The notes beneath the pieces are model-generated. The model did no database searches and was not told where the DNA came from. It saw nothing but the letters and a program-made list of their open reading frames with translations. A stretch of DNA of 64,000 bases from Diplolepis rosae (taxonomy: Eukaryota > Arthropoda > Insecta > Hymenoptera > Diplolepididae). Position numbers and translations under genes: made by a program. Below, piece by piece: positions 1-64,000 of this stretch; within the stretch, counting starts at the first letter, position 1; every line of letters begins with the position of its first letter. The stretch spans positions 2,666,001 through 2,730,000 of the forward strand of contig JAPYXD010000715.1 of NCBI GenBank assembly GCA_030998225.1, read 5' to 3'.

Positions 1-2
1 AG

Positions 3-275
3 TCCTACCCCAGTTTCCTGAGGTCCAACCTCCGCTTAGCCGGTCCCGGAATACACGGACAGGCTCCGACACCTGCGTTCAATACGCACTACCTGATCAA
101 GGTCCCGAAGGGGCTGGCTCCTGATCCCGCATGGCACACCATCTCGGCAGAGTCAGGCTCACATCAACCTTCTCTCCTCGTGGACCGGGGAAGACACCAC
201 TCGGTGACGAAGCGCTCCCAGTGGGATGCCATACGGAAACGATCGTTTGGACTGTTCTTGATCACAGACGACTGA
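3..275 (+). CDS. Partial GC-rich ORF, C-terminal end only, product unknown
   Basis: A reading frame is open from the window edge for 90 codons and stops at TGA 273-275. There is no start codon inside the window, so this is the C-terminal end of something that begins upstream. The stretch is much richer in G and C than its surroundings, like the R1-type LINE ORF1 at 14-15 kb. The protein is basic near its end (VTKRSQWDAIRKRSFG) and I see no domain I recognise. A tRNA-like block follows about 90 bases downstream, which would suit the 3' end of a LINE or other repeat. It could equally be an open frame in GC-rich DNA by chance. Confidence 0.35.
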   Translation, partial: SYPSFLRSNLRLAGPGIHGQAPTPAFNTHYLIKVPKGLAPDPAWHTISAESGSHQPSLLVDRGRHHSVTKRSQWDAIRKRSFGLFLITDD

Positions 276-362
276 AATGATTTGGAAAAATTTGTAAATA
301 GTTCATGATATATCCGTGGCCAAATTGGCGTAAATAGATTCTGTGGGAAAAGTTTTGTGGAA

Positions 363-432
363 CCTTCGTAGCTCAGATGATAGAGCAATCGACCGGCAAT
401 CGAAAGATCCCAATGGGGGGGATCCCAGACCC
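363..432 (+). repeat. tRNA-like block, probable repeat-derived
   Basis: GCTCAGATGATAGAGC at 371-386 is a perfect D-arm with an A-box-like sequence, and TCGA-CCGGCAA-TCGA at 389-403 can form an anticodon-like arm with a seven-base loop. The loop has C instead of the invariant U33, and no B-box (GGTTCGAATCC) follows; instead there is a run of G then GATCCC. This is therefore tRNA-like sequence from a SINE or LINE tail rather than a working tRNA gene. Confidence 0.35.
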
Positions 433-479
433 AGCGGAGTGGAAGCGTTCCTTTCTCACAGAAAATTTTTTCAAATATT

Positions 480-1200
480 TATTGGTAGATTTCATAATAG
501 CAAAAAAGATAGTCGAAAATGCCAAGCGTGCAATCCTGTATTTAACAATAAATATTTTTGATGACCTGTACGACGTCCTGAATCAAAATTTGAACACAGG
601 TACGTCAGTAGAATTATTTCGAACGAAATTAGAGAACTGTCCTCAGAACAATGACACCGTTTAAATTTATAATTAACGATTCCAGCAAGCTTTGAACGAA
701 CCTTGTTATGCAGTCCAGGCCGGGCATCATAATAAAACTGCTCGGACAATTGCGTTGTAAATTGAGGAAAAGGCCTCAATAAAGTATATTATGAATCTGA
801 GGGACGAAATAGGGTCACAAGTAAGGCCCCTAAAACCACAAAATATTAACAGAGCTCAACAAGAAGCTTTAGAAGCTGAACACCAACATGCCTTTGAATC
901 AACCGTTAAACTTACAATATAATTTTTGTGAAAACACTGGGCACACTGAAAACCAGTGCTGTCAGATGCAAAAAAAATTTTAACTGTCAGAACCAAAAAC
1001 GCCCTCCCCAAAGAGTCCACAATATCACCGAGAGCGAACAATCTCTCGTGGAACCGGAAAATTCACAAGGGTACCCTGAAGAAAAATTGACAGAGTCTCT
1101 CACGTATCAGGACGACTATAATCAGTCCTCATTCGATTCTGTGGATTCGAACGCGATATACAACCCCTCGTGGACTCAGGATGATCTACAAACATAATTA
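480..1200 (+). pseudogene. Gag to protease relic of an errantivirus-like Ty3/Gypsy element
   Basis: The frames carry a degraded Gag. Around 900-960 there is a zinc-knuckle remnant, CENTGHTENQC, in which the first cysteine of the CCHC has been lost. About 200 bases on, near 1168-1180, is the retroviral aspartic protease signature LVDSG followed by a stop where the next residue should be. Several frameshifts and stops separate the pieces, so no protein is made. Gag and pepsin-like protease are adjacent in all Ty3/Gypsy elements, which supports the call. The order continues directly into the protease end and linker at 1300-1560, so this is one element on the plus strand. Confidence 0.6.
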
Positions 1201-1299
1201 AAGTATCTCACGTGCCTCAAGTTATTCCTAAAGATCCTTTTAAAACAAAATTCAGAATGGGTAACGATGAGCATGTTTCTGAGCATACATAGTTTCATA

Positions 1300-1856
1300 C
1301 ATTTTATGTTGTCTCCGATGTTTCCTCAATGCCTGAGAACGGTATACTAGGATTGCGATTTATGCACGAATATACCTATAGGGTGTCGAATAAATTATGA
1401 AAACTGAACTTGCACGAACATGAATTGTGTGACGACAGGATATTCTTGCCCCCAAATCAAACAAGACTAGTCCGAATTCCTGTAAATAGAATACATGAAA
1501 ATATGTCATATGTAGATATCAAATTTAAGAAAAATATACCATATACCATCGATCAATCAGAATTCGAGCTATTGAGTTCACAGATACCTATTGTACAAGA
1601 ATCTCTTCATCAAGAAAATTTAAATTCATTAAAACAAAGCCTAGATATGATACAGACGTCACTCCAACAAATAAAGAATCGTTGAAGAACCAAAACTTGG
1701 ATAGAAAATGGGACTGCCGTCCTAACCTATCTAGGATATACTTCAATAGCGATCTTCACGTCATACATATTGTACATGAAAGGATTTTTTTCTTTACTTG
1801 CTAAATTAGTATCCAAAAACTTCCGTGTAAAACTGTTTTGCGTGAAAAAAAAGTAA
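1300..1856 (+). pseudogene. Protease end and pol linker joined to env C-terminus; reverse transcriptase, RNase H and integrase missing
   Basis: Near 1335-1370 the frame reads MPENGILGLRF, the conserved C-terminal protease motif (ILG) of Ty3/Gypsy elements. It is followed at 1430-1560 by the linker before reverse transcriptase (FLPPNQTRLVRI). Instead of reverse transcriptase, 1570-1690 is a glutamine- and leucine-rich helix, and 1695-1853 has a hydrophobic transmembrane stretch (YLGYTSIAIFTSYILYMKG) and a basic tail ending at TAA 1854-1856. That is how errantivirus Env proteins end. The simplest reading is a single deletion removing most of pol and env, with the junction near 1560-1580. The frame is broken by stops near 1400 and 1685. 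Confidence 0.55.
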
Positions 1857-1959
1857 CCGCTACTCCAGTATGTAGTTCATCACACAGCTGTCGCTACGGC
1901 CCCTACACTACAGAGTGATGACGTAGCAGTTATTCAAAAAATTGTCAGACTGCGAACTT

Positions 1960-2130
1960 AGAGACTAAGTTCAATCTAAGTTGGGGAGTCTGACGCGTCT
2001 ACAAATTATACGTATTTTATTTATATGGGTTAGCTGCATAGCAACGACAACTTGCCATGCAGCATCCCTACCAAAACGCATTCCTAAGGACCGGTCGTGA
2101 CACTTTCCCGTTTTCCTAAACTACCTTTTT
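1960..2130 (+). other. Possible 3' LTR start of the errantivirus-like relic
   Basis: About 100 bases after the env stop there is a purine-rich run, AAGTTGGGGAG (1977-1987), followed by TCTGACGCGTC and an AT-rich TATA-like stretch. This is where the polypurine tract and LTR start should lie. I cannot find a second copy of this LTR in the window, so its boundaries are not established. Confidence 0.25.
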
Positions 2131-2784
2131 CTAACGAAGGGAAAAAATCAGTATTAGACAGTTCGTGTTACGTGCGACATCGCATCTCTACGTTTGTAAC
2201 AATTATTAATGGTGATATCTACGGATATTATTTTATTTATTTACTTCTCTAACGTACCCCGGCACATATGTATTGCTTTATTTTTTATGAGTATTTTTAT
2301 GAGTAAGCACGTGCTGCCGAAAACTATCGATATGCGATCACGCGTGATAATCACATGTTTCACGGTTACAGCTGGAGCACTTATCGATCCTCACCCGCAT
2401 ATGAGTTAGAATTTTCGAAACACATAGATTAGCTAATCAAAATAACACCCGCGCCCTGCGGCTTTCAGATAATACAGAATCTTACACAGTACTATAAATT
2501 TCTTCCTCCAAAATCCAATAGGAAAACAGATCAAAGCACTGGATTTAATAGACTTTTCGCCCATTGGCTATTAGAAACTCGACAGCAATCTTAATTTAAA
2601 CCTTTAACAAAGTTTAGAAACCTAATACAGAAATATTATAATAATTGTTATACCTATAGAATTTAACTTTTAGCTTCAAAGTTAGGAATTTTAATGTGCA
2701 TTGCATGAACTGAAAATATTAAACCTGAATTGATATTATCTTAATTTCTTCCTTAATTCTGATGACATTGTTTTCTTTCAACAG

Positions 2785-3168
2785 GAGGATTATGTTCTAT
2801 TGTATTACTTCCTTGAATCAATGTTATCGTCAAAATCAAGAAAGGAACTCGATTTTTACGATATGAGTAACGGACACGTGACTTCAATGAATGAAGAAAA
2901 TAACGTTACAGCAGTAAATGCACCAGTTCAGCAGGTCCCAGTAGACTATCCAATGAAATTGCCAGTCATTCGGGAGTATGTGACAGTATGTCAAAGCGAA
3001 GATCATCACTTGATCATGGAAAATCCTTTGATGCAGATCCACAGTACCCACTTCACAAGTCATCCCAGGGCACCTGTCACTATTGACGTGAATGGATGTG
3101 TCACTAACGGAAACATGCAAATGCCACCTGAAAGAAAGGAAGCAACGTACATGATAGCGTCACAATGA
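2785..3168 (+). CDS. Terminal coding exon of a host gene, probably a cytoplasmic tail, product unknown
   Basis: A polypyrimidine run and acceptor (ttttctttcaacag, 2771-2784) precede an open frame that starts at 2785 in phase 0 and ends with TGA at 3166-3168, 127 codons in all. No frameshift or stop interrupts it, unlike every nearby repeat-derived frame. The peptide starts EDYVLLYYFLESMLSSKSRKE, then becomes polar and low in complexity, with many Asn, Met, Pro and His and the end KEATYMIASQ. It looks like the unstructured C-terminal tail of a larger protein, with earlier exons upstream of this window; the relics at 0.4-2.1 kb would then lie in the last intron. I do not recognise the family. 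Codon use is ordinary and AT-biased. Confidence 0.55.
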   Translation, partial: EDYVLLYYFLESMLSSKSRKELDFYDMSNGHVTSMNEENNVTAVNAPVQQVPVDYPMKLPVIREYVTVCQSEDHHLIMENPLMQIHSTHFTSHPRAPVTIDVNGCVTNGNMQMPPERKEATYMIASQ

Positions 3169-5320
3169 TGGCATGATAATTCATTCCATGGTATTGAGAA
3201 ATTGCATAAAAGAATTTGCCTTTAGGCTTCTTTCTATTTTGGATTTTATAATTTTCCTATTTGCGTCTTACATAAATTAATAATGAAAAGGGGAAAGTGG
3301 ATAATTTAAATTCAGACACTGACTATTTTTAATTGTTAAAGAAATTAAGTTTTCAAACAAAAATGAGTCACATAAGTGCACCATGAGATGAAAAACTTTG
3401 TACACAAAGTGTTCGATAGAATAGTCGAGTTTGTTTATACCAAGGAATCGTGACCGAAATGCTTTTCTTTTTTCACTCAGCAACTAATATCGCATATACG
3501 TATGAAATAAGAGATTGCAGCGTAATATTGTATGATTTCCTAGTCCAGTCAAAAAAACATTTTAATTAATTACGATATGAAAAAAAGTAATCGTTTGTAA
3601 ATATGTGTGCGAACCATCCGACAGATCTAGTTGCCAAAGAAATTAGACGATAATATGTAAGCTTAAGCTTTAGGTATAGCTCTAACTTGGATAGTAGAAG
3701 GAAAATGTGAATTGATCGTTTAACCAAAAACGCTTCTTGTTTGAGGTGTATAATAAAATTAATGAATTCGTGATTGAATGGAATGCTATGTCTTTTAAAC
3801 TTATTCAATTTTGAAGTTATAATCATGAATTTGGATTCTTGAAACAACAGTGACATTTTTTATTGCACACTTTATTATTTAAAATTAAATTCACATTTCC
3901 AAACGAGACATGAATTCCTAACAAAAGAAATTGCTAATTTCAAATCAAGTACAGGTTTCTTTCGAATGATTTTTATTTCTGAAGTAACTTTTTACTGAAT
4001 TCACTAACTTTCAATTATTTTTACTTATCTAATACCTTTTCATGTAATCAGAATCTAAAAATAAAGTCCATATTTAAAAACCTAGCTTATATAAGCAAAT
4101 TTATACTACATGTGATTATAGATTTAAACGAATATACACAGATTACGATCGTTTATCCTTTCAGTCACAATTTTTGGAAAACCATCAATCAAATTTGTAC
4201 GTCTCATTTTTATGAAGTGGGCTTCATTCAAATTATTTCGAGCCAATGTGGAAAAAAATTTATTTTCTTATTTTTTAGTGAGTCATTTAATGATTCTATT
4301 TTATATTATTTCCTTATTTTATTCGTAGAAATCCTTGATTATACTCCATCATGGTCTGACATCTGTAGAGAGCATATGAGTAAAAGCCTTAATTATTGTA
4401 CTTATACAACTGACAAAAGTATTATTGATATATGTATTGCGATGGTAGTGTATAAATAGTTAAAGTATTTTTTAAACGCACCAGTCGGATTTTGCAGCGC
4501 TGCCAGTCTCAAACCTGGTTAAAGAGTGAAAGGAAAATGGCCTATAAAAATGCTATAAGCTTACAAGTATACTTTTCATATTCATTTGTGTAATCTATTT
4601 TCGCGAGAAATTCAATATTTTTTCTGTTTTCTGATCCGTTTTTGTAATTGGCCTTTATAAATATATATAGATATAGTACTTCGTATAGATTGACCAAAAA
4701 AATTTTTATTTAGACAAATTTTCCTTTGATCCAAAAAATGTTTACAGCATGTAATTTTAAAAAAAATTTAATTATTTCACCTACAATATAATTTTTTACT
4801 AAAATTAAGCTGACTTACACTACAGTCGAATAGTATCAGACTATTAACCGTGCGAGCTGTCAAAAATTAATCTTGACTTTGCAAGGTGATAGTACCGTCT
4901 AAAGAGAAGATATAATAAAATAAATAAAAAACCTTTGAAAGCTTCGTCTAGCGAATCAGGTACGTAGTGGCCACTGACTAACGGGTGCTTGAGAGGGCCA
5001 CCGTTTGTTTTTAGTAAAAATTTTATTTTAACTCTGTTAACCAAATTAACTGAAATTTATTATTTGATTTCTTATAATAATTAAGATATAATTATAAATT
5101 ATCTGATTTGTTAATTGAACAATGGAAATGAATGAAGTCGGCATTACATACAAATCATTCACTCATCAACATTAAGTTTGTATTCATATAAATTTTTATT
5201 TTATGTAACACTTGTAATTATTATTTTTATTTTGATATTAATCTAATAGAAGTTGACACAAATAAATAAAGAAACATGTATCTGTTTAAAATCTTCAATT
5301 GAAACATTTGAATTACTTGT
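3169..5320. other. Probable 3' UTR followed by AT-rich DNA without recognisable genes
   Basis: After the stop at 3168 the sequence is AT-rich with no coding pattern. An AATAAA hexamer in the context aaaaataaagtcc near 4060 is a candidate polyadenylation signal, which would give a 3' UTR of about 0.9 kb. A 115-codon open frame at 4112-4459 is Phe-, Ile- and Tyr-rich, as expected of random AT-rich sequence, and I do not call it a gene. Nothing else is recognised before the Tc1 relic. Confidence 0.35.
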
Positions 5321-5322
5321 CT

Positions 5323-6195
5323 TTAAATTTTGGATTCTTCAAAATATGCACCCTTTGCCTTCAGCACAGCCTTACAAACTCGTGACATTCTGTCTGTAAG
5401 ATTATTGATAGTTTGCTTACTGATTTCGTGCCACGCAATTTGCAGTTTCTCCCATAATTCGGTGACATTTTTTGGTTGCAGATTTCTTACATGCCTACCC
5501 AATTCGTCTCAAAGTTTCTCAATGGGGTTGAAGTGAGGTGATTGTGGGATATGATCCATATACTGAAGAACACCAGCATTTACTTTCTTCTCGATGTAAT
5601 TTTGACAAATCTTTGAGGTGTGTTTCGGATCATTGTCCTGTTGGAAAATGAATTTGTTGCCAATGAGGAGTTCACCAGATGGTACAGCATGTTTTGATTA
5701 AATTTGATGGTATCCTTCTTTTTTCAAAATACCATCCACTTTCTTTAGTTCACCAGTTCTTCCATTTTCGGAAAACCACGAAACCATAACTGACCCTTCC
5801 CCATGCTTGACAGTGGGAACAAGACACTGGGTATTCATTCATTCTCCAACTTTCCGGTGAATCTAAATTTTTCTTCTTCCTCCAACGACCTTAAATTTGG
5901 ATTCGTCACTGATGAGAACCCTCCGCCACATTTCCGGTGACCAAGATGAATATTTTTCAGCCCAATTAAGTCGCTTTTTTCATTGCAGTAATGCAGTAGA
6001 GTCTTTCTATTGTAGTTCTTTGATTATAGTCACTGACACACCAGGATGATTGGGCCGACTTGCGTTAAATTCCGCCCGAATTGAGGAACAGTTTTTCTTC
6101 TATCGCGTTCAGATATTAAAACAATTACATGCCATTTGACTCAAAGTTAGATTTTTCAATCGGGTAGTTTCACAAATTTCACTACTAGGAGCCAT
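5323..6195 (-). pseudogene. Tc1-like transposase, degenerate
   Basis: Read on the minus strand, the end of the catalytic domain is clear: FQQDNDPKHTS is the second-Asp motif, and QSPHFNPIEKL holds the Glu of the DD34E triad (near 5510-5690). The C-terminus FEESKI ends with TAA at 5325-5323. A start codon lies at 6195 (MAPSSEICETTRL). Several in-frame stops and frameshifts break the frame, for example near 5507 and 5700. Full-length family members have about 340 residues, so the span fits a full-length but dead copy. I found no clear terminal repeats. Confidence 0.75.
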
Positions 6196-6360
6196 TTTTA
6201 CATACAATAGGTACCTCAACACCCTCCTCCTCGGAAAACTAACAAAATTATAATTAAATCCAGACTATGTATTTACTTTTATTTCTATTCTCCCAATAAA
6301 AATTTATTTGAAATGAAAGTTTTGTAGAAAAGGGCAATTTAAAATGTAAACATCGTTTTA

Positions 6361-6950
6361 ATAGTATATTACGTGCCTAGGCGCACAATGCTCGCAGGAG
6401 ATCGAAGCCAAGGCGTAGTCGAGGCGTAGGTGAGGCGTAGCCGAGACGTAGCTGAGGCAAAGCCGAGATGAAGCTGAGGCAAAGCCGAGATGAAGCTGAG
6501 GCGCGATCAGTCCTGCGAGCATTGTCGCGAGTCTTGTAATTTCCCGAATTGTGTGCATTGGCACGTATTCTATTTTATGTGACTCCGGTGCGTATACGAG
6601 TTTTTATGCGTACACTCGAATCTAATCTAGTATTGTAGTTGTTTGCGGCGCTAGTCATTACACTTGATATTTCACGACTAGTCCCGGCCATTTTGATTTT
6701 ATCGATCTTGTGTGGTAGTAATGGATTTTGATAGACGCATGCGCAGTTCAAATGTACAAGGCTATGCCAGTAAGGTGCTAACGCTGTACGAAGAAGAAGA
6801 AGAATAAGAAGAAGATTGTGCTCTGTTGCATGGTTATAGGCGCATGCGCAGTTCAATTTTTACATTTCATTCCTCTGTAGCGCAATATACTACCTTGCGC
6901 TACTGTTAACTGTAGAGAAAAAACGAGTTTGCGCGCCGGTGTCACATACA
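6361..6950 (+). mobile_element. Foldback MITE, copy 1 (left end intact, right end truncated)
   Basis: The left end, atagtatattacgtgcctag at 6361-6380 followed by gcgcacaatgctcgcaggag, is the exact inverse of the right end of the copy at 51.8-52.5 kb. It is followed by a GC-rich array of a roughly 12-base unit of the type gaggcgtagccgagac (6405-6505), then cgcgatcagtcctgcgagcattg, and an internal segment with cgcatgcgcagttcaa twice (6733 and 6841). The internal segment matches 52.0-52.3 kb in the same orientation. Here the right-hand inverted arm stops near 6950. It has no coding capacity. Confidence 0.8.
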
Positions 6951-7224
6951 AATTATTTTTAAGCAGTCTTAATCGTCTTAACCCATTAAAAAGAAACCTA
7001 TGTTTCTTTATAGTTTTGGGCGTGCTCTTCAAGTATCGGTAGTCCAAATTGAGTTTGGTCCAGTAGGGAATCCAATATGGTGCCAAATTTGGAGAAAAGT
7101 ACCAAAAAGCAGGAATTTTTTTTTTCATAATTTTTTTTTGAACCAAAAGAGTATTATGACTTGATTCTAACTATGATCAACGGTGATGGGAATAGTTGAA
7201 CTGCAAGAAAAAATTTGTCTCACC

Positions 7225-7600
7225 GATTTCAAATAGCTATACCCTTCGCAAAATGTCGGATATCCAATTGTCGGACATGTAATTTTGTAAAACCATACGA
7301 TTACCGCAAAACTCTGTACTTAAAAACTTTCGGGTTGGCTGATTATGAATTTGACATCGGATTTTCGGAATTCAGAATGGCGGACCCAATATGGCGGACA
7401 TAATATTTTGGAAAGCCAACGATTTTCGTGGAACTTTGTACTCCAAGGTTTTTGAGGTCGCTGATTACGAATTTAACATCAGATTTTCGGAATTCAAAAT
7501 GTCGGATCCAATATGGTGGACATGGAATTTTTGAATTTCTACGATTTTCGCATAACTCTGTATTCGGGGGTTTTTGGGGTCGCTGATTACTAATTTCTCG
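7225..7600 (+). repeat. Tandem repeat, three diverged units of about 123 bp
   Basis: The motif cggaNccaatatggNggacat recurs at 7257, 7381 and 7503, giving periods of 124 and 122 bases. The units also share gattttcggaattcaaaatg and ggtcgctgattac. They are moderately diverged. The motif set (atggcgga, gaattcaaaatg, ggtcgctgattac) also occurs, in inverted arrangement, in the MITE at 47.8-48.9 kb. No coding potential is seen. Confidence 0.8.
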
Positions 7601-7605
7601 ATTGA

Positions 7606-8158
7606 AGTACACTCGAGATTCCCTGTAACGTAAAGCTCGAGCATCGGAAACCTCTCTGTAACAAACGCGAGAGATATCCTCTCCATATCCTACTTGTTTC
7701 TAAGCGTTGTTATGCGCATTATATAATGCGCGCAGTCGGTCTGTCAGTGAGGCTATGTGAATAATATATTTACATAGTTAAAACGGTATAAAAAAGATTT
7801 CTGTGAGTGTTAAAGATGGAATTAACTTATTTGACGGTATGTACTCAAAATACTAAAAATATAATAATATAATAATAAAAATATTTATGCTTATATCAGG
7901 TGTATTTTTGTAATATTTTCAGAAAAAAATAAATTACACTATCAAGTAATTTTTCAATAATTTAAAAATAATTTTCTCATTAATTTGTAATAAAAGCAAT
8001 CAAACTCATTGATTACTTTTTCAAATTCGAGCGCGCTTCATTCCGTAGTAGTGGGGGAAGAGAGGTCGATCGTCTGCTCGTTATAGGGAGGCGTCACGCG
8101 CTTGTTACAGAGAGGTTTCGTTACAGGGAATTTCGTTATAGGGAATCTCGAGTGTACT
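7606..8158. mobile_element. Non-autonomous inverted-repeat element (MITE), 553 bp
   Basis: The left end agtacactcgagattccctg (7606) is the inverse of the right end gggaatctcgagtgtact (to 8158). The next block, cctctctgtaacaaacgcg, pairs with cgcgcttgttacagagagg. The interior is AT-rich and non-coding. It sits directly between the 123-bp tandem repeat and the piggyBac fragment, at the junction of the two. No certain target duplication is visible. Confidence 0.75.
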
Positions 8159-9169
8159 CAAAAGCTGGAGATCACGACGCCAATGATAATGCATGGCGCG
8201 TTCGTGCATTACTGAAACTATTCCAGAGAAACATCCTGAAGTTTGGCGTATGGAGGATTGCTCTCTCCATAGATGAAATGATGGCCAAATCGTATGCAAG
8301 AACATCATTGAAACAATTCATTCGAGGAAAACCCATACTATTTGGCCTGAAATTCTGGGTTCGTTTCACTTCATATGGCTTCGTATTGTGTTTTGACTTA
8401 TATTGCGGGAAAAATTCAAAAATTGGAGTGAAATTCAGTAAATGCGCATTAGATTCTCGCGTAGTGATGGATTTGTTAGAACCATTTTTTAACAAGGCAG
8501 CTGCGGGAAAGATATCTCAATTTCATCTTTACAATTATTTCATAAACTTGGATCTCATGATGGTGCATTTGAGGAAGCTCGGATTGAAATGTGCAGTTAC
8601 AATCAGAGACAATAGGGTGAAAGAAAAGAGGCGAGTATGCCGTGAAGCATGAGAAAAATAGCGGCATGAACTACATAACTGTAGTAGATTCGAAGCCAGT
8701 TTCGATAGTTTCCACTGCTTCAGGAGTAACTCCTTTATTACCCTTGAAAAGGTACAGTTCACAAGCACGATCCAAAGTTGAGATACCTTTCCTTAAAGCT
8801 GTCCATCTCTACAACAAGTTTATGGGAGGAGACTATCTTCATCATGGACACTGCATTAATGTGCTTCCAAGAATTCGTTCGAAAACATGGACTTGGGTCG
8901 TTTTTATGAGACTGATCCAGGCCTCCATTGTGAATGCTCTCGAGATATACAACGTTTCCGGAGATGTCAAGAATAAAGTCGGAACAAAAGAATTTGCAAT
9001 ATCTATTGCTAAGAGCTATATGAGAAAAGGTCAGGTGAAACGGGAAACACACAGAATAGCTCATCAAAATAAACTGAAAGTCTGTTCGCATTGTCCTATA
9101 AGGACCAGGATTTTCTGTAAAGAGTGTAAATCACCATTCTGTGATCCGTGTTTCAAGGAGAATCACTAA
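8159..9169 (+). pseudogene. piggyBac-family transposase, 5' truncated and frameshifted
   Basis: The first frame (8159-8652) begins inside the catalytic domain with LSIDEMMAKSYARTSLKQF and FIRGKPILFGLKFW, the region of the first catalytic Asp. A +1 frameshift near 8640 leads to the second frame, which continues with LYNKFMGGDYLHH and ends in the cysteine-rich C-terminal domain (CSHCPIRTRIFCKECKSPFC) typical of insect piggyBac transposases. The N-terminal half is missing: the coding part starts where the upstream MITE ends. Apart from the one frameshift the sequence is surprisingly well kept, so loss is fairly recent or the copy came late. No TTAA-flanked ends are seen. Confidence 0.85.
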
Positions 9170-9184
9170 GAGGATTTATATAAG

Positions 9185-9545
9185 TAGTATAGATAGATAA
9201 TTTGCTAATAACTTAAAAATAACTAAAGAGTTCCTCAGAAAAAACAAAGATTTAATGTGTACAAATGCAGACAAGGGTAATATTTCAGTTCTCATGAAAA
9301 GGTCGGAATACATAAGGGACATGGAGGAGTTGCTTGGCAATGTTGAGAACTTTGAAATATTAGATCAAAATCCTTTGGAAAAATTAAAAAGTAGGAGTTT
9401 CAGGATGGTGGACAATTGGAAGAAAGAGGGACTATTGACGAAAGACACCAGATGGAGAGATATTGACACAACTAATACTGCTTTGACTAGATGTGAAACA
9501 ATTTACATTTTATTGAATGACCCTTGCGGTCTTTCAGGTGCTTAG
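9185..9545 (+). pseudogene. Penelope-like element polyprotein fragment
   Basis: The frame around 9215-9545 reads KEFLRKNKDLMCTNADKGN and then ISVLMKRSEYIRDMEELL. This matches the region just before the reverse-transcriptase core of Penelope-like retroelements, where the sequence T-N-ADKGN is strongly conserved. It stops at TAG 9543-9545 and the reverse-transcriptase and GIY-YIG endonuclease domains do not follow. The piece adjoins a Penelope-type terminal repeat (next entry). Confidence 0.65.
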
Positions 9546-10059
9546 GAGGGAGGGATGCTCAGGGTCTTGTTGCAGCTTCCTGTTGGCGTTCCATGGAGAA
9601 GGATCTGCGTCCCCATGGAGAGTGATAAGAGACGCAACATTTATCAAATATTTTTATTTTCTTTAGTGCTACAGCTTTGAAGAGGGTGCTGGAAGTGCAC
9701 CGAAACGTCGGCGATATTTTGAATTTTATTTATGTAAATGGTGGTGGGCAATAAAAACAAAAGAGGATGAAAGAAAAAAAAAGAAGGAAGGGGTTTTGGA
9801 AGGTTGTCTTCTTTTTTCTTTCCTCCATTTTTGTTTTTTTACCCAAGGTTTTTTTCTCGTGGTGATTTTAGTGCAAATTTGGATGTGTTTTAAGGATTCG
9901 ATTATTTTCGAATTCTTGAAATTTTTAATTGTGCTTTGTTTTGACGTTAAACGGAGTCCGGGTTAGTAGCGATACGGGTTCGGGTTTTAATTTTTTTGGC
10001 TTGGATTGGAGGTCAAATTTCAATAATTACTTTTAATTTGTTTACAATTACATAAAACA
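9546..10059 (+). repeat. Probable Penelope-type terminal repeat (pLTR)
   Basis: The segment lies between a Penelope ORF fragment and what looks like a Penelope ORF start, the usual position of a pLTR between tandem copies. It contains a hammerhead-like motif at 9675-9710, a long T/C-rich run, and a purine-rich run (agaggatgaaagaaaaaaaa, 9761-9780). No protein is encoded. Confidence 0.5.
9675..9712 (+). ncRNA. Hammerhead-ribozyme-like motif in the Penelope terminal repeat
   Basis: The order of parts is that of a minimal type I hammerhead: a TTGAAGA core (canonical CTGANGA, so one core base is changed), stem II GGTGC paired with GCACC around a loop, then GAAAC and GTC. Penelope-like elements are known to carry such ribozymes in their terminal repeats. 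The altered core base may mean it no longer cleaves. Confidence 0.5.
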
Positions 10060-10452
10060 ATGTTTTTAAGTAGGATCAAAACCAAATTTGGTACTAGAGA
10101 ATTTAAGAAGGTGAGACTGTGGTGCAATATTAATTACAAAATGAGAATTACTATTCTCCAGAGGAATTATTTAACAGAATTTAGGAGAAATGATGTTTTA
10201 CTTAGAAAGATATTCAATTTAAATTCTAAATTTAATGAATTCAGTTTTCATAGTAATTTTTGTGAAAGAAAATTCCAGCACAGTCTCAACAAATTTAAGT
10301 GTTCTCTTTTGAGTTTGCAAATCAAGGATATCTCGAATCATATTAATTTTTTAAAGAATAGAGTTTTTACAATAAGGAACGAATTGGAAAAGTGTTTGGC
10401 ACAGGGAATAATTATTGATCTTTTGGAACATCACATTGTCCTAAATAATTGA
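10060..10452 (+). CDS. Probable N-terminal part of a Penelope-like polyprotein
   Basis: A 130-codon frame starts with ATG shortly after the pLTR. It is basic and Asn/Lys/Phe-rich, with FLSRIKTKFGTREFKKV near the start and a helical segment (SLLSLQIKDISNHINFLKN) further on. The start position and basic character fit the poorly conserved N-terminus of Penelope-like proteins. It stops at TGA after IIIDLLEHHIVLNN with no downstream reverse transcriptase, so the copy is dead. The identification rests more on context than on sequence. Confidence 0.45.
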   Translation: MFLSRIKTKFGTREFKKVRLWCNINYKMRITILQRNYLTEFRRNDVLLRKIFNLNSKFNEFSFHSNFCERKFQHSLNKFKCSLLSLQIKDISNHINFLKNRVFTIRNELEKCLAQGIIIDLLEHHIVLNN

Positions 10453-11600
10453 TTTCTAAACAATGATAGAGGTCACATGAAAAAATTAAATAGTGCTATT
10501 TTGGAACAAAACAGTGCCCAAAAGCAAAAATTTAATTTGCATAGAGTTTTTGAGAGAAAAGAGTGTTCCTTGGTTTGTTAATTTGAATGATGTTCAAGCG
10601 CACAAATGTTCAACAATGTGCACAATATTCAACAGCACAAATTCTTGCAGGATAGTTGGGTTCCGTTTGAGTCTCCGTGAGGTAGCAAAATAACGATGAA
10701 TTTCGCAGGAGGTACTTTGGTTTTCGTTTGAGTCTCCGTGATTCATTGACCAGATCGGGTAAATTATACTCGAGAATTCGGGGTTGTTTTTTTGCGTTAC
10801 CCGATTTCTCCAATAAACGGCTTTATTAATTGCCATAATTAAAGGTTTATGGATATGTAGCAATGCACATTTTTATTCTTTGTGGTTATTATTCAATTAT
10901 TGTTAACGGAATCTCCCGAATTCGATTATCCGTTTAAACTTTATTGACCGGATAACATACTGTAAGTGGAGCTCGCTGTTCTGCATACCTATGTGTATCA
11001 TTTGTGCCTCCATGGTAGTTGTTTGTCCAACAATGCTTGTATATTAGGTGGCCATTGTTACGAGGCCGCGATCGAGTTTTTTAATGAAGACAGCTATGTT
11101 GTCGGTGCATATATTGGTGTAAGGCCTGCAGCAATGTGAATTTTTGGCAAGTCTAACAATGAACTTGTAATAGGCATTCATATGGGTACAGGAGATCTGC
11201 TTAGTGTATATGATTCATTCCAGGCGGTCACGGGTCTTCTTATCGCTGGGAGGTTCGAGTTACGCTCTGGCCATGTTGTCGGGAGTCTTGACTGCTGGTG
11301 ATACGCTGCGTTTTTTAAGGTGTCACATTGCATTTCTTTATATGATTGGATTATAATTCATTATGGTTTCTCTTGGTGGGTGTGATTAATTTCTTTCTTA
11401 AGTGGGAGTGGTTTGTTAGCTTGCTACTGCTAAACTCCTCGTACTTTCTGTGATCCTTATTCTTTTTCCTCCGTTGCTTTAATTATTGATTTATTACAGC
11501 TGTAATTAGGTATTTTGCTCAATTATTATATATTTATTGCAGTATCCGTAATGATGTATAGTAATTTATTGTGATTTTTGGCAAAATTTTGTTCTACTTG
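10453..11600. other. Non-coding stretch, probably includes an errantivirus 3' LTR on the minus strand
   Basis: No gene is seen. A 20-base phrase (cgtttgagtctccgtga) occurs twice, at 10664 and 10725, and the flanking wording is also shared, so there is a short direct duplication. Because a polypurine tract lies at 11608-11622 on the minus strand, the DNA immediately to its left should be the LTR of the env-bearing element. I cannot set its outer end. Confidence 0.3.
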
Positions 11601-11607
11601 CGTACTT

Positions 11608-11622
11608 GTCCTCCCTCCTTAA
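11608..11622 (-). other. Polypurine tract of the errantivirus-like element
   Basis: On the minus strand AAGGAGGGAGGAC lies just after the env coding remnant. This is the expected site and composition of the plus-strand priming tract next to the 3' LTR of a Ty3/Gypsy retrovirus-like element. Confidence 0.5.
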
Positions 11623-11624
11623 AA

Positions 11625-13960
11625 GTCTCGATGCCCTCAACGACTTGCAATCATTTATGCAATTCTAACATTTGTTGTTGGAATTGTTAATACTCTTCGT
11701 TGGGGGGCAATTTCTTCTGTGTTTGCTTGGTTGCCTACCGAAACAGGTTGTAGTTCTACTTCTTCTTGGTTTTTTTCAATGTTTAAATTTTTATTGTTAC
11801 AGGTTTTACAGTTTTTGCGAATAATTCCTTGTGTGAAGTAGATAGCAATTGTTATTATTAATAAGGTTAGGGTACTGGACCCTCCTAACCAATATTTTGG
11901 GCTAATTTATGTTTATAATGATTACTTTCCAGGTCGAGAAGCTGTTCTTCTATAGTAGAGATTATCTGCCATATGCAGATTTTTCAATTTTCCATCTTTT
12001 TCAGATTCCCATAAAAATGTTTTTATTTTAGGAATATGCATAGTTTTATAAATTATGGGGATAATTTCTGATATATCATAATAATAATATATAATAATAA
12101 TAATAATATAATATAATAATAATAATATTTAATGAAAATCCTGGGTTGTAGATGAATTCTTCTGAGTTTACATTTATTTAAGTTCCAATCAACGTTGTGT
12201 GTTCCGTTCTTGCAATACACCGTGCACTTAATCTTAATATTCCTGAATTTGAAATATGTCCCTTTTCTGTTTTTCCGTTTTTACAGGTAATCCTGATTGG
12301 CTCTGGGGTTCTAGTTGAAAATATCCATGCTTTTAATGATGTAATATGCTTCCACAAAACTGAATTTTTTGTATTTATTTTAACATCACATTGTTGTAAA
12401 GTTTTCATTGAAGGGAGTGTAAGCATTAGACATTCACAGGACGTAGCACAGTGTGTAGAATGAGAAAATTGGGTTTCAAAATGATTCAGCACCTACAATT
12501 TTCCTACGATTTAACTTTTTTGTTTTTAAATTAAAGCTAAATAAATTTTGAAGAAGTCTGTAGAGGCCGATTTTGCAGAAAAGACGCGGTTATTTTGTTA
12601 TTTAGGTTGCAAATTGCAAAAAAATCATAATTTTCCATATTTGTACTACCTGCTCCATGATATTCATAGATATTACCTCAAGAATGTATCAAATTGATAG
12701 ATTCACAATCACAGAGAAAATTCCGATATTTTAGGTGAAGTTCGTGCAATCTGTTCAATTGTCATGAACAAATTAATGGAAAAAATCTTTTTTTCTATAT
12801 ATTCGAGCCTGAAAGTTCTTTTCATCACGTTTTTTCCACGGAGTCGATTGTAATCAATGTTCTATTACAATCCATACCTGGAATATAATTTTTCATATTG
12901 TTATAAACAAATTTCATGAACAAATTCAATGAACAGGCGCCGCTGGATATATAAAATTCCTTTTTTTCTGCCTGATCATCAATTTCCTCTGCGAAAATGA
13001 TGCTTCAATTAATGGAAAGCACAATCAAGGGTATTTACATTTTTTATTAACAATACTGATTAACAAATGTATTAAACGGCCACTCTTTGGTAGAAAAAAT
13101 TCATTTTTCTTCATGAAATCGTCTATTATATACAAAAAATAGAAGTATAATGAATGGACTGACATTAAACAATATCTTCCATTGTTATTAACAATTCTAG
13201 TCAACAAATGCACCCAATAGCTGTTTCTAGATTGCAAAAATGCATTCTCTGCTCGAATGTTCATTTGAGATACACTTTGGTTACCCTTGAGTGTTTCGAT
13301 TATCAGTTGTTTTAATTTTCAGTTGTGCCGTTTTTTACTTGTTCCGGATCTCACATGTTTTTACTCTCCGATATTTATACTCCGAAATGATGCGCTTTCA
13401 TTTCTTTCAGGACCAGAGAAAAATGAGTATACTCATTCAATTGATTCGCATGGACGTTTTTCGTCTTTCTTCAATCGTTCATAGCGATGGAGAAGAATGT
13501 TGAGTACGAATGTTTCACCATCAGACGTTGGAGTTTCATTTCTGAGGATCAAATGAATATCCGATAAATTGTTCTCTGGCAAGTGTCATAGTAATCTTTA
13601 TCTGTCAAAAATAATTTTCTTTCGTCTTCCGTCAGGGCAATATATTGTTTTCTTGGTAAAATGTAGACGGCTCTTGTATAATTTTCCGAAATGTTCTGGT
13701 ACACAGGAAATGGATAAATTTTATATAATTGTAGTGCTTTTCTATCTAGCAATGGAATGTCTACTGATATTAGTAGTTTTTCAGCCGCAGTTCTGATGTC
13801 TGTTTTGACTGCTTGGGAAAGTAATTCTGCCCTAATGTGTGAAGTGGGAATCGAAAATTCGAAAATTTATCAACGTTTTATCAGGGTTGTTATCTTCTGT
13901 TATCTTACTGTGTTGGCAAGAAAAGAAAGAAAAAGGCAACCTCCATATCCTCTCCCTTGA
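11625..13960 (-). pseudogene. Errantivirus-like envelope (env) relic
   Basis: Minus-strand pieces fall in the order of an insect errantivirus Env. The N-terminal ectodomain part is at 13549-13870 (RKALQLYKIYPFPVYQN). The middle part is at 12178-12492, with scattered cysteines such as HCATSCECLML and RITCKNGK. The C-terminal membrane anchor and cytoplasmic tail lie at about 11640-11930, where a hydrophobic run rich in Leu and Ile is followed by polar residues. Several stops and frameshifts separate them. About 1 kb between 12500 and 13540 has no Env similarity and may be an insertion or strongly decayed sequence. Only env and its polypurine tract remain; pol of this copy is not seen. Confidence 0.6.
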
Positions 13961-14142
13961 TTTCTTTAGTCCCGTATTTTCGTGAAATCAGGATATACTG
14001 ATGTAAAAAAAAATAAATAATATAAATGCGATATAGGTGTATGTATGAATATGTGATAGTTAATGAGATTTTGAATCAAATATATATATAAATTCAATAT
14101 AAATGTATCAATATTATAAAATAAAATAGGTGTTTTTGGGGT
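13961..14142. other. AT-rich spacer with (TA)n
   Basis: Simple-sequence AT-rich DNA, including tatatatataa near 14080, separates the env relic from the LINE fragment. No gene is seen. Confidence 0.6.
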
Positions 14143-15321
14143 TTATATTGTTGATTGGACAATTTTCCAGCAGCACCTGCTGTGGTCTGGCCCTCGGCAG
14201 TCCGCCGCTATGTGGCCAAAGCCAAGGCAGCGGAAGCAACGGTTCACCTCTTTTTTCCTCCGAACTCTGCAGGAGACCCACCCGATCTTAATGTGGGCCC
14301 CTTTGAGCAGCTTCAGCGCCCTTGCCTCCTCCAGAAGCACATACGCCTTCCGATTTCCTCTATAGCGTGTCTTGCTTAGAGACACCCTTAACTCCAGCTC
14401 CGGTTCTTTGTCGAAAAAGCTTCTGACCGCATCCTCGACGTCTTCCGCTTCAGTAGTTGGATCCAGGTCGGCGATATTGACCTCGATCCGGGGGATAAGA
14501 TGACGGAATGTCCCCCTGGCTCCAAATGCCTCTTTAAAGGCAGTGTCTAGTCTCCCTCTGCTTTTTGTGGAACATTTCAGTTCCACTAGCAAGTCCTTGG
14601 AGCGCGTCTCCCTGATTCCCTGGACAGTGGCGCCCAGTTCGTCAGGATTGACGCACTTCTTGATCTCGCGCAGGATTGAGGCGTAGCTCATCCCCTCCGG
14701 CGGTTTGATAAGCACCACTTCTGGGCACGCACGGCGAGGTTTCTCCGGCGTTTTGGAAAGCTTCTTCCCTTTCCTTTTCTGAAGGTCCTTCTTTTTGGGA
14801 ACCTCGACCCACTCCCCTTCTTTATTGGAGGCTTTAGTCCTCTTCTCCGCTGGTATTTTCGCTGCGGACACCTCCGGACTCGCAGTCGGCTCTCTAACCC
14901 GCTTTCGCGTGTCCGGCGTGGACCTCGCAGCCGGCTGTGGGAGGGTTTGGCTACCCTCGTCCGCAATTTCCTTGCCTTTGGGTGGTCTTACCTCCTTTAT
15001 CTTCTTTACCATCAGATTCCTCATCAGGCACTCGAAGGAGTCGAGGTTGCAGACAGTATCCTCAATGTCGTACCGCAGCACCCCGAGCTCCTTCCGCGCC
15101 TCCTGAATGCCCTCCCTGATAGGGAAGTGCATATTCTTCTTGGTCCTAGAGAAGCTATCCATCTTCTCCAGGGCCGTCTCCACCTTCTGTAAGATCTCCA
15201 GCTGCCTCTCATTCCTTTCGTGAAGCCAGTCCCGATACTGCCGTAGATGTGACTTATCGCTCTCTAAAGGATCCGGTGTCTTCTCCGTCACATCCAAATA
15301 ACTCCTCACACATCGTTTCAT
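14143..15321 (-). CDS. R1-clade LINE ORF1 (Gag-like, zinc-knuckle protein), 3' truncated
   Basis: A 392-codon minus-strand frame starts at ATG 15321. An N-terminal helical region (residues 1-105) is followed by a Lys/Arg/Pro-rich stretch (110-205), then a conserved domain (about 215-350) with VVLIKPPEGMSYASILREIK and the arrangement typical of ORF1 proteins of R1/TRAS-type LINEs. The end holds one CCHC knuckle, CFRCLGFGHIAADC, and the start of a second (CCWK) before the sequence leaves the element at about 14160. Such proteins normally have two or three knuckles and overlap ORF2, which encodes the endonuclease and reverse transcriptase. Here ORF2 is gone. The frame has no stop, so the fragment is fairly young. 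GC content is far above that of neighbours. Confidence 0.8.
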   Translation of the reverse strand: MKRCVRSYLDVTEKTPDPLESDKSHLRQYRDWLHERNERQLEILQKVETALEKMDSFSRTKKNMHFPIREGIQEARKELGVLRYDIEDTVCNLDSFECLMRNLMVKKIKEVRPPKGKEIADEGSQTLPQPAARSTPDTRKRVREPTASPEVSAAKIPAEKRTKASNKEGEWVEVPKKKDLQKRKGKKLSKTPEKPRRACPEVVLIKPPEGMSYASILREIKKCVNPDELGATVQGIRETRSKDLLVELKCSTKSRGRLDTAFKEAFGARGTFRHLIPRIEVNIADLDPTTEAEDVEDAVRSFFDKEPELELRVSLSKTRYRGNRKAYVLLEEARALKLLKGAHIKIGWVSCRVRRKKEVNRCFRCLGFGHIAADCRGPDHSRCCWKIVQSTI

Positions 15322-15535
15322 TTAAGTTTGCAATATCCATAATTAACCCCACGAGTAGCTAGGGAAGTATTCGGCCCGCCCCTGCAGAGCCCCGCATGCA
15401 GGGGTAAGGTCTCAATACTCTAGGTGGTGGCCTGGTTTCCTAGAGACACAGTGTGAGACACCACTCCTGTTCTAGGGCCCCCTGATCAATTTCCGAAGAA
15501 ACCAATGCAGGACCGGGGATATGTATCTAATAGTA
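15322..15535 (-). repeat. 5' UTR of the R1-like LINE
   Basis: The GC-rich DNA upstream of the ORF1 start, including ccccgcatgcaggggtaagg and gagacaccactcctgttctag, has the composition of the LINE and ends where AT-rich DNA begins near 15535. It suggests that the 5' end of the element is preserved, which is unusual for a LINE copy. Confidence 0.5.
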
Positions 15536-15805
15536 AGATTTTATATGATAATAATAATGATATATAATATGAATCATGAACAGTGATAAATTGTTATAAA
15601 CTGGTTAAACTTATAACCTATAAACTTATAAACTGATATATAATGATGATAATATCTAATAGTAATAATAATAATGTTAATGTAACTATAGACATATATC
15701 GATGTATAGTAAGGGTAGTCTAGCTATTTTTTTACTAGTTGTGAGTGGCTTTGTTATCTATTATAAACCTTACATTGAAGGAAGACTTCTCTAGGGCGTG
15801 AGATG
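15536..15805. other. AT-rich low-complexity spacer
   Basis: The stretch is made of imperfect TAA, AATGAT and similar repeats with no reading frame. The 3' LTR of the Gypsy element at 15.8-20 kb should start here on the minus strand, but I see neither a clear polypurine tract nor a TG boundary. Confidence 0.4.
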
Positions 15806-15807
15806 GA

Positions 15808-16374
15808 CTAACTTAGTATCTTTTCCCCTTTCAGACGATCCCAGTAGTCTTCCTTCGTTGTTTCCTGATCGTTGAGAAGTCGCTTGTTTCTCTTTATTTG
15901 TTTTTTGCAAGTTGCCATTGTGTGGCCCCTTAGATAGCAATACTCACAACAGTTGTCCCATTTATATAATTTGATTAACGAAATCGCGGGGTTGTCTAGG
16001 CAAATAACATAACTTTCGTCTCTACTATTACAGATATTTTTCTCTTCACTAAAATAATACATTTTTTTAAGGATAGCTAACATTTTCTTCGTGGCTTCGT
16101 GTTCCACGCTACTTATCCTATTCTCCCCATTACTTAGAGTACTAAATTTATTTCCGCGTTTCTGATCCTCCACCACTCATCTAATGAAAAATTTCTTTTT
16201 GTTGTAAGCTTCCGTAGTTTCTTCTAACGTATATTTCGGTTTTGTGAAAATGTATTCCGCCGTCAGCTCCTCCAGCTGCCTCTTGGTGGATTGCAATTTT
16301 TCTATCTCCCTTTTGTGTTGTAGGGTGATAGGGTATATCTCTCCCTTGAGTGGTAGATTGTTAATAACGGACAT
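15808..16374 (-). pseudogene. dsRNA-binding domain plus CCHC zinc-knuckle accessory ORF of a Ty3/Gypsy element, one in-frame stop
   Basis: Reading from ATG 16374, the frame is continuous to 15808 except for a single TAG at 16177-16179. Residues around 30-110 resemble a double-stranded-RNA-binding domain: a first helix (LEELTAEY), strands with KPKYTLEETTEAYNKKKF, and a last helix VEHEATKKMLAILKK. After about 50 residues there is a CCHC knuckle, CEYCYLRGHTMATC, then a basic tail. The ORF lies directly after the integrase end, in the position of env. It has the same domain order, and a similar W-x-N/S-x-C lead-in to the knuckle, as the ORF at 62341-62790. The KKxAK RNA-contact motif is not kept here. 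I infer RNA binding; a role against silencing is speculation. Confidence 0.6.
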
Positions 16375-16429
16375 AGTTTTCCTATAAAAGAAAACTGTGG
16401 TTAAAAATTTTTAATTTTCAATTGTATAC

Positions 16430-17529
16430 TAACTTAAGTGTTTCAAAATGTTTTTGGAATAATTTTCCGTCGGGTTTTTCTAATCTGGCGTTGTTTGTGT
16501 CTATGATTTTTACAAGGGTGTAGGGTCCGTGGTATTATCCAATTTTCCGCTTATTTTGGTTTTCTTTTTGACGTATACCTGATCGCCTAAATTCCCTAAA
16601 AATGGCTTTACCATTTAATCATAGTTTTTTTTCGAATGTTCTTTGTCGGTGATCAAATTTCTAGCTGCTATTAATTTTATTTCCGATAATCTTAATATTA
16701 ATTCCTGCAGATAGGTCCCGTAGGTTTCTAATTTTTCGGAATCTGGAAATGAAATGCGTGCGATTTTACCGAATACTATTTCAAAGGGTGTAAATTGAGT
16801 GGCTTCGTGTACTGATGTATTGTATGCGAACATTGCGAAGAGTAGAAATTGGTCCCAGTCATCGTAAGTTTCTGCGTATGCTCTTATGTAGTTCATTAAT
16901 ACTGCGTGGCTCCTTTCCAGGGATCCGTTTGATTGTGGTCTATATCCTGAAGTGGTAATCTGTATTACTCCAAAAATTTTTGATAATTTACTGAGTAAAT
17001 TATTGATAAAACTTCCTCCCCTGTCTGTAAGTATATCCCTAGGGTCTCCATATTGTGAGAATAAGTGCTTTGCTATCGCATGAGCGACAGTGGTTGCTGA
17101 AATATCAGGTATAGGGACGGCAATACAGCACTTAGATAAATTGTCCTACATAGTGAGAATGTGTTTATTACCATCAGGGGTGGTAGGCAATTTTCCTACT
17201 GTGTCTAGAGATACTTTGTCGAAGATGTCGAGAGGTGTATCGGTGATTAACATAGGTTCGTGAATTTTAGTCCTTACAATTTTCTGTTTTTGGCAAGTGT
17301 CACATTTTCTGAGAAATTCAGTGACTTGATCCTTAAGTCCTGGCCACATGTATCTTTCTCTAATTCTTCGATATGTTTTATTTATTCCTTTGTGGTCCCC
17401 AATTTTACTTTCGTGGTTTCCGGAAATAATTTGAGTGCGTATCTCCTCTGGGGGTATATTTATGTTGCCGTAACATATTGTTATTTCTATCTTGGAATTA
17501 ACAAATTCTTGAGTTAGTAATTCACGCAA
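16430..17529 (-). pseudogene. Ty3/Gypsy integrase, nearly complete
   Basis: The N-terminal zinc-binding HHCC domain is at 17529-17290 (DHKGINKTYRRIRERYMW, then CDTCQKQK). The core domain shows the catalytic residues in the expected order: Asp in VSLDTVGKLP, Asp in ILTDRGGSF, and Glu in NGSLERSH (about 17230, 17040 and 16910). A TAG at 17146-17148 interrupts the core, and another stop at about 16614 precedes the basic C-terminal part (GDQVYVKKKTK). Apart from these two stops the frame is intact. The dsRBD accessory ORF follows at once, and reverse transcriptase is absent upstream. Confidence 0.8.
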
Positions 17530-18047
17530 TTTCCCTTTTGGTAACCATCACTGATGTCTCCATATTTTGAAATACGAAATTCCGAAATATTTTCTCTTTC
17601 TAAAGCTATTCTCAAATTGCGTATGGCTACTTTAATGTATTCTTCGTTTATCTCTTCAAAATGGTTTTGTTTAATTATGAGTGAATACACGTTGAAATGT
17701 CTACGTGGAATAACAAGCACTTCTCCTATTTTTGGTTCCCTATCCATCAGGTCCTGAGGGTGAACTGCTCCCAAGACCACAAGTAGTCTGCTTACGGGGA
17801 TGACAAACTCACAGTCAGCTGAGAGAAAATGTACATAATTTGTTTTCAAATAAGTGAGATTCTCGCGACTGCTATTTAGTCTGACCTGCTCGTTTTTACT
17901 ACTGTGCGTCTCAGTTCTACTAGACATTTCACAGGCTTTAGACAGTGCCGGAGGGATGCCAGTGATGGACGGTCGCGAATGGTCAGACGGCCAACTAGTG
18001 GTATCCGCAGTAAGTTCGTCTGAGTATGTAGGTATATTTATTCCCAT
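17514..18047 (-). pseudogene. Pol connector between RNase H and integrase (Ty3/Gypsy)
   Basis: A 177-codon minus-strand frame overlaps the start of the integrase frame by a few bases. It is polar and Ser/Thr-rich at first, then more regular (ADCEFVIPVSRLLVVLGAV). By position it is the connector between RNase H and integrase, although I recognise no catalytic motif in it. It begins where the upstream linker frame ends (18038-18047), so reverse transcriptase and RNase H have been removed at this point. Confidence 0.45.
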
Positions 18048-18785
18048 TCTGCGAGTTTTATTTTAATCAGTTGATAGTTTAAAGCTAGGGTCGTTATCAA
18101 GTTTTTATGGAAATGGCGTGGAAATGGCTTTGGGTTTTCTCCTGGTAAGTAAAAATTATCAGGAAATTCCCTAACTATCTCCAGTACATGATCTTTTTCC
18201 TCCGGGTTCAAATGATGTAATCGAAAGTTTTTCATTACTTTCTTAGCCTTATTCACTGGGAGTGAATAATCTTCGTCTGCAGAATCCTCATCAAAATCTT
18301 CTCCTAGCAATTTATAATATTCAAAGGGGATGATTTATTTTGGGGGTAATTCTGTCTCGAGGTCATTGCCTGTATTGTTGATAGCGAAAACATGGCAAAT
18401 TCCATTCAAGTTGGTTACGGTTGCTTCACCTATTAGCACATCTTCTGTGGTTTTTTATTATAGGCTAATACGCTTCCTTTATTTCTGAATTTATCACTGT
18501 TATTGGAATGACTCCTCAAGTCCTGGCTCTTACCTGAATTGGTCCTAGTAGATGTCCTTTGTAATCCGTGGTATTCTCTAATGCTATCCTAGATTCATTG
18601 TCTATGAACGGTATAGGTTTTGTAGGGTTGGAATGCGTTACAATTGTGTTATGCCAAAAGGATATTTCCACTTTTTCTTGTCGAAGATATTCTCGTCCTA
18701 GTATTCCATCTGTGCTTATTGGAAAATCAGAATGCACTACATGGAAGGTAATTTTGGACTTCATTAATTCAATGTTTACAGTGCA
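18038..18785 (-). pseudogene. End of protease and linker to reverse transcriptase (Ty3/Gypsy)
   Basis: The minus-strand frame at 18785-18516 carries FHVVHSDFPISTDGILG, with the ILG motif that closes the aspartic protease. The frame at 18310-18038 (HHLNPEEKDHVLEIVREF) is the linker that normally runs into reverse transcriptase. Instead the sequence passes to the RNase H-integrase connector at 18047, so about 1.3-1.5 kb of pol is lost. The upstream boundary at 18787 is the insertion point of a MITE that separates this from the rest of the protease. Confidence 0.65.
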
Positions 18786-18787
18786 TA

Positions 18788-19839
18788 CACTGAGAGAAAT
18801 CGGCTTTGGTTCCTGTGCACATAGCACATAAATTTTTTGTACAGTAGTTGCCTTGACCAAAAAAGTTGAGAGAAGCTACTACTTTTATAGTTATCATGAC
18901 AGTAATTTGGACTTTTTTGTGTATTCGGTTGTTGTGACCAAAGTTGATGATTAGAATGAGCTTTATACGTACCCCAACGGTTAGTACACGTACATTTTCT
19001 TTATGTGTACTGACAAGCTCCTTTGGTTACTACAACCGCAGCGTTCGCTGTTGCGCTAGACAAATCAAGTATAACTTTCATTTTTTACAACGAGGTAAGC
19101 CTGTCGTTACAACTATTAAATCTTGTAATAGTCAAACAATTTAACTTGCACTGCACTGGAGATGAGTAGTTACTTCCAAAAAGATATGCAGCCTAAGTTG
19201 AATCCTGTCAATTCTCGTTCTCGATTCCTGGACTATATTTCACCGTGCCAAGCATTATCAGGTAAATAATTCTATTATAAATATAGTTTGGCAATTCTTT
19301 CTAAATGATAAACGATTTTGTTCGGGGACAATGCAATGCGTTCCAATTTTGCTGTCTCGTCGTATTTTGTCAAAACTATAGTCATTCAAAAAAAGTTTAT
19401 GGTGATGAAAAAAGTGACAATTTTTTAACTTAATCGACGAAAGTTATCATAAATATCATTATACCGGATTATTTTTCTTAGATCTTTTCGGTGAAACTCT
19501 ATTTTTTCTAATCAAATTGAATTCGTATTTTGATAACTAAGAGAACCATACCTATAACCTCAAAAATAATTTTGGCTGGGTATTTACTGTCCGTAGACTT
19601 AGTCATTTTAACTAAACTCTATGCGCGGCTTTACGATGGACTTTGGTTCCTATAACCGCAGCGCTATGGTATTTCAAGTACCAGAATCGTGGTCTCAGTA
19701 ACGTTCCTTGCAGTTGGAGTAAACACTTTTCCAATGTATGACAGCCACTACCATGATTGTCATGAGAACTTTAAAATTTTTGTAAAGACGATTTTAACAA
19801 AAAAACTTTGGTCAGTGAAACCTAAAATTTCTCTCTGTG
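18788..19839. mobile_element. TA-flanked MITE (1052 bp) inserted in the Gypsy protease region
   Basis: The ends are CACTGAGAGAAAT (18788) and ATTTCTCTCTGTG (to 19839), an imperfect inverted pair, each bordered by TA (18786-18787 and 19840-19841) as in the Tc1/mariner superfamily. Coding similarity to the Gypsy protease resumes on both sides. Inside, tttggttNctaNaaccgcagcg occurs twice (19023 and 19641). There is no long ORF with transposase similarity, so the element is non-autonomous. Confidence 0.8.
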
Positions 19840-19841
19840 TA

Positions 19842-20058
19842 TGGTTGAAATTCTACTTTGCGTAATTCCTGTAATTTCTATTGCTTCATTTTCATTGACC
19901 AGTAGTTCCTCATCTAAAGCATCTAATTGAATGGTCCAAACCTTGCGGGGAAAGACGCCAGGGGTAGGTAAAGTTCCAGAACCAACCACGGGGATCGACA
20001 CTTTCGAAAGTTGACAAAATCTCACGGATAAGAAGTAAGTTGTAGGAGTAAGGCCCAA
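19842..20058 (-). pseudogene. Ty3/Gypsy protease fragment upstream of the MITE
   Basis: The minus-strand frame ends with ENEAIEITGITQSRIST just before the MITE, and the next protease residues are found beyond it at 18785. The earlier part of the frame (SIPVVGSGTLPTPGVFPRK) is poorly conserved and I do not see the catalytic DSG. Upstream of 20058 the frames are broken and Gag is not recognised. Confidence 0.45.
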
Positions 20059-20159
20059 ACTTGTGTTGGTGAGTCTGCTGTATTCATGATGGGTCAGGTA
20101 GTCCTCGTCGATTCAACCCTAGCTTGTCGACAGAATTTCACAAAATAGCTTTTTACCTC

Positions 20160-20377
20160 TTTTCCTTCTACTTCGCTCTTTACTAGTCTTTTCCTAAAAT
20201 CGGATATATATATTTTTTAAATATATATATAAAATTAAAATAGTAGATTGTATTGACCCTTGATTTAATTCATAATACTTCTAAAGCCAATGAAAACGTA
20301 CCAAGTATTATGAATTATATATATAAAATAATACGTAAAAGAGTATACATAAAATATTTTATATTATAATTTTTATA

Positions 20378-20408
<31 letters not shown>

Positions 20409-20420
20409 TCGTAAAAGTCT
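20160..20420. repeat. (TA)n-rich simple repeats
   Basis: Long alternating TA runs (for example 20384-20408) lie in AT-rich DNA with no gene. They abut the palindrome that follows. Confidence 0.8.
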
Positions 20421-20676
20421 GTAAAAGGCGTAATTATTTGTGCACATAATAAATTAAAATATTCATTTTACAGAGAAACACAACTTGTCATTATCCTGCC
20501 CTGATTTTGCTTATAATAAAAAAAACAAAGGGAACATTATATATATATATATATATATAATGTTCCCTTTGTTTTTTTTATTATAAGCAAAATCAGGGCA
20601 GGATAATGACAAGTTGTGTTTCTCTGTAAAATGAATATTTTATTTTATTATGTGCACAAATAATTACGCCTTTTAC
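20421..20676. repeat. Near-perfect 256-bp palindrome
   Basis: The left arm starts gtaaaaggcgtaattatttg (20421) and the right arm ends with its inverse, caaataattacgccttttac (to 20676). The arms run for about 125 bases each, almost without mismatch, to an (AT)n centre near 20548. Transcribed, it would make a long hairpin; as DNA it could extrude a cruciform. Confidence 0.9.
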
Positions 20677-20784
20677 GAACCCACCTGTAAAGTGAAAAAC
20701 GACATTAAATGTCAATTATTCACTGTGCCCTTTCTCTGATTACAAATATTAAACAATTATTTTTTTAATAGCTTTTAATAAGTT

Positions 20785-22440
20785 CCCAATAAACGCAACT
20801 CCGTTTTGAATTCGTATTATTCAGGGTCCAGGAAATTTTCGGCTCCCTCTTGAAGACGCATCGTTTCGGCACTGGTTTGTCTCGAATACGTTTTGAATGT
20901 TCTGAAATGGCCGCTAAATTGGGCGTCTGCTGTTGCTTAAAGCGAGTTACAAAAAAGCGTATCAAATCCATTCCTGATCCGCATTAAATCGTATTGACAA
21001 TTGCGAGCACTGGATTTACTGGCAACTCTTAAATAGAGGCCCAGGATCGTGTTTAAGATGATCCAGTGTCGGTATTTGTGTCCACTCCTGGACCGTATTC
21101 AATCCTTAGCAATATCCTTCTTTGATACACACTACATTCATTGGAAACACTCATATTCTATACCGTAAATAAAAAAAATCATGAAAAATTGTAGAAATCA
21201 ATAAAGGTAGGTACAGTTCAATGAAAAGTATTTTATTTTATAAATATAACAATTTTTTACGAAATTCTACGATTACGAGCCCTTATAATGAAGATATAAC
21301 ATAACATTTTCATAACGTGAATATCTCAAGGACGGACGTTCATATATTACTGTGAATTATCAAATTTGGGCTATGAATACTTTTACAATTCTCGTTGTTG
21401 CAATCGCCTCGGTACTTTTATACGCCGATAAAAAAGAAAAAACGACTGGCAAAATCGAATGCTATGTTTTGACATATTGGAAATATTGTTATATTTATAT
21501 GTTAAAAAATATATTTGAATCGATGCTACATCTCGTGTATAAAACAGTAAGTAGTATAAAAAACTGCCAAACTTTTTTCGCAATAGAAATGCACATTTTC
21601 GCTCATGCTCGATTATTTTTGCACGAAAGTAAGGAAATTGTTACCAACCCTAGATCGTTCTCTGACCTAGCATTATTATGGCTTAGAACGGTAAAAAAAA
21701 CATTTAAAGCATTGCAATTATGAATGTGTGTCGAAATTTGGAATGGAAGGTATAGGAATAGATACAATAATTTTATTTTTTAGCGATAAAAAACTAGGAA
21801 AACATCATATGTCTGTCATTGAAGGCAGTGTAGTCGTTCACCATTTGCGAAACGTCTCCACCATCAGGATTGGCTATTGGTAGATGTAACATAAATGGAC
21901 ATAAACGTAGTTGGGTCTTACTCCAACAAATGGTCAACCCTGACGATGAAGACGTTCCGCAAATGGTCAACCACTGCACTGCCTTCAATGACAGGCATAT
22001 GATGTTTTCCTAGTTTTTTATCGCTAAAAAATAAAATTATTGTATTTATTCCTACACCTTCCATTCCAAATTTCGACAGACAATCATAATAGCAATGCTT
22101 TAAATGTTTTTTTTACCGTTCTTAGCCATAATAATGCGAGGTCAGAGAACGATCAGAGTATTCTCTGACCATTCTCTCAACCGGGTCCTCTATGAAAAAC
22201 AATAAAAAATGAAAAAACTTACGAAAGAAAATGTATTTTGTTGAAAAAAAAGAAAGAATAATGATGGCAAGAACTAGCATCCAAATTTCACTCATACCCG
22301 GGAGTTCTTCGCTATTTCTTAATATAGAGCTTTCGTAGTTATATAAAATTTGAGGGCTATAAAAATGGGAACTGCAGGAATTCTGTTTGAAAAAGAAAAA
22401 CTTAGTTATGCAACCTTACGTTGCTTGATTAATTAACTAC
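20785..22440 (+). repeat. Left terminal inverted repeat of the 13.5-kb transposon
   Basis: This arm pairs with 32580-34277. It includes cggctccctcttgaagacgc, the phrase gatccagtgtNggtattt, a nested palindromic MITE at 21654-22190, and ends at the shared sequence around the stop codons of the two DUF4806-like C-terminal exons. The arm is non-coding; short open frames in it occur because the two arms mirror each other. Confidence 0.85.
21654..22190. mobile_element. Palindromic MITE nested in the left TIR, left tip deleted
   Basis: The two halves mirror each other around about 21920 (cgataaaaaactaggaaaac against gttttcctagttttttatcg). The right tip reads accattctctcaaccgggtc. The left tip starts directly at atcgttctctgacc, so the outermost 37 bases or so present in the copy at 32822 are missing here. 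It lies at the same place in the TIR as the right-hand copy. Confidence 0.8.
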
Positions 22441-24132
22441 TTATTCGTCGCTTTCTTCACTGCTCTCAGGCGGTATTTTTTTCGCAAATTTTCTCGTAGC
22501 TCTTGTTTATGGATTCTTTTTTCGTCTGCTTTCCGCTTTTTTTCTTTTTCTCGGTGAATTCTTTTGCTTGAATCCTTGAACCAAAAATGTATCACTTTCT
22601 CCACTTCACTAGTCGTTTTCGCATATTTCGTAAACGCAACATCTGAAAATAGCATGTGAAATTTTATATTATTTGAAGAAAACAGTTTTGTAATGCCAGG
22701 TACATTACTCTGATGAAATTTGTGAGCTCAAAAACCATGAATCGTTAGTAGAATTTTCAATATTTGTACATACGATTTTAATCAATTATCAGCGCTTTAC
22801 CATTCAATACAAAAACTTGATTTATTATATCGAATCAAAATACCTGCGATCAATTTCGTAATTCGCAGGTTGGAGGCATTCAATTTTGTTTGTCCTTTCC
22901 ACGTATATAAATCTGCCAATTCGTCGGTCAATATGTGACTCAGCATTATTTTCACAGAAGAATCCATGGAATCGTTCACTGCTACTCCTTGTAATAATTG
23001 TTTCTGCAATGGTAACATCACTTGAAAATTTTTTAATTTTGTGGTGAGAACAATATTAATACGACTATTCAAGAGGTAAGTAATTTTTTCATTCACTCTT
23101 TTTACTTCTCCAATCGATTTTATGACTTATCGAATGGTATATTTGGTAGCTCACTAATTTTTTTTTCAGAGCCCTTCATGTCGTATTCTTGATCATTCAA
23201 TTGCTTTACCGTTTTCAATGGAAAATTATAATAGCCTGAGTTATTCACTGCAAACAGTTTTAGCTTCTTTGCCTTCTTTTCATAGACCATGTTCTCTAAT
23301 TTTTCATGTATGACACCCTCCCCTCTCTTCATGTCCTCCACATATTTTAGAAATTCTTGATCTAGAACATTATAAGTATTTAATCGAACATGTTTCGTTC
23401 CTTTTTATGTAAAGAAAGGTTTATATTCTTAAATTTTGTTTCTTTTCTCTATTGTATTTCTCATTTTTTGCAGGGCAGCGAAGAAAAAATCAGATAAAAC
23501 TTCGATAACAGAAAAGAATCAGAAACGAATCAGAATAAACGTGCAAAACAGAGAAAAATTAAAGAAAAAACAGAAAAATTTTTAAATGTGTTAACAAATT
23601 ATTATTATTTTTCTAATCATATTAATTCATTTTTTCAATTATAGGCACTTTTTTCTAATCGTATCATTTCATTTTTCCAATTATACGCATGTGTAACCTA
23701 CTGTTTATTGATGTTTCCATCGATGTGTATCGTAAATTTGCTGCATTACCTTCTTCCCATATCACTAAAAAATGCGATTAGCTTCATTAAGATATTGCAA
23801 CGACCTTCCTTCACTCGATTTCATTATAAATTTAATGTAGAGGTCACAAATAGTAATAGTTACTATTATTTCATAGTCGAACTGACTCTATATTAAATTT
23901 GTCGTTGAAATCACTTACAAAATATTCCACGAATCTTGACGATTCTTATTTCTCTCCATCCGTCCATTGGCTCCCTTACGTGTTTCATCAATACCTTTAA
24001 TTCATCAAAATTTTCAAGTAATGGAAAGAAACACATTTTATCATTTTTCAACCATGATGTCGGAACGGTGTGGCAACCATTATCATCTAACTGGACGGAC
24101 GCAAAAGTTTTTTTCATCAGCCAATTGTTCAT
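22440..24132 (-). pseudogene. DUF4806-like accessory gene of the transposon, left copy, multi-exon
   Basis: Minus-strand pieces occur in the order of a DUF4806 protein. The N-terminal part is at 24132-23919 (FASVQLDDNGCHTVPTSWL and a later W), ending at a good donor, GTAAGT (23918-23913). The next exon is read from an acceptor near 23362, with NFPLKTVKQLNDQEYDMKGS. Then 23096-22800 carries HILTDELADLYTWKGQTKLN, the most characteristic block. The last exon, 22655-22440, has a charged helix with many Lys, Glu and Arg. At least one stop (23120) must be spliced out or is a mutation. DUF4806 proteins accompany transposases in insect DNA elements; their role is unknown. The last two exons have mirror-image relatives at 32060-32570. 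Confidence 0.5.
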
Positions 24133-25742
24133 TTCTTTCGTTGAATCTATACTCTTAAAAAATTACTAAACATTACTTTATCAAAAAAAAAGAAGATTGA
24201 AAACTTTTTTATGCTTGGTGCAAATCTAATATTACGGTTTTCACTAATTTTTTACTCGAATGCGTTAATTCCTTCATAACTTATTTATAATGTTGTCGTG
24301 TTACCAGTTTTTCAACAAAATCGCAAAAAAAAGAAGAACGACAAATCCAGACGAATCCTACCAAGTAGCAAGAGGAAAGTTGAAGAAAGTGATAGGTATA
24401 CGTGAACTTACGCACACGTACTGTGACACGGGATCTTTTTCCGAAACGTTGACTCACGCCATTTTCAATAATTTTTTAAGAATCGTCTCACAAAAAGGTA
24501 TCTAAAATATTAATTGCATTTCTGAAATTCGAACAAAACAGTAAACTTATAGCTAAACAACCATTAAAAAAGTAAATCTCTGGCAGTATTTTGGCACTCG
24601 CATTGCATTCGTATATGGCGGTAAAGCGATTGTGTTTGAATTAACGCGAAATAATCGATGAATGGGAAAATCGGGTAAATTATGGTTGAAATAGCGTGTT
24701 ACATGAAATGAATCCGAAGTACACAAACAATTACGCATTTAAGGTTAAAGATCATTTCCATTCGACATTCTTTTGGGGTGAGACGAAACAATTGATTTTC
24801 ATTAATCTGTGATCTAAATTTACAATTTATTATTAGTTTTCCGAAGTGATTGCAAAGCGATTAAACAAAAATTACCAGGACATTAAAGCAATTATTTTAC
24901 GCAATTTGGTAATTTATGAAATGTGATGCGTCGAGGTGGCGGTAACTGGCGATCGGGGAGGAAAGTGCGATATAAGAGGATGAAGCGTTTTGAAGCAAGG
25001 TTAAATAGGATAGAAATAGATATTTCATTTCCATGATAACTCGCGTAAAAAAATCGTATCGTGAAGATGAAAACATCTATCGATTCTGCTTTAAAGCGCA
25101 GAGGGAAATGTTTTAATGGAAATTCACAAAAAAAATAAATAAATAAAATCTCACGTCGACAGATGATACACACACACACACACGACATTTGTGAATGTGA
25201 GCGTGCGTCAGATGTCGACGTAAGTTTTTATTAATATTTTTAGAAAATTTAAAAAAAAATTTCGTTCACGTGTTTTTTTTCTAAACTAGTTGGTCAAAAT
25301 CAGCTGGAAAAACCAATTGGTTTTCTCCAACTGAAGAATTGGCATAGTAAACCAGCTGGAAAAACCGGTTAGTAAAAACAGTTGGAAATTTTTAGCTGGG
25401 GAAGCTTCAGTTGAAAAATGCAGTTGGAAATCTCAACTGGAATTCCAACTGAACTTCACAGCTAGAGAATTAGCGCCCCGTAATCCAACTAGATTTTTCA
25501 AGCTGGGTAACGTAGATATTTCTCAAAATTGGAGAGAAGGTGGAAATTCTGCAGATTTATTGATATTAAAATAAATAACTTCCGTGTTTTGCTGTCTTCC
25601 GCAGAATCGAATAAAATTCGGAAGCATAAGTAACTACTGTTATAAATTGTGACCAAATCAAGAGAGAGATAATTTAAAGTCTATTACAAAATGTCCCAAT
25701 CACTCGAAAAACAAAATATGTTGTAGTAGGATTAAATTATTA
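24133..25742. other. Interior of the transposon without a clear gene, includes a motif cluster
   Basis: No convincing exon is seen. A 71-codon frame at 24290-24505 is basic (KIAKKRRTTNPDESYQVARG) and could be a 5' exon of the transposase, but I cannot connect it. (CA)n occurs at 25169-25184. The cluster at 25290-25510 is listed separately. Confidence 0.4.
25290..25510. repeat. Cluster of CAGCTGG / CAGTTGG / CCAACTG motifs
   Basis: Within about 220 bases, variants of CAGYTGG and its complement occur some fourteen times, spaced by about 10-20 bases (for example cagctggaaaaacc twice, cagttggaaa twice, ccaactgaa twice). It lies upstream of the transposase ORF. Arrays of short repeats bound by a transposon protein are known from plant En/Spm, where they are subterminal; here the array is internal, so a promoter or binding-site function is inference. 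Confidence 0.55.
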
Positions 25743-27957
25743 ACCAATCGTTCAAGCCGCAGAACTGACGCTAAATCTAGAGCAGCGTTTAAAAAATTGC
25801 TTCTTAATAAATCAACCGAATCGCTATATTCACGGGTACACGAGAAATGTACAGACAAAGCAAGACAAATTGTATCAAGTAATAATGCAGTCAACACACT
25901 TCAGAAAAAATGCAGTGTCGATATTCTTTCTTGTCCCGAATCTTCAGTGTTGCCTAGGCAACTTTTGAAGGCACCCGCTACAACACTTACTCAAATCGAT
26001 ACGTCTGTCAAAAGCTATTCTTATCCGCAAGAAAATGATCACAATAACCTTTCGGCCGCAGGAAAAAGCGACTTCGTTGATCCACATTCTTTGTTGGACT
26101 CAGACGTTCATATTTCTGAAGAATTGCATAACAGTGTAAGAAATTGTCGTTTGGATCGGACAGAGACTTATGTAGATGATTGCACGACTGTCAATATAAC
26201 TATGTCCTCCTCCATGAAATCAGATTTTCAGCGGCATCTAGCCAAGTGGGCTCTAATGCACAAAATTCCTCAGATTGCTGTCAGTGCTCTTCTTCGTATA
26301 CACGGTAGATTCAGTCCCCATTTGGATTTACCTCCAGATGCTAGAACGTTACTTTGTATTCCTCGACAAGCTCATATTGTTGATATGAAACCGGAAAAAT
26401 TTTTCTATTGTGGTTTGGATTCTGGTATTTAGGACTTTTTGAAGCATGAATGGGACGGTAAAACTTTAGAACTGCATATTCAGGTGTCCACCGATGGACT
26501 GCCAATTGCAAATAGTGGAGGTGGGCAATTTTGGCCTCTCATGGGACGAATAACAATCAGTACAACAGTTTTTTTAATCGGTTGTTATTATGGCAAATCA
26601 AAACCAGAAAGTTCAAACGAATACTTTCGGGCTTTTGTCGAAGGCATTTCATTTTTAATAAAAAATGGTTTTTTGTATGAGGGTTAAAAACTTGTCATAC
26701 ATTTACATTCTTTAATCTGTGACATCCCCGCTAAAGCCTTTGCTTTGATGACCAAAGGCCACATGGGCTATAGGAGTTGTACAAAATGCGAAATCGATGG
26801 AATATATATTGAAAATCGAGTAGTTTTTCTTGGGATCGATTGTAAGGCACGAACAGATGAAAGTTTATTCAATGAAGAAGACGAAGAATTTCAAAAATAT
26901 TCCGAATTTTGGTGCTGTAACTGGAATTCCAATAGATCCAATGCACGCAATCAGCGAGGGTGTTGTGAAGAGATTGCTTATGTTGTGGGAGAGGGGTCCG
27001 AAGTCAGTACGATTCTTCACTAAAAAAAATTCCAACGTTTTGACGACGTATTTAAAATTAATCGCGATGCATATACCGAAAGAGTGTGGCAGAAAAATTA
27101 CTTCTATTGACACGAGCAGTAAATGGAAAGCTACTCAGTATAGATTGTTTCTTGTATACGTGGGAATAGTCGCTTTACGTGCTATTTTCAAGGTTGATAA
27201 CGAAATTTTGATCAACTTCACTAAATTGAACGTAGCCACAAGATTATTGTCGCTCAACAAGAATACTGATGTAGCTGAGCAATATATGAAGGAATTTGTG
27301 ATTGAATTCATCGAGTTGTATGGCCCGAAAAACGCAACGACCTGCATACACGCTTTACTTCATCTTACCGATGATGTTAAGAATCTCGGACCTCTAGATA
27401 CATTCAGCGTGTACCCTTTTGAAAACTTTTTAAGACACATCAAAAGATCTTTACATTCGACGAAGACACCACTTGAACAATTGTCAAACACTTATGCTGC
27501 AATGCTTAATCTTGGTGTTAGCTTTTGTACGAAACCAACTAGTGGACTAAGAGGACCCTCAAATCTCCATTGTCGTGGCCCACTCGTTTTAGGGAACTTT
27601 AAGTGTCAATACAATGCCTTTCATTTCGAAAATTTCACCTTAACCAATGCAACTCCCGATAATTGTTGTCAAATCAATGATGAGATAATTCTTGTCGAAA
27701 ACTTTGCGGAAAAAAACGACGGCTCGATATATATTATTGGGCGAATGTTCGTGAACTCATTAAATTTGTTCACGGAACCTTGTCCGTCGATGGACATTGG
27801 GACTTTTTTAGTAAAAAACTTATCAGCTCTCCTCGTTTGGCCAATTCATACAGCGGTGAATAAATGCATGTGCCTTTCACTACACGATTGCACTGATCAA
27901 TTTGCCATCATTCCTCTCCTTCATACCTTCACGAACTGGAAAGATGAGTCGGATTAA
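25743..27957 (+). pseudogene. EnSpm/CACTA-like (Transposase_21-type) transposase, two stops and one frameshift
   Basis: One frame runs from about 25743 to 26900, broken by TAG 26430-26432 and TAA 26685-26687. A frameshift near 26885 leads to a second frame that is open to TAA at 27955-27957. Recognisable blocks in order are: the first acidic motif, VSTDGLPIANSGGGQFWP; YYGKSKPESSNEYFRAFV; a zinc-like CTKCEIDG; the second, GIPIDPMHAISEGVVKRLL; and the third, VYPFENFLRHIKRSLHST. I take Asp, Asp and Glu in these as the catalytic triad. The spacing and wording fit animal transposases related to the plant tnp2 family. The N-terminal 200 residues are poorly conserved and may be preceded by further exons. 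It cannot make active protein as it stands. Confidence 0.7.
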
Positions 27958-29000
27958 TACGAAGACCTTCGAAATTTTGAACTCAAAACCGCTTCAAATT
28001 GGATGAAAGGGTGATGAATAGTGCATTTATCAGTAAACAAACTATATATACATATATATTTACTATTTACTTGAATGTAAAATCTTTTATCTTTCAATTT
28101 TTATTATAAACCATCTTAAAGAATCCATTATCTTCTAGATTCCAATGTGTATGATTTAGAATCTTCTGAAATCTATGATAAACGAATTACTAAAATCTAT
28201 CAATTATTACTTGGTAAAATCTATTGTATCGTCTGATCTATTATCTTCCTAAATCTATCATTCTCTATCTTCTTTATTCCGTCATCTACCATTTTAAATC
28301 CTTCATATTTCAGATTCTTTGACATATAATTTATGTTCTAAAACCCATAACTAATCATTTTGTGAAATCTATCAAATGTTACTTAAAAAATACATTATAC
28401 TCTATAATCTATCATTTTCTTTTAGATTGAAATTTACTTTTCGTTAACTTCTTGTGGTTTTTGACATCTCGTATAATATACTATTTTTCATCTTCTAGTT
28501 ACTAAATTTTTATTTTTTATCCATCATTTTCTGCTTTCTATAATTGATCATTTGGCTTGGATCTGCTCTACCATGCCTAATCTAGCTGCATTATCATTCT
28601 AATTCTTCCAAATTCAAAAATCTGAATTAGTATCCCAAGTGCATAAAATCATCTGGCTACACCTATTAATTTTTACATTTGGTTTCTCCAGTTGGTCTTG
28701 CCTAATTCTTCATTTGAAAAACTAGCTGTACTTTTTCGTCGAGAAAAATAAAAAAATGCACGTAAATATTAAATTCCGTCACAAGGGAAGAAAGGCAACG
28801 ATTGTGCTAAGGTGACGTTAGCAGGTCGAACGACGCTGAGGGCTCGCTTCACTCAGCTTGCTAATGTCGCACGAGTGAAATCGTTGCCTTTCCTCCCATG
28901 AAAAGTATTCTATTTTTTCCAACCATTTGAGAAAACGCGATTTTCCTCACTCCTCGATGTATCTAAACTCGCATATACTCTATGTTCTTAGCAAAATATA
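27958..29000. other. AT-rich interior with an 'aatctatca' low-complexity stretch
   Basis: From about 28130 to 28460, variants of aatctatcatt recur many times without strict phase, giving a degenerate short-period repeat. No gene is seen. A hairpin follows at 28780-28900. Confidence 0.5.
28780..28900. repeat. Imperfect inverted repeat of about 120 bp
   Basis: The outer arm acaagggaagaaaggcaacg matches the inverse of tcgttgcctttcctcccatg at 28881-28900. Inner blocks gctaaNgt and acattagc, and gctgag and ctcagc, also pair. It looks like a small foldback insertion in the transposon, more GC-rich than its surroundings. Confidence 0.65.
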
Positions 29001-29009
29001 GTCCTTAGC

Positions 29010-31850
29010 TTGTACAGAAGAGCTTCTGCAACATATTTCCATACTAGTTTTACAATCGACGATCAAACTATGGTGGGAAAATATGTCGGTGTTTCGTTTT
29101 CGAACGAATCTCGGAATGAGGTTCCTGATTTTTGGATCAAAGAAGAGTCAAATGATAAATGGGAAAAATGGGAAGTTTCAGACGTGAAATATTATAGTAA
29201 TTTTCTGTCATTTACATATATTTTAAATAATACAGTAATTATCATCATAATTGGTCGTTGTTTTTCAATTATCCAAATGTACTCATTTATCGATAATCTA
29301 CTGATGATAGACTCAAAGGGAATTAGAATATAATAGAGAGCGAAAAAGAGAGGTAATTATAATCAAATGTTTGTTCAGATACCTATGAACAGGCATTGAA
29401 ACACGCGCAAGACAGCGATTACGAGACGACAGATTCTGGCAATCTAGGCAGAAGTATGAGGAAAATTAAAATACGCCATGGCGAATTGCAAGATGAATCT
29501 GCGTCATTGTCATTTTTGAAAACTCCGATACGGTTTACTCCAATTGCTAGCGATTTACAAAAGTTGCCGTGTCAATTGTAACAACCGAGACGATGGTGTT
29601 AGACAACATTTCAGTTGTGGTAATGTACTTCATGTTGTACAATGACGTCTTTTTTGATACTTAATCATGTATGTTGGACCCTGCAAAATTTGTTTATCGT
29701 TACAGAAAGAGTGCATGGAAATTTATAAGAAACAACGACTAATACTAGACATTATAGAGCATGGTGTCAGCAATATGGAGCACAGTGAATTTCACAAATA
29801 TGGTTAACAGAAGCACGCTGGAAAAGCCACTCTTTCTATCGATGAAACCTTGAATCATGGGTGTATATTACTTTTTGGCTCAGATTTAGTTGTGTTGACA
29901 TGCACCTTGGGAACGAAAAGTTTTTCATGCATCGTAAGTCTTATTTAATATATTTAATGTTGAGAATACGTCACAGCAAATAAAGTAAATGTATCAGTCG
30001 TTAAAAATCCTATGTAAGGGAGAGAGATAAGCAATTCATTTAAAATAAGTGCTAAACGACTAGGACCAAATATAAACTGTTCAATGACTAGTAAATTTAC
30101 CTTCTAATAAATAATTTTATTCATGGAAATTTCGGATTCACAGGCACGAATGAAATTAAAGGAAATGACAGTTTCAACGTTAACATCCGAAAACGCAGAT
30201 GAAAATTGCTTCAAATTGTCAAGTAGGTAGTCCCTTATAATTTTATTTTTAGTCACCCATGACTCGGCATTATAATTGTGATGTGAATTGTAACAAAATG
30301 TGTAGATTTTCACACTTTGACATCGATTTTCCTCTGTATTTACAGGTGAAACAACGACCGTCGATGTTTTATGTGATTCCAAGAGAGAGTGCATGGAGTG
30401 GCTGCATTTTTTTAAGGATTGCGTCAAAACCGTACCATCTCAAGTCGAAGCAACGGTAGTTCTTTAATGTAGTTTGGCGTCAAATAATCAACTTGGATTT
30501 TGATATGAAAAATACTCAATCTATGAAAAAATATGAAAACATCGGATTAAAAATTTTATTAAGAAAAGAAAAGAAACTGTAGTCATTGGATTATTATTTA
30601 ATTTTTTATTATTAATAGGACATAGAAGTAGGTGCTTCGATAAATACTTCAAGTACCACGGATAGGAAATCTCCAGAAAAATCACTAAAAACAACGATCG
30701 AGCCGACTAGTGAAGTAAATGCATCAGGTAAAATTCGCAATAAAATTTAATCATTCATCATGTGCAATGCATTGTGTATCAATGTGAATGTATAACGAGA
30801 CTTGCGGAAATAAGTCAAAATTATTTATTGTTTTGTAGCTCAAACAAAAATGTCGAACAGTGAGCCTCATGAAGATGACGTTAACCTTTCGGAGTCAATT
30901 GAACATGTTCTAAACGTACCTCATGGCTGTACTTCAAATATTCGTAAGCAAAATGCAAACAATGTTACTCAAATGAGTGTATGTGTAATATATCATACTC
31001 AAATGTCTTCAGAACGCGATGAAAGCATCACTTGTGAAAGTAATAATTTTAATAACTATTGTTGTGTTCATTTTTACATGTCCATTCACTGTTCTTCTTC
31101 TCAGATAACGTTGATGTTTCGAGAATACTTACTGACTCGATGTTTGACTTGAAAAGAATGCGAGAACGAACATGGAGTTTACTTAATAAATTGAACGAAA
31201 TGGATAATCAAGTTGTCGATGAAAAAAGCCATAAAGATTTCGATAAAAACTTGCCATACGATACGCAAGAAGAACTTACGAATTTCAGTGAAGAATTAAA
31301 GAGAGACGAGAAGAAAAGAGAACAATTTGTAAGCAAAAAGGAATATACTGCATTTACGTCTGAATACGAAACTTTTGGAAAATCGTATTCTACATCTATC
31401 TATCCATCGTTAACCATAGCAAACGTGAATCATGGGCCATTTTTACAGGAATTCTATTTATCGAATTTGGGCGGTACTTCTCCTAGCTACGTTATCTGCA
31501 AAATGATGGACAAAATAATGACCCAGAGACTCGGCTCGACTTATACAAAAACAAGGAGTGAAGAAAAATCAATATTCGATGATTTATTATTGTCTGAAAT
31601 TGTCGTTCGTAAGTCGCAGTTTTTTCAATGTTTTAAAAATATCATTGCAAAAAATTTAAGTGACTGGAGTTTTACTTTATCGGAAAAAATTCGAAATTAT
31701 GTTCTAGGTATTGAGACTTCGATAACAGTGCTGACTCGTAGTCAAGTTGTTGTTGTAATGCAAAATTGGTTCAAAAACTGTCAGGCAAAGTTGATCGTCG
31801 CAAGAAGAAATAATCAAAAACAACTTCTTTCCCTTTCAAAGGAGTGTTAG
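29010..31850 (+). pseudogene. Second DUF4806-like gene of the transposon, plus strand, multi-exon
   Basis: Probable exons: 29060-29196 (KYVGVSFSNESRNEVPDFW, ending at GTAATT); 29378-29580 (TYEQALKHAQDSDYETTDS, after acceptor ttcag); 30620-30730 (SINTSSTTDRKSPEKSLK); 30840-31100 (starting after a tag acceptor); and 31104-31850. The last holds the DUF4806 core: LPYDTQEELTNFSEEL near residue 40, FYLSNLGGTSPSYVICKMMD, and a C-terminal helix-rich part ending KEC. The order (N-terminal W-containing domain, variable middle, C-terminal helical domain) is that of DUF4806 proteins. It faces outward towards the right TIR, opposite to the left gene. Exon limits are estimates and at least one exon seems to end in a stop. 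Confidence 0.5.
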
Positions 31851-32059
31851 AAATTCAAAAATTCGAAAAAGTTCTCACAAAAGATGAAGAGGCTGGCAAT
31901 TTCGTAAATGACGAAACTTTACATTGAAGATAGATCAAAATATAATTAACTTTATACGAAATTAAAGCTTATTATAGCGAAAATCATCGGAGATTTGCAT
32001 CATTTAATAAAGTAAAAGAAGTGGTAGTCATATTGAAAAGATTCTTATTTTTGTTTATA

Positions 32060-32577
32060 GAAGAGTCGAGTACAGTCTTTACTTTTGAATAAGGCACCAG
32101 AAAGCGTGGAAAATTCTTTGAAAGCCACCTTTAGTGATAACATTGCAAGATTATACGAATGGGATGGTATTGCCAAACTGGATGCTAAAAAATTGAAAAT
32201 TTGTGCCATAATAAAAGGTGTTGTAATATGAAATTATCTTGAATTAAAATAGTATGATAAATTATATAAGTGTTTCGTACATACAGATGTTATCAGCGAA
32301 GAACACGACATTGAGGAGCAAGAGGTAGTCGACGTCATCAGTAACTGGTTTGAATAAGCAGGAAGTCGGATTCATAAAACGAGGATTCAGAAAAGGAAAA
32401 ACATCGCAGATAAACAAAAAACACTACCTAAACGACGTCGTATGTCGAACGAAGGTGACAGAAGAGATGACTAAAATACAAACAGAAAAGCGCTTAGATG
32501 GAAGAGTAACACATCATCTGAAGGTGAAGAGTAAAATACCACGTGAGAGCAGTGAAGAAAGCGACGAATAAGTCGTT
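32060..32577 (+). pseudogene. Mirror copy of the C-terminal exons of the left DUF4806-like gene
   Basis: The stretch 32085-32220 encodes FSDNIARLYEWDGIAKLDAK and ends at a GT donor, matching TDELADLYTWKGQTKLNASN of the left gene. After an intron of about 65 bases, 32287-32360 reads VISEEHDIEEQEVVDVISNW and then has a stop, matching the last left exon (VEKVIHFWF). The two copies are clearly homologous as proteins but far more diverged than the adjoining TIRs. It may be the end of the gene at 29010-31850 by alternative splicing, or a remnant of a separate gene. Confidence 0.55.
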
Positions 32578-34277
32578 GATTAATCAAGCAACTTGAGGTT
32601 GCATAACTAAGTTTTTCTTTTTCAAACAGAATTCCTGCAGTTCCCATTTTTATAGCCCTCAAATTTTATATAACTACGAAAGCTCTATATTAAGAAATAG
32701 CGAAGAACTCCCGGGTATGAGTGAAATTTGGATGCTAGTTCTTTCCATCATTTTTCTTTCTTTTTTTTCAACAAAATACGTTTTCTTTCGTATGTTTTTT
32801 CATTTTTTATTGTTTTCCATAGCGGACCCGGTTGAGAGAATGGTCAGAGAATACTATGATCATTCTCTGACCTTGCATTATTATAGCTAAAAACGGCAAA
32901 AAAAACATTTAAAGCATTGCAATTATGATTGTGTGTCGAAATTTGGAATAGAAGGTGTAGGAATAAATACAATAATTTTATTTTTTAGCGATAAAAAACT
33001 AGGAAAACATCATATGTTTGTCATTGAAGGCAGTGCAGTGGTTCACTATTTGCGGAACGTCTTCATCGTCAGGGTTGACCATTTGTTGGAGTGAGACGCA
33101 ACTACGTTTATGTCACATCTACCAATAGCCAATCCTAACGGTGGAGACGTTTCGCAAATGGTGAACGACTACACTGCCTTCAATGACAGACATATGATGT
33201 TTTCCTAGTTTTTTATCGCCAAATAATAAAATTATTGTATTTATTCCCACGCCTTCCATTCCAAATTTCGACACACAATCATAATTGCAATTCTTTAAAT
33301 GTTTTTTTACTGTTCTAAGCTATAATGATGCTAGGTCAGAGAACGATCAGAGTATTCTCTGACCATTCTCTCAACCGGGTCCGCTAGAGTTGGTAACAAT
33401 TTCCTTGCTTTCGTGTAAAAATAATCGAGCATGAACGAAAATGTGCATTTCTTTTGCGAAAAAAGTTTGGCATTTTTTTATACTACTTACTGTTTTTACA
33501 TGAGATGTAGCATCGATTCAAATATATTTTTTAACATATAAGTATATTAATATTTCCAATATGTTAAAACATAGCATTCGATTTTGCAAGTCGTTTTTTC
33601 TTTTTTATCGGCGTATAAAAGTGCCGAGGCGATTTCAACAATAAGAATTGTAAAAAAATGCATAGTACTGTCATCTTTATCAATTAGATAGCCCAAATTT
33701 GATAATTCACGGTAATATATGAACGTCCGTCCTTGAAATATTCAAGTTATGAAAATGTTATGTTATGTCATCATTATAAGGGCTCGTAACTGTAGAATTT
33801 CGTAAAAAATTATTATATTTATAAAATAAAATACTTTTGATTGAACTTTAACTACCTTTATTGATTTCTAGAATTGTTAATGATTTTTTTTATTTGCTGC
33901 ATAGAATATCAGTGTTTTCAATGAATGTAGTGTGTATCGAAGAAGGATATTGCTAAGGATTGAATACGGTCCAGGAGTAGACAAAAATACCAACACTGGA
34001 TCATCTTAATCACGATCCGGGGCCTCTATTTAAGAGTTGCCAGTAAATCCAGTGCTCGCAATTTTCAATACAATTTAATGCGGATCGGGAATCGATTTGA
34101 TACGCTTTTTTGTAAACCGCTTTAAGCAACAGCAGACGCCCAATTTAGCGGCCATTTCAGAACATTCAAAACGTATTCGAGACAAACCAGCGCCGAAACG
34201 ATGCGTCTTCAAGAGGGAGCCGAAAATTTCCTGGACCCTAAATAATACGAATTCAAAACGGAGTTGCGTTTATTGGG
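32578..34277 (-). repeat. Right terminal inverted repeat of the 13.5-kb transposon
   Basis: This is the mirror image of 20785-22440. It differs from the left arm by scattered substitutions and by having both tips of the nested MITE. An open frame at 34097-34354 and its partner at 20765-20971 are identical over most of their length only because they lie in the two arms. Confidence 0.85.
32822..33384. mobile_element. Palindromic MITE nested in the right TIR, both tips present, TA-flanked
   Basis: The tips are gcggacccggttgagagaat and attctctcaaccgggtccgc, bordered by TA at 32820-32821 and 33385-33386. The body is a near-palindrome with its centre near 33100. Its length is 563 bp. The TA target and full-length symmetry suggest a Tc1/mariner-type foldback MITE. 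Parts of its core are shared with the palindromic element at 43344-45013. Confidence 0.85.
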
Positions 34278-34497
34278 TTGCGTTATCACTACACTTTAGT
34301 CTTCTTCCGTTCTCCTTAGCACGAACAGTAATCTACCTTACCTACGCGACTTAAGTCCGCCGGATAATTTAAAAAGTAAAATGTACTTTACATCTCCCCT
34401 CCTGGGATAAAAATTTTCGTGAAAATTTTTTTTTTTATTTTTTTTTTCACATCTGTATGTTTATTCTTGTTTTGTTTATATTTTATCGATATTTTCT
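34278..34497 (-). other. LTR start and polypurine tract of a Gypsy element, cut by the 13.5-kb transposon
   Basis: On the minus strand the integrase stop at 34498 is followed by a T-rich (A-rich on plus) run and then CCAGGAGGGGAGATGTAAAG at about 34408-34389, a polypurine tract with a TG start of the LTR. The LTR then runs leftward until it meets the transposon end at 34277. The rest of it should continue left of 20785. Confidence 0.55.
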
Positions 34498-35511
34498 TTA
34501 GTCACTTGTTTTCGTTGGGCAGGGTATTAATTTCGTACTGTGGAATAAATTTGACTTTTTCTTGCTATGTCCTGTGTGTATTTCATAAATTGACTTGGAT
34601 ATTTTTTTCGCAATTTCATATGGTCCAATTCTGAGTTCATCGAGCTTTTTCCTGTTTAACTTGTTTCCATTCTCCACGAATACTTTATCTCCCGCCTTGA
34701 ATTCCAAGTGTTTTCTGTTTTTGTCGAAGATTTTTTTGTTATAGTTGTTAGATTTTAGCGTGTTTAGAAGTGCAGTTTTCCTATCTTCTTGTAAGTCCTT
34801 CGGCGTTTTACATTGTTTTAATTCTTCTGGTAAAATTGTTGTATTCTCACCTTCTAACAAATATTTGGGTGCAAAACCTGTGATTGTGTGTACCGTTTCG
34901 TTGTATCTTTTTATATATTCTTGGGCGATCGTTGTCCATGCCATTTTTTTCTTCTCTTCATTAATTTTGCACCTAACTTTATTTACCAAAGTTTGGTTTA
35001 ACCTTTCGTTTAGACCATTTGAGAAAGGTGAATCTACTGCTGTAAACACTAATGGTGTTTCTTTTTCTTTTACATAGTTTTTAAATTCTTCCGAGTTGAT
35101 GCCTGGGTATTGATCAGTGAGTACCATTCCTATTTTATCTTTATCAGTAGTTTTTTTTGCTAATTTTATGAAGTCTCCTGCATTTTGAGTTTTCGACGTC
35201 GTGATCCAAGCATATCTAGTGAAATGGTCAACCAATAGATGAAGGTACTTTTTTGTTGATCTCGTTCCGCCGAATCTTCCGATTGTGTCAATGGAAACGA
35301 TCTCAAGTGAGTTTTCTGCTGGGCCCAGGTGGGACATCAGACCATATTTATTTTGGCCCCTGGATTTATTTTTAATGCATGTAGAGCAATTCTTGCATAT
35401 TTCTTTTATGTTTTGCATTAAATTTTTGCTTGTGTAAAAAGGACTAATTATACTATTCATCTGTTTTATGCCAATGTGGCAATAGTGTTCATGGATTTTT
35501 TTAATAAACAT
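34498..35511 (-). CDS. Ty3/Gypsy integrase, open frame
   Basis: A 337-codon minus-strand frame without stops. It starts in the zinc-binding domain (HEHYCHIG, then CKNCSTC). The catalytic core has Asp in VSIDTIGRFGG, Asp in MVLTDQYPG and Glu in SNGLNERLNQ, the D,D-35-E triad. A C-terminal GPY/F-like module follows (ELRIGPYEIAKKI). The frame ends at TAA/TAG just before the polypurine tract, so this element has no env and pol is its last gene. The upstream RNase H end continues at 35512. All catalytic residues are present, so the domain looks well preserved, although the whole element is not complete. Confidence 0.85.
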   Translation of the reverse strand: MFIKKIHEHYCHIGIKQMNSIISPFYTSKNLMQNIKEICKNCSTCIKNKSRGQNKYGLMSHLGPAENSLEIVSIDTIGRFGGTRSTKKYLHLLVDHFTRYAWITTSKTQNAGDFIKLAKKTTDKDKIGMVLTDQYPGINSEEFKNYVKEKETPLVFTAVDSPFSNGLNERLNQTLVNKVRCKINEEKKKMAWTTIAQEYIKRYNETVHTITGFAPKYLLEGENTTILPEELKQCKTPKDLQEDRKTALLNTLKSNNYNKKIFDKNRKHLEFKAGDKVFVENGNKLNRKKLDELRIGPYEIAKKISKSIYEIHTGHSKKKSNLFHSTKLIPCPTKTSD

Positions 35512-35768
35512 TATACTTAATTTCTCAGATAGTATTATTTTTTCTTTTCTGTTACTTTTTTTGTAGTATACTTATCCTTTTTTAATTAGTATATATTTTT
35601 TTTCTTGTAATGTTTCGTTTCTCATTTGGTCTTCTTTGATGTCCTCTATAGTTATTAGATTCACAATTTTAAGCTTTTCTTCTCCTTCTTCTTCATCGTT
35701 TGGTTCCAGCACCGGATTTCTGCTCAAACAGTCTGCTTCAAGATTGTATTTGCCAGGGGCATATTTTA
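35512..35768 (-). pseudogene. RNase H end of the same Gypsy element
   Basis: On the minus strand a frame reads YAPGKYNLEADCLSRNPVLE, the standard end of Ty3/Gypsy RNase H, followed by an acidic connector and KEKIILSEK. A stop lies near 35577. Similarity ends abruptly near 35770, where unrelated sequence begins; reverse transcriptase, protease and Gag are absent. Confidence 0.7.
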
Positions 35769-35834
35769 TTTTTTATCGCGACAACCCCGTGAACGGCTTT
35801 CGTCGGAGGAAAGATTTGGAAATTATTTACGTCC

Positions 35835-36027
35835 GCCCAAGTGTGTGTACTTCAACCAACAATAATATAATTAATATAATAATAAAAATGATAAAATAAT
35901 ATATTATATATAATAGACAGGGTATGCACATATATATACAACACATGCATATATACACACACACGTATATGTGTATGCAATATCAACAGTGATATATGTC
36001 CTTATATAAACATAAGAATATATATGG
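35835..36027. repeat. AT/CA microsatellite stretch
   Basis: Runs of AAT, TA and CA dinucleotides (for example acacacacacgtatatgtgt near 35955) border the left end of the foldback element. A similar (TA)n follows its right end at 39020, so the element went into, or carries, simple-sequence DNA. Confidence 0.7.
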
Positions 36028-39014
36028 GTCATTACATGGGAGATTTACAGTCAAAATTTTTTTTTCGACGAAACATTTTTTTTTCGACGAAACATTTTTT
36101 TTTTGCCTTTTTAGGGGAGAAGCGGCGAAATTGGCGCGTCGTCTAAATTGGCGCACCCTATTTTTCAGAAAATGATAACATAACAAAAAATAAAAATAGT
36201 TCTATCGTGCGCATTCTTGTATGATATGTATTTGATAGAAAACATTATAAAAATCTAATTGCTTAATGCAGTTTTATTGCGATTAATCGTTTTTTGGCAT
36301 AATGGTTATGTTTGAAGCCATTGAGTTAAATCGTTAAATAATGGTAATTCAAGGTGAATTAGATTAATGCAACGATTTTATAATCTTTGATATTTAATCT
36401 TACGATTAGGATAAAATATTTGTATGAAAAAATAAGCATTTTACGTAAAAAGTATTTAATTAATGAACGATACACTTGCGGCAAAATTGGCGCATACGAG
36501 ATTCAAATCAGAGGCGAAGTTGGCACACGTGTTGTGTTTCTGGAAACCGGTGACTGAAGTCAAGTGCTCGGATGTTTATGATTGAAAATATAAAGAAGAT
36601 AGAAAGTACACAATTATTAATATATAGATGTATACATTTGAATGTTGCTGGACTTTTCTGCTAATCTTTTTCTTAAGATTTTTTGTGACATGGGAGGTAA
36701 TGTGGTTCGCAAAACTGATGTAACGACTTTGTAAGGTTATATTCATTTGAACAATCAGTGGTTAAATTTTTTTTTAAGTTTGAGGTATTAAGGCATTTTA
36801 AAAGCGATTTTTAATAATTAATTTGCAGTCTGACAGTGTTTTGAAAGTTTTCTCGATTTTAAGATGTGAAAGCAATGTAAGTAAAAAATTTGTATTTTTG
36901 ATTGATTCCCAGGAAACAAAAAACCATTCACTTGCGTTAAATTTGAATGCGCTTTGAGGTGTTCTGAATTGCGTATCTGTCACTGGAATTTCAGCATTAA
37001 CAGATTGAAAACCAATATTTCCGATAGAAAATAATGTATTTAAAGTGAACAATCGTTTACAATACAATTCGTATTCTGTTTTTATTGTATTTCTCTTATT
37101 CAGAGTGACCTTTTAAGACTTCCATTTCATTTGGAATTTCAACCGATTCATGCGAACATCAATGAATGGTACATTGCCATTAGAAATTATTTGAGGTTAA
37201 TCAGTCTTATTCAACCCTATTCACTTAACGATTTAACCAATGTCGAATGGCAGATTTAAAACATTGCGCACAAATGGCAGATTCCAAGCGTTCTATCGGT
37301 TTTTTTTTCCTGGGTTGTTTCTATTATTTATAATTCTTCTAAAGTTAATAATTGTATATACTTCTGATTACAAATTCAAATAATTCTCTATAAAAATGAT
37401 TTCAATTTGAATATTCACTTAAATATCCACAATTGCCAGTATTTTATTGTTCAAATATAAAATATATTTTAACTTTGGCTGGTTTATGTGAATAAAGGTA
37501 TAAAAAACTTCATATATCTTGATATACTATCTCAAATTTAGTTTCAAATTATAACTACCTCTTTTCATCAACCTTTGCTACTGAAATGTAATTCTAAATC
37601 TGTGAAAATATAACTAATACGTGGCAAGAGAAGATTATAATATTAGTGCGTTAATTTACCCGACATGGCGGGTAAATTGACGCAGGTGCAGTCCTTCGGA
37701 AATCTGAATAAAAACCTGCTTTAATAATTTTCAATGCAACCTTTATCCATTGGAAAGTATAGAAAAGATATCCAGCTATTAAATAAATATTTTTTCATAA
37801 TTTTTAGTCATATACTTTCTTTTTAAACTCGCACTTTCTATTAGGTGCGCCAATTTCGCCGCTTCTCCCCTACTTCGAAAATAATCGATACGTATTTTTT
37901 TTTCAATGTGATACTTGAAAATTTCGAGATATAATTTTTTTAATTGTGGCACTCGGGAAAATTTTTTTTTTTCCCATCTGCTCACTGTAAAAGCAGTTTT
38001 GAATATAAAATGTAACCCTTGCACTTGAAATGCGCGAAAGAGTACAAGCTTTCAAAAAAGTTATAGCACACATTTCGTTATTTTTTTGTAATAAGAATAT
38101 AGTACATTTTTATAAACAATTGAATTTTTTTAAAATTTGGAACTAATTTTTTTCCGATTTTTTTATTTCTAAATCTTTGTTGAAGTTTTTTCAATATACA
38201 GGCAAAATTTTGGAATGGAAAAATGAAAACTGTAGGTGTAATTAATTCATAAAATCTGTCCCGCGCTTTCATCCGGTTTAAAAATTTTCAATTTTTCAAG
38301 TATCGAGGACGAAACGTGACGCAAATTTTTTTTTTTTTGCTTTTTCCTACTATGATTTTTTTTATTAAACAGATTGCAGCAGACATGTTTAAATCGAGAG
38401 CTTGGCATTTCTGTATTAATTTGAAATAGGTGAACACTTGAGGAACATTCACAGAAAACTAAAACAGCGGTCACTGCATTCACTGCCACACTTGCTTCGA
38501 GTCCGAGCTTGCCTAATCAAGCTTAAGATAGTTGCAGCGTGCGAGCTCGCTCGTTGCAACGCGCGGGACAGATTTTATAAATTAATTACACCTACAGTTT
38601 TCATTTTTCCATTCCAAAATTTTGCCTGTATATTGAAAAAACTTCAACAAAGATTTAGAAACAAAAAAATCGGAAAAAAATTAGTTCCAAATTTAAAAAA
38701 AATTCAATTGTTTATAAAAATGTACTATATTCTTATTACAAAAAAATAACGAAATGTGTGTTATAACTTTTTTGAAAGCTTGTACTCTTTCGCGCATTTC
38801 AAGTGCAAGGGTTACATTTTATTTTCAAAACTGCTTTTACAGTGAGCAGATGGAAAAAAAATGTTTCCCGAGTGCCACAATTAAAAAAATTATATCTCGA
38901 AATTTTCAAGTATCACATTGAAAAAAAATACGTGTCGATTATTTTCGAAGTAAAAAGGCAAAAAAAAGTTTCGTCGAAAAAAAAATTTTGACTGTGAATC
39001 TCCCATGAAATGAC
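36028..39014. mobile_element. Large foldback element with an inner inverted repeat, carrying a nested MITE
   Basis: The outer ends are gtcattacatgggagattta (36028) and gaatctcccatgaaatgac (to 39014), an inverted pair. Inside, 37873-38290 and about 38530-38960 are long inverted copies of each other (for example cgcgaaagagtacaagcttt at 38032 and aaagcttgtactctttcgcg at 38776). The left arm has been split near its outer end by the element at 36114-37870. The two arms contain the same chance open frame (PTVFIFPFQNFACILKKL), which is not evidence for a gene. Confidence 0.8.
36114..37870. mobile_element. TA-flanked 1757-bp non-autonomous element nested in the foldback arm
   Basis: The tips are ggggagaagcggcgaaattg and caatttcgccgcttctcccc, with TA on each side (36112-36113 and 37871-37872). 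Variants of gcgNNaaattggcgca recur inside (36134, 36480, 36511, 37666), on the left in tandem-like spacing. The rest is AT-rich with no transposase. Tc1/mariner-type by target site only. Confidence 0.85.
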
Positions 39015-39039
39015 ACACATATATATATATATATGGAAT

Positions 39040-39523
39040 TTACTATTTAAGAATATTTCACAACTTCCTAGGTCTTTGAACCGACCCCTTACCCGTCAAT
39101 GCTGAGCGTGCAAAAAGGCTCAGGTTACGAGAGACGTAAATGATCTTTTCGTCATTCTTTTGAATCAAGTGAAATATCACTTTCAAATATTTCGCTTGAT
39201 TTATCATACATTTTATTTTGGTTATGTCTTCAGTTACGGCTTGCTCGTAACATATACAGATTGCGATTTTACTATTCACCCCATGTGATTTTTGTTTTGA
39301 TGAAAAATGGACCTTCAAAGTTTTTATTTAATTTTTTCGCCATATTATCTGCTTCATTTGATAATGTCTTTTCGCCTCTTAGTATTTGTTCCCCGATTTC
39401 ATAGCTAATTGGTCTACGCCTTAAGTTATAGTATTTTGCTTGTCTTTCGTTAGCTACTTCTAAATTTTGTTGTTCTACGTCTTTTATTATTTTTAATCTA
39501 TTTAGTCTTTCTACCCATTTACA
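39040..39523 (-). pseudogene. Integrase C-terminal part of a second Gypsy element
   Basis: The minus strand reads KWVERLNRLKIIKDVEQQNL, then NERQAKYYNLRRRPISYEIG and the GPF module (NFEGPFFIKTKI). This is the end of a Ty3/Gypsy integrase of a group different from that at 34.5 kb. The core domain before it is missing: at 39523 the sequence changes to a Tc1-like piece. Similarity fades towards 39040 and no left LTR is found. Confidence 0.7.
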
Positions 39524-40028
39524 GTCTGTTCAACAAGAACGAGTTCTCGATTTTCGAAAAATATTAGAGATTTTTGAACTTTTTTTTTGTTGATGAAAGT
39601 ACATTGAAAGGACTACGGCGCAATTACCAAGGCGATTCAGTAGCGCTCGAATCGTCCGAGAGAGCTGACGTGAGTCATAATGAGTTCTGTGTACGCGAAA
39701 CGTTTTGAAGCGGTCTTCTTGTGTATCCATCCAAAGGGACCACTTATGTCCTATACGGCCGCTGAGAAATACATCAAAAAGTCAAAATCGTTCGTGAAGA
39801 AGTGGGTTGAGCGTTATAAAGCCAATAAAACAGTCGACGATCTGCCTGAAAGAGGCAAATGTTTGGGGATGCTTCTCACGGCGCGGTTTTGGTTGTTTAG
39901 AGCTCTTCACCGAGAACTTGAATGCTCAGAAAATGCTCCAAATATACGAACGTGGTCTTCTAAGGTCTGCTGCAAAGATGTTCGGAGCCGATACAGCCGA
40001 TTGGATCTTACAAGAAGATAACAACCCG
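39524..40028 (+). pseudogene. Tc1-like transposase piece with internal deletion, inside the integrase
   Basis: The plus strand has a helix-turn-helix block, SYTAAEKYIKKSKSFVKKW (near 39750-39800), then VDDLPERGK. It jumps to the catalytic region (MFGADTADWILQEDNNPKH, ending near 40028), which holds the second Asp. The first Asp and the Glu are lost, and there is at least one frameshift near 39880. The left end cagtctgttcaacaagaacg may be its terminal repeat. Gypsy integrase flanks it on both sides. Confidence 0.7.
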
Positions 40029-40164
40029 AAACATCGCATTCTTTTACGTATTTTAAGGTTTCGGAGTACATTCTTGGCCAAAAATAGTTTTCCGCGATTC
40101 TACCATATGTTCTATCCATGCCCAAATGTCCTGCTTGTTTGTTATCATGGTTTCCTGTTAGCAC
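40029..40164 (-). pseudogene. Integrase zinc-binding domain of the second Gypsy element
   Basis: The minus strand reads AGHLGMDRTYGRIAENYFWP and then YVKECDV, where the CxxC pair of the HHCC domain is cut after its first cysteine by the Tc1-like piece. Together with 39040-39523 it brackets the lost core. Confidence 0.75.
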
Positions 40165-40647
40165 CTGCTCTCTTAGCTCCTTTGGTACTGTTAGTTTCCA
40201 GGGATTATTATCCGTTTTCCGTTGGTTTTTCCTTTACTTGTATTAGTTTGTGATTATACCATACATCCTTAACTTCGCTTGTTTTGTTTCTTTTATTAGT
40301 GCTAGTGTACTTGCTCTTGAATTTAACTTTTCGCTTGTTCTTAATAAGGCGTCTGGTGCATAATTTAGTGAGCATTTTCTGTATACTATCTCGTAGTCGT
40401 ATTCTAGTAGTTGCAGCGCCCATTTTGCTAGTTGTCCTGTTGGGTTTTTCAAATTATGCAGCCATTTTAGAGCAACATGATCTGTTAGCACTTTGAAGGT
40501 GTATCCTTCTAGGTATGGTCTGAATTTTCGTATTGCCCACACTACTGCTAAGCATTCCTTTTCTGATGTTGATGCGAAGTGGGCAGATTTTTTTAATTGC
40601 CATTCCAAGCTGGGAAGTGGTTCTAATTTCTCGAATAACTGTCTCAT
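40165..40647 (-). pseudogene. Ty3/Gypsy RNase H, C-terminal part
   Basis: The minus-strand frame (to 40243) shows ASTSEKECLAVVWAIRKFRP with the catalytic Glu region, VLTDHVALKWLHNLKNP with the catalytic Asp, and an end resembling NYAPDALLR. The canonical beginning of RNase H and all of reverse transcriptase are missing: upstream of 40647 the sequence passes directly to Gag. Confidence 0.8.
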
Positions 40648-40699
40648 TTCTATTATGAAACTGTGAATTTCTTGGTTTTTCTTTTGATTGCAACATTTT

Positions 40700-41010
40700 A
40701 TTTTGTTGTGAATTATTTCTAGGTAGTTTTCATTTAAAAAGACTTGTTTGAATTCTTGTATGAAATTTTCCAGGTTATGCTAATTTCTTTTATTTACTTG
40801 GTACCAACTTTGAGCCGCTCCTATTAACACGGCGTCTAAATTTTCTAAAGTATCCTGTTCGTTGATTTTGTATCCCCTTTTAAACCTCAATAAGTTACTT
40901 AAGAAAATTGTTGGGCTGTCATCTGTATTGTTTCCAAATTTAACTGGCCAATTTAACATGATTTGGAAAGGTGTTTGGACCATTCCAAATGGGAAGAGAG
41001 ATGCCCGCAT
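40700..41010 (-). pseudogene. Gag capsid-like fragment of the second Gypsy element
   Basis: The minus strand reads MLNWPVKFGNNTDDSPTIFL and EQDTLENLDAVLIGAAQSWY, the helical capsid-like core found in Gag of many insect Gypsy elements (the W-Y end at the GAA-x-x-W motif). It is in a different frame from the upstream Gag ORF. Past about 40700 it runs into RNase H, so a deletion of roughly protease plus reverse transcriptase is inferred. Confidence 0.6.
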
Positions 41011-41045
41011 TGCTTGTAATTCGTTGTCCTGTATGTTTTCATCGC

Positions 41046-42098
41046 TTAGTTATTCTCTCTACTTTGGTCATCGTATAGTTCGACTTGCGCCTGGTTTCGT
41101 TTATTTTCTGGAATGGTTAATATCTCGTTCCTTATTAATTTTCGGGGAACCGGTGTTGGTAACTTAAACTTATTTCGGTCTTGTTCGTTTTCTTCTGTAT
41201 TTACGTTTTCTGACCTTTTGTCCGTTTTTGTTATTCTATTTCTATTTACTTTTATTTGGCATTTTACTGTAGCGCTAACTATGTTCTGTGGGTTGTGCGT
41301 CTCTACAATTTTATTTTGTGCACTTTTTAAGATTTGTTCTATTTTCTCTTTTAATGACTCTATTTCTAGGGTTAATTCTTGAATTTTTGACTTATCGTTT
41401 TTTTGTTCTTCGTTTTCAATTGGTATTTCTGCTTCTTTCCAAAATTCATTATTTGTTTCTATAAACGAGTCTATTTCGAATGTTCTATCTTCTTCTGTCC
41501 TTTGATTTATTTCGTATATGTCTCGCTCTAATTTATCCCTTTCTAACTTTTCTTCAATTATTCTGTTGATTTCCAACCGTTCATTATCTAATTTTTCCAT
41601 TTCCCTTTCTCTTACTTTACGTTCCCTTCTTAAGTAATTCAATTCTGTTTCCCGCAATTTAATTCTATCTAAATCTACGCTTTCTTCTTCTAATATCCGC
41701 CAATAACCTACCGTATTTTCCGTATTAGGAGAGAGCATGCCTTTGTGGGTACTATTTATTATTTCTGTGTTTACGTTGTGTTTCTGTAGTGTGTCCTTGC
41801 TTTGTCCGTCTTTGTCACGTGGTTTTGAAATTGTCTCTATGCTACGTATTGTGGCTTTAGGTATTGTGCCCGTTTTGTTGGCATGCTGTCTCTCTCTCAC
41901 CTCTAATTCTATTCTTCTATCTTTCCATAATTCTACCTCTTTATTTTTCATTTCTACTGATTCTACCTTTCTTATATTATCTCCCGGTATTTCTCTATTT
42001 TCGCTCTCTTCAGCCCTTAATTTATTCATTGATAATTTATTTCCCAACTCCGTTTCTTTTGTTTTTTCATTTTCGCTTATTTCATTTTTACTGGCCAT
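41046..42098 (-). CDS. Gag N-terminal region of the second Gypsy element, coiled coil
   Basis: An uninterrupted 350-codon frame starts with ATG at 42098, about 200 bases after the primer binding site. It is very rich in Glu, Lys, Arg and Asn, with long heptad-like stretches (around residues 150-250, such as RREREVREREMEKLDNERLE-like repeats of charged residues), which predicts a coiled coil. From about residue 290 it becomes basic and Pro-containing. Position and composition fit the N-terminal part of Gag. The hydrophobic plus-strand frames in the same place are shadows. Confidence 0.65.
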   Translation of the reverse strand: MASKNEISENEKTKETELGNKLSMNKLRAEESENREIPGDNIRKVESVEMKNKEVELWKDRRIELEVRERQHANKTGTIPKATIRSIETISKPRDKDGQSKDTLQKHNVNTEIINSTHKGMLSPNTENTVGYWRILEEESVDLDRIKLRETELNYLRRERKVREREMEKLDNERLEINRIIEEKLERDKLERDIYEINQRTEEDRTFEIDSFIETNNEFWKEAEIPIENEEQKNDKSKIQELTLEIESLKEKIEQILKSAQNKIVETHNPQNIVSATVKCQIKVNRNRITKTDKRSENVNTEENEQDRNKFKLPTPVPRKLIRNEILTIPENKRNQAQVELYDDQSRENN

Positions 42099-42300
42099 TT
42101 TTTATTTTTCTTTATTTTTCCTGACCTTAATTTTATTAATTTATTTCTATCTTACTCGCTCGTGGTCTCTGCTATTCCTATTATTTATTTTTTGGTCACT
42201 TTCATTATTTATTCACTGAATTCTTCACTTGGCAATTTTCACTTGGCAATTTTCACTGTTATGCGTGCTTTCTCAGCTGAAGGACTTTGTGGGTTATTAT

Positions 42301-42312
42301 GGTTGGGCGCCA
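42301..42312 (-). other. Primer binding site
   Basis: On the minus strand TGGCGCCCAACC lies four bases inside the LTR edge. TGGCGCCC is a typical primer-binding sequence complementary to the 3' end of a tRNA (lysine-type primers begin this way). It fixes the orientation and the LTR boundary. Confidence 0.75.
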
Positions 42313-42316
42313 AATT

Positions 42317-42590
42317 TGTGACCGGGATCGCAAACTGAGGAGAGGGAAGGAAGGGACGCCGAGAAGGTGCACACAATCAAAAAGCGTAATCAGGATAACA
42401 AGGTTTATTAGGACTTACAATTCTTTTGCACAACACCGCGAAGCACAAACAAACAAACCTAGATTCCACAAACTAATCAGGGGCAGGAAACCGGCGACAG
42501 CGCGTGATCGCAGGGCATGCCGGGCCGGATTCCCCCGAGTTCCGGTCGCATGGCTGTGTCCCCACGGGGCACTGGTGTAACTCCATTACA
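42317..42590 (-). repeat. 5' LTR of the second Gypsy element
   Basis: On the minus strand the segment starts TGTAATGGAGTTACACCAGT and ends CGATCCCGGTCACA, the TG...CA form of an LTR, and is followed by the primer binding site. It is 274 bp long. No matching LTR is seen at the other end near 39040. Confidence 0.75.
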
Positions 42591-42599
42591 GTATAAACC

Positions 42600-43343
42600 A
42601 ATTTTTATCATTTAATCTCTATTTATATATGCCAGATAGGAACCGGGTAGGGCCTAGCAGCAGATTTACTTTCATCGTAAAAATTCACAAGACGCCAATT
42701 GCCTTGTAGAAACCAGATAGGATAAGGACCGGACATATCCAGATAGATCCCGACAAATAAAATCACAGACCAGATATAAACCGTATAAATCCGGGTAAAA
42801 CCCGAATGGGTTTGCATCCGGTTTCTTTCCGGTTTCTACTCGATTTCTACCTGACATTTTAGCAGGATGAAGAATTGATTTCAACTGGCGAGGGAGTTTG
42901 AGAAGATTTTTGAAGTTTTTAAATGTTGGAAAAATAATTCGAAAAGCGAGAAAGTGCGGAAAATGTGCAGAAAGTAACTTAAGAATTTTCTCTGCAGTTC
43001 GTTTTTATGTTCACCACACCGCTTCCCTCTCCATATTTCAAATTTTAGGAAAAGTCTGGGGTAGCTGTTCTTAGTTCTCTATTGGCTATAAAATATACTT
43101 TAAAATATAAATTTTTACATATAATTGATAATTATTAATAACTAATTTAACTAACATACAACTAATAATTACCTTAACATTTGAATGTGTTCATTAACAG
43201 TAAATATTAATAATTATAACATTAAAGAATTTGGAAATCTTTCTGCGGAAAAAAGAGACGCTTTCGACTGGGCTGGGATTCGAGCCCAGGTCATATCTTA
43301 TTCTTATATATTATTTAAACTATCTCTAAGTTTATCAAAATAT
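42600..43343. other. Non-coding stretch with repeat fragments
   Basis: Phrases such as ggaaccgggtagggcc and ccggtttctttccggtttct (42620-42860) are imperfect inverted relatives of each other. GGGCTGGGATTCGAGCCCAGG at 43270-43290 resembles the T-arm/B-box of a tRNA-derived SINE, with no A-box or full tRNA fold. No gene is seen. Confidence 0.4.
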
Positions 43344-45013
43344 ACTTTCGTCTGACTCTAACAAATACTCAATCCTGACGATGAAGACATGGAAACTGAT
43401 GAACCACTGCACTGCCTTTAATAACAGGTATTATGCTTTTCTAGTTTTTAACGCTAAAAAATAAAATTATTGTATTAAATTCGATACCTTCAAACTCAAA
43501 ATGTACCGCAGAGTTACAATAGTAACAATTTAAATGTTTTTTATGCTCCTCTTATTCATATTGTATTGTCCAAGCTAATCAGTAAGAGAATATGCCCGGG
43601 TATGGGACAGGTTTTGTTTTTGAGTCATAAATATTCACTGGTTAAACGGAATTCGAAATCCTATTTACCGTTAAAAATTGTATATCGTAGACTAAAACTT
43701 TGCTAAAGTAACTTATGAGTTTTAAGTTGATACGTACGATACGTTGCATGTGGGACACCTAGAAAAATCCACTCAAAATGTGAAATAAAGACCCCATAAG
43801 TATTTTGTAAGTATGAATTTATTCATTTTGAAGATCTTTAACGTCTGAAAAAACAAAAATAACAATTTTTATCCATCATTTTATTCATTCATTTTTTATT
43901 CATCACTGACTGAGGAAATATCATCAAAATTGGCTTTCACTTCCTGCACATGGCGCTTTAGAGTGCTTTTTTGAACACCATGTTCTCGGGCAGCCGCTCG
44001 TATGCCTTTGTTTTCGGTCAAACAACATTTCAAGGCACGAAGCAGCGCATCAAAATTCTGTGCATGGGATAACATGGCTAACGATATTTGACATTTGTAT
44101 GTGATTACGAATCGAATACAAAGTGTCTTTTTTCACAGAAAGATTTTCAAATTCTTTTAATACTTTAATTCATTCACATTATTTGCGACATAAGAGTTTG
44201 AAATTGTCTACGAGGGCACCTGTCGACAATGTATCCTATCTGATACGCGACTAGTGATCCTCCGATAATGTAGGGAGTGAAAAAAATTTCAAACTCAACT
44301 AATTAATTTGTAAACTTTAATTCTTGTGACAAAAGCTGTTTTCAAAAAACCACTTTACAGCGCCATGTGTAGAAAGTGAAAGCCAATTTTGATGATATTT
44401 CCTCAGTCAGTGATGAATAAACAATGAATGAATAAAATTATGAATAAAAATTGTTATTTTTGTTTTTTCAGTCGTTAAAGGTCTTCAAAATGAATAAATT
44501 CATACTTCCAAATACTTATGGGGACTTTATTTCACATTTTGAGTGGATTTTTCTAGGTGTCCCACACCCGGAATTATTTTTTTTTTAGAATTTCATGGAT
44601 TTAGAAAATCTTGAATATTTTTTTTGCATCAACTTAAAACTCTTAAGTTACTCTAACAAAGTTGTAGTCCAAGATATACAATTTCTAACGGTATATTGGA
44701 CTTCCAATTTCGTTCAACCAGTGAATATTTATGAATCAAAAACAAAACCCGTCCCATACCCGAGCATATTCCCTTACTGATTAGCTTGGACAATGCAATA
44801 TGAGTAAGAGGAGCATAAAAACATTTACATTGTTACTATTGTGAATCTGCGGTACATTTTGAGTCTGAAGGTATCGAAATTATTACAATAATTTTATTTT
44901 TTAGCGTTAAAAACTAGAAAAGCATAATACCTGTCATTAAAGGCAGTACAGTGGTTCATCACTTTTCATGTCTTCATCGTCGGGATTAAGTATTTGTTAG
45001 AGTGAGACGAAAG
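43344..45013. mobile_element. Palindromic element of about 1.67 kb with a helix-turn-helix ORF in its centre
   Basis: The left end actttcgtctgactctaaca mirrors the right end gttagagtgagacgaaagc. Arms of about 620 bases (43344-43970 and 44360-45013) pair over most of their length, for example cccataagtattttgtaagt at 43793 with its near-inverse at 44507. The outer part (tgacgatgaagac, gaaccactgcactgcctt, cgctaaaaaataaaattatt) is shared with the core of the MITEs in the TIRs of the 13.5-kb transposon. Confidence 0.8.
43896..44075 (-). CDS. 59-residue Psq/CENP-B-type helix-turn-helix protein
   Basis: Minus-strand ATG at 44075-44073, stop TAA at 43898-43896. Residues 8-45 (ALKCCLTENKGIRAAAREHG, then VQKSTLKRHV) match the Pipsqueak-type helix-turn-helix that begins pogo/Tigger-type transposases: a Leu/Ala-rich first helix, GIRAAA, then a recognition helix with STLKRH. 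It ends with an acidic tail (DDISSVSDE). The frame is intact, although the host element has no catalytic domain. Its last third lies in the palindrome arm and is therefore repeated in reverse at 44354-44415, where the frame has a stop. It might be a DNA-binding fragment of a lost transposase or a chance survivor. Confidence 0.5.
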   Translation of the reverse strand: MLSHAQNFDALLRALKCCLTENKGIRAAAREHGVQKSTLKRHVQEVKANFDDISSVSDE

Positions 45014-45390
45014 CATAGTTTGAGAACATGTGACTGATTTGAGACCTCATCAAAGATCTTTTATTTTTAAAATATGAAAACAATAACTAGTAAATATTGC
45101 ACATATCAGTCCTATTTTTGAGTACAAATTTAGTATTGTGAAAAAAAAAATAATAAGAATATGAGAAAATTTGCATAAAATTATACAGACAAATGAGAAA
45201 CCATAAAAATTCTTGAATTAAAAATACTTAAAATTATCTTGGGCAATGTGAGAGGAACCTGAAAACTACACTGTTAGAAATGTTACGAAATTTACAGAAT
45301 TTTTGTGTTACAAAGGTAACAATATTTGCCTTATCAAAAAGTATCTCGTGTAAAAAAATTTAAAAGAAAGTTCTTGTATTTTCTGTGTTT

Positions 45391-45740
45391 TACGAGGTCT
45401 GTTCAAAATATAAATTGAATTTTCATTTTTTTCGAAAAATATTAATTTATTCATGAATTTCTATGTTGTCGCCTTCAAATTAATACCCCTTAGATATAAT
45501 ACCCTTGTGCCAGCGTTTTTTTCAATCCTCAAAGCACTTCTGATATGCACTTTTTGGTATGTCCTTAAGCTCTCTCAGCGATTCGGTTTTTATCTCCTCA
45601 ATCGTGGCAAAGCGCCGTCCTTTCATGGGTCTCTTCAATCTTGGGAACAGGAAAAAGTTACAAGGGGCTAAATCTGGTGAATACGGTGGTTGAGGCAGGA
45701 TAACGGTGTTGTTTTTGGCCAAACAATTACGAACAAGCAA
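45391..45740 (-). pseudogene. mariner transposase, C-terminal fragment
   Basis: The end tacgaggtctgttcaaaata is a typical mariner terminal repeat. On the minus strand 45740-45522 reads PQPPYSPDLAPCNFFLFP, carrying the third Asp of the DD34D triad, followed by GRRFATIEEIKTESLREL. Everything upstream of the NTVIL strand is missing. Confidence 0.85.
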
Positions 45741-47600
45741 GGAACCAATGAAGGGATCAAGGCAAAATTATCGCGTGCGTGATTATATCGACTCAGGATA
45801 CAGCAAGATCTAATAAGAAATAGGAAGATCGTTAAATTCGAAAGGCAGATTCAAATAGAATTGATATATTTGGCTGTGGAATTAATGCCAGATAATAAAT
45901 TTCATCGGAGCGTGAGTCATCAGAGAAGGCAACTCATCCGATCTTAATCTCCAATACCAAATATGGAAAAGGTGGTACACCATGTCTTTCATGACCTTTC
46001 AAAGGCCTATAAAATGCGAATTCGAAATTCTTTTAATATTAAAGTTTACACTGACATCGTCTACAAACGTTCCCACTGCAACGGGAACACAAAATTTCGA
46101 GGAACTTTCAAAAAATGTCGAGAATAAACATTTACCAGTCCTGAAGAAGTAATACTTATAGACCAAGAAGATGATGTATCAAAATGAACAGACGATAATT
46201 CTCAAGTCAATCGGATGTCACTTGGCCGCTCCTCAATATTCCTTCTGGAGGATTTGGAAGACCTATTACTGCACCATTTTGGAAAACGAGAGGGTGATGC
46301 CAGTAGATTACGCCTATCAAACTTCCACTTCACTCTCTTCTACGACAACAACGAATCGTCTCACAATTCCTTATCACAAAGAAGTTAGAAAGAATACAAT
46401 AAATTCATTTACGTCACGTCCCATTAGTGGAAGGTTCAGAAGGGTGGCAGAAATTGTAGATGAACGTAAGAGGTTGAATCCGAAAGAAAGATACCCACCC
46501 CTAAAAAGAAAGAAAAGCAAATTAATCGTACCACGGCTTGACAAATTTGCAAAAGACAAGAAAGTGCAGCAAAAATATGGAAATGTGACTCCTATTCAGC
46601 AGGCTATGATTCGTTTCACCGTGGATATCCTTACATCCTTATGAAGTTGGCCATGAAAGTTTTAAAGAAACAGTTGATGGAGAAAAAATAAAAAACTCCA
46701 AACTATGCACCGCTTGTAGAGAGCGATGCTTTATTCACCCTTTTTAGTCATCAATGGCTGCAGATCACCGAACAACATCAAAACGACTTATTCTGCAAAG
46801 CCCTAGACGTAATGGAGCGCTTTAATTGTGTACAACAGAAATATTCTATATTCTATGACATTTTACGATTTTTTTACCGACTTTACATTCTTCAAGGGTA
46901 TGTTATTCTTTACCATAAGAGAAATTTTGTTTACGTATGCCTTTTTTTACTATTTTTAATTTTCTATGAAAATAATAGGGCACAGACGTCCATGTTCATT
47001 TTATTCACTTCTGGTCACTATTATATTTTTGAAAAATTAAAAACCGTATAAAAAAACCTGCGTAAACTAAATTGCTCTTATGGCAAAGTATAACTTACCG
47101 TTAACGTTATTGAATTTCAGTCCATATTTATTTCTCTACAATATGCGTTAAAATTCATTTTTTTATTTTTTATCAGCAGTCAATTCGTCTTTTCTTTACA
47201 GACAGGGTGAGGCACATAAAGTGTTACAGAGCGATAGCACTCAAACTATTGATTATATCCAACAATGTTTCAGACAAAAGTTTCAGTGTTCGAGAAGGCC
47301 GTCATACTGAACCATCCTATTTTTTATCGGTAGAGGCGCTAAAGCTACGTCAAGGTCAAGTCCACTTTCTGAAATGGATTTGTTAAATTATTACCGATTT
47401 TAAGACGAATTCAGCGACCTACAACACAAGGTCATTCTTGTCACGCAAAGTATGAAAATAGTCGAAGAATCATTTTCATTTCTTTTCATTCCTTACGATA
47501 CCCATAATAATACACATCGATAGGGTATTGTTGACATCGGCAGAAAGTAAGCATTTTCTGTTGAAATATCAGTTAGTCACGCATTACCTTCTAATGTGAG
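45741..47600 (+). other. Unassigned stretch with one 157-codon ORF (46171-46644)
   Basis: The plus-strand ORF at 46171-46644 is the only notable frame. It is basic in its second half (PPLKRKKSKLIVPRLDKFAK) with no domain I recognise, no splice signals and no repeat partner in the window. It may be a degenerate transposon protein or an exon. The rest is AT-rich; 47205-47600 has somewhat mixed composition and leads into the DUF4817 transposase, so it may hold that element's 5' UTR. Confidence 0.25.
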
Positions 47601-47617
47601 ATCATCGGAACGCGAAA

Positions 47618-49160
47618 ATGACCGATTTTCAAGAATTTTTTGATATGATGATGGTGCTGGGGGAATGCCGTAAACATTACAGAAACGCCCAAGATTTGTA
47701 TGCTGCTCGTTATCAGGATGGGCAGCAAAAATCGTACATGTCTTTCAAGCGATTAGCTGACCGTTTCTGTCGCTTCGGTACAGTGAAACAAACACAAGTC
47801 AAACGTTGACCAATTCCACAGGTATGCAAGGTTTTGTTGTTAAAAAGCTATGGGTCGTTTCAGGAGTAATTTTTGACGTAGAATTCGAATCCGGAATCAG
47901 AATCGGCCTATTACGTCAGGATTTTGCGATATTTGAGGTTATGTGCTCGAAAAATAGGGTTTTTCGCTACTTTTGTGGTGATGTACAGAACGCAAGAATT
48001 TTTTTGGTTTTTTTCACAAATGTCATCATTTAGCACTACTCCTTCCCTTCAAAATGAGCTATTGAACAGTCACGAGCGATTTTTTTTTACAAAGATACGG
48101 CCATATCAAGTTTTGACATTTATTCGAACAACCTTATGAGAATTCACATTGACTCTTTGGTGCATACCATTCTGCATTCGAAAATTTATCTTGAAAATTT
48201 GTGCTTGCGGGTTTTGATGGTCTGTGAATAAGAATTTACAGTCAGAAAATTGACATTTCCATTTCTAAGATGGCAGATTCAAAATAGCGGATCGAAATTT
48301 ACGAAATTAAATGATTTCGCTCTCTAAAAACTCTTTATTCAAAATTATCATAAGAGGATTTATTAGGTCGCTGATTTTAAATATTATTTTATTTCTAAAA
48401 ATTGCAAGTAGATGATCTGATATAGCTGATGAAAAATCTCACATTAGTTCTTTTCCCTGAGAATGTGTACTCAAAGCTTTTTTTAGGTCGCTTATTACAA
48501 AATCGGAATTGACCTCTACAAATTTGAAGAGAAAAATCAAAATGCTAGACCGGAATCAAGAAATTTATACTATTTATCACTATTTAGCTAATTTTTATTC
48601 TTTATTTTAAATTCACCACCTTGAGCAAAAATTTTTTTTTTTTTGCATGAAATACTTGACGATCGTAAAACCCCCGAATGCAGAATTTCAGGTACCAATA
48701 CTGTGTTCTCTGTCGATTTCGATCCTCGACATTGAATCTACCATCTTGGAACTGGACATGTCAATCTTGCGACCCCATTTTCGTAATCAGCAACTCCGAA
48801 ACCCCCGAGTAAGATTTTTTAGAGAGCGGAATCGTTTAATTTCGTAAAGTTCGATCCGCCATTTTGAATCCGCCATCATAGAAACCATACAAACCCATTA
48901 TTTGCAGACCTGTGTTGTTAATGAAAATAATGCGGCTGCTATCTTATCTTTTGCTGCACTAAATCCACATGCGAGCAGCAGGCAAATGGAAAAAAAGAGT
49001 GGAATTAGTCAGCGATCTGTAATAAGAATCTTACATCAACACAAGTCCCATCCGTATCGTATGTCATTACATCAGGATTTTTACGGCAATGATTTCCTAA
49101 AACGCGTCAATTTCTGTAATTGGATTCGTAGAAAAAAATGCACAGATATCTCATTTTTAA
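47618..49160 (+). pseudogene. DUF4817-type Tc1/IS630-like transposase, split by a MITE
   Basis: ATG at 47618 starts MTDFQEFFDMMMVLGECRKH and RYQDGQQKSYMSFKRLADRF, the DUF4817 helix-turn-helix found at the start of many insect IS630/Tc1-like transposases. The frame stops at 47809 in the MITE. After the MITE, 48918-49140 continues with ENNAAAILSFAALNPHASS and GISQRSVIRILHQHKSHPY, the second helix-turn-helix. The catalytic domain is missing because another transposon (49164 onwards) follows directly. The two halves are otherwise well preserved. Confidence 0.75.
47817..48915. mobile_element. MITE with inverted 'atggcgga' blocks, inserted in the DUF4817 transposase
   Basis: The ends cacaggtatgcaa and ttgcagacctgtg are an inverted pair. 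Inside, gatggcagattcaaaatagcggatcgaaatttacgaaatt-type sequence (48270-48310) is mirrored at 48830-48880 (ttcgatccgccattttgaat). The phrases ggtcgctgatt and cataagaggattt link it to the tandem repeat at 7.2-7.6 kb. A non-coding 1.1-kb insertion. Confidence 0.75.
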
Positions 49161-49163
49161 GTC

Positions 49164-50262
49164 ATGTGCTTTTTTTTTGCACGCATAAAATCTAAAGTTA
49201 GCGAAGGTGTTGAGCACATTCAAGTTCAAATTCAAAGGACTGTCTCTAAAATGTTGTTCAAGTCTACTGACGAGCTAATGTTAATTTGTGACGGTACATA
49301 TGCCTGCCATCAGAAAAGCAGTAACAATGAGTACCAGCAAAAATCTTATTCGGGACAAAAAAAGGTTCCCATTTGCAAGCATTTTACTATCTGTACAACA
49401 ACCAGACGAGTACCAGACATGGCAGGACCATTTTTTGCGAATGAGAATGACGCTGAAATTATAAAAATTCTTATTGAAGATCCGCATGGTTCGTGTCAAT
49501 TATTGAATGAAGGCGACAAACTTTTCCTTGATCGTAATCTTCGAGATGCGAAAGATATACTGGAGTCAAAAAGCTATACTGTACTGATGCCAGCGTAAAA
49601 GGGCAAGCGTAATCAGCTGACAACTAAAGAAGCAAATCGGTCTCGTTTCATGACATAAATTCGCTGGTCAGTGGAACCTATCCATGGAATAATTAAACAA
49701 GAATATAAATTGATGAATCATATAATTGATAACAAACTGCTTCCTAATGTTGGGCTATATTTTAAAATTGCAGCATTTCTGCACAATCATCTTGGAAAGG
49801 CGTTAAAATCGGATTCCCATCTTTCAGAAGAAATTGTAAGGAAACTGAAACATCAGTTACGTGTAGAAAAAACTTTGGCTAATGAAGCTGAGCAGAAAGG
49901 CTGGTTTAGTAAAAATCTTTTGTTTCAAAGTTTTTCTTCTAATGACCTTTTAGACTTTCCAGAGTTGACAGAGGACCTAAAAATCGTATTTACGGGTTCA
50001 TATCGACTCTCACAAGCAGTTTCGTACCTGGAGAAAAGATGAACGATAATGGGTCAATCAGTTTACAATTTGTGAAAGAGCAGGCAAATATTTTAAAGAT
50101 ACAGTTGCAGTCTAGACACATTAGTCGGAAATTATATGGATGTTTTATTGGTTACAGGCCAAACAGTATAGGTGTTGCAGGAACTGAAAGATATGCTTGT
50201 GAAAGTGTCAAGGTCTAAGAATAGTTGGCTGCTCTTCTCATATAGCAGCCATTATTTATTAT
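49164..50262 (+). pseudogene. DDE_Tnp_4 (ISL2EU/Harbinger-like) transposase with a SWIM-like C-terminus
   Basis: A plus-strand frame at 49164-50042 has stops near 49597 and 49657. It shows ICDGTYACHQKSSNNEYQQK (first Asp), LFLDRNLRDAKDILE (second) and RWSVEPIHGIIKQEYK (Glu), the DDE_Tnp_4 nuclease triad. The next 200 bases encode HISRKLYGCFIGYRPNS, then YACES and, after a frameshift near 50215, VGCSSHIAAII, which together look like a SWIM zinc-finger (CxCx(n)CxH) with a lost residue. No THAP or other N-terminal domain is seen; the piece joins the DUF4817 transposase at about 49150. A mariner begins right after it. Confidence 0.7.
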
Positions 50263-50265
50263 TGG

Positions 50266-51480
50266 GTTGGCAACAAAGTCATTTTGATTTTTTCCGCTAA
50301 TTGACTTTAGTCGTTCGAAGTCGTTCATCTCCATTGCAAACTTCAGACCGTATATGGTATTTGACAGCTGGCATTTCATAGATTATTCAGTAAAAAAAAG
50401 TTTTAAATTTTGTTGTTCATTTATTGTTTTGTATTGTTTTGAAATGGAGATTCCAGACGGTCATTTTTGTCACATTTTACTTTATTACTTTCGAAAATGT
50501 AAAAACGCAGTGCAAACTCGGAAAAAGTTGTATGATGTTTATGGTGAAGAATCATTAACAGAACGCCAGTGACAGAATTGGTTTGCTCGTTTTCGTTCCA
50601 GAGATTTTGACCTCAAAGATGCACCATGCTCTGGACGCCTAACTGAAATTGACGACGACAAAATAAAAGCAATGATAGAAAATATCCGGCGCAGTATGAC
50701 ACGAGAGATCGCAGAGAAGCTTAATATATCACATGCATGCGATGAAAGACGTTTAAAACAACTTGGTTACGTTAATAAGCTCGATATTTGGGTTCCTCAC
50801 AAATTAAACAAAGTTCAACTCACCAAACGAACTTCCATTTGCGATTCAATGCAGAAACGTAACGAAACTGATCCATTTTCAATGTGAATCATAACTTTCG
50901 ATGAAAAATAGGTTTTTTACGATAACGTCGTGCGAAAAAGATCATGGAGCAAGCCAGATAAACCTGCACAATCGACGTCAAAAGCTAATATTCATCAAAA
51001 GAAGGTTATGCTGAGTGTTTAGTGGAATTTCAAAAAAATTGTTCATTTTGAGTTGCTTCTAAGGAACCAAACTATCAACTCGAATGTCTACTGTTGACAG
51101 CTGATGAAATTGGACAAAGAAATCAAGGAAATGCGGCCAGAACTGGCAAATCGTAAAGGCGTCATCTTCCATTAAGAAAACGCCAGACCACATACATCTT
51201 TGGTCACTCGCAAAAAATTATTGGAGTTACGTTGGGAAGTGATGCCTCATCCACCGTATAGTCCTGACCTCGCACCATCCGGTTATCATTTATTCCTTTC
51301 ACTTCAAAACAACTGGAATGGAAAAACATTAGATTTAAATAAGGCTGTCAAAAATGAGTTGATTCAGTTTTTTGTCTCTAAGGTAAATGTACTAGTCCTC
51401 GGACATTTGCCAGAGTTCGGACAAAGTCAATCGTTTCCGACTTTTGTTAAATGAATAATTAATCAATTTTAATGAAATTT
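50266..51480 (+). pseudogene. mariner element, transposase with several stops
   Basis: The left terminal repeat is ttgggttggcaacaaagtca at about 50266. ATG at 50444 starts MEIPDGHFCHILLYYF and then RKKLYDVYGEESLTERQ. The first stop (50570-50572) replaces a residue in the first helix-turn-helix region. Of the DD34D triad, the first Asp is present (TFDEK), the second is changed to Glu and follows a stop (ENARPH near 51180), and the third is present (PPYSPDLAPSG). The last frame ends at 51454. I do not see the right terminal repeat, so that end may be lost. It resembles the cecropia-type mariners. Confidence 0.85.
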
Positions 51481-51829
51481 TTTTTAAGTAAGCTGTAGCT
51501 AATAAAGATGACACGAAACATTTTGTTTTATTGAGCAATAGTTTAAAAAAAAATTAATATTGTGTAAGTCGATGTCAATTATTTCTCAGAAAATATTACG
51601 CGCTTACTGTTTTCGTTAGAAACAGATTGAATTTCATAAGGAAATATACACGTCAATTTTTAGGATATGAAAGATGTAATGCATGTATACTTTGTAAAAA
51701 TGAATTTCGCATACAATGCATTAATTTTTTTAAAGATTTTATTATTCTTATGTTAATAAATAAACAATCCGGACACTGGATCACGTAACCTGCCAATGTA
51801 CCAGTCCTCAGACACAATCACCAAGACTA

Positions 51830-52499
51830 GCGCCGCAAAATTTTAGCGACAATCCTCGCAGGAGATTAAAGCCGAGACGCGATCAGTCCTGCGAGCATTT
51901 TAAGCGAGTCTCGTAACTACCCGAATTTTGTGCATTGGCACATATTCTATTTTATGTGACTTCGGCGTGTATACGAGTTTTTACGCGTACACTGGAATCC
52001 AATCTGAAAAGGTCGAAATTGCCGTGATTATCGCCCATCTCACTTGACATTCCGCGAATACTTCCAGCCATTTTGAATTTCTCGATTTTGTGTAGTAGTA
52101 GCGTATTGTAATAGATGCATGTGCAGTTCAAATGTACAAGGCTTTGTCAGTACGGTGCCAACGCTGTACGAAGAAGAAGATTACGCTCCGCTGTATCGCA
52201 ATAGGCGCATGCGTAGTTCAATTTTACAGTACATTCCTCTGTATCGTAATACACAACATTACACTACTCTCAACTGTAGCGTAAAAACTCGTATACGCAC
52301 CGAAGTCACATAAAATAGAATACGTGCCAATGCACACAATTCGGGAAATTACGCGACTCGCGACAATGCTCGCAGGACGGATGGCGCCTCGGATTCGTCT
52401 CGGCTTCGTCTCGGCTACGCCTTGGCTTCGATCTCCTGCGAGCATTGTCGTTCATCGCGCAATAACCCTCATTGTGCGCCTAGGCACGTAATATACTAT
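51830..52499 (+). mobile_element. Foldback MITE, copy 2 (right end intact, left end eroded)
   Basis: It matches the copy at 6361-6950 in the same orientation (gatcagtcctgcgagcatt, cgcatgcgNagttcaa, ccaacgctgtacgaagaag). The right arm, 52275-52499, is the inverse of the left arm: actcgtatacgcaccgaagtc, then the cggcttcgtctcggctacgc array, then cctaggcacgtaatatacta at the tip. The left tip itself is not recognisable. This copy shows that the family has both inverted arms around a unique core of about 300 bp. Confidence 0.85.
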
Positions 52500-52509
52500 T
52501 GTTTGCCCT

Positions 52510-52960
52510 TCACTATCGCAAGCAACAAATAAGAAGAAAAAAGTTGACAAACATTCTCAACCGTACGCTGCAACGGGAGAAGGTTGGATGGAATGGTATA
52601 GAGATCATGAGGAAAAGAAACTCGCAATTCAGCTTGAAAAATAAGAAAGGGTAAAGCTGAAAAAACAGCAACAAGAAGGAAAACCAGTGCTGGAAAAGTC
52701 AAGAAGGAGAAAGCAATAGAATAAGCGAAGAAAAGGACGGAGGAGCGTGCTGAGTTTGAGAGGATTAAGAAAGAGAAGCAGATTGAAAAAGCGAAACGAA
52801 AGCAAGGATCAAAAGAGAGGAAAAAGCTGAAAAGGACAAACAAAGACAAGAAAATCGAAAAGTAGAAGCAGTTAAGAATCAAACACTGACCAAGAGGAAG
52901 AAGACAGAAAAGGCCAAAGCAATCGACGAAGATATTAACGATGACTAGCGCTCGTATGCG
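52510..52960 (+). pseudogene. Lys/Glu-rich coding remnant, probable transposase tail
   Basis: Plus-strand frames are extremely rich in Lys, Arg, Glu and Gln, as in GEGWMEWYRDHEEKKLAIQL and KKTEKAKAIDEDINDD, broken by several stops and frameshifts. Such charged tails occur at the end of some CENP-B/Tigger-type transposases and other proteins. I cannot say which. The minus-strand open frame in the same place is its shadow. Confidence 0.35.
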
Positions 52961-53147
52961 TTAAAATTCAATAATGAAATAATTTTTGTTTAACACAAAT
53001 ATTTTCGTTTCAATTCCAAAAAAATACGATTAAAATTCAAGAATTCCATTTTTTAGACAAAATATATGAGATACATAAAAAACGTTAGGTGAAAAATTAT
53101 TTGCCTAAATGAGGTCTACAAATTCTCATTAAGACATTTGGGACAAA

Positions 53148-53351
53148 TTACAATTCCATTTTCTGGAAGCTGTTAAACTTTTTATAGTTGCAAAAAAGGC
53201 AGCCTGAATTGGGAGGTACCTTTATCCAGATTTCCTTTCCATCGCGTGCACCCATGTAATTTGGGAAACCCCATCTCACGCTAAAACCTTGTGCAACTAC
53301 TTTCCACTCTAAAAAAGTCAGATGTCGTTTTGTGGCTGTCCTCGTTAGCAA
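53148..53351 (-). pseudogene. PIF/Harbinger (HARBI1-like) nuclease fragment
   Basis: The minus strand reads VAQGFSVRWGFPNYMGARDG and then KVPPNSGCLFCNYKKFNS. FPN-GA-DGK-I and PPNSGS-FxNYK are conserved blocks of HARBI1-like DDE_Tnp_4 nucleases, including the first catalytic Asp. The remaining two thirds of the nuclease are missing. Confidence 0.75.
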
Positions 53352-54239
53352 GATAAGTGAAGAAATGTAAACAAGTTATAAGTATAAGAAGAATATGAAT
53401 ATTAAAATGACAAGTCGACTATATTGCCTTACACAAAAGATCAAATGAGCAGACAAAAAGGAAGTAGATGTCAATTATTGTTGGGGTATTTATACGTACA
53501 TTTTTATACTTTTTTATACGAATAATAATCAGTTTTATATTTACAATCATTATTATTTACACATATTATACAACATCATATACGACGTCGTAAATCACAC
53601 CGTAAACGACATCGTATACGTGTTGTAGGTCGCTTAATTCGTCTTCAAATCAGTAATAATGTCATCGAAAAAAATACATGGTTTCATTTCAAATATAAGA
53701 CGTCATATACGAATCGATAATTTTTTAAATAAATATTTACTAAATAATATAATTAATTCTGTAATAGAATGTTAAAATTTGGATAAGAAGACATTTTCTA
53801 TAAAGTAAATTTTCCCTGCTTAAAAAAACCGTTAGAACCCGAAAGAACACTGTTAGAACATGGATTTCAATCTGAATGTAAACGGAGTTGTAAACGGTTT
53901 TGGCAAATGGGTCCTGCCCCGGGTTATATCCGGTCTTAAGAAGGGTTCTCGAGGGTTCTAAATGAATACAAAAATTGTGACACTATCGGCTTCTACATGC
54001 GTTGCAACGAGGTCGTACCCGACCCTGAGGAGGGCTATACATAGTTGAAAAAATTGTGTGACAATCAGGTTCCCAATGAGTGTCCAGCAGTTTCCAGAAA
54101 GGACTTTGAAGGGTTTTAACTGCGTTTTATGCGGGACCTGAAATTCTTCCGCGTATATGGTCTTAAAAGGGTGTCAAGCAGATCGAATCCGGTCTAAAGA
54201 AGGATCCGGTATGTCTGAAAAAAGGTTCTGTACGGAAAC
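53352..54239. other. AT-rich DNA grading into satellite-like sequence
   Basis: No gene is seen. 53570-53640 has several copies of tacgacgtcgtaNa-like phrases (cgtcgta, cgacatcgtata). From about 53820, words such as gttagaacNNNNaagaac and gggttctaNN foreshadow the 124-bp satellite, perhaps as strongly decayed units. Confidence 0.4.
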
Positions 54240-55866
54240 AAACATTATTACGCTAGGCCCTTTCAGACACCCAGAGCGCATTTGGCCAAATTTAAGAATA
54301 TATAGCAGCGCTATAATCCGTTGAGACCCTGTTAGACGCCCATAGCAGAAATTCAAGAGATCCCTGGTAGAACCACAGTAGATCCGTTAAGTCACCCAGA
54401 GCACATTTGACCAAATTTGTAAATCTCCATCCCCACTATAACTCGTTAAAATCCTGTTAAGCACCCATACCTTCGAGTCAAGAGATCCCTGCTAGAACCA
54501 CGAAAGCTACATTTAGACACCCAGAGCGCAAATGGCCAAATATTTCAAACTATGTTAACGCTATGACCCGTTGAGACCCTGTTAGACGCATATACATACA
54601 ATTCAAGAGAGCCCTGGTAGAAATACGGTTGATCCGTTTAGACACCTGGAGCGCAATTAAACATAACTTTGATTCAAGAGTTCCCTGAGAGAAAAACGGA
54701 AGATCAATTTAAAAACCCAGCGCGCACGTGGCCGAGTTTGAGAATCTATGTTTCTCTATGACCCGGCCAGACCCAGTTAGACGCCCATACCTGCGATTCA
54801 AGATATCCCTGAGAGAAAAACGGTAGAACTGTTAAAACACGCAGAGCGCACTTGGCCAAATTTGTCAATCTATGTCTTGCTATGTCATGTTCAGACCCAG
54901 TTAGACACCTATACCAATGATGCGAGAGATCTCTTATAGAACCACAGTAGCCATCTTCAGCAACACAGAGCGCACTTCCGAAATTTGTCAATCTATGACT
55001 CATTATGACCCATTCAGACCCAGTTAGACGCCCATACATGCGATGCAAGAGATCTCTGATAGAACCACAGTAGTCATGTTTAGACTTCCAGAGCGACCTT
55101 GGTGAATTTAACAATCTATGTCCCCGCTATAAGCTGGATAGAGCGTGTTAGACGCCCATACCTGCTATTCAAGATATCACTGGTAGAGCCACGGTAGATC
55201 CGTTTAGACACCGAGAGCGCCGTTGGACAAATTTGAGAATATATTTCCCCGCTATAACCTGGTAAGATCCCGATAGATGCCCATACCTGCGATTCAAGAT
55301 ATTCCTGACAGAATGACGGTAGAACCGTTCAGATTCCCAGATGGCACTAGGCCAAATTTTCCACTTTTTTTCTCGCTAAAACCAGTTCAGCCTCTGTTAG
55401 ACGCCCATACCTGCGATTTAAGATATCCCTGATAGAACCACGGTAAACCTGTTTAGAGACCCGGAGTGCAATTGGCCAAATTTATCAATCTATGTCGCGC
55501 TATAACCCGTTCAGACCCTGCAAGACGCCCATACCAGTGATGCAAGAGAGCTCTAATAGAACTACAGTAGCCAAGTTTAGACACACAGAGCGCACTTCCG
55601 AAATTTGTCAATCTATGACTCATTATAACCCATTCAGACTCTGTTAGACGCCCATACCTGCGATTCAAGCTATCCCTGAGAAAACCATGGAAGACCAATT
55701 TAGACACTTAGAGCGCACTTGGCCAAACTTGCCACCCCATGTCTCGCTGTGATCGGTTCAGACCCTCTTAGTTTCCCATGCCTTCGATTCAAGAGTTCCC
55801 TGAGAGAACAGCGGTAGACCCGTTTAGACACACGGAGCGCACTTGGCCAAATTTTTCAATCCATGA
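54240..55866 (+). repeat. 124-bp satellite array, block 1, forward
   Basis: Units contain gttagacgcccatacctgcg, attcaagagatccctgatag, aaccacggtagacccgttta, gacacccagagcgcacttgg and ccaaatttgtcaatctatg. Anchors (gacgcccata or variant) fall at 54780, 54904, 55027, 55151, 55276, 55400, 55524 and 55647, giving a period of 123-125. Units differ by many substitutions. Open frames here are by-products of the repeat. Confidence 0.9.
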
Positions 55867-58800
55867 GTGAAAAGCTTAACAAATTTGGCCAACTGCACTC
55901 TTGGAGACTTGACGGCACTACCATGGTTCTATCAGAAATATCTTGAATCGCAGGTAAAGGCGTCAAACAGAGGCTAATGTTGGTCATAGCAAGACATGGA
56001 TTGAAAAATGTGGCCAAGTATGCTTTGGTTGTCTAAACGAGTCTTCCATTCGTCTAACATGGATCTATTGAATTGCAGATATGGGCGCCTAGCAGGGTCT
56101 GAACAATCCTTAGAGAGACATAGATTGAACAATTTGGCACAGTGCGCTCGGTGTGCCTAAATAGGTCTATTGTGGTTCCCTCAGGGACATCTTACATCGC
56201 AGCTATGGGCGTCCAACAGAGGCTGAACTGGTCATAGAAAAGACATTGATTGACAAATTTGGTCATTTGCGCTCCATGTGTCTAAATGGGTCTAACGTAG
56301 TTCTATGACGGATCTATTGAATGGTAGGTATGAGCGTCTTGCAGGGTCTGAACAGGCCGTAGAGTGACATAAATCAACAAATTTGCTGAATAGGATCTGA
56401 GATTCTCAACGGCGCTACCGTGGTTCCATAAGGAATAACTATAATCGCAGGTATGGGCGTCTATCGGGATCTGACCAGAATAAAGCGGGGCTATAAATTG
56501 ACAAATATATCTAAGTGCGCTTGGTATGTCTAAACAGGTCTACCGTGATTTTATGAGGAATATTTTAAAACAGAGGGATAGGCGTCCTGCAGTGTCTGAA
56601 CGGGCCGTAGAGTGACATGGATGAAAAAATTTTGACAAATGCGCTCTGGGATTCTTAATGGGTTTACCGTGGTTCAATCAGGAATATCTTAAATTGCAGG
56701 TATGCGTGACTTGCTGGGTCTGAACGGGCCGTAGAGTGACATAAAATAACAAATTTGTACAAATGCGCTGTGGGAGTCGTAACGGGTCTACCGTGGTTCT
56801 ATCAGGAATATCTTAAATCGCTGGTAAGGACGTCTAACAGAGTTTGAACTGGTCATAGTGAGACATGGATTGAAAAATTTATCCAAGTGCGCTCTGTGTG
56901 TCTAAACTGGTCTGCCGTGGTTCTATCAGGAATATCATGAATCGCAGGTATAGGCGTTTTGCAGGGTCTAAACGGGCGGTAGAGTAGAGAGCTTAACAAA
57001 TTTGGCCAACTGTACTCTGGGAACCTTAACGGCTTCACCGAGGTTCCCTGAAGAATATCTTGAATCGCTGGTATGGGCGTCTTGCAGGGTCTAAAAAAAG
57101 CATAGCGAGACATGGATTGAAAAATTTATCCCAGTGCGCTCTGTGTGTCGAAACAGATCTATCGTGGTTTTATCAGGAATATCTAAAATCGCAGGTATAG
57201 GCGTCTATCGGGATCTGACCAGAATATTGCAGGGCAATAGATTAACAAATATATCTAAGAGCGCTCTGTATATCTAAACGATTCTACAGTTTTTCTATCA
57301 CGGATCTCTTGAATGGTAGGTATGGGCCTCTTGCAGGTTCTGCACGGGCCGTAGAGTGACATAAATTAACAAATTTGTACAAATGCGCTCTGTGTGTCTA
57401 AACTGGTCTGCCGTGGTTCTATCAGGAATATCTTAAATCGCAGGTATAGGCGTTTTGCAGGGTCTAAACGGGCGGTAGAGTGACATTAATTAAAAAATTT
57501 ATCCAAATGAGCTCTGGGAGTCTTAACGGGTCTACCGTGGCTCTATCAGGAATGTCTCACATCGCAGGTATGGGTGACTTGTAGGGTCTGAACGGGCCGT
57601 AGCGTGACATAGTTTAACAAATTTAGACAAATGCGCTGTGGGAGTCGGAACGGGTCAACCGTGGTTCTATCAGGAATATCTTAAATCGCTGTTAAGGGCG
57701 TCTAACAGAGTTTGAACTGGTCATAGTGAGACATGGATTGAAAAATTTATACAAATGCGCTCTGTGTGTCTAAACTGGTCTGCCGTGGTTCTATCAGGAA
57801 TATCTTAAATCGCAGGTATAGGCGTTTTGCAGGGTCTAAACGGGCGGTAGAGTAGAGAGCTTAACAAATTTGGCCAACTGTACTCTGGGAACCTTAACGG
57901 CTTCACCGAGGTTCCCTGAAGAATATCTTGAATCGCTGGAATGGGCGTCTTGCAGGGTCTGAAAAAAGCATAGCGTGACATGGATTGAAAAATTTATCCC
58001 AGTGCGCTCTGTGTGTCTAAACTGGTCTATCGTGGTTTTAACAGGAATATCTAAAATCGCAGGTATAGGCGTCTATCGGGATCTGACCAGAATATTGCAG
58101 GGCAATAGATTGACAAATATATCTAAGAGCGCTCTGTATATCTAAACGGTTCTACCGTTTTTCTATCATGGATCTCTTGAATGGTACGTATGGTCCTCTT
58201 GCATGTTCTGAACGGGCCGTAGAGTGACATAAATTAACAAATTTGTACAAATGCGCTGTGGGAGTCGTAACGGGTCTACCGTGGTTCTAGCAGGAATATC
58301 TTGAATCGCAGGTATGGGCGACTTGCATGGTCTGAACTGGCCGTAGAGTCAAAAAAATTAACAAATTTGGCGAAGTGCGTTCTGTGTGTCTAAACGGGTC
58401 TACCGTGGTTCTCTCAGGGACATCTTGTATCGCACGTATGGACGTCTAACAAGGTCTGAATAGGTCATAACGAAACATGGATTACAAACTTTGGCCAAGT
58501 ACGCCCTGTGTCTCTAATCGAGTCTACCGTTTTTTTATCATGGATCTCTTGAATGGTAGGTATGAGCGTTTTGCTGGGTCTGAATGGGCCGTAAAGCGAC
58601 ATAGTTTAACAAATTTGGCCAAGTGCGCTCTTTGTGTCTAAACGGGTCTACCGTGTTTCCATCAGGGAACTCTTGTATCGCAAGTATAGGCGTCTAACAG
58701 GGTCTCAACGGTTTATAGTGTGGAAATTGATTGGCCAATTTTGCGGAGTGCGCTCAGTGTGTCTAAATCGTTGTACCATTCTTCTCTCAGAGAAACCTTC

Positions 58801-58926
58801 GATTGAAGGCTTTAGCGTCTTGCAGGGTTTGAACGGGTCATAGAGGGTCATGGAATGTAAAATTTGGCGAAGTGCGCTCTGTGTTTCTGAACGGTTCTAC
58901 CGTGGTTCTCTCAGGGAACTCTTGAA
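55867..58926 (-). repeat. 124-bp satellite array, block 2, inverted, with 868-bp higher-order repeats
   Basis: At 55866 the orientation flips: units now read cgcaggtatgggcgtctaac and so on. Within this block the phrases gaccagaatattgcaggg (57217 and 58085) and cgtctaacagagtttgaact (56831 and 57699) recur at exactly 868 bases, seven units of 124. So a seven-unit block has been duplicated as a whole. Confidence 0.9.
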
Positions 58927-60690
58927 TATAACCTGGTTAGATCCTGATAGACGACCATACCTGCGATTTCAGATATTTCTGATAGAACCACGGTAGACCC
59001 GTTTAGACTCCCAGAGAGCAGTTTCCCAAATTTGATGATATATGTCACTTTAAGGTCCGTTCAGACCCTGCAAGATGCCCATACCTGCAATTCAAGATAT
59101 CTATGATAGGAAAACGGTAGACCCGTTTAGACAACCAAAGCGTACTTGGCCAATTTTCTCAGTCCACGCCTCGCTATGACCAGTTCAAACTCTGTTAGAC
59201 GCCCGTACCAGCCTTTCAAGATGTTTTCAGAGAACCACGGTAGAGCCGTTTAGACATACAGAGCGTTCTTAGATATATTTGTCAATCTATTGCTCCGCAA
59301 TATTCTGGCCAGATTCCGAAAGACGCCCATACCTGCGATTAGAGACATTCCTGATAGAGCCACGGTAGGCCCGTTAAGACTCCCAGAGCGCATTTGGCCA
59401 AATTCATCAATCTGTTTCTCAGCTATAACCAGGTTAGGTCTTGATAGACGCCTCTGCTTTCGAGTCCAGTGTTCTCTGAGAGAGAAAAGGTAGACCCGCT
59501 TCGACACACAAAGCCCACTTGGATAAATTTTTAAACCGCGTCTCGTTACGACCCATTCAGACTCTGTTGTACTCCCCCGCCTTCGATTCAAGAGATCCCT
59601 GAGAGAACCACGATAGACGCGTTAAGAGTCCCAGAGCGGGGTTTTACAAATTTGGTAATCTCCTTCACTCTATGGCCCGTTCAGACCCTACAAGACGCCC
59701 ATACCTGCAACTCAAGAGATCCGCGATAAAAAATGGTAGACCACTTTAGACCCCCTGAGCGCATTTGGCCAAATTTATCAATCTATTTCTCAGCTATAAC
59801 CTGGTTAGATCCTGATAGACGACCATCCCCGCGATTCGAGATATTGCTGATGGAACCACGGTAGACCCGTTTAGACTACCAAAGCGCAGTTGGCCAAATT
59901 TGTTAATCTATATCGCTCTACGGCCCGTTCAGACCCTGACGCCCATACCTGCAATTCAAAACATCCATGATAGAAAAATGATAGATCCGTTTAGACTACG
60001 AGAGCGCAGTTGGCCAAATTTGTTAATCTATATCGCTCTACGGCCCGTTCAGACCCTGACGCCCATACCTGCAATTCAAAACATCCATGATAAAATATGG
60101 TAGACCACTTTAGACCCCCAGAGCGCATTTGGCCAAATTTATCAATCTATTTCTCAGCTATAACCTGGTTAGATCCTGATAGACGACCATCCCCGCGATT
60201 CGAGATATTGCTGATGGAACCACGGTAGACCCGTTTAGACTACTAGAGCGCAGTTGGCCAAATTTGTTAATCTATATCGCTCTGCGGACCGTTCAGACCC
60301 TGACGCCCATACCTGCAATTCAAAACATCCATGATAGAAAAATGATAGATCCCTTTAGACAACCAGAGCGCACTTGACCAAATTTTTCAAACCATGTCTC
60401 GCTATGTTCAGTTCAGCCTCTGTTAGACAATTCAAGACTTTAATTCAAGTGTTTCCTGATAGGAATACGGTAAACCCGCTTAGACTCCCAGAGCGCACTA
60501 GGCAAAATTGATCAATCTATGTCCCCGCTATAACCTGGTTAAATCCTGTTAGACGCCCATACCTGTGATTTAAGATATCCCTGAGAGAACCACGGTAGAC
60601 CCGCTTAGACTCCCAGAGCGCACTAGGCCAAATTTTCCATTTTATGTCTCGCTATAGCCAGTTCAGCCTCTGATAGACGCCCAATACAAT
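58927..60690 (+). repeat. 124-bp satellite array, block 3, forward again
   Basis: At 58926-58927 the unit orientation returns to that of block 1 in the middle of a unit. Recent local duplications are visible: gcccatacctgcaattcaaa at 59941, 60061 and 60305, and ctggttagatcctgatagac at 59801 and 60165 (364 bases, about three units). The array ends near 60690, where unique AT-rich DNA starts. Confidence 0.9.
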
Positions 60691-61166
60691 GTTCTTTTTT
60701 GTTCGTATTTCATCAAGGAGTATTAATCCGTTTCGTAATAATGATTTTGAATCAAAATCTATTTTAAAAATTTTCAACAAATTTTGAATCAAAACCAAAT
60801 GGAGTGTCAATCATCGACAAATGCCTGTATTTAAGAAAGTATATTTACTTATATATACATACTTATGAATAGTTCTACTGCAAGTAATTTAATGAAGTTT
60901 TGTTCACGTAAAAAGGTGTAAGATGTAGGTGATTTCATGTGTTAGAGGAGACACACTATCAACCAATCCTCTGAGTATCTTCGGTTTTTATGATTTTTTA
61001 GTTTGGATGCTTAATATTTTACTCTTATGGCAACACATTTATTCGCAGGTATTTTTTGTTCTTCTAAGATTTTTTCAATCGGCTAATTACACATTTCTGA
61101 CATTCTCACTTAAAATCGTTTAAGACTTTTCCACAAAACGCTATTTTAATAATTAAGTTTCTCTTG
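60691..61166. other. AT-rich DNA without recognised features
   Basis: Phe/Leu-rich open frames are typical of random AT-rich sequence. I see no gene or repeat partner between the satellite and the LTR. Confidence 0.5.
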
Positions 61167-61920
61167 TGTTACGTCACAAGTACGTAAATACTTACCTTGA
61201 TCGAAGATTCCTCGTTTTAAGTTAGGATCGAATGATCCTCGCTTAGGGATGAGGATAAGTCAATGAAAAGACACAATGATTATCAAATAATAAAAATTGA
61301 ATTTATTAAAATAATTATAAATTGAAAATATTAAATTGCCGATACAATTGATTTATAATTGGAGGCACAGGCTGGTTGGTTGGAAAGAGACAGAACATAT
61401 ATATAGAGAGAGAGAAGAGTTCGGTACCTTTATGATTTCCCTTTGTTTCCTTAAATATTCCTCACAGGTATGACTGCGATGCGATTCCCACAGGTGTGAC
61501 TGCGAAGGAGTGAATATCCACAGGTGTGATAAGGACACAACAACTATTCACTCTTTTTGGCACTGAGTCTAAGATCCTTTCAAGGATTGAAAAACGGACC
61601 ACGGTAAATTTATGACTCTCGGGTCTTTACACTGTCAAACTGCACGGTATAATTGTCTCACGCTGAGAATCCCTTTTAGTTTTTTAGAAAATCCCGCACT
61701 TAAATACTGCTCACAAGACTAGTTTTCCCTTGGCGGTGTGTCCTTTTTATATTATATTTTTTGGTGACGTCACGCGTTGCGCAGTCTCCCGCTGCGTGTG
61801 ACGTAGTTATACCTCTCTTTTCAATAGGTGGTTTTCTCTCTCTTTTAGTAATTTCCCCAGATTTCTCTCTAGACCTAGCCTGTGCCTATAGTACATTCGA
61901 ATGCGTCGCGGGACGTGACA
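61167..61920 (-). repeat. 3' LTR of an LTR retrotransposon with accessory ORFs
   Basis: On the minus strand the LTR starts TGTCACGTCCCGCG (61920) and ends GTACTTGTGACGTAACA (61167), TG...CA, 754 bp. A polypurine tract, TAGGGGGGGAGG, precedes it at 61932-61921, so this is the 3' LTR. Inside are a TATA box (TATAAAAAG, about 61751-61743) and, downstream of it, AATAAA near 61300. The body of the element extends to the right and leaves the window. Confidence 0.75.
61743..61751 (-). promoter_or_regulatory. TATA box of the LTR promoter
   Basis: TATAAAAAG on the minus strand lies about 170 bases into the LTR, with a GC-richer stretch upstream. This is where the U3 promoter element belongs. Confidence 0.55.
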
Positions 61921-61932
61921 CCTCCCCCCCTA
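61921..61932 (-). other. Polypurine tract
   Basis: Minus-strand TAGGGGGGGAGG directly abuts the LTR start TGTCAC, the plus-strand priming site of LTR retrotransposons. It fixes the LTR edge and the orientation. Confidence 0.75.
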
Positions 61933-62340
61933 GTTCGAGCGCGGGGGTGAAGCATCCGCGATCGAATCTTCGGAAGAAGAATACATTCGTTAATGTTTTT
62001 GAAGATACATTGAATTTCTATTTCTGACGTAAGAACCAACATTCATTTCGGCGTTTCTTTTACAATTTGTATTTTTTGCATTTGACTATTTGATGCCAAT
62101 ATCGAACATTTTTTTTGGATCTCATAAAAATTTATGTTATCTAAATATTATAATTTTTTTGTTATAAATAATTACATAGTTTTGTTTTTGAACTTAACAT
62201 AAGGTTACATGTGATTTTTTCTTATATAACTAAATACATCAATAATTTTTATTTCATATTCGTAAATTATAAATATCAGCTAATATAAAATAATAATACA
62301 TAAAACTGTAATATAAAACGTAATTTCATAATGTAGATTT

Positions 62341-62790
62341 TTAAGAATTATTTTTATATTTTCTATTACGTAAAGGATTGCGGCAGTTATGAGCTAAATG
62401 CCCTCTTTGAAAACACCTTTCACAAGAGTTGGTCCATTTTTGCAAGGTTTCTTTACTGATTTCATCAGTTATTTTGAAAATTCTCGTTTCTGGGATTAAG
62501 CTTTTTTCTTTCATTTCTTCTAAAAATACATATCTTGTGGAAAGCATTTCCAAGAGTTTAGATGCTGCATTTTGCTTTGCAGACTTTTTTTGAGGGGCCG
62601 GTTCCCCAATACAAGAGAAAGTTATTTTATTTTTAAAGATTTCGCAAGTTGCTTGGAACGGTGGCAGTTCTTGGTGTTTTCCAAGCGATTTTACAATATA
62701 TGAAGGTTCGGAGAAATCATACTCAATGCTTATCTCGTTTAAAACTTGTACAGCAGTGACTTTCGATAGGTCTCTTGTCTGCAAGGCCAT
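62341..62790 (-). CDS. dsRNA-binding domain plus CCHC zinc-knuckle accessory protein of an LTR retrotransposon
   Basis: An intact 149-codon minus-strand frame begins with ATG at 62790. Residues 11-82 fit a double-stranded-RNA-binding domain: first helix AVQVLNEI, SEPSYIVKSLGKHQELPPF, a strand with FQATCEIF, and second helix QKKSAKQNAASKLLEML, which contains the KKxAK motif that contacts RNA in this family. Residues 123-136 are a CCHC knuckle, CERCFQRGHLAHNC, followed by a basic tail. The polypurine tract and 3' LTR lie about 400 bases downstream, so the gene is in the env position. It shares its domain order with the ORF at 15808-16374 of a different Gypsy element. RNA binding is well supported; interference with silencing or help in packaging are inferences. 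Confidence 0.7.
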   Translation of the reverse strand: MALQTRDLSKVTAVQVLNEISIEYDFSEPSYIVKSLGKHQELPPFQATCEIFKNKITFSCIGEPAPQKKSAKQNAASKLLEMLSTRYVFLEEMKEKSLIPETRIFKITDEISKETLQKWTNSCERCFQRGHLAHNCRNPLRNRKYKNNS

Positions 62791-63041
62791 TGTTTTTGAT
62801 CTGCAAAAGAATTACCTGTTTGAGTTGATGATTGAATTTGTTGAAATTCTAAAGTTAGTTAGTTTTTTTTTGTAATAATTTTGTGTTTGTTGATATATTC
62901 ACTTTCCGCGTTTCCTAACTCAAAGAGATATTTCATGCAGAGAAAACAGTGGTCCGTTTTTAAGAATATTTTAATTTATTAAGGTTTGTCGTTACATTAT
63001 AGCGGTTAAGGAAGAAGTAGTGGTGTATATGAAATATGATT
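62791..63041 (-). other. Intergenic part of the retrotransposon
   Basis: AT-rich, no frame of note. A leader or splice-acceptor region for the dsRBD ORF could lie here; on the minus strand a C/T-rich run with AG occurs shortly before ATG 62790 (tttgcag near 62800), a plausible acceptor. Confidence 0.35.
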
Positions 63042-63260
63042 TTAAACAACGAATAAAAAATTAAAAGGGAAAAAGCTGAGTTCTGTCATCCAACAATCCT
63101 CGCAAACAAGTTTTTTTTCGAGAACATTCATGTAAAAATTCTCGACCAGGGTTGTGCAGCAGTATTCTGACCATAATTGATTTTCAAAATACGGCTGAAC
63201 ATCCTGCTCGCTTGCTCGAACTTCTTCTGCTTCGATTGTTTCGATTTCTTGGGGCAGCAT
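63042..63260 (-). CDS. Small Cys-containing accessory ORF of the retrotransposon
   Basis: A 72-codon minus-strand frame starts with ATG at 63260 (MLPQEIETIEAEEVRASEQD), acidic at first, with a cysteine pair (EYCC) and a later CEDCW. It ends in a hydrophobic stretch (FFPFNFLFVV). I recognise no family. It lies between the Cys-rich ORF and the dsRBD ORF in the same orientation and may be a fragment or exon of a larger accessory gene. Confidence 0.4.
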   Translation of the reverse strand: MLPQEIETIEAEEVRASEQDVQPYFENQLWSEYCCTTLVENFYMNVLEKKLVCEDCWMTELSFFPFNFLFVV

Positions 63261-63458
63261 TTTTCTGTTGGGGAAATTTACAATATTTAAGGAATTTGAA
63301 ATATTTGCAAAATTTACAATTTTTTAGTATTAAGGATTTTATTAAATTTAACAAAATTTTTCATGCGTGATTACATGCGTGGAAGGTAGATACGTATAAT
63401 CATGCAGGGGTATTTTCTACTTGAACTTCGTTTCCTTGGCTAATTTCGAATTTATAAT

Positions 63459-63806
63459 TTAAATATCGTTCGATACATTCTCTACAATCAGCTGCTTTTT
63501 TCGCGGAGTAATTAATAGTTCTTGACAACCGTAACAATTCATATATATGCATTCCAATTTACAAATGGAATGCCATGAAGTAAAAAATTCACAGTTATTT
63601 TGAGTTTCCTGATCTAATTTCTCGAAACAGAATTGGCAATATCTTTTTGTGGTTTGGTGATTATAATATAAAAACAATGTTGAGGGTTCTAATTCGAAGC
63701 AATAACTCTGTAATAAGTGCGCGTATGCTATCGGATAGTCTTGCGGACATACACCGTCTACTGGTCCAAGATGGTTAACAATAGGTTCACTTGGAGTTGG
63801 TATCAT
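63459..63806 (-). CDS. Cys-rich accessory ORF of the retrotransposon
   Basis: A 115-codon minus-strand frame starts with ATG at 63806. The second half is rich in Cys and His: RYCQFCFEKLDQ, then NNCEFFTSWHSICKLEC and MNCYGCQELL. Two CxxC pairs plus further Cys/His suggest two zinc-binding sites (C-x2-C...H...C and C-x2-C). I know no named domain that matches. Orientation and spacing link it to the next two ORFs and the 3' LTR, making a run of three small genes where a Gypsy element would have env. Confidence 0.45.
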   Translation of the reverse strand: MIPTPSEPIVNHLGPVDGVCPQDYPIAYAHLLQSYCFELEPSTLFLYYNHQTTKRYCQFCFEKLDQETQNNCEFFTSWHSICKLECIYMNCYGCQELLITPRKKQLIVENVSNDI

Positions 63807-64000
63807 TTTCTACAAATTGTTAGAATAGATTTATTTTATTAAGGTCTGATAAGGAGATTGAAAAATAACTTTTTGAATATATTTTCTAATCATGCAAGGT
63901 AAAAGATTTTGCTAAAAGTATTTTACTTTCCGTCAGAAAAACAACTTTTATATTACAGTTTGTTTTTCCTTTAGTAAGAAACATTAAAGACGTGGGTACA

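Follow-up and report, generated by a model that had tools for sequence, protein, structure and literature searches.

The window, a 64,000-nucleotide stretch of the Diplolepis rosae genome (C387:2666001-2730000), carries near one edge, on the minus strand at 62341..62790, an open reading frame (ORF) of 149 amino acids that is the last gene before the 3' LTR of a retrotransposon and that was characterised by Pfam, an AlphaFold2 model and its matches elsewhere in the genome. Residues 14–83 (62542..62751, minus strand) constitute a double-stranded RNA-binding domain (dsRBD) that matches PF00035 (dsrm) with 29.9 bits against the curated cut-off of 23 (E 8.5e-7), and a dsrm match at E ≤ 0.01 is found in 22 of the 25 members of the ORF's family. 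The KKxAK contact motif stands at the start of the second helix (QKKSAKQNAA), and 40 residues beyond the dsRBD lies a CX2CX4HX4C zinc knuckle (residues 123–136; 62383..62424, minus strand), which is read from the sequence and scores under the Pfam cut-offs (zf-CCHC_3 23.8 against 27; zf-CCHC 11.1 against 20.8). The original prediction had proposed just this pairing of a dsRBD with a CCHC of retroviral type; the dsRBD is borne out by its Pfam score, its predicted fold and the KKxAK motif, and the CCHC spacing is present as described, with a sub-threshold profile score.

The predicted fold deserves some care, since its quality depends on the alignment from which it was built. AlphaFold2 run on 35 sequences gives a standard α-β-β-β-α dsRBD with block means of pLDDT between 78 and 91 over residues 11–90, whereas the 25 near relatives by themselves gave a pLDDT of 40 and no dsRBD model; the good model needed the 35 more diverse rows and thus leans on the divergent second family described below. 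Its best fold matches in the PDB are dsRBDs, those of Loquacious, plant DRBs, Dicers, TRBP and RNase III among them, with R2D2 also among the close Dicer-partner folds, so that the comparison of model and PDB proposed with the original prediction returned a dsRBD. A profile of alignment A2 searched against PDB sequences gave no match at E ≤ 0.01. When viral models were searched by fold, a bee virus polyprotein ranked first, and nudivirus and iridovirus DRBM proteins matched in lower rows.

The element that houses the ORF measures 17.26 kb (C387:2727167-2744421). LTR comparison places its 3' LTR, 754 bp long with TG...CA ends, at 61167..61920 on the minus strand, next to the polypurine tract GGGGGGGAGG (61921..61930, minus strand); from the stop of the ORF to tract and LTR we measure 420 bp, close to the 400 bases or so estimated beforehand. 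The 5' LTR lies outside the window on the same contig (C387:2743668-2744421), about 16 kb from its partner, and a 4-bp target site duplication, CAAG, flanks the whole. Only 3 differences separate the two 754-bp LTRs, which, if neutral sites change at roughly 3e-9 per site per year, corresponds to an insertion age below about one million years; the element is thus young and recently inserted. Fourteen nucleotides beyond the 5' LTR is a primer-site-like sequence, TGGTGCATCGGCCGGGAA, which we take to be complementary to the end of a tRNA-Gly. A 600-aa ORF with a CxxC stretch at its end occupies the gag position and has no gag match in Pfam; it is followed by pol, with reverse transcriptase (RT), RNase H and the integrase zinc domain in that order. 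In the window copy a single TAG parts the gag-position ORF from pol in the same frame (L034:4178-4180), either as a read-through site or as a damaged gag end. The solved polymerase nearest to the RT is that of Ty3 (7q5b, E 5.1e-105; 4ol8, E 1.6e-97), and the TG..CA LTRs, short target site duplication, polypurine tract, RT-RNase H-integrase order and Ty3-like RT together make the element a member of the Metaviridae (Ty3/gypsy). Its labelling as insect-type, that is, of the insect endogenous retrovirus (ERV) type, is suggested by the F-type Env gene described below. The Troyka lineage was considered and ruled out, Troyka elements having, in the available portion of PMC12440569, no envelope, CG..CG termini and another zinc-finger spacing. 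Among the other copies, L033 (C229) seems truncated, the expected pol not having been found there.

The region between integrase and 3' LTR is unusually rich in genes, and the 149-aa ORF is the last of seven found there. The order, pieced together from two copies with frames measured from stop to stop, is integrase, a Monjiviricetes-type glycoprotein, a 262-aa frame, a 240-aa frame, an F-type Env, two Cys-rich ORFs (A and B) and the 149-aa ORF; 2.9 kb of the window copy, between L031 and L034, lie outside the stretches examined. The glycoprotein, of Monjiviricetes_fusion (chuvirus) type, is an 816-aa frame (PF24664, E 9.6e-248), of which residues 636–816 are covered, at 99% identity, by the stretch of the window copy examined; its true start is uncertain because in seven of eight copies the first 50 or so residues stand in a different frame from the remainder. 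The 262-aa frame (245 aa from the first Met; L031:3495-2707) contains two dsrm stretches (1.9e-10) and has no relative among viral contigs, and the 240-aa frame (194 aa from the first Met; L031:2807-2085) combines a CX2CX4HX4C knuckle with a dsRBD whose score (9.7e-4, 20.1 bits) lies under the dsrm cut-off of 23. The Env is a 618-aa frame of baculovirus-F type (593 aa from the first Met; PF12259, E 1.2e-22). Both Cys-rich ORFs are damaged in the window copy: ORF A (135 aa in L002; 63403..63806, minus strand) has its frame broken near 63500, and ORF B (143 aa in L002; 63042..63260, minus strand) is shortened, some 320 bp being missing near 63070 that are present in most other copies examined. 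A single element thus holds two env-type genes of different origin, one Monjiviricetes/chuvirus-type and the other baculovirus-F-type. Since both lie between integrase and the 149-aa ORF, the description of that ORF as standing in the env position has to be given up; by its predicted domains it is instead one of a small family of dsRBD genes inside the element.

This arrangement is repeated across the genome. At least 150 matches to the 149-aa ORF were scored from 2286 candidates, and at least 146 to the 262-aa frame from 1336. Among the 149-aa ORF matches listed, 88 of 150 have a 262-aa match 2.5–9 kb upstream on the same strand, and the control pairings gave none downstream and one on the opposite strand. 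The 240-aa frame and the F Env were matched in all 12 stretches examined between the two, and the glycoprotein in all 8 examined upstream of the 262-aa frame, the copies having been chosen for a listed 262-aa frame and, for the 12, a 149-aa ORF as well; many of these stretches, several F matches included, contain stops or frame breaks. The 149-aa ORF and the genes upstream of it are one element.

The small ORFs also bear the mark of purifying selection. The sample comprised 70 loci taken from 150 rows (the 30 best matches and 40 stop-free picks), of which 56 hold the full ORF free of stops, all copies used being stop-free by choice. Over these 56 copies dN/dS is 0.24, and over the 37 distinct sequences pN/pS is 0.30 (bootstrap 0.19–0.46), against 1.52 and 0.98 in the wrong frames, so that the comparison across copies suggested at the outset finds the ORF constrained. 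Constraint is spread over the dsRBD (0.27), linker (0.37) and CCHC (0.32). Cys-rich ORFs A and B give 0.335 (wrong frames 1.36 and 0.81) and 0.177 (1.06 and 1.95) respectively; the glycoprotein gives 0.42 on 8 pieces, the 240-aa frame 0.45 on 9 and F 0.63 on 14, values that come from few stop-free pieces compared with one reference and are weaker than those for the three small ORFs. That the ORF might be a captured host exon or a chance reading frame, functionless in the element, is suggested only by its isolated look at the edge of the window; at least 150 matches, the 88 of 150 paired with an upstream same-strand 262-aa frame, purifying selection and the second-family homologs speak against it, and we regard it as barely credible. 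The single-copy host exon named as a refutation of the original prediction is contradicted by the multiple copies and repeated gene order.

The second family is represented within the window itself. An integrase piece with an H2C2 zinc domain (17146..17529, minus strand; Integrase_H2C2, 1e-19) marks a second gypsy element, and downstream of it lies another, older dsRBD+CCHC ORF (15808..16374, minus strand) with an in-frame stop at 16179-16177, the two pieces of which have no dsrm match of their own. Baculovirus-F-type env remnants follow (12181..13866, minus strand) as two pieces, 13866-13552 (2.7e-5, just under the cut-off) and 12492-12181 (2.1e-9). Between ORF and remnants stands an ORF without a Pfam match (14143-15321) that, judged by eye, is taken as a LINE ORF1. 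The second-family ORF has 24 relatives in the protein database, and all seven full-length ones scanned match dsrm; in the genome at least 150 matches were scored from 1463 candidates, and these include a further group at about 48% identity. Copy L095 shows integrase, dsRBD-CCHC and F Env directly in this order, each in its own frame, so that the search for the same kind of ORF 3' of integrase in related elements succeeded. Because this second gypsy family also shows integrase, dsRBD-CCHC and F Env, the dsRBD-CCHC gene is a lineage-wide accessory gene and not a single capture; the three-gene order is probably the older plan, of which the 17-kb element would be an elaborated form. One match of the further group lies inside a 1798-aa open frame (G000:C154:3972186-3972731), where the dsRBD-CCHC is perhaps fused to pol.

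The window holds other repeats besides these. At 34498-35511 lies one more gypsy integrase, which has an H2C2 domain and a tail resembling SH3/p58_C; the dsRBD queries matched nothing in its vicinity. Tandem arrays, long and degenerate and repeating every 124 bp or so, occupy 54265-60683, and two adjoining ORFs at 8152-9169 match DDE_Tnp_1_7 (1.9e-15 and 9e-6), presumably a piggyBac-type transposase in two frames. In the whole genome (757.7 Mb) the exact repeat (TTAGG)6 does not occur.

What the dsRBD binds can be approached through the KKxAK motif. In alignment A3 it is kept in seven of the eight rows of the 149-aa ORF's family, the remaining row reading QKQ, which makes dsRNA binding likely for that family. 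The full motif is absent from 12 second-family rows and from the 240-aa frame, so that dsRNA binding cannot be assumed for all, and the shared function may be the binding of structured RNA or of protein. A protein-binding role would fit a mimic of Dicer partners, whose dsRBD, acting mainly between proteins as does dsRBD3 of Loquacious or TRBP, would divert Dicer or its partners. The PDB matches do include the protein-binding dsRBDs 4wyq (the Dicer-TRBP interface) and 4x8w (Loquacious dsRBD3), which tie within 1–2 Z with RNA-binding dsRBDs, and the second family without the full motif is consistent with such a role; the 149-aa ORF nevertheless retains KKxAK, and a common fold shows no function, for which reasons we think a mimic of this kind improbable.

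Candidate splice sites suggest how the late genes could be expressed. Ten nucleotides before the ATG of the 149-aa ORF is an acceptor-like site, TTCTTTTGCAG (62801..62811, minus strand), and all 69 copies of this ORF looked at have a YAG in the 22 nt upstream of their ATG, as do 53 of 54 copies of Cys-rich ORF A and 53 of 55 of ORF B. Scored with a simple matrix, these sites rank 5, 4 and 3 respectively among the 91 AGs in L002; in L031, the acceptor-like site before the F Env Met ranks first of 164, and the YAGs that precede the first Met of the 262-aa frame and that of the 240-aa frame rank only 42 and 52. A donor-like GTAAGT lies near the LTR end (61190..61195, minus strand), and 32 of the 33 LTR ends examined have the same hexamer some 28 nt before the end, the exception being the window copy, whose 5' LTR reads GTCAGT. 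This pattern suggests multiple splicing from one leader donor to several predicted acceptors, including those before four late ORFs. If so, control of unspliced RNA would be required, as by a Rev- or nucleocapsid-like protein that, bound to a structured part of the unspliced genomic RNA, would help it to be exported, packaged or reverse-transcribed. Such a role for the 149-aa protein would also suit the joining of a dsRBD to a CCHC of retroviral spacing and the persistence of dsRBD-CCHC in lineages without the full KKxAK; against it, a nucleocapsid may already exist in the separate 600-aa gag-position ORF with its CxxC end. We consider this reading possible but somewhat doubtful.

We rank first, while holding it tentatively as something less than probable, a main role of the 149-aa protein in counter-defence against RNA interference (RNAi). 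The dsRBD proteins of some insect viruses keep dsRNA from Dicer-2, and the ORF, an accessory gene in a Ty3/gypsy element that is large, young and equipped with envelope genes, could serve similarly. A spliced subgenomic mRNA, in which the LTR-leader donor is joined to the acceptor just before the ATG, would probably yield the 149-aa protein; its dsRBD would bind double-stranded or strongly structured RNA, with the CCHC knuckle probably adding a nucleocapsid-like contact. By coating dsRNA of the element, for example that from sense and antisense read-through of its many copies, the protein could plausibly keep it from Dicer-2, which we infer to be its most likely job. The dsRBD as seen by profile and model, the KKxAK kept in this ORF's family, the Dicer-partner-like and viral DRBM folds, the constraint, the YAG and GTAAGT sites, the multiplication of the gene inside the element and its presence in a separate gypsy family all speak for counter-defence; against it, the full KKxAK is missing from the second-family rows and the 240-aa frame, the knuckle has a sub-threshold profile score, and a CCHC knuckle is not a usual feature of known RNAi suppressors. 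The original prediction had extended such shielding to the piRNA pathway, the main defence against elements of this kind, but piRNA silencing does not run through dsRNA, and this branch is therefore unlikely.

Several parts of this element have precedents in the available portions of the papers cited here. As in ZAM and gypsy, an F-type Env lies 3' of integrase in a Ty3/gypsy LTR element; in those errantiviruses (iERVs) Env is made from a spliced subgenomic RNA and env-F is the third ORF, whereas the element described here, at 17.3 kb, has two env-type genes along with three dsRBD ORFs and a pair of Cys-rich ORFs (PMC12992720). Anakin likewise carries a Monjiviricetes/chuvirus-type glycoprotein within an LTR element, but is BEL/Pao rather than gypsy (PMC7642597). 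Jingchuvirales glycoproteins have been described near Gypsy fragments, with no clear Gypsy capture reported in the portion consulted (PMC10084718), and PMC13172572 mentions, for mosquitoes, gypsy ENV with type III fusion glycoproteins, so that the presence of a type III Env in gypsy is not in itself novel. LTR elements of bdelloid rotifers resemble ours in having extra ORFs after pol, there spliced and common to several lineages, but their ORF3 types are GDSL esterases, DEDDy exonucleases, TM/CC proteins and a paramyxovirus-type env, and the main text of that source contains none of the terms "double-stranded", "dsRNA" or "zinc" (PMC5408684). Small constrained accessory ORFs are known in insect LTR elements as sORF1 and sORF2 of the MDG1 group, which lie upstream of gag and are predicted to be helix-turn-helix or fusogen-like, in contrast to the dsRBD 3' of integrase here (PMC11952523), and extra ORFs are also described from sunflower (PMC11728184). 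Small viral dsRBDs of similar predicted fold occur in proteins of Tipula oleracea nudivirus and Iridovirus Liz-CrIV, although not in retroelements. An F Env in insect ERVs, a chuvirus glycoprotein in BEL/Pao and an odd ORF3 in rotifer elements are thus already known; within the part of the literature covered by our search, no dsRBD gene was found in any LTR element. In PMC12210899, which also mentions gypsy, the one passage with "dsRNA-binding domain" concerns Dicer in rust fungi.

Taken as a whole, the 17-kb element may represent a lentivirus-like complexity in an animal Ty3/gypsy lineage, combining two envs that come from different viruses, a single LTR donor spliced alternatively to several acceptors, and a gene family that duplicated within the element and serves RNA counter-defence or export, with four dsRBDs in three proteins (two of which have zinc knuckles) as well as two Cys-rich proteins; we put this forward as a possibility that falls a little short of an even chance. 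Retrotransposons are usually regarded as passive targets of small-RNA silencing, and a conserved dsRBD family shared by several gypsy families, each of high copy number and with envelope genes, would be a candidate element-encoded counter-defence or, alternatively, a candidate Rev-like RNA regulator outside the vertebrate retroviruses; a single small protein suffices to test both candidate roles. That one provirus joins two envelope types bears, in turn, on how insect ERVs gain and swap their entry genes.
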